50,422 nt of DNA. Source: Candidatus Methylomirabilota bacterium. Its GTDB lineage: Bacteria; Methylomirabilota; Methylomirabilia; Methylomirabilales; 2-02-FULL-66-22. The translations under genes and the position numbers were made by a program. Shown piece after piece: positions 1-50,422 of the stretch. Under the pieces are notes generated by a model. The model saw nothing but the letters and a program-made list of their open reading frames with translations. It was not told where the DNA came from and ran no database searches. Numbering within the stretch: the first letter of the stretch is position 1; each line of letters opens with the position of its first letter. The stretch covers positions 1-50,422 of the forward strand of contig JAPLLC010000089.1 in NCBI GenBank assembly GCA_026387775.1, written 5' to 3'.

Positions 1-795
1 CTGCACGAGAAGATGGCCCGGCAGGCCATCGAGCAATCCGCAAATCTTCTGGTCTTTCCCGAGCTCAGCTTGACCGGCTACTTCCTCAAGGATCAGGTCC
101 CCTCCGTCTCGCTTCGCGCCGATTCTCCCCTCCTCCAGCGCTTTCGGGAGCTGAGCTCGCGGGTGGCCATGGTGCTGGGTTTCGTCGAGGAGGCGCCCGA
201 CCACCGATTCTACAACGCCGCCGCCTACCTTGAAGGCGGAGAGATCCGCCACATCCACCGCAAGGTCTATCTCCCGACCTACGGCATCTTCGACGAGGCG
301 CGGTATCTCGCCGCCGGCGACCGCATCCGGGCCTTCGATACCGCGCTGGGCCGTATGGCAATCCTGATCTGCGAAGACCTCTGGCACCCGGCCGTCCCTG
401 CCATCGCCGCCTGGGACGGGGCCGAGATCCTGATCTGCCCTTCCGCCAGCCCCGGTCGGGGCCTCGGTCAGGCGGAGCCCTTCCAGAATGCGGCGACGTG
501 GGAGCGGACCCTCCGGACCTGCGGCGATCTGCTCACTTCCTACGTGGTTTACGCGAACCGGGTCGGCTACGAAGACGGGGCCTGCTTCTGGGGCGGGTCG
601 GAAGTGGTGACCCCCGGCGGAGAGACGCTCGCCAAGGCGCGCTACCTGGAGGAGGATCTCTTGCTGGCCGAGATGGACCCCGGCGGCCTCCGGCGCGCCC
701 GCGTGGCTAACCCGCTCCTGCGCGACGAACGGATGGAATTGACGCTCCGAGAACTCAGCCGGATCATCCAGGCCCGGCAGGCGGACGGGAAATAG
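1..795 (+). CDS. Nitrilase-superfamily amidohydrolase, 5' end cut by window edge
   Basis: The frame is open from base 1, so the true start lies outside the window and about 264 residues are visible. The Glu-Lys-Cys triad of the nitrilase superfamily can be read: Glu in FPELSLTGY, Lys in [14 protein letters not shown], and Cys in LICEDLW. The family hydrolyses amide or nitrile C-N bonds through a cysteine thioester. The stop is 4 bp before an NAD synthase that lacks its own amidase domain. Many bacteria fuse these two domains into glutamine-dependent NadE, so I infer that this protein supplies ammonia from glutamine (or another amide) to NadE. An independent omega-amidase or N-carbamoyl-amine hydrolase is the alternative. 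The family call is firm; the partnership is inferred from adjacency. Confidence 0.85.
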
Positions 796-799
796 CCCC

Positions 800-1624
800 A
801 TGATGAACCTGCAACTGAACTGCGAGACGGTTCGCAAGGTCCTCATCGGCTTCATCGACAACGAGGTGCGGAAGGCCGGCTTTCACCGGGTGGTCGTCGG
901 TCTCTCGGGCGGCGTGGACTCCGCCCTCGCGGCCTCCCTGGCCGCCGAGGCGCTGGGCCCCGAGAACGTCTGGGCGATCCTCATGCCCTATCGCACGTCC
1001 AGCCCTGCCAGCGCCGAGCACGCCACGATGGTGGTGCGGGCCCTGGGCATCCAGCATTTCACCGTCGAGATCACGCCGATGCTGGACGCCTACTTCGCCC
1101 AGTTCCCCGACGCCGATCAGATGCGGCGCGGGAACAAGATGGCGCGCGAGCGCATGACCATCCTGTTCGATCACTCGGCACGGCTCGGCGCGCTGGTCCT
1201 GGGGACGAGCAACAAGACGGAGCTGCTCCTCGGCTACGGGACGCTCCATGGCGACATGGCCTCGGCGGTGAACCCCCTGGGGGACCTCTACAAGACCCAG
1301 GTGCGGCAACTGTCGCGCCACCTGGGCGTCCCCGCGGTCATCGTCGAGAAGCAGCCCAGCGCGGATCTCTGGGAGGGCCAGACGGACGAGGCGGAGCTCG
1401 GCTTCACCTACGAAGAAGTGGACAAGGCCCTCTACCTCTTGGTGGACCAGCGCTACGAGGTGAGCGAGGTCGCCGCCGCGGGGCTCTTCGACGAGAAGTT
1501 CGTCCGGGCAGTGGCGCGCAGGATCCAGACGTCGCAGTACAAGCGGCGCCTGCCCGTCATCGCCAAGATCTCGTCGCGCACCATCGATCGTGACTTCCGG
1601 TACGCGCGGGATTGGGGGAGGTGA
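800..1624 (+). CDS. nadE: NAD+ synthase (ammonia-type NadE domain, stand-alone)
   Basis: Makes NAD+ from deamido-NAD+, ATP and ammonia (or glutamine via a partner) in the cytosol, the last step of NAD synthesis. The 274-aa protein has the N-type PP-loop SGGVDS at residues 36-41, LGTSNKTE near 134-141, and the acceptor region with KTQVRQLS and a lysine-rich C-terminus. Length fits stand-alone NadE (about 245-275 aa), not the fused ~550-aa enzyme. It follows the nitrilase-like gene by 4 bp, with the alanine dehydrogenase start 5 bp after its stop, so the three are probably co-transcribed. The separate amidase next door suggests a two-protein glutamine-dependent synthetase. Function is confident; the nitrogen donor is not. 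Confidence 0.93.
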
Positions 1625-1629
1625 GAGCC

Positions 1630-2745
1630 ATGATCATCGGAGTGCCGAAAGAGATCAAGGACAACGAGAACCGGGTCGCGGCGATTCCCGCCACGGTCCA
1701 GGCGCTCACGTCGCGCGGCCACACGGTCCTCGTGCAGAAGGGGGCAGGTGCCGGCTCGGGCGTCAGTGACCAGTCCTATGAATCGGTGGGCGCGAAGATC
1801 GTGACGACGGCGCGCCAGGTCTTCAAGGGCGCGGAGATGATCATGAAGGTGAAGGAGCCGCTCCCGTCAGAGTACCCGCTGTTGCGGCCGAGGCAGATTC
1901 TCTTCACATACCTGCACCTGGCCCCCGACAAGAGGCTCACCGAGGCGCTCCTGGCCCGGAAGATCGTCGGCATCGCCTACGAGACGATGGAGACGGCGGA
2001 CGGCCGTCTGCCGCTCCTGGAGCCGATGAGCGAGGTCGCGGGCCGCATGGCCGTGCACGTGGCGGCCACGTACCTCTCCAAGCCGCTCGGCGGCCGCGGC
2101 GTGCTGATGGGCGGCGTACCGGGAGTTCCCCCGGCCACCGTGGTGATCCTGGGCGGCGGCATCGTGGGGTACAACGCGGCCCGCGTGGCGGCGGGAATGG
2201 GGGCGTGGGTGTATCTCCTGGAAAAGAATCCCGTCCGGATGCGCTACCTGGACGAGGTCCTGCCCGAGAACGTGACGACCCTCATGTCCAGCCAGATGAG
2301 CATGGAGAGCTGCCTGCGGCGAGCCGATGTCGTGATCGGCGCCGTCCTGATCCACGGGGCCAAGGCCCCCCGGCTGGTGACCCGCCAGATGCTGAAGCTG
2401 ATGCAGCCCGGCGCCGTCATCGTGGACGTGGCCGTCGACCAGGGGGGCTGCTGCGAGACCACGCGGCCGACCACCCACAGCGACCCGATCTACGTGGTGG
2501 ACGGCATCGTGCACTACTGCGTCGCCAACATGCCGGGGGCCTATGCCCGGACCTCCACCTTCGCCCTCACCAACGTGACCACCCCCTACGCGGTCCAGAT
2601 CGCCGACAAGGGCTGGCTTGCCGCGGCGCGCGAGAACCTCGAGATCGCCAGGGGCCTGAACGTCATCCACGGCCAGGTGACCAACCAGCCGGTGGCGCTG
2701 GCCCATCGCTTACGCTACGTCCCGTGGACCAAGGTGGCGGCTTAA
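1630..2745 (+). CDS. ald: Alanine dehydrogenase
   Basis: NAD-dependent reversible oxidative deamination of L-alanine to pyruvate and ammonium. The 371-aa protein matches the usual ~371 aa. It opens [17 protein letters not shown], keeps the substrate-binding KVKEP segment near residue 75, and has a Rossmann glycine motif ([12 protein letters not shown]) near residues 172-183, followed by the conserved DVAVDQGGC segment. ATG 1630 is preferred to the TTG 18 bp upstream because GGAGGTGAG sits five bases before it. It lies immediately after nadE, so an operon linking ammonia handling and NAD supply is plausible. Its TAA stop directly abuts the first copy of the palindromic repeat described below. 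Confidence 0.95.
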
Positions 2746-2896
2746 CAGGCTGCTGAAAACGGCCCATCTGCTGCGTTGGCCCGCTTGGGCGCTCGTTGCG
2801 GCGTACCTGGAGTACGCCTGGACCCACCTGTGGTGGGTACCCCGCCCTTCGCGCGCCGCCTTGCACCTGGACCTTTTTGAGCAGCCTGGGCGAAAG
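2746..2896. repeat. Palindromic intergenic repeat, copy 1 (stop-codon-abutting)
   Basis: First of three related copies (others at 4214 and 22533). It begins CAGGCTGCTGAAAA right after the ald stop and ends TTTTTGAGCAGCCTG followed by a conserved GGGCGAAA tail, so the ends form an imperfect inverted repeat. Inside is a conserved small hairpin, GGCGTAC (2800-2806) against GTACGCC (2812-2818), with a variable 5-nt loop. No ORF is convincing inside. It looks like a MITE- or REP-type element, and as RNA it could act as a 3' stem-loop. Bases 2897-3037 up to rlmI hold nothing I recognise. Confidence 0.8.
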
Positions 2897-3037
2897 CGGC
2901 GTATCCCGAGCCAAAATATTTCACCGTCGGCGCGCTAGCGGACGAATCGCCCACGGAAAGGCGGGCGAGATCCTTCCTCGGCTCCTCGGCATCCGGCGCG
3001 AGCCCTGCGCCTTAACCCCCAACACCGGGAATGAACC

Positions 3038-4213
3038 ATGCTCACCATAAGGCTCGCCCCAGGCAGAGAGAGTCGGCTCCAGGCGGGCCATCCGTGGATC
3101 TATCGGAGCGAGATCGCCCGCATCGAGGGCACGGAGACGCCGGGCGCGATCGGGCGGATCCTCGATCACCGCGGCAAGTTCCTCGGCCAGGCGACGGTGA
3201 ACCCCGCATGCCAGATCGCCGGCCGTCTCCTTTCCCGCGACGAGGCGCCGATCGACGACGCCTTCTTCGAGCGGCGCATCCGCCAGGCCCTCACCCGCTG
3301 CGGGCGCTCCGCCAGCGGGCCAGACGCCTGCCGCCTGGTCTTCGGCGAGGGGGATCACTTGCCGGGGCTGATCGTGGATCGCTACGGCGATCTCCTGGTG
3401 GCACAGATCCTCACCGCCGGGATGGAGCGGCTGCGCGAGACGATTCTGGAGGTCCTGCGCCGGGTCGTTGCTCCACGCGCGATCTACGAGCGGAGCGACT
3501 CCTCTTCACGCAGAATGGAGGGGCTGGACCTTCGCAAGGGTTTCGCCTGGGGCACGGGGGAGACCGGCGTCTGGGTCCAGGAAGAGGGTCTCGCCTTCTT
3601 CGCGGACGTGGCGGCCGGCCAGAAGACCGGCTTCTTCCTGGATCAGCGAGAGAACCGGCAGGTGGTCAGGCGTCTGGCGAAGGGCCGCGAGGTCCTCGAC
3701 TGCTTCTGCTACTCGGGCGGGTTCGCCGTCAGCGCCGCCGGCGGCGGCGCGGCCTCGGCGCTGGGGATCGATCTCTCCGAGACGTCCCTCGCCTGGGCCC
3801 GGCAGAGCGCGGAGCGGAACGGCCTGGCAGCGTCCTGCACGTTCGTCTCGGTCAATGCCTTCGACCAGCTCCGCGCCTTCGCCCGGGAGGAGCGGCGTTT
3901 CGGTCTGGTGGTGCTGGATCCGCCGGCCTTTACCAAAGGGCGAGACGCCCTCGAGGGGGCGTTGCGCGGCTACAACGAGATCAACCTGCGCGCCATGAAA
4001 ATTCTCGCGCCCGGGGGCATCCTGGTGACCTGTTCATGCTCGTACCACGTGGACGCCCCGACCTTCCTCGAGATGCTGCGATCCGCGGCAGTCGACGCCC
4101 GGCGAGAGTTCCGCCTCGTGGAGCTTCGCACCCAGGCCGCCGATCATCCGATCCTGCTGGCCGCCAAGGAGACTCAGTACCTGAAGTGCGCGATCCTGGA
4201 GGCGGTGAACTGA
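3038..4213 (+). CDS. rlmI: Class I SAM-dependent rRNA (cytosine-5) methyltransferase, RlmI/YccW family
   Basis: Predicted 23S rRNA m5C methyltransferase (E. coli RlmI modifies C1962). The 391-aa length fits the family. An N-terminal PUA-like segment (about residues 1-75, with HPWIYRSEI) precedes the EEHx-like middle region and a Rossmann methyltransferase domain. That domain has the SAM motif VLDCFCYSGGFAV, an acidic GIDLSE, and the catalytic-region motif VVLDPPAFTKG. TCSCSYH near the C-terminus is typical of RlmI. It stands alone between two copies of the palindromic repeat, the second starting one base after its stop. The exact target base is inferred from homology. Confidence 0.88.
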   Translation: MLTIRLAPGRESRLQAGHPWIYRSEIARIEGTETPGAIGRILDHRGKFLGQATVNPACQIAGRLLSRDEAPIDDAFFERRIRQALTRCGRSASGPDACRLVFGEGDHLPGLIVDRYGDLLVAQILTAGMERLRETILEVLRRVVAPRAIYERSDSSSRRMEGLDLRKGFAWGTGETGVWVQEEGLAFFADVAAGQKTGFFLDQRENRQVVRRLAKGREVLDCFCYSGGFAVSAAGGGAASALGIDLSETSLAWARQSAERNGLAASCTFVSVNAFDQLRAFAREERRFGLVVLDPPAFTKGRDALEGALRGYNEINLRAMKILAPGGILVTCSCSYHVDAPTFLEMLRSAAVDARREFRLVELRTQAADHPILLAAKETQYLKCAILEAVN

Positions 4214-4366
4214 CGGGCTGCTCAAAAAGGTCCATCTGCGGTCACCCATCCCGCGGATGGGTACCCGCCCGCTGGGGCACTCGTTGCGGCGTACTTGTAG
4301 TACGCCTCACTCGGCTCTGCGCGCGCCGCCTTGCATCTGGCCCTTTTTGAGCAGCCTGGGCGAAAT
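4214..4366. repeat. Palindromic intergenic repeat, copy 2 (stop-codon-abutting)
   Basis: Begins immediately after the TGA stop of the rRNA methyltransferase with CGGGCTGCTCAAAAAGG. It ends with CCTTTTTGAGCAGCCTG and the GGGCGAAA tail seen in copy 1. The inner hairpin GGCGTAC/GTACGCC is retained with a different loop. The outer arms in this copy match nearly perfectly, so an RNA spanning the whole element would form a long stem. Confidence 0.8.
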
Positions 4367-4376
4367 TGGTCATTCG

Positions 4377-4574
4377 ATGTTGACTGCGACGCTGCCGTTC
4401 CGCTGTGGGGTGTGCCGAAAGGAACTGCGCGGCCTGTGGGCCGTACTCACCGCGCGGCCATTCCCGATCTGCTCCAAGTGCCGGCTGATAGTCCACCACG
4501 GCTGCCTGTCGCAGACCGATCCCCCCCTCTGCCGCCGCTGCGCCGCGGCTCCGCCGCCGCCGCAGAACCCCTAG
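4377..4574 (+). CDS. Small C4HC3 cross-brace zinc-finger protein
   Basis: A 65-aa ORF (ATG 4377) that is almost entirely a zinc-binding motif: C-x2-C (residues 10/13), x18, C-x2-C (32/35), x4-H-x2-C (40/43), x8, C-x2-C (52/55). The order C4HC3 with H at position five is that of RING/PHD/FYVE-type cross-brace fingers; some prokaryotic RING-like families exist. The tail is proline-rich (PPPPQNP). No strong ribosome-binding site is visible, and the start lies only ~10 bp beyond repeat copy 2. The regular cysteine spacing argues the ORF is real. Function unknown; a protein- or nucleic-acid-interaction role is a guess. Confidence 0.6.
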   Translation: MLTATLPFRCGVCRKELRGLWAVLTARPFPICSKCRLIVHHGCLSQTDPPLCRRCAAAPPPPQNP

Positions 4575-4679
4575 CAGCCTGCTCTGCGGTCTTTGTGCGC
4601 TTTGGTGTACAGGGCATCGTACAGCGGGAACTTCAGTCCCAGCTTCCGGTGGTCGTCACGACTCGCCTAGCGGCGGCGG

Positions 4680-5906
4680 TCATGAGTCCCCCGTCTCCTC
4701 CGGCGGCTTCACCTGGCGAAAGCTCCGCAGGAGCAGGAGGTCATAGACGATCTTGAACCCGCCGGCCACGAAGAAGAGCCCATTCATCAGGGCAGGATTC
4801 CCCAGCAGGACGCCGGCGCAGACCGGGGCCACCGCGGCGCCGACGGAACGTGCCGTGCCGGTGATCCCCGCCGCCGCCGCGCGCTCCTCGGCAGGGACGA
4901 TGGCCATGGTGTAGGACTGCCGCGTAGGAACGTCCATCTGGGAGATACTGAACCGCAGCAACAAGACCAGGATTGCAAGGGGAAGCGTCGGCATGAGCGG
5001 GACGAGCATCAGCAGGACGTTGGATGGGAGGTGGGTGAAGACCATCGTGTTCACCAGCCCGATCCGGGCCGCGATGGCGGAGGCCGCCAGGGCCGAGACG
5101 CCGGCCAGCAGATTCGCCCCGAAAAATATCGCCCCCAGCATCGCCTCGTTGGTGCCGAACCGAAGATAGAACCAATAGGCCAGCATGCTCTGGATGACGA
5201 AGCCTCCGCCGAAGGCATCCATGGCAAAGAGGCCGGACAGCCGCAGCACCACCCCGGCCGAGCGGTCCACGCCGAATCGAGACCGTGGCGCCGAGGGGGC
5301 CGCCGCCCTTTGCGGGGCCTCCACCGACCGGCTCAGCCGCCAGAAGTAGCCCGCCAGCACGATCCGATAACTTGCGAGCGGCGTCAGCCCCCACGCCTGT
5401 CCCAGCCGGGCGATGCCGCCCGCGGTCAGCGAGCCGGCCGCCGTCGCGAAGGAGCCGACCAAGTTGTACCAGGCGAATATCCCCGTGCGCCGGTTGTCGG
5501 CAACGGTCTGGGACAGGGCAGCCTGCTCGATGGCCAGGAACGGACCCACCTCGTACCCGCTGGGGCTGATGACGCCGATCGTCGCGGCTACCAGGAGGAG
5601 CACGAATCGGTCCGTGGCGATGAAGACCAGGCCCGCTCCCAGGATGAGGAGCGACCCCACGACGAGCATCGGACGCCGTCCGTATCGGTCGGCGTGCGTG
5701 CTCATCCACAGCGAGATGACCGTGTCGCCGACCAGGGTGAGCGTGAGCAGGAAGCCGATCTGCGTCCCGTCGAATCCCAGGGCATCCAGGTACAGGGCGA
5801 GGACCACGGCCAGAAAGCCGTATCCGAACATCCGCGCCACCCGGGCGGCGAACAGCAGGCGACCGTCACGGCTTAGAGTGCTCAGGGGCGACATCGCCAT
5901 TGTCAA
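4680..5906 (-). CDS. Major facilitator superfamily transporter
   Basis: A 408-aa polytopic protein with about twelve hydrophobic segments and the MFS motif A variant HADRYGRRPML in the loop after helix 2, expected to lie in the inner membrane. The central loop (RSVEAPQRAAAPSAPRSR) separates the two six-helix halves. The start is TTG 5906 or an in-frame ATG six or twelve bases further in; no clear Shine-Dalgarno decides. Family features resemble drug/efflux MFS proteins, but no substrate can be read from sequence. It is transcribed as a single gene; a strong palindrome (5931-5983) lies just upstream of its start. Confidence 0.85.
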   Translation of the reverse strand: MTMAMSPLSTLSRDGRLLFAARVARMFGYGFLAVVLALYLDALGFDGTQIGFLLTLTLVGDTVISLWMSTHADRYGRRPMLVVGSLLILGAGLVFIATDRFVLLLVAATIGVISPSGYEVGPFLAIEQAALSQTVADNRRTGIFAWYNLVGSFATAAGSLTAGGIARLGQAWGLTPLASYRIVLAGYFWRLSRSVEAPQRAAAPSAPRSRFGVDRSAGVVLRLSGLFAMDAFGGGFVIQSMLAYWFYLRFGTNEAMLGAIFFGANLLAGVSALAASAIAARIGLVNTMVFTHLPSNVLLMLVPLMPTLPLAILVLLLRFSISQMDVPTRQSYTMAIVPAEERAAAAGITGTARSVGAAVAPVCAGVLLGNPALMNGLFFVAGGFKIVYDLLLLRSFRQVKPPEETGDS

Positions 5907-5930
5907 TATGAGGGGTGGCCGATCGGGGTT

Positions 5931-5983
5931 AGGAGCCGTTACGAAATAATTTGTCCATTTGTTGTAATTTCGTTACGGCTCCT
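5931..5983. repeat. AT-rich perfect-arm palindrome upstream of the MFS gene
   Basis: Two 17-base arms (5931-5947 and 5967-5983) are reverse complements with one mismatch, around a 19-base AT-rich centre. The composition contrasts sharply with the surrounding G+C-rich DNA. There is no T-run on either side, so it is not a standard terminator. It could be an operator for the MFS gene or a small mobile or REP-like palindrome. It lies between the stop of the REC-PilZ gene (6032) and the MFS start. Confidence 0.6.
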
Positions 5984-6031
5984 TATGCCGTTCCCGGAAT
6001 GTCTCCGGTCACGTTATTCTTTGACAACGGC

Positions 6032-7369
6032 TTACGGCTTCTCCAGGGTGGCGCGAATCTCTGCCGCGATGGATTGGGTCAGCCGGTTCTCGACGGTCTC
6101 CAGCTGATCGGCGGATAGGTCAACGAACTGCAGGCCCATCCCCAAGCCTTCCGGCTTGCCCTGTCCCGCGTCGGCATTCCGCCAGATCACCTGCCCGACC
6201 GCGGTGAAGCGGATGGCGGTTCCCGGGAACTGAAGCCGCAGCAAGAGCTGCTCGCCGACCTCCGACGGAATCGGGGTCTGGATAAACACCCCGCGCGCCG
6301 AGAGGGTGTATTGGTGAGAGTGCTCCGCCGGGTGCAGGGGCTGATACTCTATCGGGTCTTCGACCGTGACGCGGGGAATGCTGCGGCGGCCGGCGGCGCC
6401 CTGGCCGGCCGCTCCGGCTCGCGGCTCCCAGCCCAGGGCCCCCAGACGCAACAGGCAGTGAAGTGTCTTCAGCGTCATCAGCGCATCCAGGGGGCTCTCC
6501 GCCAGCACACCCTCGATGTCGCGCGTCCCATCCACCAAGGCCGTCAGGGCGACCCCGGCCGAGGGAAGATCGGCCTGCACGGCCGCGCGAAGCGCCAGGG
6601 GAACCTCCAAGAGCAGGTCCGCCCCTGGCAACACGCCGCGGAGGCCCGGAATCTCCCCGACTCGTCGGGCCCCCTCATCCAGCAGTGTCTCGTTCGACGC
6701 GGTGACCTCGGTACCCGCCGCCGACGGCAGGCCGAGCGGCGGGTTGATGTTGAACGCCCCCTCATCCCACGTCAGCAACTGGTAGACGGCCGCGTCGCCC
6801 CGGCGCGGCCCTTGCCCGGCGCTCGTGATGCGCCCGTCCTGGAAGACAATCTCCCCCTCCTCGGTTTCCCGCGTGAGATGCAGGAGCGCGCTGCGTCGCT
6901 CCATCTCCAGCCAGCGGATCAGCGATGGGAGCGGCATATTCTGCAGCTGCCCCTTCGCGACGGCGGGGGCGGCCGCCTCCGGCGGCGGGGGAGCCGGCCG
7001 AGTTCGTCGCAGGATCGAGCGGACGCGGGCCTTCAACTCCTCGGGATCGATGGGCTTCGAGATGTAATCCTCGGCCCCCATATCCAATCCACGCACCTTG
7101 TGGCTGGACGTCCCCAGGGCGCTCACGAACAGCAAGGGGATTGGCGCCGTGGCCGCATCCCGCTTGAGGATTTCCGCCGTCTGGAAGCCGTCCATGCCCG
7201 GCATCATGGTGTCCAGGAAGATCAGGTCGGGACGCTCCGTCTTCGCAATCTTGATCGCCTCTTCCCCGTTCGTCGCCTCCAGCACGGTCGCCGGGATCGT
7301 TACCAGCGTGTCCCGCATGATGCGGCGGATCAGGTTGTCATCGTCCACAACGAGGATGCGCGGTTCCAT
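6032..7369 (-). CDS. Response regulator: REC + DUF4388 (PatA-like) + PilZ
   Basis: Cytosolic signalling protein of 445 aa. Residues ~1-125 form a receiver domain with acidic pocket VVDDD, phospho-acceptor Asp in FLDTMMPGMDG, and Lys in YISKPIDP. Residues ~140-215 resemble the DUF4388/PatA-type domain (LPSLIRWLEMERRSALLHL). The C-terminal ~120 residues look like a PilZ domain, which in other proteins binds cyclic di-GMP. The usual RxxxR and D/NxSxxG motifs are poorly preserved, so ligand binding is doubtful. GGAGGAT precedes ATG 7369 and a good promoter lies ~110 bp upstream. It follows the kinase-ABC operon on the same strand with its own promoter and may receive phosphate from those kinases. 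Confidence 0.85.
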   Translation of the reverse strand: MEPRILVVDDDNLIRRIMRDTLVTIPATVLEATNGEEAIKIAKTERPDLIFLDTMMPGMDGFQTAEILKRDAATAPIPLLFVSALGTSSHKVRGLDMGAEDYISKPIDPEELKARVRSILRRTRPAPPPPEAAAPAVAKGQLQNMPLPSLIRWLEMERRSALLHLTRETEEGEIVFQDGRITSAGQGPRRGDAAVYQLLTWDEGAFNINPPLGLPSAAGTEVTASNETLLDEGARRVGEIPGLRGVLPGADLLLEVPLALRAAVQADLPSAGVALTALVDGTRDIEGVLAESPLDALMTLKTLHCLLRLGALGWEPRAGAAGQGAAGRRSIPRVTVEDPIEYQPLHPAEHSHQYTLSARGVFIQTPIPSEVGEQLLLRLQFPGTAIRFTAVGQVIWRNADAGQGKPEGLGMGLQFVDLSADQLETVENRLTQSIAAEIRATLEKP

Positions 7370-7481
7370 CTCGGTATCCTCCGGTCTGCCGAACTCCTGC
7401 CTCCCACCCGCCCGTCAGGACGTCACCCCAGCGTTCTCGGGAGAACGGCAACGCCCCGCGGAAGGTCCTGTCCTCCGGCGG

Positions 7482-7510
7482 ATAGAAGCATACAAGTCCC
7501 CATGAGTCAA
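7482..7510 (-). promoter_or_regulatory. Sigma-70-type promoter for the REC-PilZ gene
   Basis: On the minus strand, TTGACT (7505-7510) and TTCTAT (7482-7487) are separated by exactly 17 bases, placing transcription start near 7475, about 105 bases before the ATG at 7369. The 7370-7654 intergenic stretch otherwise holds nothing I recognise. Confidence 0.55.
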
Positions 7511-7654
7511 GGACGACTTGGAATGGACGGCTTGGAATCGAAATCTGGCGCCATGTGTACCCGCAAGCCGAGGAGGACGCAATCCAGGCCTCGACTCCTA
7601 TCCCTGGTCTTCGTCCCGGCCGATTACTGAAGAGCCCGTTCCTCCCCCAGGCTG

Positions 7655-9433
7655 CTAGGTGAGTTGATACTGCAGCCGATACAGACGGGCGTAGAATCCC
7701 TGGCGAGCCAGGAGCTCCGCGTGGCTCCCCTCCTCCCGGATCCGCCCCTTGTGGACGACCAGAATCCGGTCCGCAAATTGGATGGTGGACAGCCGGTGGG
7801 CGACGATGAGGGCCGTCCGATCCTGGAGCAGGACCCGGAGGGCCTCCTGGATGAGAAGTTCGGTCCCCGTGTCCACGGAGCTGGTCGCCTCGTCCAGGAC
7901 CAGGATGCGGGGATCGAAGGCCAGGGCCCGCGCAAAGGAGAGGAGCTGCCGCTCGCCCTGGGACAGGGTGGCGCCCCGCTCCTGGACCTCCGTCTCGAAT
8001 CCGTCCCGCAACCGCTCGATGAACCGGCTCGCGTGTACCTGGCGGGCGGCCGCCTCGATCCGCGCCGCCGAGATCTCCGGGCTGGCGAGGCCGATGTTCT
8101 CTCCCACGGTTCCGGAGAAGAGGAAGACGTCCTGCAGCACCAGGCCGACGTGCCGGCGGAGCGCCGTCTTGTCCCACTGCCGGATGTCGAGACCATCCAC
8201 CAGGATCCGCCCGCGGTCCACCTCGTAGAAGCGGCAGAGGGCCGAGACGATCGAGGTCTTGCCGTGCCCGGTGGGACCCACCAGGGCAATCCTCTCTCCG
8301 GGGGCCACGCGGAACGAGATGCCGCGCAGCACCGGCTCGCCCGGCACGTAGGACAGCCAGACGTCCTCGAACTCGATGGTTCCGGTGGGCGCGGGGGGGG
8401 CGCCCGGCAGGGCGGGCGTCCGGATCGTCGGCGGCTCGTCCAGCAGCCGGAAGACTCGCTCGCTGCTGGCCATGGCGGCCTGGAAGATGTTGTATTTTTC
8501 CGCCAGGTCGCGGATCGGCTGGTACATCCGGTGCACGTACTGGAGGAAGGCGATCACGACCCCCGGAAGGAGGGCGTGGTCCAGGATCAGTCGCCCCCCC
8601 TGCCAGAGGACCAGGCCCACCGTGACGGCGCTGCACACCTCCACCAGCGGGAAGAAGATCGCGTTGTAGTGGACGCTCTTGAGCAGGGCATCCCGGTTGC
8701 GGGTGTTGATCTCCTTGAAGCGGTGGTACGCCCGTCGCTCCTGGCCGAAGGCCTGCACCGTGGCCATCCCCGAGAGATGCTCGTTCAGGTAGCCGTTCAG
8801 GCGCGCCAGGATCTTGCGGCTCTCCCGGTAGTTCTCCCGAGCCTTCCGGCGGTACACATTGGTGGCCAGGGCCACGACCGGCAGGAGGCAGAGCGCCGTC
8901 GCCCCCAGCCGCCAATCCAGCAGGATCATGGCCCCGGCGATCCCGACGATCATCAGGATGTCGCCCAGAAAGGCCACCACGCCGGCGCTCAAGAGCTCGT
9001 TCAGATTCTCCACGTCGTTGACGACCCGGGTCATGAGGCGCCCCACCGGATTCCGATCGAAGAAGGCGAGGTCGTGCCCGAGGAGATGCCCGAAGAGCTG
9101 CCGGCGGATGTCGTGCATCACGCGTTGGCCGACATACTGGGTGGTGTAGGCGTGGCCGAAGTGGCAGAAAAATCCCAGGATCACCGCCCCCATGTAAGCG
9201 ATGGCGACGCGATTCAGCCCGGCCAGGTCCCCCGCCGCGATGTAGCGATCGACGGCGATCTTGACGAGGTACGGCCCCAGAAGCTGGGCGCCGGTGTAGC
9301 CCGCCAGACAGACGAAAGTGAAGCAGACCAGGCCCCAGTAGCCCCGGAGATACCCGAGCAGGCGCAGGACCTGGCGGGTGTCATAGGCCTTGCCCAGGAC
9401 CTCGTCGTCGATGTGGACGTGGTGCCCGTGCAT
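7655..9433 (-). CDS. ABC exporter half-transporter B (TMD-NBD)
   Basis: A 592-aa type IV ABC exporter subunit: six-helix transmembrane domain (about residues 30-320) and nucleotide-binding domain (about 350-585). The NBD has Walker A GPTGHGKTS, a non-canonical signature LSQGE, Walker B ILVLDEATSSVD with the catalytic Glu, and H-loop AHRLS. Its ATG shares one base with the stop of the upstream ABC gene (TGATG), so the two are translationally coupled. The pattern matches heterodimeric exporters such as TM287/288 or BmrCD: this subunit supplies the competent Walker B, and its altered signature faces the degenerate site in the partner. Substrate (drug, lipid or peptide) cannot be told. Confidence 0.92.
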   Translation of the reverse strand: MHGHHVHIDDEVLGKAYDTRQVLRLLGYLRGYWGLVCFTFVCLAGYTGAQLLGPYLVKIAVDRYIAAGDLAGLNRVAIAYMGAVILGFFCHFGHAYTTQYVGQRVMHDIRRQLFGHLLGHDLAFFDRNPVGRLMTRVVNDVENLNELLSAGVVAFLGDILMIVGIAGAMILLDWRLGATALCLLPVVALATNVYRRKARENYRESRKILARLNGYLNEHLSGMATVQAFGQERRAYHRFKEINTRNRDALLKSVHYNAIFFPLVEVCSAVTVGLVLWQGGRLILDHALLPGVVIAFLQYVHRMYQPIRDLAEKYNIFQAAMASSERVFRLLDEPPTIRTPALPGAPPAPTGTIEFEDVWLSYVPGEPVLRGISFRVAPGERIALVGPTGHGKTSIVSALCRFYEVDRGRILVDGLDIRQWDKTALRRHVGLVLQDVFLFSGTVGENIGLASPEISAARIEAAARQVHASRFIERLRDGFETEVQERGATLSQGERQLLSFARALAFDPRILVLDEATSSVDTGTELLIQEALRVLLQDRTALIVAHRLSTIQFADRILVVHKGRIREEGSHAELLARQGFYARLYRLQYQLT

Positions 9434-11217
9434 CAGCCGTTCTCCTTCTCGGCCAGGGCCTCCAGCTCGCGCACCAGGAGCTGTTTCTGGTACAGCCGGT
9501 GGTAGTGTCCCTCCTGGGCCAAGAGCTCCCGGTGCGTCCCCCGCTCCACGATCCGCCCCTCCTTGAGGACCACGATCTGGTCCGCATCCTTCACCGTGGA
9601 GACCCGGTGCGAGATCAGGATCGTTGTCCGCCCCGCCATGACGGCCCTGAGCTCGCCCAGGATACTTTCCTCTGTCTGAACGTCCACGCTGGAAAAGGCA
9701 TCGTCCAGGATCAGGATGGGCGGATTCTTGATCAGGGCGCGGGCCAGCGCCGTCCGCTGTTTCTGCCCGCCGGAGAGCCGCACCCCGCGCTCGCCCAGCA
9801 GCGTGTCGAACCGGTCCGCGAACGCATGGATGCTGGGCAGCAGCGCCGCGATCCGGGCGGCTTCCTCCATGTCCTGGACCGTGGCGTCGGGGCGGCCGAA
9901 GAGGATGTTCTCGCCGATCGTCTCCGAGAACAGAAAGATGTCCTGAGACACCAGGCCGATGGAGTTCCGCAGCCTGGACAGCGGGACGGTGCGGATGTCC
10001 CGCCCGTCCAGGAAGAGGCACCCTTCGGGCGATTCGAAGAGTCGGGTGATCAGGTGGACCAGCGTGCTCTTGCCCGCCCCCACCTCGCCCAGGATGGCGC
10101 AGGAGCTTCCCGCCGGGATCCTGAGCCGCAGCTCCGTGAGGGTCCAGGGCTCCTCCGGCCCGTAGCGGAACGAGAGACCCCGGAACTCGACCTCGCCGCG
10201 CAGGCGCCGGGGAGAGCCGTCCTCGGGCACGAAATGGGCGGGGGCCACCGCGGTCTCCAGGATCTCCGCCAGGCGGACCAAGGCCGAGGTGCCCCGCTGG
10301 TACAGGTTCGCCACGTACCCGATCGCCATCACCGGCCAGGTCAGCATGGCGAGATACCCGCCGAACTGGACGAACTGGCCGATGGTGAGCGTTCCCCGGA
10401 GGACCTCACGACCCCCGAGCCAGAGGACCACCGCGGCGGCGAGGCCCGAGAACACCGACATGAGGGGCCAGAGCACGCCGCTCAAGCGCGCCGTGACCAG
10501 ATTCTTGCGCATGTACTCGGCGCTCAGCTCCCCGAACCGTGCGCGCCGGTTCTCCTCCTGGGCATACGCCTGGACGACCCGGACACCCGCCAGGCTCTCC
10601 TGGACGAAGGTGCTCACCTGGCCCAAGAACTGCTGAACCTCCCGGTACCCGCGATGGATGCGATTCCCGAACAGGAGCACGAGGCAGGTGATCCCCGGCA
10701 GGGAGAGGAGCGACCAGAGGGTGAGCCATGGGTGGATGGCGACGAGGAGCGGCAGCGTCGCCAAGATCAACACGACCCCGTCCAGCGCCGCCACCGCCCC
10801 GATCCCCAGCATCTCTCGCACCGACGCAAGGTCATTGGTGAGACGGGACATCAGCTCGCCGGTCTTCATGCGGTGGAAATACGCCAGCGGGAGCCGCTGG
10901 AGATGGGAGAAGAGCTGGTTCCGGAGGTCCCACTCGATGTGGCGGGAGAAGCCGAACACGTTCGTCCGCCAGAAGTACCGAAAGACGCCCTGGGCACAGG
11001 CGGCTCCGGCGATCAGCGCGGGGTAGAAGAGGAGGGACCGCTGGCCGCCGTGGCGCGGATCGAGGTTGTCCAGCGCGAGACGCGCGAACCAGGGAATCAA
11101 GAGGTGCATGGCGTCAGTGAAAAGGAGGGCCGCGACGCCGAGGGCGAAGTGTCGCCGATGCCGGCGGAGGATTGGCCACACGTGCCGGGACAGTCTGCCG
11201 ATGGAATGCCTCTTCAC
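9433..11217 (-). CDS. ABC exporter half-transporter A (TMD-NBD, degenerate Walker B)
   Basis: A 594-aa TMD-NBD exporter subunit. The NBD has Walker A GEVGAGKST, canonical signature LSGGQ, and H-loop SHRVS. Its Walker B reads ILILDDAFSSVD, with Asp where the catalytic Glu is expected. That substitution, with LSQGE in the partner, is the hallmark of one degenerate and one consensus ATP site in heterodimeric exporters. The start is GTG 11217, overlapping the stop of the upstream sensor kinase as GTGA. A much longer open frame extends upstream but lies inside the kinase gene. The coupling implies stoichiometric co-production with the kinases, so exporter abundance or activity may be tied to the sensed signal. 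Confidence 0.92.
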   Translation of the reverse strand: MKRHSIGRLSRHVWPILRRHRRHFALGVAALLFTDAMHLLIPWFARLALDNLDPRHGGQRSLLFYPALIAGAACAQGVFRYFWRTNVFGFSRHIEWDLRNQLFSHLQRLPLAYFHRMKTGELMSRLTNDLASVREMLGIGAVAALDGVVLILATLPLLVAIHPWLTLWSLLSLPGITCLVLLFGNRIHRGYREVQQFLGQVSTFVQESLAGVRVVQAYAQEENRRARFGELSAEYMRKNLVTARLSGVLWPLMSVFSGLAAAVVLWLGGREVLRGTLTIGQFVQFGGYLAMLTWPVMAIGYVANLYQRGTSALVRLAEILETAVAPAHFVPEDGSPRRLRGEVEFRGLSFRYGPEEPWTLTELRLRIPAGSSCAILGEVGAGKSTLVHLITRLFESPEGCLFLDGRDIRTVPLSRLRNSIGLVSQDIFLFSETIGENILFGRPDATVQDMEEAARIAALLPSIHAFADRFDTLLGERGVRLSGGQKQRTALARALIKNPPILILDDAFSSVDVQTEESILGELRAVMAGRTTILISHRVSTVKDADQIVVLKEGRIVERGTHRELLAQEGHYHRLYQKQLLVRELEALAEKENG

Positions 11218-14200
11218 TCCGCCCGTTTTGTCAGCTCCTCGATCACGGCAAGAAGATCCTGCAGTCGAACCGGCTTCCCTAGCATGCGGTTTACGAGTTT
11301 CGCGGCAGAAGGCTCTCCCGCCCCCTGCTCCCCCCAGCCGGTCAAGAGGACGACAGGCACCTTGGGGGTCTGGAGCTTGACCGCCCGCGCCACATCCCAG
11401 CCCGTCACGTCCGGCATCCCCAGGTCCGTGAGCACCAGGTCCACGGAAACCTTCCCCAGCAAGCCGATTCCGGCGGCTCCCCCTTCGGCCTCGGTGACGA
11501 GATGTCCCACGGCCCGGAGCATGCTCGCCAACGTGGTGCGGACCGTCGGGTCGTCGTCCACCACGAGGAGTCGCCTGGGAGCCGTCACCAAGGCCCCCTG
11601 CTGTGTCGGCCCTTCCGCCGCGAGACGCTCTTGTGCCTTCTGGAAGCGCAGCGCCACGGTGGTCCCCTGCCCCCGCGTGCTCCGCACCACGACATGCCCC
11701 CCATGCCGCTCCATGATCCCATACACGACGGAGAGCCCCATGCCGGTCCCTCGCCCCCCCTTCGTGGTGAAGAAGGGATCGAAGATCCGCTTGCGGACAT
11801 CCTCTGACATTCCAATGCCGGTGTCCGCGACCAGCAATTCTACCCACGCGGCAGCAGGACAACTTGGCAATTCGGCGACTGGGCGATCAGGGAGAGCGGA
11901 GTGGAAATCGGTTTCGCTTCCGTTTCCCAATTGCCCAATAGCCTGATCGCCGGATAGCCCGCCACCCGTCTCCCACGCCGTGAAGCTGAGCGCCCCCCCC
12001 TGGGGCATGGCATCCACCGCGTTCAGGATGAGATTGGTCAGGACCTCCCGCACCTCCGGGGCGTAGCCGAGAATCGGGGGAATCCCCACGAGCTGCAGCC
12101 GGATGTCGATGACCCGACCATGTCGCTGGAGTTCGTCCCGCCAGCGGGCGCGCGTAATCTCCAACGCCTCGGTGACGACCTGGGCCAGATCGATCGGGGC
12201 GAGCGGTGATCGTTCCCGCTGCCGGGCGAAGTCCTGCAGGCGGCGGACAACCTGCGCCCCATCAGTCGCGGCCATCTCCAGGATCCGGAGCGTCTCCTGG
12301 ACCTCCGGGTCCCTCGTCCGCAGGCCGAGCAGTTCTACCTGCCCCAGGATGGCCGCCAACGTGTTGTTCAGGTCGTGGGCGATGCCCGCGCTCATCTGCC
12401 CCAAGGCTCGGAGCTTCTCGGTCCGGATCAGCTCGTCCTGGGCGACTTGGAGATACGCGTAGGACTCGTTCAGCTCCTGGAAGAGTCGCGCCTTCTCGAT
12501 GGCGATGGCCGCATAGTCCGCAAACGATGCGAGATAGGCCAGCTCTTCCGCGCTGTAGCGGTGCGGGTCGGTCGTGTTGAAGGTGAGCACGCCCAGCATC
12601 CGGTCGCCACTCTTGATGGGAAGGCCGAGATAGGTCACAACCCCCGTCTGCGTGTCCTTAGCGGCGAGGATGTTGTCCGGGGATTCGCTGGGGTCCACCA
12701 CGAAGAGCGGTTCTCCCGTCGCGGCGACCTTCCCGGAGAGGCCGGCCCCCAGGGGGATCTGGAACCCCTCCGGAAGGGTCGTCCCCCGCAGGGCCCCCAC
12801 CCGGAGGACCGCGTTGGCGCGATCCACCAACAGGAGCTTGACGTGCAGGCAGCCGGTGATCGCAGCCGCTTCCGTCACGATCCGGTCGAGGATCTGCTGG
12901 AGATCCACTTCACTCATGAGGGTGCGCGTCGCGCGCAGGAGCGCCTCCATCTCCTCCCCTCTGCGCACCGCCGCCCCGAGAAGCCGCGCGTTCTCGATCG
13001 CAACGGCGGCCTGGCCGGCAAGGAGGGCCAGCGTTTCGCCGTCCTGGCGCGTGAATGGCCGTGCGGGGTCCTCCCTGTCAAGTGCGAGCACGCCGAGCAA
13101 CCGGTCGCGATATAGAAGCGGCTGGGCGAGGACCGCGGTGAGCCGCCTGCCCTCGATCAGCCTCGGCGTCGCGTATGGCGAAGTGCGGAAGTCGTTGACG
13201 ATCAGCCCCTCCCGTCGCCGGGCCGCCGTCCCCGCCACACCCTCATCCAACCGCAGGACAAAGGAGGCCGGATCCTTCTCCTCGCTGATCCAACTCTGCG
13301 GAACCAGAAGCTGACTGGCTTCATCCCAGAAGCGCACCATACCCGAGCTGGCCTCCGCCAACTCGACCGCCCGCCGCACGATGAGGTCCAGGAGTGTCCG
13401 CAGGTCCAGCTCTCGCGTGATCTCCTCACTGATCGCCCGCACCGCCTCGAGTTGTCGCGTGCGCGCGAGCACGGCCGCTTCGGCCTGCGTCCGCTCGGCC
13501 AGCTCCCGCCGCGTCGTCTCGTAGAGCCTGGCGTTCTCGATCGCGGCGGCCGCCTGGCTGGCGAAGAGCGAGAGGAGAGCGACTTCGGAGGGCGAGTAGA
13601 CCCGGGGTGCAGGAGTGTTGAAAACGATGACCCCCACCAGCCGGTCCCGGAACGTCACGGGGAGCCCCAGGTAGGAGATGAGGTTGTGCTTGAACGCGTG
13701 TTCCGGGAAGCGGAGACGGGAGTCCTCGCGGCAATCCGCGACTCCCACGGGAGCACGCGTGGCGGCCACCTGCCCCGAGAAGCTCTCGCCCACCCGGATC
13801 ACGACATCCTGCTGGTCCGCCGGCAGCCCTGCGCCCATGTGGCACCGGAGCAGTTGCTCGTCCTCGTCCAGGAGGAACAGACGCACCGCCGATGCCCCGG
13901 AGATGGCCATCGCCTGATCGATAATGACACGAAGCGTTTGCCCGAGGTCCAAGGAAGACTGGATCGCTCGGCTCGCCTCGAGAATCGCCTCCAGCTCCCC
14001 GCCCCGGCGCACCGCGCCCTGATGCAGTCGCGCGTTTTCGATCGCGATGGCCGCCTGCGTCGCCAGCATCTGGAGGCGGCGGAGGTGGGTCGGCGTGTAC
14101 TGCCTGCCCGGCTGTGTTGTGTGGGAGTGCAGCACGCCCAGAAACCGATCGCCGAACTGGATGGGAACCGTGACCGTGGACACCACATCGAAGAACTCGG

Positions 14201-15677
14201 GCAAGGCGTATGGCGAGGCCTGGTAGTCCGCAAGGATCATGGGCTCGCGCGTCTGCGCGACCACGCCGTTGATGCCGCGACCCAGCTCGAATCTCTGCGC
14301 GCGGACGCGTTCCGCCTCGGGGCCCGCCGCGGCGCCAAGCTGGAGCCTCTGGGCGGCCTCGTCCCAGAGCACGATCTGGGCGAACTGGCTGCCCAGGAGT
14401 TCGATGGCCCCCGCCACGATCGCGTCCAGGACCGCCGGGAGCTCCAGCCGCCTGGTGATGGCCTGCCCGACCTCCTGCAGGGTGGCAAGCTCGGCGGCAC
14501 GCTCCTCGGATGCCGTGTACAGCCTGGCGTTTTCGATGGCGACGGCCGCCTGGTCGGCGAACGACGTCAGCAGCGCGATCTCGTCGGGAGGGTACTCGCG
14601 GGGCTCCGCGGTGTTCAAGGTCAGCACGCCGAGGACCTCATCCCGGATCTTGACGGGGAGGCCGAGGTACGTCCGAAAGCCGACCTTCCGGTCGAAGGCT
14701 GCAAGCAGGCTGCGCGGATCGTTCTGGGTGTCCGCGATGTAGAGCGGCTGCCCGGTCTTGGCCACCGTCCCCGAGAGCCCAGCGCCCACAGGCAGGGGGA
14801 ATCCGTCGGGTGGGGGCGTCTCGTGAAGGACGCCAATCCGCAGGAGCTGCGCTTCCTTATCCACGAGCAGCAGCTTGACGTGCTGGCAATGCGCGATCCG
14901 CGAGGCCTCCGTGGCGATCTGCTCCAGGGTGGTCTGCAGGTCCAGACCGGCCGTGACCGTACGTGCCGCGCGCAGGAGGGCCCCCAGTTCCTCTCCCCGG
15001 CGCACCGCCGCCTCGTGCAGCCGGGCGTTCTCGATCACGATGGCGGCCTGGGTGGCGAACATGGAGAACAAGGCGACATCATCGGACGAATACGTCCGGG
15101 GTTGAAAGGAGCTGATGGCGAGGACACCCAGGAGACGATCCCCAAAGACGATGGGGGTACCGAGGTAGGAGAGTAGACCATATTTCTCCACCAAATCGGG
15201 GCGAGCGTGCATCCGGAGATCCTGGCGCATGTCCGGCACCGCCACGGCCTGCCGCGTCAAGGCTACCTGACCGGACAGGCCCTGCCCGACCGGGAGGGTC
15301 AGGCTGGCCATCTCTCCTGGCGTGAATCGCGTGGCCGCTCGGCATCGCAGCAGCGGAGCTTCCGGCTCGAGGACGAACAGCCACACGGTGGCATCGTCCT
15401 CGATCGTCGCCGCGTGCCACACGATAGCCTGGAGGCTCTTCTCGGTCTCCAGCGACGACGTGATCGCTCGGCTGGCGTGCACCACGGCCGTCAGTCCCCG
15501 TTGGTATTGCTCGAGCGCGGCCACGCGGCTTCGCAGCGCCTCGAGTTCGGCGAGCAGCTCGGCTTTGCTCGGCGATCCCATCCGGCTCTCTCCTGCCGCC
15601 TCCGAGTTCAGGCGGCTCGACGCCGCTCGCTTCTCACGCAGGGTCCGCTTCGGGTGCTTCCGATCCTGAAGGGTCAC
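11214..15677 (-). CDS. Giant hybrid histidine kinase: six GAF domains, HisKA, HATPase, receiver
   Basis: About 1487 aa. Six GAF domains occupy roughly residues 45-195, 205-365, 380-540, 550-710, 730-890 and 905-1060. They are followed by a HisKA helix with phospho-acceptor His in GIAHDLNNT, a HATPase_c (N box ILNAVDAMP, G1 VADTGIGM, G2 GTGMGL), and a C-terminal receiver (VVDDD, LTDLGMPD, GKPVR). No transmembrane helix is evident, so it is likely cytosolic. GTG 15677 overlaps the stop of the preceding kinase (GTGA). An in-frame ATG at 15581, with AGGAGAG before it, is an equally good start: from there MGSPSKAELLAEL resembles the start of the sister kinase. A ~37-residue insertion, coinciding with a DNA palindrome, interrupts the HATPase domain (see 11853-11962). 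Confidence 0.92.
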   Translation of the reverse strand: MTLQDRKHPKRTLREKRAASSRLNSEAAGESRMGSPSKAELLAELEALRSRVAALEQYQRGLTAVVHASRAITSSLETEKSLQAIVWHAATIEDDATVWLFVLEPEAPLLRCRAATRFTPGEMASLTLPVGQGLSGQVALTRQAVAVPDMRQDLRMHARPDLVEKYGLLSYLGTPIVFGDRLLGVLAISSFQPRTYSSDDVALFSMFATQAAIVIENARLHEAAVRRGEELGALLRAARTVTAGLDLQTTLEQIATEASRIAHCQHVKLLLVDKEAQLLRIGVLHETPPPDGFPLPVGAGLSGTVAKTGQPLYIADTQNDPRSLLAAFDRKVGFRTYLGLPVKIRDEVLGVLTLNTAEPREYPPDEIALLTSFADQAAVAIENARLYTASEERAAELATLQEVGQAITRRLELPAVLDAIVAGAIELLGSQFAQIVLWDEAAQRLQLGAAAGPEAERVRAQRFELGRGINGVVAQTREPMILADYQASPYALPEFFDVVSTVTVPIQFGDRFLGVLHSHTTQPGRQYTPTHLRRLQMLATQAAIAIENARLHQGAVRRGGELEAILEASRAIQSSLDLGQTLRVIIDQAMAISGASAVRLFLLDEDEQLLRCHMGAGLPADQQDVVIRVGESFSGQVAATRAPVGVADCREDSRLRFPEHAFKHNLISYLGLPVTFRDRLVGVIVFNTPAPRVYSPSEVALLSLFASQAAAAIENARLYETTRRELAERTQAEAAVLARTRQLEAVRAISEEITRELDLRTLLDLIVRRAVELAEASSGMVRFWDEASQLLVPQSWISEEKDPASFVLRLDEGVAGTAARRREGLIVNDFRTSPYATPRLIEGRRLTAVLAQPLLYRDRLLGVLALDREDPARPFTRQDGETLALLAGQAAVAIENARLLGAAVRRGEEMEALLRATRTLMSEVDLQQILDRIVTEAAAITGCLHVKLLLVDRANAVLRVGALRGTTLPEGFQIPLGAGLSGKVAATGEPLFVVDPSESPDNILAAKDTQTGVVTYLGLPIKSGDRMLGVLTFNTTDPHRYSAEELAYLASFADYAAIAIEKARLFQELNESYAYLQVAQDELIRTEKLRALGQMSAGIAHDLNNTLAAILGQVELLGLRTRDPEVQETLRILEMAATDGAQVVRRLQDFARQRERSPLAPIDLAQVVTEALEITRARWRDELQRHGRVIDIRLQLVGIPPILGYAPEVREVLTNLILNAVDAMPQGGALSFTAWETGGGLSGDQAIGQLGNGSETDFHSALPDRPVAELPSCPAAAWVELLVADTGIGMSEDVRKRIFDPFFTTKGGRGTGMGLSVVYGIMERHGGHVVVRSTRGQGTTVALRFQKAQERLAAEGPTQQGALVTAPRRLLVVDDDPTVRTTLASMLRAVGHLVTEAEGGAAGIGLLGKVSVDLVLTDLGMPDVTGWDVARAVKLQTPKVPVVLLTGWGEQGAGEPSAAKLVNRMLGKPVRLQDLLAVIEELTKRAE
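11853..11962. repeat. Palindromic element inserted in frame inside the kinase HATPase domain
   Basis: This ~110-bp block encodes about 37 residues between the two HATPase strands SFTAWETGG and VELLVADTG, which normally sit next to each other. It contains a nested palindrome: GGCGATCAGG (11881-11890) against CCTGATCGCC (11942-11951), and an inner GGAAATCGG against CCGTTTCC. It is visibly less G+C-rich than the flanking coding DNA. The reading frame is kept through it. This resembles palindromic elements that insert into coding sequence, as described in Rickettsia. No second copy of the element is obvious in the window. Confidence 0.6.
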
Positions 15678-16921
15678 GCCGCATCCTTCTCGTGCGGGCG
15701 GACGGGAAAGGCGATCCGGGCGATGGTACCCCCCTCGCTCGCCAGGTGCAGCATCCCCCCGAGCTGCTTCGCGAGCAGCCCGACCAGGCGCAAGCCCAGC
15801 GAATCGGCCGATTGCGGATCCGTGTGGGGGGGGAGTCCCACCCCGGTATCCCGGACCGTGAGCACGTGCTGGTCGTCCCGGCTCTCCAGGGTCACCACCA
15901 CCTCTCCGGCCCGGCCGGCCGGGAAGGCATGCTTGAAGGCGTTGGAAACGAGTTCGTTCACAATCAGCGCGCAGGGGATGGCCCGCTCGACGTCGAACGG
16001 CCCCACGCCGACCTGCACCGAGAGACCGATGTGCTGCGCGTTGTACGCCTGGCGGAGCGCCGTCGCCAGGTGCCGGAGATAGTCATCCATGGCGACCCGG
16101 CTGACATCGGCGGACTTGTAGAGATACTCGTGAATTCGCGCCATCGATTGCACGCGGTCTTTGCTCCCCTGCAGCGCCTGGCGGGCCGACGCGTCCCGCA
16201 GGGTCCCCGCCTGGAGGTCGAGAAGGCTCGCGACGACCTGGAGGTTGTTCTTGACTCGGTGGTGCATTTCGCGCAGGAGCAGATCCCTCTCGGCGAGGGC
16301 GGACTGGATGCTCGCCTCCTCCCGCTGGCACTCGGCCAGCTCCCGGCGGGCAGTGGCGTAGTGTCGGGCATGGTGGAGGGCGAAGGCCGCCTGGCGGGCA
16401 AACGCGCCGAAGAGGCCGATCTCCTCGCCCGTGTAGCCGCGGGAAGAGGGGATCGGAAACGCCAGGACGCCGAGCGGCCGATCGCCCAGCGCGACCAGAA
16501 GGCCGAGATAGGCGGCCTGGCCCAGCTCCAGCATGAGCGAGGGGGGATCGGGTGCGAAATCCACTCCGGCATCGGAGACGGGGATCGGCCCATCGGTGGG
16601 GCCGGCCCGCTCCGAGAAACACTCTCCGATGAGGAATTCGAGCCTCCGCAACTCGTCCGGCGGGAGCCCGTCTCCGTCGCAGCAGCGAAGCGTCGAGGAC
16701 ACATCGTCCAGGAGAAACAACCGCGCCTCGCCAGCGCCGGACAGGAGGGATGCCTGGCGGACAATCGTCCGCTGGACCTGATCGAGATCGAGGGAGACGC
16801 CAAGGGCTTGCTGACTCTCCAGCAGCGCGCGCAGATCCCGCTGGCGGCTTTCCAGCCCCCGGACCTGATCTCGCAGCGTCAGCAACTCCGTCAGCAGCTC
16901 GACTTCGCTCAGTGGTCCCAT
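15674..16921 (-). CDS. GAF sensor histidine kinase, HisKA_2 (HWE-like) type
   Basis: A 415-aa soluble sensor kinase. An N-terminal coiled segment (MGPLSEVELLTELLTLRDQV) leads to one GAF domain (about 35-195), then a HisKA_2 phospho-acceptor helix with His in MHHRVKNNLQVV (about 225-236). The HATPase has N box IVNELVSNAFKHAF and G1 VRDTGVGL. ATG 16921 is chosen over an upstream in-frame start at 17074 because a strong promoter (16971-16999) lies between them, giving a ~40-nt leader. The HisKA_2 class often signals to unusual or stand-alone receivers. It is the first gene of an operon with the giant kinase and two ABC subunits, each pair overlapping by 1-4 bp. Confidence 0.9.
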   Translation of the reverse strand: MGPLSEVELLTELLTLRDQVRGLESRQRDLRALLESQQALGVSLDLDQVQRTIVRQASLLSGAGEARLFLLDDVSSTLRCCDGDGLPPDELRRLEFLIGECFSERAGPTDGPIPVSDAGVDFAPDPPSLMLELGQAAYLGLLVALGDRPLGVLAFPIPSSRGYTGEEIGLFGAFARQAAFALHHARHYATARRELAECQREEASIQSALAERDLLLREMHHRVKNNLQVVASLLDLQAGTLRDASARQALQGSKDRVQSMARIHEYLYKSADVSRVAMDDYLRHLATALRQAYNAQHIGLSVQVGVGPFDVERAIPCALIVNELVSNAFKHAFPAGRAGEVVVTLESRDDQHVLTVRDTGVGLPPHTDPQSADSLGLRLVGLLAKQLGGMLHLASEGGTIARIAFPVRPHEKDAA

Positions 16922-16970
16922 GCGATCCCGTCCATTCTGCGCGCGAGTCGTCGTCGCGCGGCCCGGAGGC

Positions 16971-16999
16971 AGTCTAGGTGGCGCCTCCGGGGCTGTCAA
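16971..16999 (-). promoter_or_regulatory. Sigma-70-type promoter of the kinase-ABC operon
   Basis: Minus-strand TTGACA (16994-16999) is separated by exactly 17 bases from TAGACT (16971-16976). Predicted transcription start is near 16964, just ahead of the ATG at 16921. This supports the shorter kinase start and marks the head of the four-gene operon. Confidence 0.65.
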
Positions 17000-17030
17000 G
17001 AGGCGAGCTTCGCCGGAGCGGAGGCGCGCG

Positions 17031-18170
17031 CTAATGGATGGCAAAGGCCAGGCCCAGGCCGTAGGTGAGCGCACCGGCGATCACGGCGACCAGGGTCATC
17101 TCCAGCCCGCTGATCCACCAGGAACGCGTGGTCACCAGGCTCTTGGCGATCCCCACGCCGAAGTGGGCCAGGATGCTCAGGATTGCCGCCCAGATCACGG
17201 CGGGAGTGCCTCGCGTGAAGAAGAAGGGAATGACGGGGATGAGGCCGCCGACCGCGGTGGAGACGGTGGACGAGAGACAGGCCTTCCACGGGTTGGGAAA
17301 GGTCGTCTCGGATAACCCCAGCTCTTCCTGGACCAGAGTTTTGAGGAAGTGCTCCGGCCGCTCCCGGATCCTGGCCACCAGCGTCCGGGCCTCCTCCTCC
17401 GTGAACCCCTTGAGCTGGTAGAAGAGCTCCAACTCCTCCCGCTCCTCCTCGGGATTCTGCTCGATCTCCGCCTTCTCGCGCGCGATCTCCCCTTCATAGA
17501 CCTCGCGCTGCGACTTCGCGGCCAGGTACGCGCTGGAGCCCATGGACAGGGCGCTGGCCAGAGCCCCCGCCAGCCCCGTGACCAGGACAATCTCGCTCCC
17601 GCCGGTGTAACCCGCCATCCCCGACACGATGCCGAAGACGGCGCCGAGGCCGTCGTTCACCCCGTAGATGGCGTCGCTCATCCAGTTGACCCCGCTGACG
17701 TGTCGTTCCCTGTTCAAGATGAGGTCCAGGGCGCTGCGCGGGCTCTGTGGGCCGGCGAGGACGCGCAGGATCTTGGCGTGCTCCCGGTCGTCGGCGGATA
17801 TCTCCGTCAGGATCGCCCGGCTCTCCGCGTCCAGGCCGGAGGCCAGCGCCTCGTCGGCCGCCAGGCCGCGGCTCTCGATCGCCTCCAGCTTCCGGTAGAC
17901 GACCTCGGGACTGGCCACCTGCAGAGTGAGGCCAAGGGCAGGCTTCACGGTGGAGGCGTCCGGCACCGTCCCGCCCAGATCCCTGATCCGTCCCGCCCAC
18001 CGGCCGGCGTGCGTCTCCTCCGCCGCCACGAGCTTTCGCAGAATCTCGCGGCGCCGTGGATCCCGCTCCTGCTCGGCCAGCAACCGGTAGGTCGCCGCCG
18101 CTTCCACCTCGTGACGCCAACTCTGCTGCAGGGCCTGCAAGACGTCTCGTGTGTCCGCTGGATTCCCCAT
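17031..18170 (-). CDS. Ferritin-like/VIT1 fusion metal transporter (MbfA type)
   Basis: A 379-aa fusion. Residues ~10-150 are a rubrerythrin/ferritin-like helical domain, with metal-ligand candidates Glu and His in RHEVEAAATY, EETHAGRW and DDREHAK. Residues ~165-379 match the VIT1/CCC1 membrane family (SDAIYGVNDGLGAVFGIVSG, five or so hydrophobic helices). The MbfA family with this architecture exports iron, and perhaps manganese, across the inner membrane in alphaproteobacteria. By analogy it should limit free Fe2+/Mn2+. ATG 18170 is preceded by GGGGGAG. It is a single gene, divergent from the Mut7-C operon with ~148 bp between starts. Domain calls are firm; the metal is inferred. Confidence 0.88.
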   Translation of the reverse strand: MGNPADTRDVLQALQQSWRHEVEAAATYRLLAEQERDPRRREILRKLVAAEETHAGRWAGRIRDLGGTVPDASTVKPALGLTLQVASPEVVYRKLEAIESRGLAADEALASGLDAESRAILTEISADDREHAKILRVLAGPQSPRSALDLILNRERHVSGVNWMSDAIYGVNDGLGAVFGIVSGMAGYTGGSEIVLVTGLAGALASALSMGSSAYLAAKSQREVYEGEIAREKAEIEQNPEEEREELELFYQLKGFTEEEARTLVARIRERPEHFLKTLVQEELGLSETTFPNPWKACLSSTVSTAVGGLIPVIPFFFTRGTPAVIWAAILSILAHFGVGIAKSLVTTRSWWISGLEMTLVAVIAGALTYGLGLAFAIH

Positions 18171-18283
18171 CGCTCCCCCTCTTCCGATACCACAGCCCGC
18201 CGAGTGGTTTGTAGTATACCCTTGCAAGACCTCGCAGGCACGCGGAAGCACGCCCGCGCCCGGCCGCCCCGACCGCTGGGAAC

Positions 18284-18312
18284 TTACAAATCCCCGGGGA
18301 GTGTGCTAAAAT
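18284..18312 (+). promoter_or_regulatory. Promoter placed for a leaderless mRNA (Mut7-C/fmt operon)
   Basis: TTACAA (18284-18289), a 17-base spacer and TAAAAT (18307-18312) form a good sigma-70 promoter. The expected start point, 6-7 bases downstream, coincides with the ATG at 18319. No Shine-Dalgarno is visible before that ATG. Together these indicate a transcript with little or no 5' leader. Confidence 0.6.
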
Positions 18313-18318
18313 AAACCT

Positions 18319-18837
18319 ATGGAGCGTTGCGTGCGGTCGGGCGGCGAGCCAGGCGGACCACCGCGGTTTCTCGCCGATGCGATGCTCGGGCGGCTGGCCA
18401 CATGGCTTCGCATTCTGGGGTACGATGCCGAGTACAGTCGGGCGGAGGACGATGCCCTGCTCCGCCGGGCGCGGGACGAGGGGCGGATCCTCCTGACCCG
18501 CGACAGCGGACTCCTGCGGCGCCGCTCCGCGGGAGTCCGGAATCCTGCGGACCAGCCGCCGCCCCACCTTCTCGTTCACAGCGACCACGTGGTGGAGCAG
18601 GTGCGCCAAGTGGTGCGGAGTCTTGGCCTGGACCCCGGCGCCACTTCGGCGCGCCGCTGCGCGCGCTGCAACGCGGTCCTGAAGCCGCGGGCCAAGCCAG
18701 AGGTCGCGGGGCGAGTGCCTGAGTTTGTCTGGAGTCACCACGACGCCTTCTGGGGTTGCTCGACCTGCGGCCGAATCTACTGGGCCGGAAGCCACCGGCG
18801 CCGGATCGACGAAACCATCCGCGCCCTGATGGCCTGA
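18319..18837 (+). CDS. Mut7-C RNase-like (PIN-fold) protein with zinc ribbon
   Basis: A 172-aa protein of the Mut7-C family. The N-terminal ~90 residues are the PIN-like RNase fold (RFLADAMLGRLATWLRILGY, then an acidic EDD and ILLTRDSGLL). The C-terminal ~60 residues form a zinc ribbon with CARC and CSTCGRIYW followed by GSH. The family is named after the C-terminus of the animal mut-7 exonuclease; bacterial members are predicted ribonucleases of unknown target. It is the first gene of the block with fmt, rsmB, a PASTA protein and rpe, 33 bp before fmt. The link with initiator-tRNA formylation and rRNA methylation suggests an RNA-processing role, which is inference. Confidence 0.85.
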   Translation: MERCVRSGGEPGGPPRFLADAMLGRLATWLRILGYDAEYSRAEDDALLRRARDEGRILLTRDSGLLRRRSAGVRNPADQPPPHLLVHSDHVVEQVRQVVRSLGLDPGATSARRCARCNAVLKPRAKPEVAGRVPEFVWSHHDAFWGCSTCGRIYWAGSHRRRIDETIRALMA

Positions 18838-18870
18838 GGGCGGCCGCCACCGGACGGCAGCGACGGACCG

Positions 18871-19797
18871 ATGCGCATCATCTTCATGGGCAGCCCGACC
18901 TTCGCCGTCCCCTCGCTCACGCGACTCGCGGACGCCGGGCATACGCTCAGCCTGGTCGTCACGCAGCCCGACCGGCCGGCCGGACGCGGCCGCGACCTGC
19001 GCCCCTCGCCGGTGAAGCTGGCGGCGGAACGCCTGGCGCTCCCGCTGGCGCAACCGGAGCGGCTGAGCGACCCGGTCGTCCTGGCGACCCTCCAGGAGGC
19101 CCGGCCCGACGTCGTCGTGGTCGTGGCATTTGGACAGTTTCTGCCGCGACCGGTCCGCGAACTGCCTCCTCTCGGCTGCATCAATCTGCACGCCTCCCTC
19201 CTCCCGAAGTATCGCGGCGCCGCCCCGATCCATCGGGCGGTGATGGCGGGAGAGACGGAGACCGGCGTCACCATCATGCGCGTGGAGCGTCGAATGGACG
19301 CCGGACCCGTCCTGCTCCAGCGCGTCTGTCCGATCTTGCCGGCGGATGACGCGGGGAGCGTGCATGATCGGCTGGCCGTCCTCGGCGCCGAGGCTCTGGC
19401 CGATGCCCTGCCGATCCTGACGGATGGGCGCGCGGTCTGGACCCCGCAGGACGAGTCTCGCGCCACGCCGGCACCCAAGCTGGGCGACCAGGACTGCCAC
19501 CTGGAGATCCGAGGGGATCCGGTGGCGCTGGTGAATCACGTCCGGGGCCTCTCACCGAGCCCGGGGGCATACCTGATCCTGCTGGATGGACGGCGAATAC
19601 GAATCCTCAAGGCGGAGGCATCATCCGAGGCCGGTCCCCCCGGTGTGATCCTTCGAACGGACCAGACCGTCGTCGTCGTCGGAACGGGGATGGGGGCCGT
19701 GGCCCTGCGGGAAGTCCAACCGGAGGGGAAGCGGCGGATGACCGCCGCTGAATTCGCCCGCGGCCGGCATCTTCGCGCGGGGGTTCGCTGTGTCTAG
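18871..19797 (+). CDS. fmt: Methionyl-tRNA formyltransferase
   Basis: Formylates Met-tRNAfMet using 10-formyl-tetrahydrofolate so that translation can initiate. At 308 aa it has the family's usual size. It has the N-terminal Rossmann-like start (MRIIFMGSPTFAVPSL), the tRNA-binding loop region with RPAGRGR, the folate/catalytic segment INLHASLLPKYRGAAPI containing the catalytic Asn and His, and the conserved Asp in RRMDAGPVLL. The C-terminal OB-like domain follows residue ~205. Its stop overlaps the GTG start of rsmB. The order fmt-rsmB-PASTA-rpe is a common bacterial arrangement, here without a visible peptide deformylase. Confidence 0.96.
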   Translation: MRIIFMGSPTFAVPSLTRLADAGHTLSLVVTQPDRPAGRGRDLRPSPVKLAAERLALPLAQPERLSDPVVLATLQEARPDVVVVVAFGQFLPRPVRELPPLGCINLHASLLPKYRGAAPIHRAVMAGETETGVTIMRVERRMDAGPVLLQRVCPILPADDAGSVHDRLAVLGAEALADALPILTDGRAVWTPQDESRATPAPKLGDQDCHLEIRGDPVALVNHVRGLSPSPGAYLILLDGRRIRILKAEASSEAGPPGVILRTDQTVVVVGTGMGAVALREVQPEGKRRMTAAEFARGRHLRAGVRCV

Positions 19798-21109
19798 GAC
19801 CCCCACTGCACCCCCCGAGGGAACCGCTCTGGTCGCGGCACGGGCCAAGGCAAGAGCCCCCCGCGCCGCGTCCTTGTCGATCCTCGACCGCGCCCTGGTG
19901 ACGGAGCTGGTCTACGGGGTCTTGCGCTGGCGAGGGAAGCTCGACTGGATCCTGGCGCCGCTCCTGGATCGGCCGCTGGCGCGGCTGGATCCCGTCGTCC
20001 ACCAGCTCCTGCACCTGGGGACATACCAGCTCGCCTGTCTCACACGGATCCCGGATTTCGCGGCGGTGGACGAGACGGTGTCCCTGGCCAGGAAGATCGG
20101 CGCCGCGCGCAGCGCCGGCTACGTGAACGCGGTCCTTCGCGCCGTGGTGCGCGGGAAGGATCGCCAGCCGCCCGACTCTCTTCGGGACCCGCTCGCCTAT
20201 TGGGGCGGGGTGGGTTCTCACCCGACCTGGCTGGCGGCGCGCTGGCTCGACCGCCTCGGGTCCGCCGAGGGCGGGGAGCTGATGACGGCCAATAATCGCG
20301 TCCCGCCCCTCACGCTGGCGGCGAACCGGCTGAAGGCGGAGGGAGAGGAAGTCGGGCGACTCCTCGCAAAGGGCGGCGCCGAAGTGACCCCCGGCCGGTT
20401 CTTCCCCGATATCTTCACCCTGCGGGGGGCCGGAAGCCTCACCGACTTTCCCGGCTTCGGCGCGGGGCTGTTCTTCCCCATGGATGAGGCCGGAGCGCTC
20501 CCGGTCCTGGCGCTCGACCCCCTGCCGGGCCAGCGCGTCCTGGACGCGTGTGCCGGCGGAGGGGGGAAGAGCGCCCTCATCGCCGCAGCGGTCGGCGGGA
20601 CGGGAGAGGTCGTCGCCCTGGATCGTAGCCCGCGGGCCCTCCGCCGTCTCACCGCCGCCGCCCTGCGCTTGGGGCTTGCCACGGTGCGGCCGACGCTTTA
20701 CGATGCACGCGTCGCCGGGGAAGCCTGGGCCGGCCAATTCCCCCGGGTGCTGCTGGACGCCCCATGCAGCGGGTTGGGAACGATCCGGCGTCGGCCCGAG
20801 ATCAAGTGGCGTCGCCGGCCGAGCGACCTCGCGCAGGCGGCGGCTCTGCAGCGCGCGCTGCTCGCCGGAGTGGCGAGGGCGGTGGCCGGCGGGGGTCTCT
20901 TGGTCTACAGCACCTGCAGCCTGGAGCCCGAGGAGACGGACGAGGTGATCGGCGCGTTTCTCGACACACATCCGGACTTCGCGCTGGAAGCGCCGGGACC
21001 CACGCTCCGGCCCTTCTGCGATCCTTTGACCGAGGGGATCCTGCGCGCCTGGCCCCATCGGCACGACACGGACGGCTTCTTCGTCGCGCGTCTGCGGCGG
21101 ACGTCATGA
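19790..21109 (+). CDS. rsmB: 16S rRNA (cytosine967-C5)-methyltransferase
   Basis: Methylates C967 of 16S rRNA. The 439-aa protein has an N-terminal NusB-like helical domain (FVRxxVYGVLRWR-type motif seen as LVTELVYGVLRWRGKLDWIL) and a Rossmann methyltransferase domain. That domain has SAM motif VLDACAGGGGKS, the first catalytic cysteine in LLDAPCSGLGTIRRRPEIKW, and the nucleophile in VYSTCSLEPEET. The N-terminal helices before residue 25 look slightly reduced relative to E. coli RsmB. Translation starts at GTG 19790 inside the end of fmt and ends with an ATGA overlap into the PASTA gene, so coupling is tight. Confidence 0.94.
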   Translation: MSRTPTAPPEGTALVAARAKARAPRAASLSILDRALVTELVYGVLRWRGKLDWILAPLLDRPLARLDPVVHQLLHLGTYQLACLTRIPDFAAVDETVSLARKIGAARSAGYVNAVLRAVVRGKDRQPPDSLRDPLAYWGGVGSHPTWLAARWLDRLGSAEGGELMTANNRVPPLTLAANRLKAEGEEVGRLLAKGGAEVTPGRFFPDIFTLRGAGSLTDFPGFGAGLFFPMDEAGALPVLALDPLPGQRVLDACAGGGGKSALIAAAVGGTGEVVALDRSPRALRRLTAAALRLGLATVRPTLYDARVAGEAWAGQFPRVLLDAPCSGLGTIRRRPEIKWRRRPSDLAQAAALQRALLAGVARAVAGGGLLVYSTCSLEPEETDEVIGAFLDTHPDFALEAPGPTLRPFCDPLTEGILRAWPHRHDTDGFFVARLRRTS

Positions 21110-21855
21110 ACCCATTCCGTGAGCTCGGACCCGCTCCGACCCGGGGTTGCCTCTACCGGCTGACGCGCGGCCTCGCCATCTGTACGGGGCTGCTGGCCCT
21201 GGCCGTCCTCTCGGGGTACGTCGCCATGCTCTGGTCCATGGAAGAGGACCGCGTGGAAGTGCCCCGCGCCGTCGGTCTGGACTCGGTGGCGGCCGGGGCC
21301 CTGCTCAAGGAAACCGGCCTCGCCCCCCGTGTCGTCGCCGAGGAGTTCAGCGCGAACATCTCGAAGGGCCACGTCTCCAGCCAGCGCCCATCCCGCGGGG
21401 CACGCGTCAAGCTGGGGAGCGAGGTGCGCCTGATCCTCAGTCGGGGAACCGATCAGCTGAGCGTCCCCAACCTGGCCGACATCACCCTGCCCCAGGCGAA
21501 GCGCATCCTGGCGGAGACGGGCCTCAACCTGGGGCAGATCGCGACGATTCACTCGGACGTCCACAGCCGGGACATGGTCATCGCGCAGGACCCGCCCGTC
21601 GGCGCGGCCGCCACGCGGGGAGCGGCAGTCCGCATCTTGCAGAGCCTGGGTCCCTGGGAAGAGCTGGTCACCCTCCCCGACCTCCGCGGCCGCGAGATGG
21701 TCGTGGCTCTCAATCTCCTCAAGGAGCTCCAAGTCGAAGCCCGGATCAGCTTCCAGCAGGCGGCGTCCAAGGAAGGGCACGTGGTGGCCCAGGACCCGGC
21801 GCCCGGCGCCTCGGTCAAGGTCGGCGGACAGGTGCAGATCACCATCGGGGAGTAG
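21106..21855 (+). CDS. Membrane-anchored PASTA-repeat protein
   Basis: A 249-aa protein with a short basic cytosolic N-terminus, one transmembrane helix (about residues 22-45, GLAICTGLLALAVLSGYVAM) and three extracytoplasmic PASTA domains (about 50-112, 113-182, 183-249). Each shows the V-P-x-x-x-G/A-x-x-x-x-x-A and QxPxxGxxV-type pattern. PASTA domains elsewhere bind peptidoglycan or muropeptides and usually sit on Ser/Thr kinases or PBPs; here no catalytic domain is attached. Its ATG overlaps the rsmB stop (ATGA), and rpe follows 20 bp later. A cell-wall-sensing or wall-anchoring role is inferred from the domain type alone. Confidence 0.9.
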   Translation: MNPFRELGPAPTRGCLYRLTRGLAICTGLLALAVLSGYVAMLWSMEEDRVEVPRAVGLDSVAAGALLKETGLAPRVVAEEFSANISKGHVSSQRPSRGARVKLGSEVRLILSRGTDQLSVPNLADITLPQAKRILAETGLNLGQIATIHSDVHSRDMVIAQDPPVGAAATRGAAVRILQSLGPWEELVTLPDLRGREMVVALNLLKELQVEARISFQQAASKEGHVVAQDPAPGASVKVGGQVQITIGE

Positions 21856-21875
21856 GCTGCAGGCAAGGAGTTCTC

Positions 21876-22532
21876 ATGGTCAAGATCGCACCCTCGGTGC
21901 TCTCGGCGGATTTCGCCGCGCTGGGGGAGGAGATCGCCAAGATCGAGCCGGTGGCGGACCTCCTCCACGTGGACGTGATGGACGGCCACTTCGTCCCCAA
22001 CCTCACGATCGGGCCCGTGGTGGTCGAGGCGATCCGCAAGAGAACCCGTCTGCCCCTGGATGTCCACCTGATGATCCAGCACCCCGACCGCTTCATCGGC
22101 CCCTTCGCCAAGGCCGGGGCGGCCCACCTCACCGTCCATCCGGAGGTCTGCCCCCAACTTCAACGCACCATCCAGCAGATCCGGGAGGCGGGACTGAGGG
22201 CCGGCGTGGCGCTGAATCCCTCCACCTCGCTCCACGCGGTGGAGCACGTGCTGGACCAGGTCGATCTCATCCTCCTCATGTCGGTGAATCCCGGCTTCGG
22301 CGGGCAATCCTTTATTCCCTCCGTCCTGAAGAAGATCGTGGAGATGCGTCGCTGGCTGGATCGTCTACCCGCTCCCCCCGAGCTGGAAGTGGACGGAGGC
22401 ATCACGCTGGAGAATTGCCGCGAGGTGGCACGGGCCGGTGCCACGATCCTGGTGGCGGGTTCGGCGATCTTCGGAGAGGCCGACCCGCGCGAGGCGGTGG
22501 CCGCGATGCGACAGCGCCTGACCTGCCCCTAA
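21876..22532 (+). CDS. rpe: Ribulose-phosphate 3-epimerase
   Basis: Interconverts D-ribulose 5-phosphate and D-xylulose 5-phosphate in the pentose phosphate or Calvin pathway. A 218-aa TIM-barrel protein of standard length with all hallmarks: KIAPSVLSADF at the N-terminus, metal and catalytic residues in HVDVMDGHFVPNLTIGP, HLMI with the metal His, VNPGFGGQSF, the catalytic Asp in EVDGGI, and GSAIFG near the end. AAGGAG sits five bases before ATG 21876. It is last in the operon; its TAA directly abuts the third copy of the palindromic repeat. Confidence 0.97.
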   Translation: MVKIAPSVLSADFAALGEEIAKIEPVADLLHVDVMDGHFVPNLTIGPVVVEAIRKRTRLPLDVHLMIQHPDRFIGPFAKAGAAHLTVHPEVCPQLQRTIQQIREAGLRAGVALNPSTSLHAVEHVLDQVDLILLMSVNPGFGGQSFIPSVLKKIVEMRRWLDRLPAPPELEVDGGITLENCREVARAGATILVAGSAIFGEADPREAVAAMRQRLTCP

Positions 22533-22664
22533 CAGGCTGCTGAAAAAGGCCCATCTGCGGCGTTGGTGCGCTTGGGCACTCGCTGCGGCGTACCCAGTGT
22601 ACGCCTCACTCGGCCTTGCGCGCGCCGCCTGGCATCTGGACCTTTTTGAGCAGCCTGCGCGAAA
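22533..22664. repeat. Palindromic intergenic repeat, copy 3 (stop-codon-abutting)
   Basis: Starts with CAGGCTGCTGAAAAAGG immediately after the TAA of rpe and ends with CCTTTTTGAGCAGCCTG and the GCGAAA tail. The inner GGCGTAC/GTACGCC hairpin is kept with a third, different loop. It is about 25 bp shorter than copies 1 and 2, lacking part of the middle. In all three copies the first base after the stop codon is the first base of the element. Confidence 0.8.
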
Positions 22665-22760
22665 GCGGGTAGTTCAGCGCCCTGCTGAGCCGCCAGGCTG
22701 GACCGCGTGGGCCGGGACGATCAGCGAGACGGGGCGGGGCGGACGCAAGAAGAAACGGGG

Positions 22761-23813
22761 GTGGGCGTGCGACAGCTTCCCATTCCGCCGCACTTTCAGC
22801 CGGACGCGGTGGGGACGGTCTGGCGAGTGCCCTACCAGGAGCGGGCCGACGAGGCCGACGCCTGGGGGAGGCGCCACCGGATTCCTCCCGCCGCAGCCGA
22901 CTCTCTGCGGGTCTGTCTGGTGATCGTGGACTGTCAGAACACCTTCTGCATTCCCGGCTACGAGCTCTTCGTCGCCGGCAAGTCCGGGCTGGGGGCGGTC
23001 GAGGATAACCTCCGCCTCTGCCAGTTCATCTATCGGAACCTCGACGCCATCACCGAGATCGTCCCTACCCTGGACACGCACACCCCCGCGCAGATCTTCC
23101 ACCCCCTGTTCTGGATCAATGCCGCCGGCGAGCATCCCGGGCCGCACACGGCCATCTCCCCCGAGGACGTGGAGACAGGCCGCTGGCAGGCCAACCCGGC
23201 CGTGGCCGGCAGCCTGACCGGGGGGGACGCGGGGCGGCTGCAGCGCCATGCCGTCCACTACGTGCGGGCCTTGGCCCGGCGTGGCAAGTACCCGCTCATG
23301 GTGTGGCCCTACCACGCCATGCTTGGCGGGATCGGCCACGCGCTGGTGTCGGCCGTCGAAGAGGCCCTCTTCTTCCACGCTGTGGCGCGGAAGACGCAGC
23401 CTCGCTTCGAGATCAAGGGGTCCGACCCGCTGACCGAGCACTACTCGGTCCTGTCTCCGGAAGTCCGGGAAGGAGCCGACGGCGAGCCGCTCGCCGAGTG
23501 GGACACCGCCCGCATCCAGCACTGGCTGGGCTTCGATCGCGTGATCAGCGCGGGGCAGGCCAAGAGCCACTGCGTGGCCTGGACGATCGACGACCTGCTG
23601 ACGGAGATCCGGGCCCGCGAGCCGGCGCTGACCCGGAAGATTTATCTCCTGGAGGACTGCACGTCCCCGGTCGTGGTCCCCGGGGTGGCGGACTTCACCG
23701 CCGAGGCCGACGCCGCCTTCCAGCGGTTCGCCGCGGCGGGGATGCACGTGGTGCGCTCGGTCGATCCGATCGGGTCGTGGCCGGGGGTGGATCTTGCGCC
23801 TCGCGGGAGTTGA
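22761..23813 (+). CDS. Cysteine hydrolase of the isochorismatase/nicotinamidase superfamily
   Basis: A ~350-aa protein, longer than typical nicotinamidases (~200 aa), with extra N-terminal and internal segments. The superfamily triad is visible: Asp in VIVDCQNTF, Lys in FEIKGSDP, and Cys in [14 protein letters not shown] metal-site-like DTH occurs in PTLDTHTP. By family it cleaves an amide or ester, nicotinamide being the best-known substrate; the atypical length makes the substrate uncertain. The start is probably GTG 22761; an in-frame GTG two codons later is possible. It ends 36 bp before a QueG-like Fe-S protein on the same strand. Confidence 0.8.
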
Positions 23814-23849
23814 GGCGATGAGCTCGATGGAGAGGACAAGGGAGGCGAG

Positions 23850-24632
23850 ATGGATCTGACACAGACACTCACGGAGATGGCGAAGGGGGCCGGGGCGAGC
23901 CTGACCGGCGTGGCCCCGGTGGAGCGGTTCGCGGGCGCCCCGAGGGGACACCACCCGCAGGACCTGCTGCCGGGTGCGCAGAGCGTCTTCACGTTCGGGA
24001 TGCGCATTCTCGATCGCGTCATGGAGTGGCCGAACCTGCTCCAGGACTCCGTCTTCTACCCGCCCGAGATCCGCGTCGAGGCCTTGCGGCTCATGCTCTA
24101 CAAGAAATCCGGATACGACATCATCAACGATCAGTTGAGCGTGATTGCACTGCGGCTGGCCACACACCTGGAAGAGCTGGGACACCCCTCGCTCTTCTTC
24201 CCTACGACCAACACGGGTCTGCCCGAGCACCTGATGGGTTTCCCGGGCATCTTCTCGCAACGCCACGCCGCGGTCCGGGCGGGACTTGGCGAGTTCGGGC
24301 TCAACAACGTCGTGGTCACCGCCAGGTACGGCCCGCGGATCCGCTTCAACTCGGTCATCACCACCGCGCCGCTCTCCCCCTCGCCGCTTCTCACGGCCAA
24401 GACGTGCGACGGCATGGCTTGTCAGGAGTGCATCCACGAGTGTCCGGTGGGGGCCCTCCGCTCGCTGGCCGAGGCCGAAGAAGAGCGGCTCTGGCTGGAC
24501 CCGGCGGCGCGCACCGACTGGGCGGTCTGCCGGAAGAGCCAGGCGACCTCGGACTGCATGGGGCGGTGCATCCGGGTCTGCCCCGTCGGCAGAGCCAAAC
24601 AGGCTCCCTCTTCCGCCGGACAAATCCCTTGA
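23850..24632 (+). CDS. QueG-like 4Fe-4S protein (epoxyqueuosine reductase-related)
   Basis: A 260-aa cytosolic iron-sulfur protein. The C-terminal third holds two cysteine clusters: CDGMACQECIHECP and CRKSQATSDCMGRCIRVCP, enough for two [4Fe-4S] centres. The N-terminal part resembles the corrinoid-binding region of QueG and reductive dehalogenases in position only; no cofactor motif can be proven. True QueG is longer (~350-380 aa with a HEAT-like tail), so this is a relative rather than QueG itself. An electron-transfer or reductase role is likely, with substrate unknown. Its stop overlaps the promoter of the aromatic attenuator region. Confidence 0.75.
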   Translation: MDLTQTLTEMAKGAGASLTGVAPVERFAGAPRGHHPQDLLPGAQSVFTFGMRILDRVMEWPNLLQDSVFYPPEIRVEALRLMLYKKSGYDIINDQLSVIALRLATHLEELGHPSLFFPTTNTGLPEHLMGFPGIFSQRHAAVRAGLGEFGLNNVVVTARYGPRIRFNSVITTAPLSPSPLLTAKTCDGMACQECIHECPVGALRSLAEAEEERLWLDPAARTDWAVCRKSQATSDCMGRCIRVCPVGRAKQAPSSAGQIP

Positions 24633-24657
24633 CGGAACTCCCCTGCGATGGTACCAA
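24629..24657 (+). promoter_or_regulatory. Promoter of the aromatic-leader/DAHP synthase transcript
   Basis: TTGACG (24629-24634) overlaps the stop of the Fe-S gene. After a 17-base spacer comes TACCAA (24652-24657), giving an expected start near 24664. That is just ahead of the AGGAG (24672) of the leader-peptide ORF, so the whole attenuator lies inside the transcript. Confidence 0.5.
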
Positions 24658-24685
24658 TCGCGCCAGAGAAACAGGAGACCCACGC

Positions 24686-24772
24686 ATGTCCAACGTCTAC
24701 TCGAGCCGGTTCTGGTTTTACTTTCGCTTTCCGGGCGTCTGCCCTGGCGGCTCGCGGCGGAGGATGAGCTAG
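24686..24772 (+). CDS. Aromatic-rich leader peptide of the DAHP synthase attenuator
   Basis: A 28-codon ORF with AGGAG eight bases before its ATG. Residues 9-15 read FWFYFRF: Phe, Trp and Tyr codons in a row, with another Tyr at residue 5. It precedes an intrinsic terminator and then a DAHP synthase gene, the committed step to exactly these amino acids. This is the layout of pheL/trpL-type leaders: a ribosome stalling on the aromatic codons when charged tRNA is short changes RNA folding downstream. The peptide itself needs no function. The ORF is too short for routine gene calling, and its identity rests on composition and position. Confidence 0.8.
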
Positions 24773-24837
24773 ACCGTACGACATCCAGAAACCAAGGGCC
24801 ACGGGGCAGGCGATGCCCCGTGGCCCTTTGTATTTTT
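24736..24837 (+). terminator. Attenuator: antiterminator/terminator pair before aroF
   Basis: Terminator arms 24795-24808 and 24814-24827 are perfectly complementary (14 bp, 5-nt loop), followed by a T-rich run (24828-24837). An alternative pairing exists: CGTCTGCCC (24736-24744, inside the leader ORF just after the aromatic codons) against GGGCAGGCG (24804-24812), nine pairs with one G-U, which would destroy the terminator stem. A ribosome stalled at residues 9-15 leaves 24736-24744 free and permits read-through; a ribosome that continues covers it, and the terminator forms. Confidence 0.8.
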
Positions 24838-24890
24838 CGAGGCCCCGGGACGCCGGCCACCCGGACCGACACACAGGACGGAGGAGACCT

Positions 24891-25907
24891 ATGATCATCG
24901 TGATGAAGGGCAGCACTCCTAAGGAGCAGGTACACGACGTCATCCGCACCATCGAAGAGCTGGGCTACCAGCCGCATGTCATCTGGGGAACCCAGCGCAC
25001 CGTGATCGGCGCCGTCGGCGACGAGCGCGGAAAGGCCCGTCTCCAGTCCCTGGAGGTCATGCCCGGCGTGGAGAGCGTCGTCCCGATCCTCCAGCCGTTC
25101 AAGCTGGCCGGTCGGGAGTTCAAGTCCACGGCGAGCACGGTGAAGGTCGGCGACGCGGAGTTCGGAAGCGACCGCATCCCGATCATCGCCGGCCCATGCA
25201 GCGTGGAGAGCGAGGAGATGGTCATGCAGCTCGCCCTCCTCGCCAAGGAGGCCGGCGCCTCGATCCTGCGCGGCGGCGCCTTCAAGCCCCGCACCTCTCC
25301 CTACGCCTTCCAGGGCATGGGGAAGGAGGGCCTGCGGCTGCTCGCGCAAGCCCGCGAGGCCACGGGTCTCGCCATCGTCACCGAGGTCCTCAAGCCGGAA
25401 GACGTGGACATGATCGCCGAGACCGCCGACATGCTCCAGATCGGCGCGCGCAACATGCAGAACTTCGCGCTGCTGAAAAGGGTGGGCGAGGTCGGCAAGC
25501 CGGTCCTGCTCAAGCGGGGGATGTCCGCCACGATCCAGGAGTTCCTGATGGCGGCCGAGTACATCCTGTCGGAGGGAAACTACAACGTGGTTCTCTGCGA
25601 GCGGGGCATCCGGACTTTCGAGACGGCGACGCGCTTCACCCTCGACCTCAACGCGATCCCCGTGCTCAAGAAGCTCACCCACCTGCCGGTGATCGTGGAC
25701 CCGAGCCACGGCACCGGCCACTGGGAGTACGTGGCGCCCATGGCCAAGGCGGGCATCGCCTGCGGCGCGGACGGCCTGATGATCGAGGTCCACATGCGGC
25801 CGGAGATCGCCGTGAGCGACGGCATCCAGTCGCTCAGGCCGGACGTCTTCCGCCAGTTGATGCGGGAACTGGCCCCGTTCGCGCAAGCGGCCGGCCGCCG
25901 ACTCTGA
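24891..25907 (+). CDS. aroF: 3-deoxy-7-phosphoheptulonate (DAHP) synthase, class I-beta
   Basis: Condenses phosphoenolpyruvate and erythrose 4-phosphate, the first step of the shikimate pathway to Phe, Tyr and Trp. The 338-aa length and layout match the Thermotoga-type enzyme: an N-terminal ferredoxin-like regulatory domain (about 1-65, [13 protein letters not shown]) and a TIM barrel. Barrel motifs include [44 protein letters not shown], and a metal-binding [10 protein letters not shown]. In the family, the N-terminal domain gives Tyr/Phe feedback inhibition. ATG 24891 is preceded by GGAGGAG. Expression is probably controlled by the upstream attenuator, so both feedback and transcription respond to aromatics. 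Confidence 0.95.
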
Positions 25908-25964
25908 CCGCGCGGCCCCGGCCGGGCCTGGGACATCCCCCGCATCCAACCGGCCCACAAGACA

Positions 25965-25998
25965 GAGCGGGGTTCCGGCCTGAACCGGAATCCCGCTC
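25965..25998. terminator. Stem-loop downstream of aroF
   Basis: Arms 25965-25978 and 25985-25998 pair with one mismatch (GAGCGGGGTTCCGG against CCGGAATCCCGCTC). There is no T-run on the plus side. The core TTCCGG...CCGGAA and trailing GAGGT are shared with the terminator at 26562-26596, so the two are related copies. It may stop or protect the aroF transcript. Confidence 0.55.
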
Positions 25999-26554
25999 GA
26001 GGTCAGAAATGGAGGACGTCAAATAGAGGACCCGGCCAAGAATAGCAAGTCAGTCCCGAAGGAGCCGAGGCAAAGGCAGCTTGTCGTACTTGGCAACGTC
26101 CCGTATTATTTTATCAGTTTGGGGGACGTAATGGGGGACGTTGCCAAGCAAGACAAGTAAAGCAGATTTGCGCACATTGTGACATCCAGCGCGATGCGTT
26201 GGCCGCCTCCCGCCGTGGGGGGCTGACGCGGACGGCTGATGGAGTGCCATTAGCGGGAAGTTGTGGACGGAACGGGGGGAACGCAGTACGGAGCCGCGCC
26301 TTGCAGCGGGCGGCAAGAGGATCGTTTGGAGCCCAAGCACCATGGGGACTACTGGTCATGGACGCCTCCGAGCGTGGAGCAGGGATGCGACCTGCGGAGA
26401 CCAATTGCGCAGACTTATACCCCACGAAATCCGGGGACACCATACTTATTTCTGGAGACCCGCCGGCTGTGGGCCTGGGCCGCCCGCGCCGGAGCACTCG
26501 CCGCGCCCTGCCGCACAGGCCCGACGGACCGCTGGCAAGGATGGGGATCGGCCC
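25999..26554. other. Gene-free segment with a 60-bp palindrome, between two related hairpins
   Basis: No ORF here looks like a protein. At about 26088-26147 an inverted repeat has 14-base arms (CTTGGCAACGTCCC and its complement) around an AT-rich centre carrying a second GGGGGACGT. Around 26433-26453 there is CGGGGACACCATACTTATTT, which recalls REP-like sequences found near IS200-like (RAYT) transposases in other bacteria; that resemblance is from memory. The segment may be a decayed repeat/transposase remnant. No transposase can be read. Confidence 0.45.
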
Positions 26555-26596
26555 ATAAAACCGCGCGGGATTCCGGCTCAGCCGGAACCCCGCGCG
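26555..26596 (-). terminator. Intrinsic terminator of the aldehyde ferredoxin oxidoreductase gene
   Basis: Read on the minus strand, 16-base arms (26581-26596 and 26562-26577) pair with one G-U-type mismatch around a 3-nt loop, followed by TTTTAT. It lies ~60 bp past the gene's stop and shares its core with the hairpin at 25965-25998. Confidence 0.7.
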
Positions 26597-26658
26597 AGGT
26601 GATGCGTCAACTCTGTGGCACGACGCGGCCGGATCGGCCGACGCCTGCCCGATCGGTC

Positions 26659-28548
26659 CTACCAGGAATCTCCCGGCTTGGCCGCCCACTCGATTCCCAA
26701 TTCGGCCAGCTTCGCAAACGTCGGCCAGCCGGTCTCCGGATCCCAGCCCTCCATTTGATAATAGAGCCGGAGGGCGCGCTGGAACGTCTCCGGATCGACC
26801 CGTACCCCCTGCAGCGGGCCGCTGGTGAAGGCCTCGTGCAGCCGCTTGGGCAGCCGGTCGTCCTTGGGGGTGAACCCTTCGCGGCAGTTGAAGGCGCGCG
26901 CCAGGGCCTTGGACCGCTCGCCCACCTTGATCAGCTCCCAGAGGCTGGTGTCCCAGCCCGTCACGGCCCGCATGGCATTCACCACCAGACTAATGCCGAC
27001 CGCATTCCCCGGTGCGGCGGCCAGATGACACACACCGACGCAACTGCAGAGGGTCCACCAGTGGTTGGCATAGGTATAAGCACGCACCTTGCGCGGACTG
27101 AGCTCCAGGCGCTTGAGCGCCTCGGCGAGGCCGAGCGGCTCCAGGGCATGCGCACCGTTCGGGTGAAACCCCTCGTAAGCCGGGTCGTGGGGGGCCCGCA
27201 TGTGGTCCGCCCCGGACGCGGTTGTGGCATATGCCAGGGAAAGCCCCTGCTTGCCCCGCGGCTCGTGCATGGGGATCTCCTGCTTCTTGACCGTGAGGAC
27301 GTACTGCTCGGCGCCTCGCCCGATCTTCTTCGCGGCCCGCTCGGCCCCCAGGGCGAGGATGTCCCCGAACCCCTCGCGCTTGCCGATCTTCTCCGTCATG
27401 GCCAAGAGCGCATCACCATTGCCGAAGCGGAGTTCGATCCCATCGGTGTCCGCGGTGGTGAGGATCCCCTTGTCGAAGCACTCCATGGCGAAGGCGATGG
27501 TCATCCCCACCGAGATCGTATCCATCACGTACTCGCCGCAGATCTGGTGGAACTTGGCGATGACCTTCAGGTCGCCGATGCCGCAGGCGGATCCGCTCGA
27601 GCCGATCGTCTCGTACTCGGGGCCGCCGTACTTGGAGCTGACCTCCAGCTCCGGCACGTCCACGTCCCGCTTGCAGGCGATGGCGCAGGCGTAGCAGGTC
27701 CCCTCGTCCGTCAGGATCGTCTCGGCCATCGTCTGACCGCTGATCTCCTTGGCCAGCTCGAACTGCCCCTCGCGGAAGTTGCGAGTGGGCAGGATGCCGT
27801 CGGCGCTCATGGTCGTCACGTTGCGGGAGGTCCCGAACTTGTGGAGCGTATCCGCGTCCCGCTTGTAGTGCTCGCGCATCCACTTCAGGACCGCCTGCAG
27901 CCCCTCTTTGTCTTTGGGCTCCAGCTTGTCCTTGCCACGCACGGCGATGGCGCGCAGCTTCTTGCTCGCCATCACGGCGCCGAGTCCCGACCGGCCGTTG
28001 AAGTGCTTCAGCTCGTTCACGATATTGGCGTGGAGACACCCCTTCTCGCCGGCGATTCCGCACTGGAGCACCCGCGCCCGCTTGTCCGTCTCGGCGGTCA
28101 CAATCTCCTGCACCTCGCCCGATATCTTGCCCCAGAGGTGGGCGGCATCCCGCAGCTCCACCGTGCCGTCGCAGATCCAGAGATAAACCGGCTTGGGCGA
28201 CTGGCCGGTCACGATGATGCCGTCGAACCCCGCAAACTTCAGCTCCGGCCCCCACCAGCCCCCGGCCTCGCCCTCGCCGTAGCCGTCAGTCAGCGGCGAC
28301 TTGGCCGCCGCCGTGAACCGGTTCGTGCCGGACAGCGGGATGCCGTTCAGTGGGCCGGTGGAGAAGACGAGGATGTTGTCCGGACCGAGCGGGTCCACCC
28401 CCGGCTTGAGCTCCCGCATCAGGATCGCGGCCGCCATGGCCGCCCCGCCCATGAACATGCGATAATCAAGCTCAGGAAACTGCTCCACCGTGCTGGTTCC
28501 CTGAGTCAGATCCACGCGCAGATACTTGCCAGTGAATGCCCCTTGCAT
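26659..28548 (-). CDS. Aldehyde ferredoxin oxidoreductase family tungsten/molybdenum enzyme
   Basis: Oxidises an aldehyde to the carboxylate with ferredoxin as acceptor, or an acid/aldehyde pair in related enzymes. The active site is a tungsten bis-pterin plus one [4Fe-4S] cluster. The 629-aa length fits. The start MQGAFTGKYLRVDL is typical; the cluster cysteines CYACAIACKR (C-x2-C-x3-C) lie near residue 285 and the fourth is likely in LCSCVGVC near residue 500. Pterin-binding signatures such as GRSGLGAVMASKKLRAI are present. ATG 28548 follows GAGGAGGAGG; a longer upstream frame is not needed. It is divergent from the sugar ABC operon. No cofactor-synthesis genes are nearby, and the substrate is unknown. 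Confidence 0.92.
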   Translation of the reverse strand: MQGAFTGKYLRVDLTQGTSTVEQFPELDYRMFMGGAAMAAAILMRELKPGVDPLGPDNILVFSTGPLNGIPLSGTNRFTAAAKSPLTDGYGEGEAGGWWGPELKFAGFDGIIVTGQSPKPVYLWICDGTVELRDAAHLWGKISGEVQEIVTAETDKRARVLQCGIAGEKGCLHANIVNELKHFNGRSGLGAVMASKKLRAIAVRGKDKLEPKDKEGLQAVLKWMREHYKRDADTLHKFGTSRNVTTMSADGILPTRNFREGQFELAKEISGQTMAETILTDEGTCYACAIACKRDVDVPELEVSSKYGGPEYETIGSSGSACGIGDLKVIAKFHQICGEYVMDTISVGMTIAFAMECFDKGILTTADTDGIELRFGNGDALLAMTEKIGKREGFGDILALGAERAAKKIGRGAEQYVLTVKKQEIPMHEPRGKQGLSLAYATTASGADHMRAPHDPAYEGFHPNGAHALEPLGLAEALKRLELSPRKVRAYTYANHWWTLCSCVGVCHLAAAPGNAVGISLVVNAMRAVTGWDTSLWELIKVGERSKALARAFNCREGFTPKDDRLPKRLHEAFTSGPLQGVRVDPETFQRALRLYYQMEGWDPETGWPTFAKLAELGIEWAAKPGDSW

Positions 28549-28941
28549 GCTCGCCTCCTCCTCAAGGTGTCGTGTATGCCTCACCGCCGGGCGTCCCCGG
28601 CCGGATTCTCCCACCACTCCCACAGGGCGGGAGCGCCCCGAAGCGCGCTCGAACTTTACCCCCTCGCGGCCACACGCGCAAGACCTCCCCGCGGAAAGGA
28701 TTGGAAAAAGGAACATGGATCTGGTCATTTCCACCGCAACGGCGCCCCACCGGTGCGGTGCAGGTTGGGCTTGACCTCGGCGGAAGCAGGGGAGGATAAT
28801 CGAAGTGGTTGGCGGTCTGCCCATTTCCGATCCCGCGGCCCCCGAAAGGAGGGATCGTCTGTGAAGGGGCACAGAATGCACGCGACCAGCCGTTGCCGAT
28901 CTTTCGAAATCCCACCACCTTCATGGAGGAGGATTCGGCCC
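28549..28941. other. Divergent intergenic region between AOR and the ABC operon
   Basis: This 393-bp region separates divergent starts. It contains the plus-strand promoter at 28771-28800 and leaves a ~135-nt untranslated leader before the solute-binding-protein gene. I see no palindromic operator that I would defend and no credible ORF. Confidence 0.4.
28771..28800 (+). promoter_or_regulatory. Promoter of the CUT1 ABC operon
   Basis: TTGACC (28771-28776), an 18-base spacer and GATAAT (28795-28800) give a good sigma-70 match. The start would be near 28807, ahead of GGAGGAGG and ATG 28942. Confidence 0.5.
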
Positions 28942-30234
28942 ATGCGACGCTCACGAGTGCTCGCGATTACCCTCGCCCTGCTGTTCCTCACCCCGGCGGT
29001 CGTCCTGGCCGGTGCGGCGAAGAAGATCACCCTCTGGTATCCCGCCGGCGACATCACGGCCGGCGCCGCCCACTTCGGCGACAAGGCCCTGTTCGCCGAG
29101 TTCGAGACCAAGAACAACGTCAAGGTCGATGCCGTGGCGCTCGACTACGACACCATGCAGCAGAAGATCTTCGCGGCGGCGGCGGGGAAGAACATCGCCG
29201 ACATCCTGTTCATCGACGATTCCTGGGCCCCCGGTTTCCTGAAGGAGGAGATGCTGGAGCCGGTGGCGGACGCCAAGGCCAAGGCCTGGCTGGCAGCGGT
29301 GTCACCCGAGATCCGGACCCTGTCCGACTACGGAAAGGGCCGCATGTGGGGCTACGTCCAGTACGGTATCGACGTGTACGGTCTCACCTGGAACAAGGAT
29401 CAGTTCCGCGAGGCGGGGCTCGACCCCGAGAAGCCGCCCAAGACCTGGGATGAGTTCCGGGATTACGCCAAGAAGCTCACCAAGCGCGACGCGCAGGGCA
29501 ACATCACCCGCGTCGGGTATGCCATCCGACACGTGGGCCAGCCCCACGGGGTCGTCCACAAGCACTTCTGGGCCATCTACGGCGCGGGCGCGAAGCTGGT
29601 CGACGATCACTACGCGCTTCGCGGCGGCAAGACGATGATCAACACCCCGGGGGGCAAGGCCGCCCTCCAGCTCGTCCTGGACATGCTGGACGCGGACAAG
29701 TCCACCAGCCTGAACTTCCCCGACCCGCGCGCCGCCTTCCTGAAGGGCATCGCCGCGATGCAGATCAGCGAGACGGTCAGCATCCGGGCGCGCCAGCCGA
29801 AGGAAGCGCCGGATCTCAAGTGGGGCATGGCCTTGCCGCCGGTGCCGAAGGCCGGCGACAAGCCGGCCACCAACCTGGGCGGCTGGCTGTACACAGTCCC
29901 CAAGCTTTCCAAGAACAAGGCAGAGGCCTGGAAGCTGATCGAGTGGCTGAACAGCCCGGAGAAGGACTACGAGCTCTGCAAGAAGTACAACGCCTCCCCC
30001 CGCTACACTGCCAACTGGGACAAGGAGCCGTTCAAGTCCGATCCGTACAACCAGGGCCTGAAGCAGCTGTACCCCTACGGCATCAAGCTGCCCATCAACC
30101 TCGGTTTCAATGGGGTGATGGACGCGACCGGCGCGGCGATCCAGAAGGTCTGGCACCACGAGGCCTCCGTGGACGCGGCGCTCGCCGAGGCGGAGCGGCT
30201 GGGGAACAAGTCCCTCGCCGACGCCACCAAGTAG
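28942..30234 (+). CDS. Extracellular sugar-binding protein of a CUT1 ABC transporter
   Basis: A 430-aa secreted solute-binding protein (family 1). A Sec signal peptide covers about residues 1-25 (basic MRRSR, hydrophobic core, cleavage near VLAGA). The mature part starts KKITLWYPAGD and contains typical family-1 segments (ADILFIDDSWAPGFLKEE, WNKDQFREAGLDPEKPPKTWDEF, GGWLYTVPKLSKNKAEAW). It should capture an oligosaccharide or glycerol-3-phosphate-like ligand in the periplasm or at the surface. GGAGGAGG lies ahead of ATG 28942; the frame is open far upstream, but no homology extends there. Two permease genes follow. The ligand is not predictable. Confidence 0.9.
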   Translation: MRRSRVLAITLALLFLTPAVVLAGAAKKITLWYPAGDITAGAAHFGDKALFAEFETKNNVKVDAVALDYDTMQQKIFAAAAGKNIADILFIDDSWAPGFLKEEMLEPVADAKAKAWLAAVSPEIRTLSDYGKGRMWGYVQYGIDVYGLTWNKDQFREAGLDPEKPPKTWDEFRDYAKKLTKRDAQGNITRVGYAIRHVGQPHGVVHKHFWAIYGAGAKLVDDHYALRGGKTMINTPGGKAALQLVLDMLDADKSTSLNFPDPRAAFLKGIAAMQISETVSIRARQPKEAPDLKWGMALPPVPKAGDKPATNLGGWLYTVPKLSKNKAEAWKLIEWLNSPEKDYELCKKYNASPRYTANWDKEPFKSDPYNQGLKQLYPYGIKLPINLGFNGVMDATGAAIQKVWHHEASVDAALAEAERLGNKSLADATK

Positions 30235-30256
30235 ACCCGAGCCCCGATTGCCCGGC

Positions 30257-30290
30257 CACTGCCCCACGGGGGCTCCCCCGTGGGGCAGTG
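30257..30290 (+). terminator. Strong intercistronic hairpin between binding protein and permeases
   Basis: Arms CACTGCCCCACGGGGG and CCCCGTGGGGCAGTG pair almost perfectly around a 3-nt loop, followed by TCTTTGT. It probably acts as a partial terminator or RNA-stabilising stem-loop that keeps binding-protein mRNA more abundant than permease mRNA, as in malE-malF-type operons. Confidence 0.65.
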
Positions 30291-30326
30291 TCTTTGTGAC
30301 CGTATCGGCAAGAGGAAGGGGAACGC

Positions 30327-31244
30327 GTGTCGACTCCCGGCAGGCGGACGTTCCGGCAGACCCTGGGGCGGCTTCGCTCCAGGCACATCCTGCACGCCTA
30401 CTTATTCATCGCCCCGGTCATCCTGCTCTTCGGGCTCTTCCGGATCCTTCCCTCGGTGCAGACCTTGCTCTACAGCTTCTTCAGGGTCGAGCTCATCAAG
30501 GGCCGATTCACCTTCATCGGGCTGGACAACTTCCGGGACCTGCTCACCGACGAGATCTTCCAGAGGGCCACGATCAACACGATGAAGTACGTCGTGACCA
30601 TCGTGCCCGTCTCGGCGATCCTGGGGCTCCTCCTCGCCGTCCTGTTCAACGCCAAGTTTCGCTGCCAGGAGTTTTTCAAGGCGATCTATTTCTCCCCCAT
30701 GGTCACCAGCACCGTGGCGGCGGCCATGGTCTGGTGGTGGATGTACAATCCGCAGTTCGGCATCTTCAACGTCCTGCTCAAGCTGGTCGGCCTGCCGGAG
30801 CAACCCTGGCTGATGTCCAGCCACACGGCCCTGACATCCGTCATCATCTTTAGCATCTGGAAGGCCCTGGGCTACAACATGATCATCTATCTGGCCGGCC
30901 TCCAGGCCATCCCGCCGCAGTTCTACGAGGCCGCCACCATCGACGGGGCCGGCCCCGTCGCGCAATTCTTCCGGATCACCATTCCCCTGCTCGCCCCCAC
31001 CACGACCTTCATCGTGATCTACAACAGCATCCTGGCCTTCCAGGTGTTCGACCAGGTCTTCGTCCTGACGGGCGGCGGGCCCGCCAACTCCACCAACGTC
31101 GTCGTCCTGGACCTCTACCGGCAGGCCTTCGAGCGGTACAACTTTGGCTACGCCTCGGCCGAGGCCATGGTCCTGTTCCTGTTCATCCTGGGAATCACGT
31201 TGCTGCAATACGTCTACAGCAAGCGGTACGAAGTCTCGTATTGA
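30327..31244 (+). CDS. Sugar ABC transporter permease (CUT1, MalF-like)
   Basis: A 305-aa inner-membrane permease with six predicted helices and the cytoplasmic EAA loop reading YEAATIDGAGPVAQFFRITI (about residues 201-220), which contacts the ATPase. The C-terminal helix region includes VFVLTGGGPANSTNV, typical of the MalF/UgpA group. GTG 30327 is preceded by GGAAGGGGAA. It is followed 11 bp later by the second permease. No ATP-binding subunit gene is present in the cluster, so it probably shares a multitask ATPase encoded elsewhere. Confidence 0.93.
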   Translation: MSTPGRRTFRQTLGRLRSRHILHAYLFIAPVILLFGLFRILPSVQTLLYSFFRVELIKGRFTFIGLDNFRDLLTDEIFQRATINTMKYVVTIVPVSAILGLLLAVLFNAKFRCQEFFKAIYFSPMVTSTVAAAMVWWWMYNPQFGIFNVLLKLVGLPEQPWLMSSHTALTSVIIFSIWKALGYNMIIYLAGLQAIPPQFYEAATIDGAGPVAQFFRITIPLLAPTTTFIVIYNSILAFQVFDQVFVLTGGGPANSTNVVVLDLYRQAFERYNFGYASAEAMVLFLFILGITLLQYVYSKRYEVSY

Positions 31245-31255
31245 GGGGAGACTCT

Positions 31256-32092
31256 ATGTCGCGTCCCGTCCTGCGGTCGCTCGCCAAGCTCAACCTCTAC
31301 CTGCTGGTGGGTGGGGTCGCGCTCCTCATGATCCTCCCCTTCTACTGGATGATCGCCACCGCCTTCATGCCGGCTCCGGACATCATCGCCTTCCCCCCCA
31401 AGTGGATCCCAACCCGGCTGACGCTGGAGCATTTCGCGGTCGCCTTCGCCAAGGCTCCCTGGCTGACGTATTACTGGAACAGCTTCGTCGTGGCCGTGGC
31501 GTCGGTTGGTTTCTCCCTGCTGTTTGGCCTTTTCGCCGGCTACGCCTTCGCCGTCTACCGGTTTCCGCTGCAGGGCTTCTTCTTCTTCCTGATCCTCGGC
31601 ACCTTGATGGTCCCGGTTCAGGTCACGTCCGTCGCGCTGTATATCCTGCTGGCCAAGATCGGCTGGGTGGACACGTTCCTCGGCATCCTGGCGCCCAACT
31701 TCGCCAGCGCCTTCGGGGTGTTTATGCTCCGTCAGGGAATCAAGCAAATCCCGGTGGATCTCATCGAGGCGGCCCGAATTGACGGCGCCGGCGAGGTGCG
31801 GATCGTCCTCACCATCATCACTCCCCTCATCAAGACGACCCTGGCCACCGTCGCCATGATCCTGTTCCTGGGCTCCTGGAACGACTTCCTCTGGCCGGTC
31901 ATCATCATCAACTCATCGGACCTCCGGACCTTGCCGGTGGGGATCGCCCTCTTCAAGGACCCCTATGGCAACATCAACTACGGGCCGCTCATGGCGGCGA
32001 CGCTCATCTCCACCGGGCCCATGCTCGTGGCCTACATCGTCTCTCAGAAATACATGATCCGGGGAATCGCCCTGACGGGGATGAAAGGCTAG
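31256..32092 (+). CDS. Sugar ABC transporter permease (CUT1, MalG-like)
   Basis: A 278-aa permease with six helices and the EAA loop EAARIDGAGEVRIVLTIITP (about residues 173-192). The family signature MVPVQVTSVALYILL precedes it. ATG 31256 is chosen over an upstream in-frame codon because GAGGGGAG stands six bases before it. It pairs with the MalF-like permease upstream. It is last in the operon; the next gene is on the opposite strand with only 17 bp between the two stops, and no terminator is visible there. Confidence 0.93.
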   Translation: MSRPVLRSLAKLNLYLLVGGVALLMILPFYWMIATAFMPAPDIIAFPPKWIPTRLTLEHFAVAFAKAPWLTYYWNSFVVAVASVGFSLLFGLFAGYAFAVYRFPLQGFFFFLILGTLMVPVQVTSVALYILLAKIGWVDTFLGILAPNFASAFGVFMLRQGIKQIPVDLIEAARIDGAGEVRIVLTIITPLIKTTLATVAMILFLGSWNDFLWPVIIINSSDLRTLPVGIALFKDPYGNINYGPLMAATLISTGPMLVAYIVSQKYMIRGIALTGMKG

Positions 32093-32109
32093 AGGAGATC
32101 GAAGTCGGC

Positions 32110-32992
32110 TCAGGTCATCAGCGCGATGCCGAGGACGGTGGCCACCGCTCCCTGGATGGTCCGTCGGGTCGGCCGGTGCCCGAGAACGACAACCTCCAGT
32201 GGAATGGTGAAGAGGGGGGAGGTCGTCGAGAGGACGGTCCCCACCGCGACCCCGCCGTACTTGATCCCCATCGTGAAGAGGAGGGAGCTGGTCGCGCTCA
32301 GCAGGCAGATCGCCGCGAGAAACCCCACCTCGCGGCCGCGGCTCTTCCACACCGTCCCCCAGGTTCCGCGCGTCCACGGCGTGGCCCAGAGGACCAGGCC
32401 GCCCAGAGGGCTTCGGACCGCCGTGGCCGCCATCGCCGAGACGGCCCTGAGCGGCGCCTTCAGAAGGACGGCCGCCAGCGTCCAGGTGACGGCGGCCCCG
32501 AGGACGAAGCGGATCCCCCGCCGGCGCCCCCCCCGCTGCCTCGCCCGACGCCTCCTCGTGCCCGGTCACGATCAGCGCGATCCCGGCCAGCACCAGAAGG
32601 ATCCCCAGGGCGCGGCGCGGCGTGATCGGCTCGCCGAGCAACCCGATCCCCACCAGCGTGGAGAGGAGAGGGTGCACCATGCTCAGGGTGTGGGCCCGGG
32701 TGACGCCCAGGTGGCGCATCCCCTCGAAGAACTGGGTATCCCCCATCGCGAAGCCGACGGTGATGGAGAGCCACAGGGCCAGGACGGCCCACAGCGGCAT
32801 CCGGATGATCTCTCCTGCGTACCCGGAGGCGACGGCCACCGCGAGGACCGCGAGCCCGCCCACCGACGAGCGGAAGGCGTTGATCCCCGCCGGCGTCAGC
32901 CGATCGGAGAGGGCCCGAGCCAGGATGCTGATGGCGGCCCAGGTGATGGCGCTCCCCAGACCGCCTGCAATCCCCATCGCGAGCGTGCTCAT
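32110..32992 (-). pseudogene. EamA/DMT-family transporter with a frameshift at a G8 tract
   Basis: The first half (from ATG 32992) reads as an EamA repeat with about five helices up to LVLAGIALIVTGHEEASGEA. The frame then enters low-complexity, non-membrane sequence. In another frame, from a point just after a run of eight G (32527-32534, C on the plus strand), the second EamA repeat continues cleanly (GIRFVLGAAVTWTLAAVLLK ... VATVLGIALMT) to the stop at 32110. A one- or two-base change in the tract would restore a ~294-aa transporter. It could be a real mutation, a phase-variable tract or a sequencing error. Intact, it would be a drug/metabolite exporter of the inner membrane. Confidence 0.8.
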
Positions 32993-33120
32993 CGTGCGAG
33001 CTCTATGCTACCGCCTTCTCGCTCCCGCCCCTCCCCGAGCCTCTCCGCGCCCTTCTCTTGTGCTCCCTCGTGTCTCGGAGCTTTCGCCGTCGATCGTTCA
33101 CGATCCCTCAGCGCGATATC

Positions 33121-34173
33121 TCAGACCGGCAACGACACCTTCAACTCCCCGGCGATAGCGACGACTTCCCGCCACACCTCCTGGTCGACCGGCACCCCAT
33201 CCCGCAGCCGGCGCGCCCTCTCGGCCCGCGCGCGTTCCCCCGGGATTCGGATGTCGGCCACGCCCGGTGCCTTCCGAGAGGATTTCACTTCCTCAAGATG
33301 GGCTTTGACGCTGTCCTGGAAGACGCCGGGGTCGGTGAAGGCGCCTGGATCGAGGGCGACCAGGAGATCTCCCTTGTCATAATGCCCCTCCTTGACCGCC
33401 TGCCCGAGAGGTCTACCCACCTTCGCGCCGAGGAGAGGACCCGCGAGGAGGCCGAGGAACAGACAGAGGCCGAATCCCTTGTGGCCGGCAAAGGAGGCGA
33501 GGGCCCCCTGGGCTGCCAGCCCGGGGTCCGTGGTGGGGGTTCCATCGGGCCCCAAGGCGACGCCCGGGGGAAGTTGCTCGCCTCGCGCCTTCGCCGTGAG
33601 GACCGAGCCATAGGCGATCTCGCTCGTGGCGAAATCCAGGAGGAGAGGCTCCTGCCCTCTGATGGGAATGGCGATGGCCACCGGGTTGGTTCCCAGGAGG
33701 CGCTCCGTGCCGCCCAGCGGGTGGACCAGGGGCTGGGTGACGGTGGTGATCAGCCCGACACATCCCGTCTTGGCGATCTGCTCCACGTAGTAGCCGGCCA
33801 TGCAGATGTGATCCCCATTGACCACTCCAACGGCGGCGGTTCCTGCACTCTCCGCCTTGTGTGCGGCGAGGCGTGCTCCGAACAGGGCGCCGACGGGCCC
33901 CAGCGCGCGGTCCGCATCCACCAGCGCGCTTCCCGCCCGCTCCGTCACCACGCGCGGACGCGCGGCGGCATTGATCATCCCGGACTGTATGCGCCGGATC
34001 ATGGTAGGGAGGCGGAGCAGCCCGTGCGTACTGTAGCCCCGGAGGTCCGCCTCCAGGAGCACGTCGGACGCGACCCCGGCGGCGTCCGCCTCGCAGCCGG
34101 CGGTCATGAATACCTGCTCCATCAGCCCTCGGAGGGCGGTCGCGGACAGTACACGAGGAGTGTCAGGACTCAT
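33121..34173 (-). CDS. Malate/L-lactate dehydrogenase family oxidoreductase (Ldh_2)
   Basis: A 350-aa NAD(P)-dependent 2-hydroxyacid dehydrogenase of the Ldh_2/ureidoglycolate dehydrogenase family, a fold distinct from classical LDH/MDH. Characteristic pieces are ADLRGYSTHGLLRLP (with the conserved His), VGVVNGDHICMAGYYVEQIA, LLGTNPVAIAIP, and GHKGFGLCLFLGLLAGPL. Members oxidise malate, lactate, sulfolactate, ureidoglycolate or related acids; no feature here picks one. AAGGAG precedes ATG 34173. It is downstream of, and on the same strand as, a GntR-like HTH gene, which may be its regulator. Confidence 0.9.
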   Translation of the reverse strand: MSPDTPRVLSATALRGLMEQVFMTAGCEADAAGVASDVLLEADLRGYSTHGLLRLPTMIRRIQSGMINAAARPRVVTERAGSALVDADRALGPVGALFGARLAAHKAESAGTAAVGVVNGDHICMAGYYVEQIAKTGCVGLITTVTQPLVHPLGGTERLLGTNPVAIAIPIRGQEPLLLDFATSEIAYGSVLTAKARGEQLPPGVALGPDGTPTTDPGLAAQGALASFAGHKGFGLCLFLGLLAGPLLGAKVGRPLGQAVKEGHYDKGDLLVALDPGAFTDPGVFQDSVKAHLEEVKSSRKAPGVADIRIPGERARAERARRLRDGVPVDQEVWREVVAIAGELKVSLPV

Positions 34174-34528
34174 CCGGTCGATCTCCTTCTTTCCGGGGCG
34201 TGACGGGGATGGAACCCCCGCTGGCCGACGGCTGATGACTGACCACCGATCGGCTGCCTCTCATTTTGCACCATCGCGCATTCCGAACGGGATGCGGCTG
34301 TTGGGTCCCGTGCGGCAGTGGATCAGGCGGTGTCCGATCCGCACGACTCGCCTGCGCCACAGGGGCTGAGATGCCAATCGGCCAGGGCATCGAGCCGCAC
34401 CTGTCGGATGGTGGGGCGACGATATCGTAAGATGAGTCGGATGGCAACGCCTTGAAGCTACTGACAGGCGAAGAAAGATGAGAGGATCGTGCGGGCTGCG
34501 ATCCGGGTGTCGTCGGCAGGACGCACAC
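34174..34528. other. Intergenic region between GntR-like gene and dehydrogenase
   Basis: About 355 bp with no credible ORF. I looked for a remnant of the ligand-binding (FCD) domain of the GntR protein in all minus-strand frames and saw none. No clear promoter or operator stands out. Confidence 0.4.
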
Positions 34529-34891
34529 TCACCTGAGCGCTCCGCTCGGCGTCTGGCTGAACTCTGGGATGCGCACGGTGCGGGAATCCGTGGATGGCGC
34601 AGGCTCGGACACCCGCGGCGAGGGTGCCTCTGATTGGTTCACCCGTGACGTCAAGAAGGCCCCCGCCCCGGCTCGTACCTCGACCAACCCCAGCGATCTC
34701 ATGCACCGGATCGCCTCTCGCAAACTCCAGCGTCCGATGCCGAGGGTCTGGGCGAACTCCCGTTCGGGCGGGAGTCGTTCACCCGGCCGAAGGCGACCCG
34801 CAGCTATCAAGCCGCGGATCTGGTTGACGATCACTCCCGTGAGCTTGACCCGGCGAACGGGACGAAACACGCTGCAACTGATTGACTCCAC
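34529..34891 (-). CDS. GntR-type winged-helix protein lacking an effector domain
   Basis: A ~120-aa protein. Residues ~5-80 are a FadR/GntR winged helix-turn-helix (VNQIRGLIAAGRLRPGERLP, PEREFAQTLGIGRWSLREAI, LGLVEVRAGAGAFL). The usual ~150-residue FCD ligand domain is missing; instead a ~40-residue Ser/Pro-rich tail follows to the stop. GTG 34891 is chosen because GGGAGGCGGTGGAG precedes it and the fold starts there; the frame is open further upstream but overlaps the zinc-ribbon gene. It may be a truncated regulator (broken gene) or a genuine HTH-only repressor. It lies upstream of the Ldh_2 dehydrogenase, the likely original target. Confidence 0.65.
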   Translation of the reverse strand: MESISCSVFRPVRRVKLTGVIVNQIRGLIAAGRLRPGERLPPEREFAQTLGIGRWSLREAIRCMRSLGLVEVRAGAGAFLTSRVNQSEAPSPRVSEPAPSTDSRTVRIPEFSQTPSGALR

Positions 34892-34947
34892 ACTCCACCG
34901 CCTCCCACCGTTCAATCGCCGCCCCCGCCTGGACACCCAAGAGGACA

Positions 34948-35199
34948 TCATGCCAGGAGGGCTCCTCCGCATTCGAAGTGTCCAAACCGGCCCAACCCGG
35001 GAAAGAACGCCATGGCCTGGCTCGTCTTGACCTGGGCCCAGCAGCGCGGGCATCTGCGACCCACGCGGTTCCATGCCTCATAACAATCACCGCACACGCC
35101 AAACCCCCGCCCGTAGGGAGACCGCCAGGCCCGACCGGTCAGGAGTTTGAGCTTCCCGCACGCCTCACAACGGAACCATCCAACCTGGATCTCCAACAT
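34948..35199 (-). CDS. Small zinc-ribbon protein
   Basis: An 83-aa protein with three cysteine pairs: CEAC near residue 10, CGDC near 36, and CRPRC-like CPRC near 50. A final Cys lies near the end (ECGG). The pattern suggests one or two zinc knuckles. ATG 35199 fits a TAGGAGG ribosome site with ~6 nt spacing; an ATG six bases upstream is too close to that site. It sits between the GntR-like gene and the universal stress protein on the same strand. I do not recognise the family, and no function can be given. Confidence 0.6.
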   Translation of the reverse strand: MLEIQVGWFRCEACGKLKLLTGRAWRSPYGRGFGVCGDCYEAWNRVGRRCPRCWAQVKTSQAMAFFPGLGRFGHFECGGALLA

Positions 35200-35276
35200 G
35201 GTCATCCTCCTAACCCGACCGAGAAACCGGAGAACACGCACGCCCAGCCAGCCGTTTGCCGGAACGCCACGCTCTC

Positions 35277-36176
35277 TTACGGGCGCACAACCAGTACCGA
35301 GCAGGAGGCATACTTCAGGACCATCTGCGCTACGCTCCCCAGCGCGAACGACTTGGCGCCTGTCCGCCCCTTCGCGCCGATGACCGCGAGGTCCGGCCGG
35401 AATTCACGAATCGCCGCGAGCAGATGATCCACCGGATGGCCCGCGCGCATGGATGTCGTGATCTCGCACCCCACCGCGGCCAGCAGTCTGCGGCCTTCAG
35501 CCAGGACCCGGTCGGCCGAGGCCCGTCCAACCTCGGCGATGGTCCGCAGCGCGGCCGCCAGCTCTTGGGGGGTCGCGACCTTTCCGGGGCCGAAGGTGGG
35601 CGCCTCCGCCACGGCGCAGAGGCGCACCGAGGCGTCCGAGGGGAGGGGCAGGTCGGACACAAACCGCGTCGCTGCCTCCGCATGCACGGACCCATCCATG
35701 CCGATCAGCACGCGTCGCACAGGCCCCACGGGCCCGCGAGCGATGAGGACAGAGCACGGAGCAGAACGGATGACCTGCTGCGAGACATTGCCGAGCAGAA
35801 ACTCCTTGACCGGCCCCAGCCCGCGCGAGCCCACGACGACGAGGTCCGCCCGCAGCCTCTCGGCCATCTCGATGATGGCGGTCTCTGCCGGACCGTGCAT
35901 CAGGCGCGTCGTAATGCTGGCCGAGTGGCCGTCCAGGATCTGGCCCGTCGTGTCCAGGGCGTGGAGCGCCTCCTCCTCAGCCTCGCGCCGCATCGTGGCC
36001 AGCGCCTGCGAGTACGCACGGCGCGCCATGGGCGTGACAGAAGTGAAGGAAGGTTCCGGCACATCCACCGCCGCCAAGACCGTCACCTCCGCGGGCGAAG
36101 CGAGTGGAAGGGCCACCAGCGTCTCCGCGGCCCACCGCGCGCCCTCCGATCCGTCAGTTCCCAAGATGATCCGCAT
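35277..36176 (-). CDS. Tandem universal stress protein (two UspA domains)
   Basis: A 299-aa cytosolic protein with two UspA folds: residues ~1-147 (MRIILGTDGSEGARWA ... DLVVVGSRGLG, GNVSQQVIRSAPCSVLI) and ~155-299 (RVLIGMDGSVHAEAA ... DLAVIGAKGRTG, GSVAQMVLKYASCSVLVV). Both carry the ATP-binding G-x2-G-x9-G-(S/T/V)-like pattern, so an ATP-binding Usp dimer in one chain is expected. Such proteins respond to starvation, redox and energy stress. It lies downstream of terC on the same strand with ~110 bp between, possibly sharing its transcript. Confidence 0.9.
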   Translation of the reverse strand: MRIILGTDGSEGARWAAETLVALPLASPAEVTVLAAVDVPEPSFTSVTPMARRAYSQALATMRREAEEEALHALDTTGQILDGHSASITTRLMHGPAETAIIEMAERLRADLVVVGSRGLGPVKEFLLGNVSQQVIRSAPCSVLIARGPVGPVRRVLIGMDGSVHAEAATRFVSDLPLPSDASVRLCAVAEAPTFGPGKVATPQELAAALRTIAEVGRASADRVLAEGRRLLAAVGCEITTSMRAGHPVDHLLAAIREFRPDLAVIGAKGRTGAKSFALGSVAQMVLKYASCSVLVVRP

Positions 36177-36288
36177 GATCCCCTCCTACTTTCGCCTTCA
36201 ACATCGGGCATCGCGTGCCGAGGCGAGGCGACGATTGAGTCCGTCCCCAAGGCAACTTCTCTTCTCGATGCGTCCTGGCTCCATCCCG

Positions 36289-37317
36289 TTAGGCACCTGC
36301 GGACCCGCCCGGTCGGAGACCCGCTGCATGCTTGGCGTCTGGCGGAGCAATCCATGCTCCTTCGCCGTCTGCCTCGGCTCCGGGGCTCGCAAGGATCGTC
36401 GCTGCGGGCTCCCCTGGAGCAGGGAGCAGGAGGGAGATCAAGACCGATGCCCCGAGGATGGCAGCCACAACGATCAGCGAGACGCCGGCGGGGATCTTGT
36501 AGTAGTCCACCACCAGCATCTTGATCCCTACGAACACAAGGACCGAGGAGATCCCGAACTTGAGGAAGCGGAACAACTTCATGATCCCGGCCAGCAGGAA
36601 GAACAGACCCCGCAGCCCGAGGACGGCAAAGACGTTGGAGGTGTACACGATGAACGGGTCCCGGGTGATGCCAAAGATGGCCGGGATGGAGTCGACGGCA
36701 AAGATGATGTCCGTCGTGCCGATCACGATAAACACGGGCACCAGGGGAGTTGCCAGCCAGTGGCCGTCGAGCCGCACAAAGAAATGCCGTTCGTGGTAAT
36801 CCGGCGTCACGGCCATGAACCGGCGGAACAGGCGCAGGACCGGATTCCGGCTGGGCTCGATGTGATCCTCCCCCGAGCGGAGGAGCTTGAGGCCGGTGAA
36901 CACCAAGAAGCCGCCGAAGATGTACAGGATCCATTCAAAATGCGCCAGCAGGGCCGCCCCGGCAGCGATGCACACCCCGCGGAAGACCACCGCCCCCATG
37001 ATTCCCCAGAAGAGCACCCGCGGTCGGCTGCCCTCGGGCAATCCGAAGAAGCTAAAGATCACCAGGAACACAAACAGATTGTCCATGCTCAGGGACCACT
37101 CGATGACATAGCCGGTGATGAACTCCAGGCCCTTCTCCGGCCCTTTCTGCATGTACACCAAGACGGCGAAGATGCCGGCCAGAGAAACCCAGGCAAGGCT
37201 CCAGACGAAGGCCTCCCGGAGCGACATGCCGGGTTTGCGGGTGAACACCCCGATATCGAGGACCAGCATCGCCAATACCACCGCGCCAAAGATGATCCAC
37301 AGCCATTGGTCTGCCAC
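36289..37317 (-). CDS. TerC family integral membrane protein
   Basis: A ~342-aa polytopic protein with about nine hydrophobic helices. TerC signatures include the acidic intramembrane motifs LVLDIGVF and SLSMDNLFVFLVIF, a third acidic segment TDIIFAVDSIPAIFGIT, and FAVLGLRGLFFLL. These Asp-containing motifs are thought to carry metal ions; TerC relatives (Alx, MeeF) export Mn2+, and others help load metal into secreted enzymes. GTG 37317 is chosen because GGAGGTGG lies just before it; a TTG six codons upstream is less likely. The gene is preceded by a leader RNA with a terminator (37410-37526), so transcription is probably ligand-controlled. Confidence 0.92.
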   Translation of the reverse strand: MADQWLWIIFGAVVLAMLVLDIGVFTRKPGMSLREAFVWSLAWVSLAGIFAVLVYMQKGPEKGLEFITGYVIEWSLSMDNLFVFLVIFSFFGLPEGSRPRVLFWGIMGAVVFRGVCIAAGAALLAHFEWILYIFGGFLVFTGLKLLRSGEDHIEPSRNPVLRLFRRFMAVTPDYHERHFFVRLDGHWLATPLVPVFIVIGTTDIIFAVDSIPAIFGITRDPFIVYTSNVFAVLGLRGLFFLLAGIMKLFRFLKFGISSVLVFVGIKMLVVDYYKIPAGVSLIVVAAILGASVLISLLLPAPGEPAATILASPGAEADGEGAWIAPPDAKHAAGLRPGGSAGA

Positions 37318-37409
37318 GCGCCACCTCCATGGCAAGGGTTTGAACTGCCACTACTGCGGGAGACCGCAGGCACCCAACAGAAATAGCCGGATGCGCGCGG
37401 CGCTCCAAG

Positions 37410-37456
37410 AAACACAAAGGCCGGCACCAGGATTCCAAGCATTCCTGATGCCGGCC
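37410..37456 (-). terminator. Terminator (expression platform) of the terC leader
   Basis: Minus-strand stem of 14 bp (37443-37456 with 37419-37432, one G-U), 10-nt loop, then TTTGTGTTT. It lies ~90 nt before the TerC start codon, inside the untranslated leader, so it must be bypassed for expression. Confidence 0.8.
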
Positions 37457-37526
37457 TACGTTACCGCTGGTCGCCCAGGCGGATTTGCTTCCCCGCTCGG
37501 ACTACCCTCTGTCTCGTCAGCCGGTT
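37410..37526 (-). ncRNA. Structured leader RNA with terminator upstream of terC (orphan riboswitch candidate, copy 1)
   Basis: From 37526 down to 37457 the transcript carries a ~70-nt block almost identical to the leader at 38119-38260. It has a small stem UCC-GAGC-GGG, the conserved GGGAAGCAAAUCCGC, a CCGC...GCGG hairpin with loop GGGCGACCA-like, then GUAGGCC. The last bases run into the terminator arm (37443-37456 against 37419-37432, U-rich tail 37410-37418). An aptamer followed by an overlapping intrinsic terminator is riboswitch architecture. It does not fit yybP-ykoY or c-di-GMP-I consensus as I know them. Ion-sensing classes (Na+-I/DUF1646, NiCo, Li+) are the first to test, given the target genes. 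Confidence 0.65.
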
Positions 37527-37551
37527 CACATTTCGTGATTACGTGGTTACA

Positions 37552-37968
37552 TCACTGCCATCGCATCTCCGGACACTCGCGCAGGATGAACACGATGAGC
37601 CGTTCGCCCGTCTGCGAGCAGAGGTCATTGTACATGCTGATGACTTCGCAGCCCGTGGCCGCCTTGAGCATCCGGTTGAGCGGTTCACGTTCGGTGTCGA
37701 GGAGCTTCGTCCGGACCTGCTTCAGCAGCTCCATGCCGCCCGCCCGGACCAGCGCGCGCTCCGCGGGGGTCAGCATGTCGGCCATCCGGATGATCACCAT
37801 GTCCTGGACGATCTGCGTCCGGATGTCCGCCGGTCCCCGGCCCAGTTGCTCCCGCTCGAATCGAACCATCGCCTTGCTGATCTCCGCCTCGACCTGTCCC
37901 TTCGTGCGGACGCGCCCCCCGGCCTTCTCTCGCTCGGCGGGCACCTCCACGGTGTCCAGCGCGGGCAT
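37552..37968 (-). CDS. DUF2294 / MpsC-family protein (paralogue A)
   Basis: A 138-aa soluble protein. Family features: TKGQVEAEISKAMVRFEREQ, LGRGPADIRTQIVQDMVIIR, LTPAERALVRAGG, and GCEVISMYNDLCSQTGERLIVF. The family (PF10057) includes MpsC of the staphylococcal MpsABC membrane-potential/inorganic-carbon system; other members have no settled role. ATG 37968 follows GGGGAGGAGG; the open frame extends into the leader but is not expected to be translated. Its transcript begins with leader copy 2. It is ~77% similar by eye to paralogue B (38347-38757) and lies directly upstream of the terC leader. Confidence 0.85.
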   Translation of the reverse strand: MPALDTVEVPAEREKAGGRVRTKGQVEAEISKAMVRFEREQLGRGPADIRTQIVQDMVIIRMADMLTPAERALVRAGGMELLKQVRTKLLDTEREPLNRMLKAATGCEVISMYNDLCSQTGERLIVFILRECPEMRWQ

Positions 37969-38118
37969 CTTCCTAACCTCCTCCCCTCGGATAACGTCGT
38001 GGAGCATCTGCCGATCGTCCCTCCCTTCTCGCGTCGCCTCCCCATTTCGATCCTTCTGCCCGGGCGGCTGACCACCCGATCGCAATCATTGCCCGCCAGA
38101 TCTCAGTCGGCAATCCAC

Positions 38119-38171
38119 CCCAAAAAACACAAAGGCCGGCAACAGGATTCCATCCATCCCTGATGCCGGCC
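38119..38171 (-). terminator. Terminator (expression platform) of the DUF2294 A leader
   Basis: Minus-strand 14-bp stem (38158-38171 with 38134-38147), 10-nt loop, then TTTGTGTTTTTT. It precedes the DUF2294 start by ~150 nt and mirrors the terC leader terminator, including its GGCCGGC core. Confidence 0.8.
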
Positions 38172-38260
38172 TACGCTACCGCTGGTCGCCCGAGCGGATT
38201 TGCTTCCCCGCGCGGGCTACCCTCTGTCCCGTCAACCGGTTTGCGATCCCGCGATTATCC
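38119..38260 (-). ncRNA. Structured leader RNA with terminator upstream of DUF2294 A (orphan riboswitch candidate, copy 2)
   Basis: Nearly the same ~87-nt block as copy 1: I count eight differences, mostly in stem or loop positions that tolerate them. For example, UCC-GAGC-GGG becomes CCC-GCGC-GGG, keeping the pairing. It starts just downstream of a promoter (38267-38295) and ends in a terminator (arms 38158-38171 and 38134-38147, U-rich tail 38119-38133). The same aptamer-like block controlling an unrelated gene is strong evidence for a shared ligand-sensing RNA rather than gene duplication. Confidence 0.65.
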
Positions 38261-38266
38261 GATCAA

Positions 38267-38295
38267 ACGATACGCATGGCGCCTTTCTCTGTCAA
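38267..38295 (-). promoter_or_regulatory. Promoter of DUF2294 A and its leader RNA
   Basis: Minus-strand TTGACA (38290-38295, perfect) and TATCGT (38267-38272) with exactly 17 bases between. Transcription would begin near 38260, about 20 nt before the conserved leader block. Confidence 0.65.
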
Positions 38296-38346
38296 GCGGA
38301 AACAGCCTATTTGAAGCATCAGGGGGTGGGAGATCCGCCCTCATTC

Positions 38347-38757
38347 CTATCGCATCTCCGGACACTCGCGCAGGACGAACACAATGAGTCGCTCGCCCGT
38401 CTGCGGGCAGAGGTCGCTGTACATGCTGGCGACTTGGCAGCCTGTGGCCTCCCGCAACAGACGGCTGAGCGCCTCCCGTTCGTGGTCGATCAGCTTCGTC
38501 CGCACCTGCTTCAGCAGGTCCTCGCCGCCCGCCCGAACCAGAGCGTGTTCCTCGATGGTCAGCATGCCGGCCATCCGGACGATAACCAGGTCCTGGACAA
38601 TCTGCGTCCGGATGTCCGCCGGCCCCCGACCCAGTTGCTCCCGCTCGAACCGGATTAAGGCCTTGCTGATCTCCGCCTCGACCTGCCCCTTCGTGCGGGC
38701 ACGCCCGCTGTCGTTTCTCCGCCCGCCCGGCGTCTCCACACTGGCCAACACAGGCAT
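38347..38757 (-). CDS. DUF2294 / MpsC-family protein (paralogue B)
   Basis: A 136-aa paralogue of the neighbouring DUF2294 protein, sharing KGQVEAEISKALIRFEREQ, LGRGPADIRTQIVQDLVIVR and GERLIVFVLRECPEM. ATG 38757 follows GGGGAGGTAAGG. Its leader is a different RNA, a recognisable yybP-ykoY Mn2+ riboswitch with a terminator. Two paralogues under two different RNA sensors suggests they serve different ion or stress conditions. Role inferred from MpsC membership: ion-linked membrane energetics or carbon uptake. No MpsA/MpsB-type membrane partners are in this window. Confidence 0.85.
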   Translation of the reverse strand: MPVLASVETPGGRRNDSGRARTKGQVEAEISKALIRFEREQLGRGPADIRTQIVQDLVIVRMAGMLTIEEHALVRAGGEDLLKQVRTKLIDHEREALSRLLREATGCQVASMYSDLCPQTGERLIVFVLRECPEMR

Positions 38758-38786
38758 CGCCCTTACCTCCCCTCGGATCGTGTCCT

Positions 38787-38830
38787 AAAAAAGAAAGACC
38801 CCTCGCGGCATTCTGGCCGCGAGAGGTCTT
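38787..38830 (-). terminator. Terminator (expression platform) of the Mn2+ riboswitch
   Basis: Minus-strand 15-bp stem (38816-38830 with 38795-38809, one mismatch), 6-nt loop, then TTTCTTTTTT. Its 5' arm contains the CCUCUC that closes P1 of the aptamer, so aptamer and terminator are mutually exclusive: bound ligand should permit read-through. Confidence 0.85.
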
Positions 38831-38930
38831 GATCCTGGGGCTTTCAGGAGCCCTTGATGGGCCGGACCGCCCGTCTAAGGGCGATCGTGCTGACGGCACC
38901 ACCTAAGAAGTGATCTACTCCCCTCTCTGC
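38821..38930 (-). ncRNA. yybP-ykoY family Mn2+ riboswitch upstream of DUF2294 B
   Basis: On the minus strand the RNA begins GAGAGGGGAGUAG, containing the family loop GGGGAGUAG (38915-38923). The second conserved loop, CGUCAGCACG, follows at 38886-38895, and the RNA ends AUCAAGACCUCUC. The 5' GAGAGG and 3' CCUCUC form P1. These two loops dock to bind Mn2+ in characterised members. The family normally controls Mn2+ exporters (MntP, TerC/Alx, P-type ATPases); here the gene is DUF2294, which is unusual. Overlap of P1 with the terminator arm predicts an ON switch at high Mn2+. Confidence 0.85.
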
Positions 38931-38934
38931 TAAC

Positions 38935-38963
38935 AATATATATAGACGGTGCACGGCGCGCAA
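38935..38963 (-). promoter_or_regulatory. Promoter of the Mn2+ riboswitch/DUF2294 B transcript
   Basis: Minus-strand TTGCGC (38958-38963), 17-base spacer, TATATT (38935-38940) within an AT-rich patch. Start is predicted near 38928, i.e. at the first base of P1. Confidence 0.6.
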
Positions 38964-39082
38964 GCGAAATCGGTCTAGGTTCTGTAAGAATCGGACGAAG
39001 CAGCAGGAGCTTCCGTCGCTCCTCGATCAGGCTGTCCCTTTCCGCCGGCAAGCCTGGCCGCAACCATTTCAACTTCCGCCTT

Positions 39083-39832
39083 CTACTGCGCCGGACTCTT
39101 GATGATCACGCCGCCGCCCGCCCCCGGCGTCTGGACCGGACCGTCCGACGGCTGGCCGGAAGGGGCCGGCTTGGAAACCGGCGGGGGGGCCACGGTGCGG
39201 CTTTGAATGTCGCGGCGTCCCTGCAGCGGGATTGAGAAAGCCCGTTCTTCGCCCGATGGGGTCTTGATCGCCAGGGTCAGCCGGGTGCCCGCTAGGTTCT
39301 GCTCGCCCTCGGGAAAATAGAAGAACACGAACCCACTGACAGGCTTCCCTGCGGGGACGGGGCCTTCTTGGAGCACCCTGGAGAGAAACTGTTTCTCCCA
39401 GCCGATCTCCCGAGCCGCAGAGCCCGCCTGTCCGAGGATGGGCAGCAGGGCCCAATATCCGACCGTCGGCTTGACCATGCCGAAGGCGTCCTGGGGGTTC
39501 AGCGCGACGTCACTCTGCCCGTCGGGCAATATCATCCCGAAGTTTCCTCGCTCCACGCTGATCTCTTCCGTGCTCCCGTTCTCGATCATCACCCGGACCG
39601 GCAGGAGCCCCTGATCCGCAAACGTGTCTCCTCCCCGGGGGAAGGCCGTCAGCGCCGCCTCCTTGGAGAAGAGCGGGTCCACGCCCAGCCGAACGCCCGC
39701 TTGCTCTTGCCGGAACGGGTACGCGTCCATCGGCAGCGCCAGCATCGGGGGAGGCCCGGACGCGCACCCCGCCACGAGATAGGCGAGGAGGAATCCCCAC
39801 GCCCCAGCATACACCTGTCGCCATCTTCCCAT
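39083..39832 (-). CDS. Predicted lipoprotein of unknown function
   Basis: A ~249-aa exported lipoprotein: hydrophobic signal followed by lipobox LVAGC (Cys near residue 23). The mature part has a possible all-beta domain (RVMIENGSTEEISVERGNFGMILPDG, GFVFFYFPEGEQNLAGTRLTLAIKT) that recalls DUF-type domains of accessory lipoproteins. The C-terminus is Pro/Gly-rich. ATG 39832 follows GGAGGGCGG; an ATG four codons earlier lies at the ribosome site and is less likely. It is alone between the riboswitch modules and the D,D-carboxypeptidase. I do not recognise the family. Confidence 0.75.
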   Translation of the reverse strand: MGRWRQVYAGAWGFLLAYLVAGCASGPPPMLALPMDAYPFRQEQAGVRLGVDPLFSKEAALTAFPRGGDTFADQGLLPVRVMIENGSTEEISVERGNFGMILPDGQSDVALNPQDAFGMVKPTVGYWALLPILGQAGSAAREIGWEKQFLSRVLQEGPVPAGKPVSGFVFFYFPEGEQNLAGTRLTLAIKTPSGEERAFSIPLQGRRDIQSRTVAPPPVSKPAPSGQPSDGPVQTPGAGGGVIIKSPAQ

Positions 39833-39888
39833 ACCGCCCTCCATTCCCTAAAAGAACCTCGACCTTCTCGTCACAGCTGAAACATTTT

Positions 39889-39915
39889 ACCGCAAAGCTT
39901 TGCGTGCTTTGCGGT
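39889..39915. repeat. Perfect 10-bp-arm hairpin between lipoprotein and dacA
   Basis: ACCGCAAAGC (39889-39898) and GCTTTGCGGT (39906-39915) are perfect reverse complements around a 7-nt loop. No T-run follows on the minus strand, so it may be an mRNA-end stem-loop or an operator. The rest of 39833-40104 holds nothing I recognise. Confidence 0.5.
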
Positions 39916-40104
39916 TCAACTTCAACGTTTCGTCTCAGTCCGACCCCACACCCCCGCCACCAGGAGATATCGAGAGAGGCAGGAGCAACCCCTTGTCCAG
40001 ATGACGCACGACCGACGCCGACTTGGCCGCCTTGGGATCGTGGGTCACTATTCGCGGCACGCGGCTCGTCTTCTCGGCTCTCGGCTCTATATTCTCGGCC
40101 ACCG

Positions 40105-41328
40105 TCACTTCCACGGCGTCAGCCACCAGAAGGCCTTGCGCTTGACCTCTCCCGCCGTCACCAGCGGCGTCCGCGCGACTTCGCGATCCCCCACGCGCAC
40201 GATCAAGACCCCGACCGCCTGCCCCCTCGCCAGGGGAGCCCGGAGGTCGGGCTGAATCTCCAGGCTGGTCTTGACCTGGTCCCGCTCTTCGCGCTTGACC
40301 AGCACCTGCACGTCGTTCGCCACCATCGGGCGGAACGCGCCCTTGGCGCGCGCGATCCGCACGTCTTTCTCGACCAGGCTCCCTGCTTTGATCACGCTCA
40401 CCTCGACGTAGCGGGTGAACCCTTCACCGAGCAGCCGCGCCGCCTCCTCGAAGCGCGCCTTGTTGGTCGGCGCGCCCATCACGACGGCGACGAGCCGCAG
40501 ATTTCCCCGCTTGGCCGTGGTCGCGACGTTGTAGCCGGCCTCGCGGAAGTGTCCCGTCTTCAGCCCGTCTGCCCCCGAGAGCTTGCCGATGAGCTTGTTG
40601 CTGTTCCTGAGGATGAAGACCCCACCGCGGAACGGCGCCTCGGGGGTGCCCGTCCAGCGCAGGATGTCCGGGAACTTCAAGAGCTCTTGCGCCAGCCTGG
40701 CCGTGTCCCGCGGCGTGGTGATGTCCCCCTCCTGCCCCGGGCTGGGCGGGAGACCATGCACCGACCCGAAACGTGTCTGGGTGAGCTTGAGGGTACCCGC
40801 GCGGTCGTTCATCCGCCGCACCGCGCCCCCCACGCTCCCCGTCAGGCGCTCCGCCAGCGCGACGGCCGCGTCATTCGCCGAGCCGATCAGGAGGGCCGCC
40901 ATCATGTCTTCCACCGGGAAAGTTTCCCCCTCCTTGAGGTACACCTGCGAGCCGCCCATCTTGCTCGCCAGGCGGGAGGCCTGCACCGGATCGCTCAGCT
41001 TGAGCTGTCCGTCCCGCACCGCTTCCATCACGAGGAGCGCCAGCATCATCTTGGTCATCGAGGCGGGAGCGCCGGGGCGGTCCGGCTCCTGGCTGGACAG
41101 CTCCTCTCCGGTTGCGGCATTGATCACGATCCAGGACGGCGTGCCCGGCCCGGCAGGCTGGCTCGCGGCCGGTTGGCTCGCGCGACTCCGCGGGCGGACG
41201 GCCTGCGCAGGCTGTGCCAGCGCCAGGAGCATGAGCGCCAGAAGCAACATGACGCCCGCGCGCGTCCCCGTGGACCGCCCTCCGGTATCCCGCCACGACC
41301 CGACCGCAACCGCATCCCATTCGCTCAT
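40105..41328 (-). CDS. dacA: D-alanyl-D-alanine carboxypeptidase (PBP5/DacA-like)
   Basis: Removes the terminal D-Ala from peptidoglycan pentapeptides in the periplasm. The 407-aa length fits. A signal peptide or anchor (residues ~23-44, VMLLLALMLLALAQPAQA) is followed by the penicillin-binding transpeptidase fold with SxxK as SMTK (~90), SxN as SAND (~151), and KTG as LKTG (~256). A C-terminal PBP5-like beta domain follows (~300-390), ending FWWLTPW, an aromatic tail that may act as the membrane anchor. Start choice: ATG 41328 gives a rather long basic N-region; an internal start is possible. It is a single gene divergent from DUF1464. Confidence 0.92.
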   Translation of the reverse strand: MSEWDAVAVGSWRDTGGRSTGTRAGVMLLLALMLLALAQPAQAVRPRSRASQPAASQPAGPGTPSWIVINAATGEELSSQEPDRPGAPASMTKMMLALLVMEAVRDGQLKLSDPVQASRLASKMGGSQVYLKEGETFPVEDMMAALLIGSANDAAVALAERLTGSVGGAVRRMNDRAGTLKLTQTRFGSVHGLPPSPGQEGDITTPRDTARLAQELLKFPDILRWTGTPEAPFRGGVFILRNSNKLIGKLSGADGLKTGHFREAGYNVATTAKRGNLRLVAVVMGAPTNKARFEEAARLLGEGFTRYVEVSVIKAGSLVEKDVRIARAKGAFRPMVANDVQVLVKREERDQVKTSLEIQPDLRAPLARGQAVGVLIVRVGDREVARTPLVTAGEVKRKAFWWLTPWK

Positions 41329-41469
41329 GTCTCGCCTCCATAGAGTTTCCCGCCGCCGGGTGTCTTCGAGATCCGCCGAGACGGCGCGTCATGACCCGGC
41401 ATGCTCAGCATGCCACGAGGCCGGGCTCAGGTCAATTCCCATCCGGTGGGCCGAGACTTGAATCTGGAC

Positions 41470-41498
41470 TTGTCGGATCGCGGGGAAATCGGTAGACT
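41470..41498 (+). promoter_or_regulatory. Promoter of the DUF1464 gene
   Basis: TTGTCG (41470-41475), 17-base spacer, TAGACT (41493-41498). Start is predicted near 41505, ahead of AGAGGTGA and ATG 41530. Confidence 0.5.
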
Positions 41499-41529
41499 CC
41501 CCTGCCGGATCGGCAAGAGGTGACGTGGC

Positions 41530-42456
41530 ATGCTTTCGGCCGGAATCGACTGGCAGGCGGGAACCTGGAAGATCGCCCTCTGGGACGAGGCCCGGGCGGC
41601 GGACCTGCACACCTTTGCGCGCGTCTCCCATCTCTGGGAGTTCCTCGAAGAGACCCGGCTCGTCTCTGCAGCGATCCCCATCGTGCTCCCCTCCGGCTTC
41701 GGCATCCCCGTCACGCGCGCCCGAGACCTCCTCGACCGGGATATCCGGGAGATCGCACTGGAATCCCTGTCGGCCGGCCCGGAGAGCCTCGGGGACTTCC
41801 TGGCCGAGGCGCGGCGCCGCATCCCTATGGCCTTCTGCATTCCCGCGGTGAAGCTCCTCCCCACGCTCCCGCTGCACCGCAAGTGCAACCGGTTCGACCT
41901 CGGGACCGCCGATATGCTCTGCATCGCCGCCTGGGTGTTCCACAGCCTGGAGCGGACGGGCCGCGACTGCGCGGCGCTGGCGTTCCTCCTGATGGACGTC
42001 GGGTCGGCGGGGCGCGCACTGCTCGCCGTCCAGGCGGGTCGCATCACGGATGGAATCGGGCGGACAACGCCGGGGCTGGGCAGGCCCGCACCGAACGACG
42101 CCCAGACGCTCCTCGCCGCGCGCGGGTTCGAGCTTCGGCGCGCCCGGGAGTCGCGCCGCCACAAGGAAGAGCCGATCGCCTTCTGGGAGGGGATGGCCAA
42201 GGAGTCCCACGCCCTCCTGGCCTATCATGGGCTGTCTGAGGCGTTCATCACGGGCGAGTGGCATCGGGAGGCCGCCGCAGCCCTCGGGGGGTGCCTGCCC
42301 TGCGCCGCTCTCCCCGTCCCGGGCGAGGGCTACGAATCGGCCCTGGGGGCCGCGGTGCTCGCTGCCGGACTGACCGGCGGGGCCACCGCCTGGATCGTGG
42401 ATCGGCTGGGTCTGCGCGAGGCGCGCGACCGGGTGCTGGACTGGATTGCGCCATAA
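41530..42456 (+). CDS. DUF1464 family protein (ASKHA-fold, predicted acid kinase)
   Basis: A 308-aa cytosolic protein resembling DUF1464, a family I know mainly from archaea where it is annotated as a possible butyrate kinase. Matching pieces: a first phosphate loop GIDWQAGTWKIALWDE, the signature HRKCNRFDLGTADMLCIAAW (~117-136), a second phosphate loop MDVGSAGRALLAVQAGRITDGIG, and ESALGAAVLAAGL near the end. These correspond to an acetate/sugar kinase/Hsp70-like ATPase fold. It is a single gene with its own promoter, lying between dacA and the signalling cluster. The substrate is unknown. The match is from memory of the motif, so I hold it at moderate-high confidence. Confidence 0.75.
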   Translation: MLSAGIDWQAGTWKIALWDEARAADLHTFARVSHLWEFLEETRLVSAAIPIVLPSGFGIPVTRARDLLDRDIREIALESLSAGPESLGDFLAEARRRIPMAFCIPAVKLLPTLPLHRKCNRFDLGTADMLCIAAWVFHSLERTGRDCAALAFLLMDVGSAGRALLAVQAGRITDGIGRTTPGLGRPAPNDAQTLLAARGFELRRARESRRHKEEPIAFWEGMAKESHALLAYHGLSEAFITGEWHREAAAALGGCLPCAALPVPGEGYESALGAAVLAAGLTGGATAWIVDRLGLREARDRVLDWIAP

Positions 42457-42508
42457 TCATGGATCCGGCACCCTCCGGCGCATAAACCCGCAAATTCCGC
42501 GAACGGTC

Positions 42509-42537
42509 TTGACAGGGCACTAGCGCCGTGACAAATT
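42509..42537 (+). promoter_or_regulatory. Candidate promoter of the FHA-cyclase/kinase operon
   Basis: TTGACA (42509-42514, perfect), 17-base spacer, CAAATT (42532-42537, weak). The start would be near 42544, giving a ~120-nt leader to ATG 42663. Confidence 0.4.
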
Positions 42538-42662
42538 ACGGCCCATCCTGCGAAGCTCTTTCTGAAGCGGCCTGAGGCGCTTCGGGGCGGGGTGGGCGCA
42601 CTTTCCACGTGGACTGACTGCATCTGGGGGAATCTTTCCCCCCCCTTCTAAAGGATGCGGGT

Positions 42663-43622
42663 ATGCCGACATTGCGTATCACGATTCTGACCGGACCGGC
42701 CAAGGGCCGGCAGCATCGCTTTGACCGCTTCCCCGTGGTGATCGGCCGATCGCCGGACAGCTCCCTCCCCGTGATAGACGATCGGGCCTCCCGCGCCCAC
42801 GTTCGGATCCGCCAGATGCCGGAGGGCCTCGTCATCGAGGATCTCCAGAGCAAGAACGGCACCTATGTGGACGAGGTTCGCGTCTCGGCCCCCCTTCTTC
42901 TCACAGCCTCCAAGGTGGTCCGCCTGGGCCAGACCAAGCTTCAACTCGAGATCGAAGGCATGGAAATCGAGCGTGCCGGGCTGCCGGGCGAGATGAAGGG
43001 GCCGCGCCAGCTGGTGGAGGCCATCGTCGTCCTCGATCTCTGCGACTCCACCATCATGGCCAACCGATACGGGGACGCCTTCGCGTTCCAGCTCAAGGAG
43101 GCGATTCGCACCCTGGTCCGCCCCATCCTGGCCGACAAGGGCGTCGCCTTCCTGAAGGGCACCGGCGACGGCTTCCTGGCCACCTTCCCGGACCTCCACA
43201 AGGCCACCGAGGCGGCTGTGTGGATCCTGCAGAAGAAGGACAGCACGCTCCCCAAGGCCAGCGACGGCACGCCGCCCATGTTCCGCATCAGCATCCACAT
43301 CGGCCCCACCAACGTGGACTCGGACGGGGATCGGCAGGGAGACGCTGTGAACATGGCCTTTCGTCTGGAGGGGGTGAGCGTGTCGGGGTTCCACGAGACC
43401 TCGGGCGGCCTCCTGAAAGACGCGCTCCCCATTCGCGACCGCATCTTCGTCTCGGAGCACGCCCACGAAGAGCTCCAGAAGCGCGGGGGGCTCCCGACCC
43501 GCCTGGTGGGGTTCTTCGACCTCAAGGGGCTGGCGGGCCGGCACCGCGTCTTCGAGGTGCTGTGGCAGCAGATGCCCCCCCCGGATGACCCCGAGAAGAC
43601 GCAGATCACCAAGCAGATGTAA
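42663..43622 (+). CDS. FHA domain-class III nucleotide cyclase
   Basis: A 319-aa cytosolic protein. Residues ~5-98 are an FHA phosphothreonine-binding domain (VVIGRSPDSSLPVID, SRAHVRI, SKNGTYVDEVRV). Residues ~118-305 are a class III adenylate/guanylate cyclase domain with the first metal Asp in VVLDLCDSTIMANRYGD, the second in LKGTGDGFLATF, and the GDAVNMAFRLEG segment. The FHA domain should dock a phosphorylated partner; the kinase encoded 21 bp downstream is the obvious candidate, so phosphorylation could control cyclic nucleotide production. A cyclase of this class may be a single-domain homodimer. Confidence 0.9.
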   Translation: MPTLRITILTGPAKGRQHRFDRFPVVIGRSPDSSLPVIDDRASRAHVRIRQMPEGLVIEDLQSKNGTYVDEVRVSAPLLLTASKVVRLGQTKLQLEIEGMEIERAGLPGEMKGPRQLVEAIVVLDLCDSTIMANRYGDAFAFQLKEAIRTLVRPILADKGVAFLKGTGDGFLATFPDLHKATEAAVWILQKKDSTLPKASDGTPPMFRISIHIGPTNVDSDGDRQGDAVNMAFRLEGVSVSGFHETSGGLLKDALPIRDRIFVSEHAHEELQKRGGLPTRLVGFFDLKGLAGRHRVFEVLWQQMPPPDDPEKTQITKQM

Positions 43623-43643
43623 GCTGGACGCCGGAGCGATTGC

Positions 43644-45956
<2,313 letters not shown>

Positions 45957-45976
45957 GGCGAGCGGCGAAACGGATC

Positions 45977-46009
45977 GGGGGACGGCCCGTCGGGCCGTCC
46001 CCCTTTTTT
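45977..46009 (+). terminator. Intrinsic terminator after the kinase gene
   Basis: GGGGGACGGCCCG and CGGGCCGTCCCCC pair perfectly (13 bp) around a one-base apex (a tetraloop in practice), followed by TTTTTT (46004-46009). It separates the convergent kinase and caspase genes. Confidence 0.9.
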
Positions 46010-46040
46010 GCGTGCGCGTCGAACCTTGCCCGCAGCCAGG

Positions 46041-48026
46041 TCAGGAGCCGTCCTTGGCGCAGCGGAAACCGATGCTGGTGGTCTGACTGGAAGAGGCGGC
46101 GCGATTGCGGCCCGCCGCCCGGACCACCAGGGGCACCTTGGCCCAGGAGCCGCCTCGGATGACCCTGAACTCGCCCTTCTCGGGCCCCTTCGGGTTCTTC
46201 TCGGGCGCGTTCTGGTAATAACCCTTGTCATACCAGTCGGCCACCCACTCCCACACATTGCCGATCATGTCATAGACGCCGTACGGGCTCTTGCCGGACT
46301 CGAAGCTCCCCACCTTGGAAAGGCTCTTGCTGTAGCCGAAGGTTCCCCCCTTGCCGAAGTTCGCGAATTGCGGCGTCGGCCCCTCATTCCCCCAGGGATG
46401 CTTGCGCCCATCGGTTCCCCGGGCCGCCTTCTCCCACTCCGCTTCGGTGGGAAGCCGCTTCCCGGCCCACTTGCAGTAGGCCTGAGCCTGATCCCAGTCC
46501 ACGCCGACGACCGGTAACTCGGCATCGCTTTCGAGGTTCACGAGGTTCCAGTACTCGGGGGAATCCGCGCCGGACGCCTGGAGGAATTTGGCGTACCGGC
46601 CGACCGTCGTTTCGAACTTGTCGAGGGAATATGCGTCCAGCGTTATCCGCCTCTGCGGCGTCTCGTCCGCCAGGCCGTCCCGCGGACCGCTTCCCATGAC
46701 GAACTCCCCGGCGGGAATTGGCACCATGGGGGTCAGGTCTTCGGGCTTCGGCGGGGCGATGGTCGGGGGCGGGACGGTGGGCCGCGTGAGCCGGGCCTCG
46801 ACGACGGTCCCCCCCTGCTGGGCCTGCTGGGCGCGAAGCCCGGCCTGGCGCTGCTCCTCGACTCGCCGAGCCTCCGCATCCTTCTTGGCCTGGATCTCCT
46901 TCTCGATGGCGTCGATCTTCCCCTGCAGGGCGGCGACCGCCTGGTTGCGGATCGCCTCCGGCAGGCCACCGAGCTGCTTGGTGGCCTCGACCTGCTGCTT
47001 GAGCGAGGCGAGGCGTGGATCCTCCAGCGACGGGACCCGGATCTCCGCCGTCGGCGGCGTCGCCCCCTCCAGCCGGAGGATGAATTGTCCGCCATCATCC
47101 CCCGCGCCGGCGATCGGGCCGTTCTTCAGGGATTGGATGGCCGCGGCCGGCAACTGCTTGGCGAAGAGGGTGACCAGGTGCATGGGGGTCAGATAGGCAT
47201 CCTGACTGCCCTCCAATTCCTTCAGCAGGGCGGCCGTGAATGCGCTCGGGACGGCACGGCGCTGGCCGCCCTCGGGCGCCGGGAAGATCGTCCCCGACGA
47301 CAACACCCATCGCGATCGTTTCTGGTAGGCCTCACGAACGGTGGGCGTCCCGGCGATTCGGCTGACGCCTACCATGTCATCGGCAATACAGGAATCGGCG
47401 ATGAGATAGATGTGCCGCGCCGGGATTCCCCCGAGAATCGCCGGGAGGTCGTTCAGGGAGAAGAGCGAGGTAACATCGTCCTCTTGGGCGTCGGAGGGAA
47501 GCCACCAGACGTCTTTCGACGCCGGATCGGCCTGGCAGTGTCCGGCGAAGTAGATGATGACGCTATCGTTCTCGCCAGCGGTCTGCCGCAGGTCGCGGAG
47601 CTGGCGGACGATGCCGCCGCGCGTGGCCTGACCGTCGTAGAGGGTCTTGATCTGCTCGCGCGCAAACCCATATCGGCTGCGCAGGACCCGCACGATCCCC
47701 TCGGCGCCTGGTTTGGCCGCCACGAGCTGCTTACCGGGTGGGAGGTTGGGGTACTCGTTGATCCCGATGATCAGCGCCCAGTTATCTCCCTGGACGAACT
47801 CGGCGCCGGCCGGGTCGGGGGCGACTGGCGCCGCCTGCGCCAGCCTGATCGGCGACGGGGGCAGGCTCTGCGACTCGCTGCTGCCTGTCACGCCCACGCA
47901 CGCGATGAGGATCAACGCCGCGCCAAGGAGACGCGTCGCGGGACCGCTCCGCCGCCGCGCCGGCGCGGCGGCGGGATCCAGTGGACTCTCTTTCCGTTGT
48001 GCGAAGTTCAGTCGGGGGTCGGTCAT
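46041..48026 (-). CDS. Caspase-like (peptidase C14) protein with C-terminal FGE-sulfatase domain
   Basis: About 661 aa. A signal or anchor helix (LLGAALILIACVGV, ~30-43) suggests export or membrane anchoring. Residues ~80-310 form a caspase-fold peptidase: strand WALIIGINEY, catalytic His in IIYFAGHCQ, and catalytic Cys in IYLIADSCIADD. The usual His-Gly reads His-Cys here. A coiled-coil (~340-415, rich in Glu/Lys/Gln) joins an FGE-like domain (~430-660, MVPIPAGEFVMGSG ... GFRCAKDG). ATG 48026 follows GGAG; a longer start at 48077 is possible. The same FGE-type module is on the kinase encoded convergently next door, suggesting a shared ligand or partner. Confidence 0.9.
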   Translation of the reverse strand: MTDPRLNFAQRKESPLDPAAAPARRRSGPATRLLGAALILIACVGVTGSSESQSLPPSPIRLAQAAPVAPDPAGAEFVQGDNWALIIGINEYPNLPPGKQLVAAKPGAEGIVRVLRSRYGFAREQIKTLYDGQATRGGIVRQLRDLRQTAGENDSVIIYFAGHCQADPASKDVWWLPSDAQEDDVTSLFSLNDLPAILGGIPARHIYLIADSCIADDMVGVSRIAGTPTVREAYQKRSRWVLSSGTIFPAPEGGQRRAVPSAFTAALLKELEGSQDAYLTPMHLVTLFAKQLPAAAIQSLKNGPIAGAGDDGGQFILRLEGATPPTAEIRVPSLEDPRLASLKQQVEATKQLGGLPEAIRNQAVAALQGKIDAIEKEIQAKKDAEARRVEEQRQAGLRAQQAQQGGTVVEARLTRPTVPPPTIAPPKPEDLTPMVPIPAGEFVMGSGPRDGLADETPQRRITLDAYSLDKFETTVGRYAKFLQASGADSPEYWNLVNLESDAELPVVGVDWDQAQAYCKWAGKRLPTEAEWEKAARGTDGRKHPWGNEGPTPQFANFGKGGTFGYSKSLSKVGSFESGKSPYGVYDMIGNVWEWVADWYDKGYYQNAPEKNPKGPEKGEFRVIRGGSWAKVPLVVRAAGRNRAASSSQTTSIGFRCAKDGS

Positions 48027-48090
48027 GATCTCCAAAACCAACAACCCATCACCCACCGCATTCCAGCACCGCACCATTCAGCGGCGGGGG

Positions 48091-48120
48091 ATTCTCCTAC
48101 GACCCCTCGGGCATTGTCAA
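48091..48120 (-). promoter_or_regulatory. Promoter of the caspase-FGE gene
   Basis: Minus-strand TTGACA (48115-48120, perfect), 18-base spacer, GAGAAT (48091-48096). Start is predicted near 48084, ~60 nt before ATG 48026. Confidence 0.5.
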
Positions 48121-48154
48121 GGACCTCTTTGTGGGTTGTAGGTTACCCACAGTC

Positions 48155-50422
48155 CTACGGCTTGCCCCGCTTCTGCTTTCGTTCATCATCTTCCTTCGAA
48201 TCACTCGGGGACACCTCCTCGTCCATGCGAAGCTCTTCTTCGATCTGCTCGCTCGGATCACCCACGACCTCGATGATCTGAGACTCCACTGCCTCGAAGG
48301 CGCTCTGCGCTTGCGCCGAGGCGGAGATCGCCGCAACGGCCTGTCCAGCCTGCTGCGTCGCCGAGAGGAGGTACGGGTCGGTCAAGCGGCCATCCAACAT
48401 GACCGGAGACGGGGTGTCGATAGTGTCCGGTGCGCGGCCGCCCAACGAGACCGCATTGATGTTGCCCGACACGCTGCCGCTGGTCCCGCCCGCCTGGATC
48501 GTGAATATCCCGCCCATCACCTTCACGCCGAGGGCGTTCCCGCTATCCCCGACGACTCCACTGGCGCCCTTAGCGGACAAGGTGGCTCCCGTGCCGGCGA
48601 TGACCGCCGGCGAGAAGCTGCCACCCATGATCGCCCCGTTCAGGTTCGCAAGGTCCACGAATCCGGCAGCCTCGACCTGGCCGAGCGTCATCACACCCGT
48701 GGCGTTGGTCACCTTGATGTCACCGCCGGACTGCACGCTGGTCAGCTTCAGCGGCCCGCCGGTGTTGGAGAGCGTGATGTCTCCTGTGGTGCGCGTACTG
48801 CCCGGCCCCGTGAGCGAGGCGGTGCCGACCGCAGTATCCAGCGTGATGCTGGTCCCGGCCGTGGCGGTGAGCACCGAGGCCGTGACGTCCGTCGTGCTGC
48901 CATTGTTGTTGCCGATGGTCGTCGCCGCAGTCAGCGTCACGATCCCGCCTGTGTTGGCGACGCCCATCTCGATTCCCGCGGTGTCGCTCGTGAGATACAT
49001 GTCCCCCGAGCTCGAGATCAGCGAGGTGTTGCTGATCGTCATGGCCCCGTAGCTCTCCAAGGCGATCCTGCCCGCGGCGGTCTGGATCGTGGCCTCTTCG
49101 GCCATCAACAGGCTGCCGTTGATCGCACGCACGGTGATGCTTCCCGTGCCCCCCGTTGTCAGATCGGCCGCCGCATTGGAGAGATCCACGTTCGTGTTCG
49201 CGGTCAGCGTCAGATTTCCGCTCCCCGAGCTCACCGGAGCCGCGACGGTCAGATTGCTCCCTGACCCGCCGGCCTCGAGGTTCACCGCCCCGCTGCCGTC
49301 GGCCGTGACGGCGTTATTCACCGTGAGCGACCCGCCCACCGTCCGGATATCGATGGAGCCGTTACTCGCGGTCGAGACCCCGCTCACGCCATCCGCCGTC
49401 CCGATCGTCAGCGCGCCACCCGTCGAATCCTCGCTGATGAACACTCCTCCCGAGGTTGTCGTCTTGGCGGCCAGAGTGCCGGCCCGGGTGCTCAATGAGT
49501 TGCCGGAGGCGCCGATCTCGGTCCCCGCCTCCAACCGGACGTTGTTTCCGGCGAGGCTCCCGGCCGACTGGGTGATGGCGCCGCCGGCCACGAGAGTGAC
49601 ATCTGCGGCGCCCCCGGCCGCGCTGAGGTTCGTCTGGGTATCCACGGTGCCCAGGGCGACGCTGTCCGTCTCCGTGATGTAGATCCCGCCGGAGGTCGTC
49701 TGGGCGCTGAGCGTCGTCGCGTTGACGCTCAGCCGATTCCCGCTGCTCCCGATCCCCGTCCCGCTGGTGAGTCCCAGCGAAGGAGCCGTCAACGTCCCGC
49801 CACTCTGACTAATCCCTGCCCCCGTGACCACACTCAACATCGGCGCCGTTGCCGGAGTGTTCGTATTGGCGGTCAGCACCACTCCGCCGGTGTTCGCCGA
49901 ATCCCCGATCTGCAACACTCCCGCCCCCGTGATCCCGGCCATCTCGGTCGTCGTGGGTCCGAGCCGACCCGCCGTATCCGTGCCCAGGTCGATTACGCGA
50001 CCTGCCGTGCTCGGTCGCAGGGTGAGGCGATTGCCCCCAACACTGATTGGCCGACCCGCCAGATCCATGTTATCGGCCGTCAACGTCGAGCTTGCCCCTG
50101 CCGTGGCGGAGCCTCCCCCCCCGAACACGATGGCATTGGTCGTCACGTCAAAAGCTCCGGTCGTGTTCAGAGCCCCGTTGAAGGTTGTCGTTCCTGTGCC
50201 TGTGCTCTGGGTGAGGGAGGTCGCCCTCAGGTCGGCACTCTCGGTGACGTCGTTCGCGCTTGTGATGGTTACCACTCCCAGGCGGGTCCCCGTGCCCAGG
50301 TTGCCGCTGATGGTGATGTCGCTGGTGCCGGCCGTGCCGGCCTTCAGGGTGAGGTTCTCGGTCCCGGCGCCCGTCCCGTCGATCGTCGTGGCCGCGATCG
50401 GGCCGTTCGCCGCCGAGGTGTC
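48155..50422 (-). CDS. Haemagglutinin/TpsA-like beta-helical exoprotein, 5' end cut by window edge
   Basis: The frame is open to the window edge, so at least 755 residues are visible and the N-terminus is missing. The sequence is Gly/Ser/Thr/Asn-rich with recurring units such as GNSLSTRAGTLAAKTTTSGG, GNRLSVNATTLSAQTTSGG, and GSIDI/GSLTV strands. That is typical of filamentous-haemagglutinin-like right-handed beta helices secreted by two-partner or related systems. The C-terminus changes character: an Ala/Gln-rich stretch, then an acidic-basic tail (EEELRMDEEVSPSDSKEDDE, then KQKRGKP). No transporter domain is visible. It precedes the caspase-FGE gene on the same strand. Confidence 0.85.
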   Translation of the reverse strand, partial: DTSAANGPIAATTIDGTGAGTENLTLKAGTAGTSDITISGNLGTGTRLGVVTITSANDVTESADLRATSLTQSTGTGTTTFNGALNTTGAFDVTTNAIVFGGGGSATAGASSTLTADNMDLAGRPISVGGNRLTLRPSTAGRVIDLGTDTAGRLGPTTTEMAGITGAGVLQIGDSANTGGVVLTANTNTPATAPMLSVVTGAGISQSGGTLTAPSLGLTSGTGIGSSGNRLSVNATTLSAQTTSGGIYITETDSVALGTVDTQTNLSAAGGAADVTLVAGGAITQSAGSLAGNNVRLEAGTEIGASGNSLSTRAGTLAAKTTTSGGVFISEDSTGGALTIGTADGVSGVSTASNGSIDIRTVGGSLTVNNAVTADGSGAVNLEAGGSGSNLTVAAPVSSGSGNLTLTANTNVDLSNAAADLTTGGTGSITVRAINGSLLMAEEATIQTAAGRIALESYGAMTISNTSLISSSGDMYLTSDTAGIEMGVANTGGIVTLTAATTIGNNNGSTTDVTASVLTATAGTSITLDTAVGTASLTGPGSTRTTGDITLSNTGGPLKLTSVQSGGDIKVTNATGVMTLGQVEAAGFVDLANLNGAIMGGSFSPAVIAGTGATLSAKGASGVVGDSGNALGVKVMGGIFTIQAGGTSGSVSGNINAVSLGGRAPDTIDTPSPVMLDGRLTDPYLLSATQQAGQAVAAISASAQAQSAFEAVESQIIEVVGDPSEQIEEELRMDEEVSPSDSKEDDERKQKRGKP

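Follow-up and report, generated by a model that had tools for sequence, protein, structure and literature searches.

The two similar leader RNAs in the window, that is, the whole stretch of 50,422 nt analyzed here, belong to a widespread, previously undescribed RNA family. The most far-reaching reading, to which we assign a probability of about 40%, is that this family is an undescribed class of RNAs that would respond to bicarbonate or CO2, either directly or together with an MpsC (DUF2294) protein as partner, and that would switch on genes for transport and for carboxylation or decarboxylation across many bacterial phyla. The locus in the window has the following features, in the order of transcription:

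38915-38783, minus strand: separate leader with its own terminator, upstream of MpsC-A
38347..38757, minus strand: MpsC-A (DUF2294, PF10057; Pfam 1.9e-33), copy 1 of a tandem duplication
38165..38241, minus strand: element 2, an aptamer-like RNA domain with P1, P2, P3, and P4, located 3' of MpsC-A and 5' of MpsC-B (R3 60.3 bits, E 6.5e-12, the sequence being included in the model; also fold and covariation of homologs)
38120..38172, minus strand: intrinsic terminator of element 2, the 5' arm of which is the 3' strand of P1
37552..37968, minus strand: MpsC-B (DUF2294, PF10057; Pfam 5.5e-34), copy 2, downstream of element 2, with its ATG at 37968
37450..37526, minus strand: element 1, an aptamer-like RNA domain, located 3' of MpsC-B and 5' of TerC (R3 58.5 bits, E 1.7e-11, the sequence being included in the model; also fold)
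37405..37457, minus strand: intrinsic terminator of element 1, the 5' arm of which is the 3' strand of P1
36289..37335, minus strand: TerC-family membrane protein (PF03741, 5.4e-50), downstream of element 1
35277..36176, minus strand: universal stress protein with two Usp domains (PF00582, 1.7e-48), next after TerC and possibly on the same transcript

The near-identical blocks in front of two genes, which an earlier note on this DNA had described, were confirmed on the minus strand; they are 77 nt long and differ at 7 positions. The terminator stem and U-rich tail ahead of the start codon were also found as described, in the form of a G+C-rich hairpin of about 15 bp at each block, and blocks plus terminators share 90% identity over 122 nt. 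TerC and DUF2294 are indeed encoded downstream, but the term "two unrelated genes" is only half of the picture, because each element also lies 3' of an MpsC gene, and the second of these MpsC genes had been missed. BLAST comparison of one half of the locus with the other revealed 82% DNA identity for the ribosome binding site plus MpsC gene and 90% for the element plus terminator, and the two MpsC proteins share 76% of their amino acids. Because the similarity blocks keep the same order, the locus was made by a tandem duplication of MpsC plus element. The supposed orphan pair is therefore a tandem duplication and, in addition, a member of a widespread family. No other copies exist in the host genome, and a blastn search of 148 genomes yielded none beyond chance outside of it. 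The divergence of the element (7/77) is lower than that of the synonymous sites of the sister gene (pS 0.30, Ks 0.38; binomial p = 1.2e-5), and thus selection keeps the element. A duplication, which the earlier note had named, if recent, as a point that would weaken its riboswitch reading, did take place, but the element is not a mere duplicate. Three of the seven differences fall into consensus pairs, and a standard pair is kept in all three cases.

A covariance model built from the two blocks alone (R1) was applied to 100 loci around MpsC and TerC genes and retrieved homologs from Rokubacteria, Deltaproteobacteria, KSB1, and Planctomycetes. The later models R2 and R3, which were trained on many of the matches that they re-find, added Ignavibacteria, Nitrospirae, Verrucomicrobia, Chloroflexi, Saganbacteria, Clostridium, and the family of Scalindua. 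The covarying homologs on which the earlier note had made its reading depend thus occur in many phyla. Under strict filters, R1 found only the copies of the window throughout the host's class, so that the family links came via the MpsC and TerC loci. A scan of contigs with one MpsC protein as query yielded nothing, while an MpsC alignment as query was successful. A phylum-wide search of the Planctomycetes was limited to 18 scored candidates per genome, and its low yield is therefore not evidence of absence. At the window, R1 also gave antisense matches, which were a palindrome effect and were gone with R2 and R3. Searches of viruses and plasmids were negative.

The structure is well supported by covariation. 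A MAFFT alignment of 17 sequences, including the two blocks, was made from sequence only and contains a 19-bp structure with 90.6% of the cells paired and with double-sided changes in 15 of the 19 pairs. The covariation score was 0.57, compared to 0.26 for shuffled and 0.08-0.15 for slid controls, and none of 500 shuffles was as good (0/500). An alignment of 39 sequences agrees with this structure, and so do alignments A6 and A7 with one another, of which only A7 had been fitted to the model. Each 77-nt block on its own folds into the same long interrupted hairpin (fold z about -3.8 to -4). The R3 consensus is gGccGGCaGACuaGcCAgAGGGCAgCCCc..GGGcGGCCaGcUGgAgcGUAGGCCggC, and its layout comprises P1, a two-pair helix (A-U/G-C, C-G/U-A) flanked by a conserved G and A, P2, a 2x2 AG/AG loop, P3, and a variable P4. 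Across the family the element is about 60-77 nt long, and the core conserved between phyla reads GGC.GAY..G.CAGAGGGYA / GGCCAGCUG.A..RUARGCC. The sequence GGGAAGCAAAUCCGC, formerly proposed as a conserved motif, is a hairpin extension that, among the sequences seen, occurs in the host genome alone.

A scan of both blocks against Rfam 15 (4227 families) at gathering cut-offs matched no family, so that the strong hit to a described class that would have removed the novelty was not found. Further scans at these cut-offs had one tRNA as their sole match, and permissive scans returned only unrelated families below threshold. The covariance models of yybP-ykoY, Na+-I, Li+, NiCo, M-box, and fluoride were not matched by the element. 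The earlier impression that the motif does not fit yybP-ykoY, M-box, or fluoride was therefore upheld, whereas the suggestion that it could be a known ion class such as Na+-I (DUF1646), NiCo, or Li+ was not, even at permissive thresholds. The Mn2+-dependent yybP-ykoY riboswitch is known to reside upstream of TerC-family genes. The TerC target is common to both; however, the new element is a single irregular hairpin without Rfam match and its set of targets is not Mn2+-like. Similarly, ion-linked targets are shared with the Na+-I (DUF1646), Li+ (nhaA), and NiCo riboswitches, but gathering and permissive scans alike gave no match to them. Integron attC sites, which form cassettes of a gene and a palindrome, were considered and rejected by eye, since the element ends with GUARGCC instead of GTTRRRY and is followed by terminators.

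Very probably, the element is a transcription attenuator in which P1 and the terminator share one strand. The 3' strand of P1 forms the 5' arm of an intrinsic terminator ending in a U tract in 54 of the 64 elements examined, and the terminator region lies outside of the covariance models R1-R3. When the following sequence is included in the folding, the terminator is preferred and takes up GGCCGG, the 3' strand of P1; P1 and the terminator are mutually exclusive because both use it. The next gene is on the strand of the element wherever Pfam identified that gene. The riboswitch-like architecture claimed for the two blocks is supported by the covariation, the P1-excluding terminators, the same-strand targets, and the lack of an Rfam class. 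Known ON riboswitches that act via transcription termination resemble the element in the position in leaders, the aptamer-like domain, the strand shared by P1 and terminator, and the occurrence of tandem copies. Unlike them, the element has no Rfam family, and its core is, as far as the Rfam scans tell, not common to any named class. As in riboswitches, a covarying aptamer-like structure is part of a leader whose gene is on the same strand and, judged from sequence and folding, the expression platform excludes an aptamer helix. The elements might instead be ordinary intrinsic terminators or hairpins of the MpsC 3' UTR that were copied locally and have no regulatory role, and their usual position just 3' of MpsC as well as the local duplication in the window would fit this. 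We regard it as very improbable, because a plain terminator does not need an upstream domain of 60 nt that is conserved and contains internal loops besides covarying helices. Many elements are also found away from MpsC and ahead of other genes, and tandem elements exist, most of them with a terminator of their own (L105/L220, L113, L037, L036, and L218).

From the layout of the attenuator, the polarity would be ON. By default, the terminator stem would take the GGCCGG strand of P1, and RNA polymerase would stop before the next gene. Stabilization of the aptamer domain would let P1 keep this strand and block the terminator, and MpsC-B and TerC, or elsewhere SulP, PurE, oxaloacetate decarboxylase (OAD), PEPCK, and other genes, would be transcribed. 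A switch between these two states is predicted. The downstream genes, which were identified from open reading frames with Pfam and NCBIfam, are listed by locus:

MpsC paralog as next gene: L036, L069, L091, L102, L105, L129, L136, L147
PEPCK as next gene: L087, L092, L205
PurE as next gene: L183, L207
SulP as next gene: L210, L211, L213, and L218, the latter with a beta-carbonic anhydrase after SulP
OAD gamma/beta (Na+-pump decarboxylase), then PYC_OADA: L217
Carbonic anhydrase, then MpsC, monomeric isocitrate dehydrogenase, and an ATP-citrate-lyase-like gene: L221 (the element alone is weak at 24 bits; the terminator layout is present)
Pyruvate synthase PorC as next gene: L112
ATP-citrate lyase as next gene: L073
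HAD-Sua5 as next gene: L139
Nitrate/taurine-type ABC permease: L105, L113
MFS transporters as next genes: L126, L202, L203
Na/Ca exchanger: L069
TerC: the window, and L105, there after the MpsC paralog
Usp as next gene: L055
DUF3360: L142
DUF4914: L135

The largest coherent group of targets, spread over several phyla, handles CO2 or bicarbonate. In a genome of the Scalindua family (G515, locus L217), one element lies ahead of SulP, CODH/ACS beta, and a biotin ligase, and the contig carries another one ahead of an OAD gamma-beta-carboxyltransferase operon. Because MpsC was the route to most loci, the list is biased and may reflect MpsC neighborhoods. The signal may be the status of dissolved inorganic carbon (DIC), i.e., HCO3-/CO2 or a reporter of it; as a single reading this suits the targets best, and it has about even chances of being correct. 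The earlier idea of an inorganic ion as ligand could thus be right, but not with a metal ion, because the downstream genes favor DIC over Na+, Li+, Ni2+/Co2+, and Mn2+. Several targets have no obvious link to DIC, namely TerC, Usp, the Na/Ca exchanger, CNNM, HtpX, the OFA-type MFS, DUF2934, and desulfoferrodoxin. A different signal is rather unlikely, be it Na+, pH, or cation stress or be it a carboxylate (oxaloacetate or oxalate, for example). The neighbors TerC, Na_Ca_ex, CNNM, P-type ATPase, and the OAD Na+ pump are in agreement with the former, and PEPCK, OAD, ATP-citrate lyase, and the OFA-type MFS with the latter. However, PurE, carbonic anhydrase, PorC, and Sua5 fit neither, and CO2/HCO3- is their common substrate or product.

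Further points count against DIC as the signal. It would be odd for high bicarbonate to turn on a bicarbonate importer, unless SulP acts as an exporter or a metabolite further downstream is the signal, and a nearly strict dependence on MpsC is not expected if the switch senses a universal ion. Sulfate and C4-dicarboxylates are further substrates of SulP proteins, and for the Brocadiales SulP the general sulP and DauA models outscore BicA. With the sensor left open, an ON-type, DIC-linked attenuator could about equally well be right or wrong, and this formulation overlaps with the MpsC-based alternative discussed below. A new widespread candidate class of riboswitch-like RNAs is uncommon, and a link to CO2 or bicarbonate would be unusual; no paper on a bicarbonate riboswitch was found in the open PMC literature. 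If this link is real, the family would possibly be the first RNA switch known for inorganic carbon. It would also point to a regulatory setting or role of MpsC/DUF2294 and offer a handle on the sensing of inorganic carbon in anammox and other carbon-fixing bacteria.

The element is closely linked to MpsC. It usually starts less than 160 nt past the MpsC stop codon (median 56 nt), and genome-wide scans of MpsC-bearing genomes gave few matches, mostly on the MpsC contigs. Of the 95 genomes of the host's class, 8 have MpsC, and the element occurs in 7/8 of these versus 2/87 of the others (Fisher p 2.6e-8), the two being G094 with a weak element and G080, which is 77% complete. BglG binds RAT and PyrR binds its own attenuators in protein-dependent attenuation, and in bglG and pyrR operons the order of regulator, attenuator, and target resembles that of MpsC1, element, and gene X. 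As in these systems, the MpsC gene is linked to the target attenuators, and the hairpin overlaps the 5' arm of the terminator; unlike BglG and PyrR, MpsC has no recognizable RNA-binding fold, and its RNA binding is putative. It is possible, if on balance doubtful, that MpsC itself is the sensor, which would bind the element, stabilize P1, and control by antitermination the genes after it as well as others in the genome. The Staphylococcus aureus mpsC gene adjoins the bicarbonate transporter genes mpsAB, its deletion did not affect growth, and it was dispensable for MpsAB bicarbonate transport, so MpsC may have a role outside of transport (PMC6689103).

Gene order and co-occurrence favor MpsC as the sensor, whereas other observations favor direct sensing by the RNA. 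Two genomes, G080 with two strong elements and G219, contain the element without a PF10057 match, although the incompleteness of G080 has to be kept in mind. The MpsC domains carry little net charge (mean -1.3), the AlphaFold model of MpsC had no significant match in the PDB (uL23 was among the top matches, not significantly), and a sequence search of the PDB found no relative. In addition, a leader of quite another kind occupies this position in the Rhodothermota. Not all elements directly follow an MpsC gene. Exceptions are several SulP and OAD cases and the one with carbonic anhydrase; the elements before the SulP and OAD operons of the Scalindua family lie apart from MpsC. Direct binding of a ligand by the candidate RNA might hold or fail with similar probability.

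Other leaders were observed at MpsC genes. The leader upstream of MpsC-A in the window (38783-38915, minus strand) has a different structure with a fold z of -6.0 and a 15-bp terminator plus U tract; it had neither an Rfam match at gathering cut-off nor an R3 match. Geobacteraceae (L099/L110) and Deltaproteobacteria (L125/L128) have terminator-linked leaders 3' of MpsC without an R3 match. MpsC loci of the Rhodothermota/Bacteroidetes type (L071, L080, L083, L084, L086, L098, L111, and L137) possess a different, larger conserved leader about 100-230 nt past MpsC, with GGCGAG...CACAAGC...GAGCGGGUGCAACGAUUGYARGCCGAC and the same kind of terminator; this leader may be an expanded variant or else constitute a second class. 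A small cysteine-rich, zinc-ribbon-like protein of the MWPFGK..C..CG family, which has no Pfam match, is encoded in the window (34948-35241, minus strand) and at L069, L033, and L160, and at L160 its gene lies directly behind an element.
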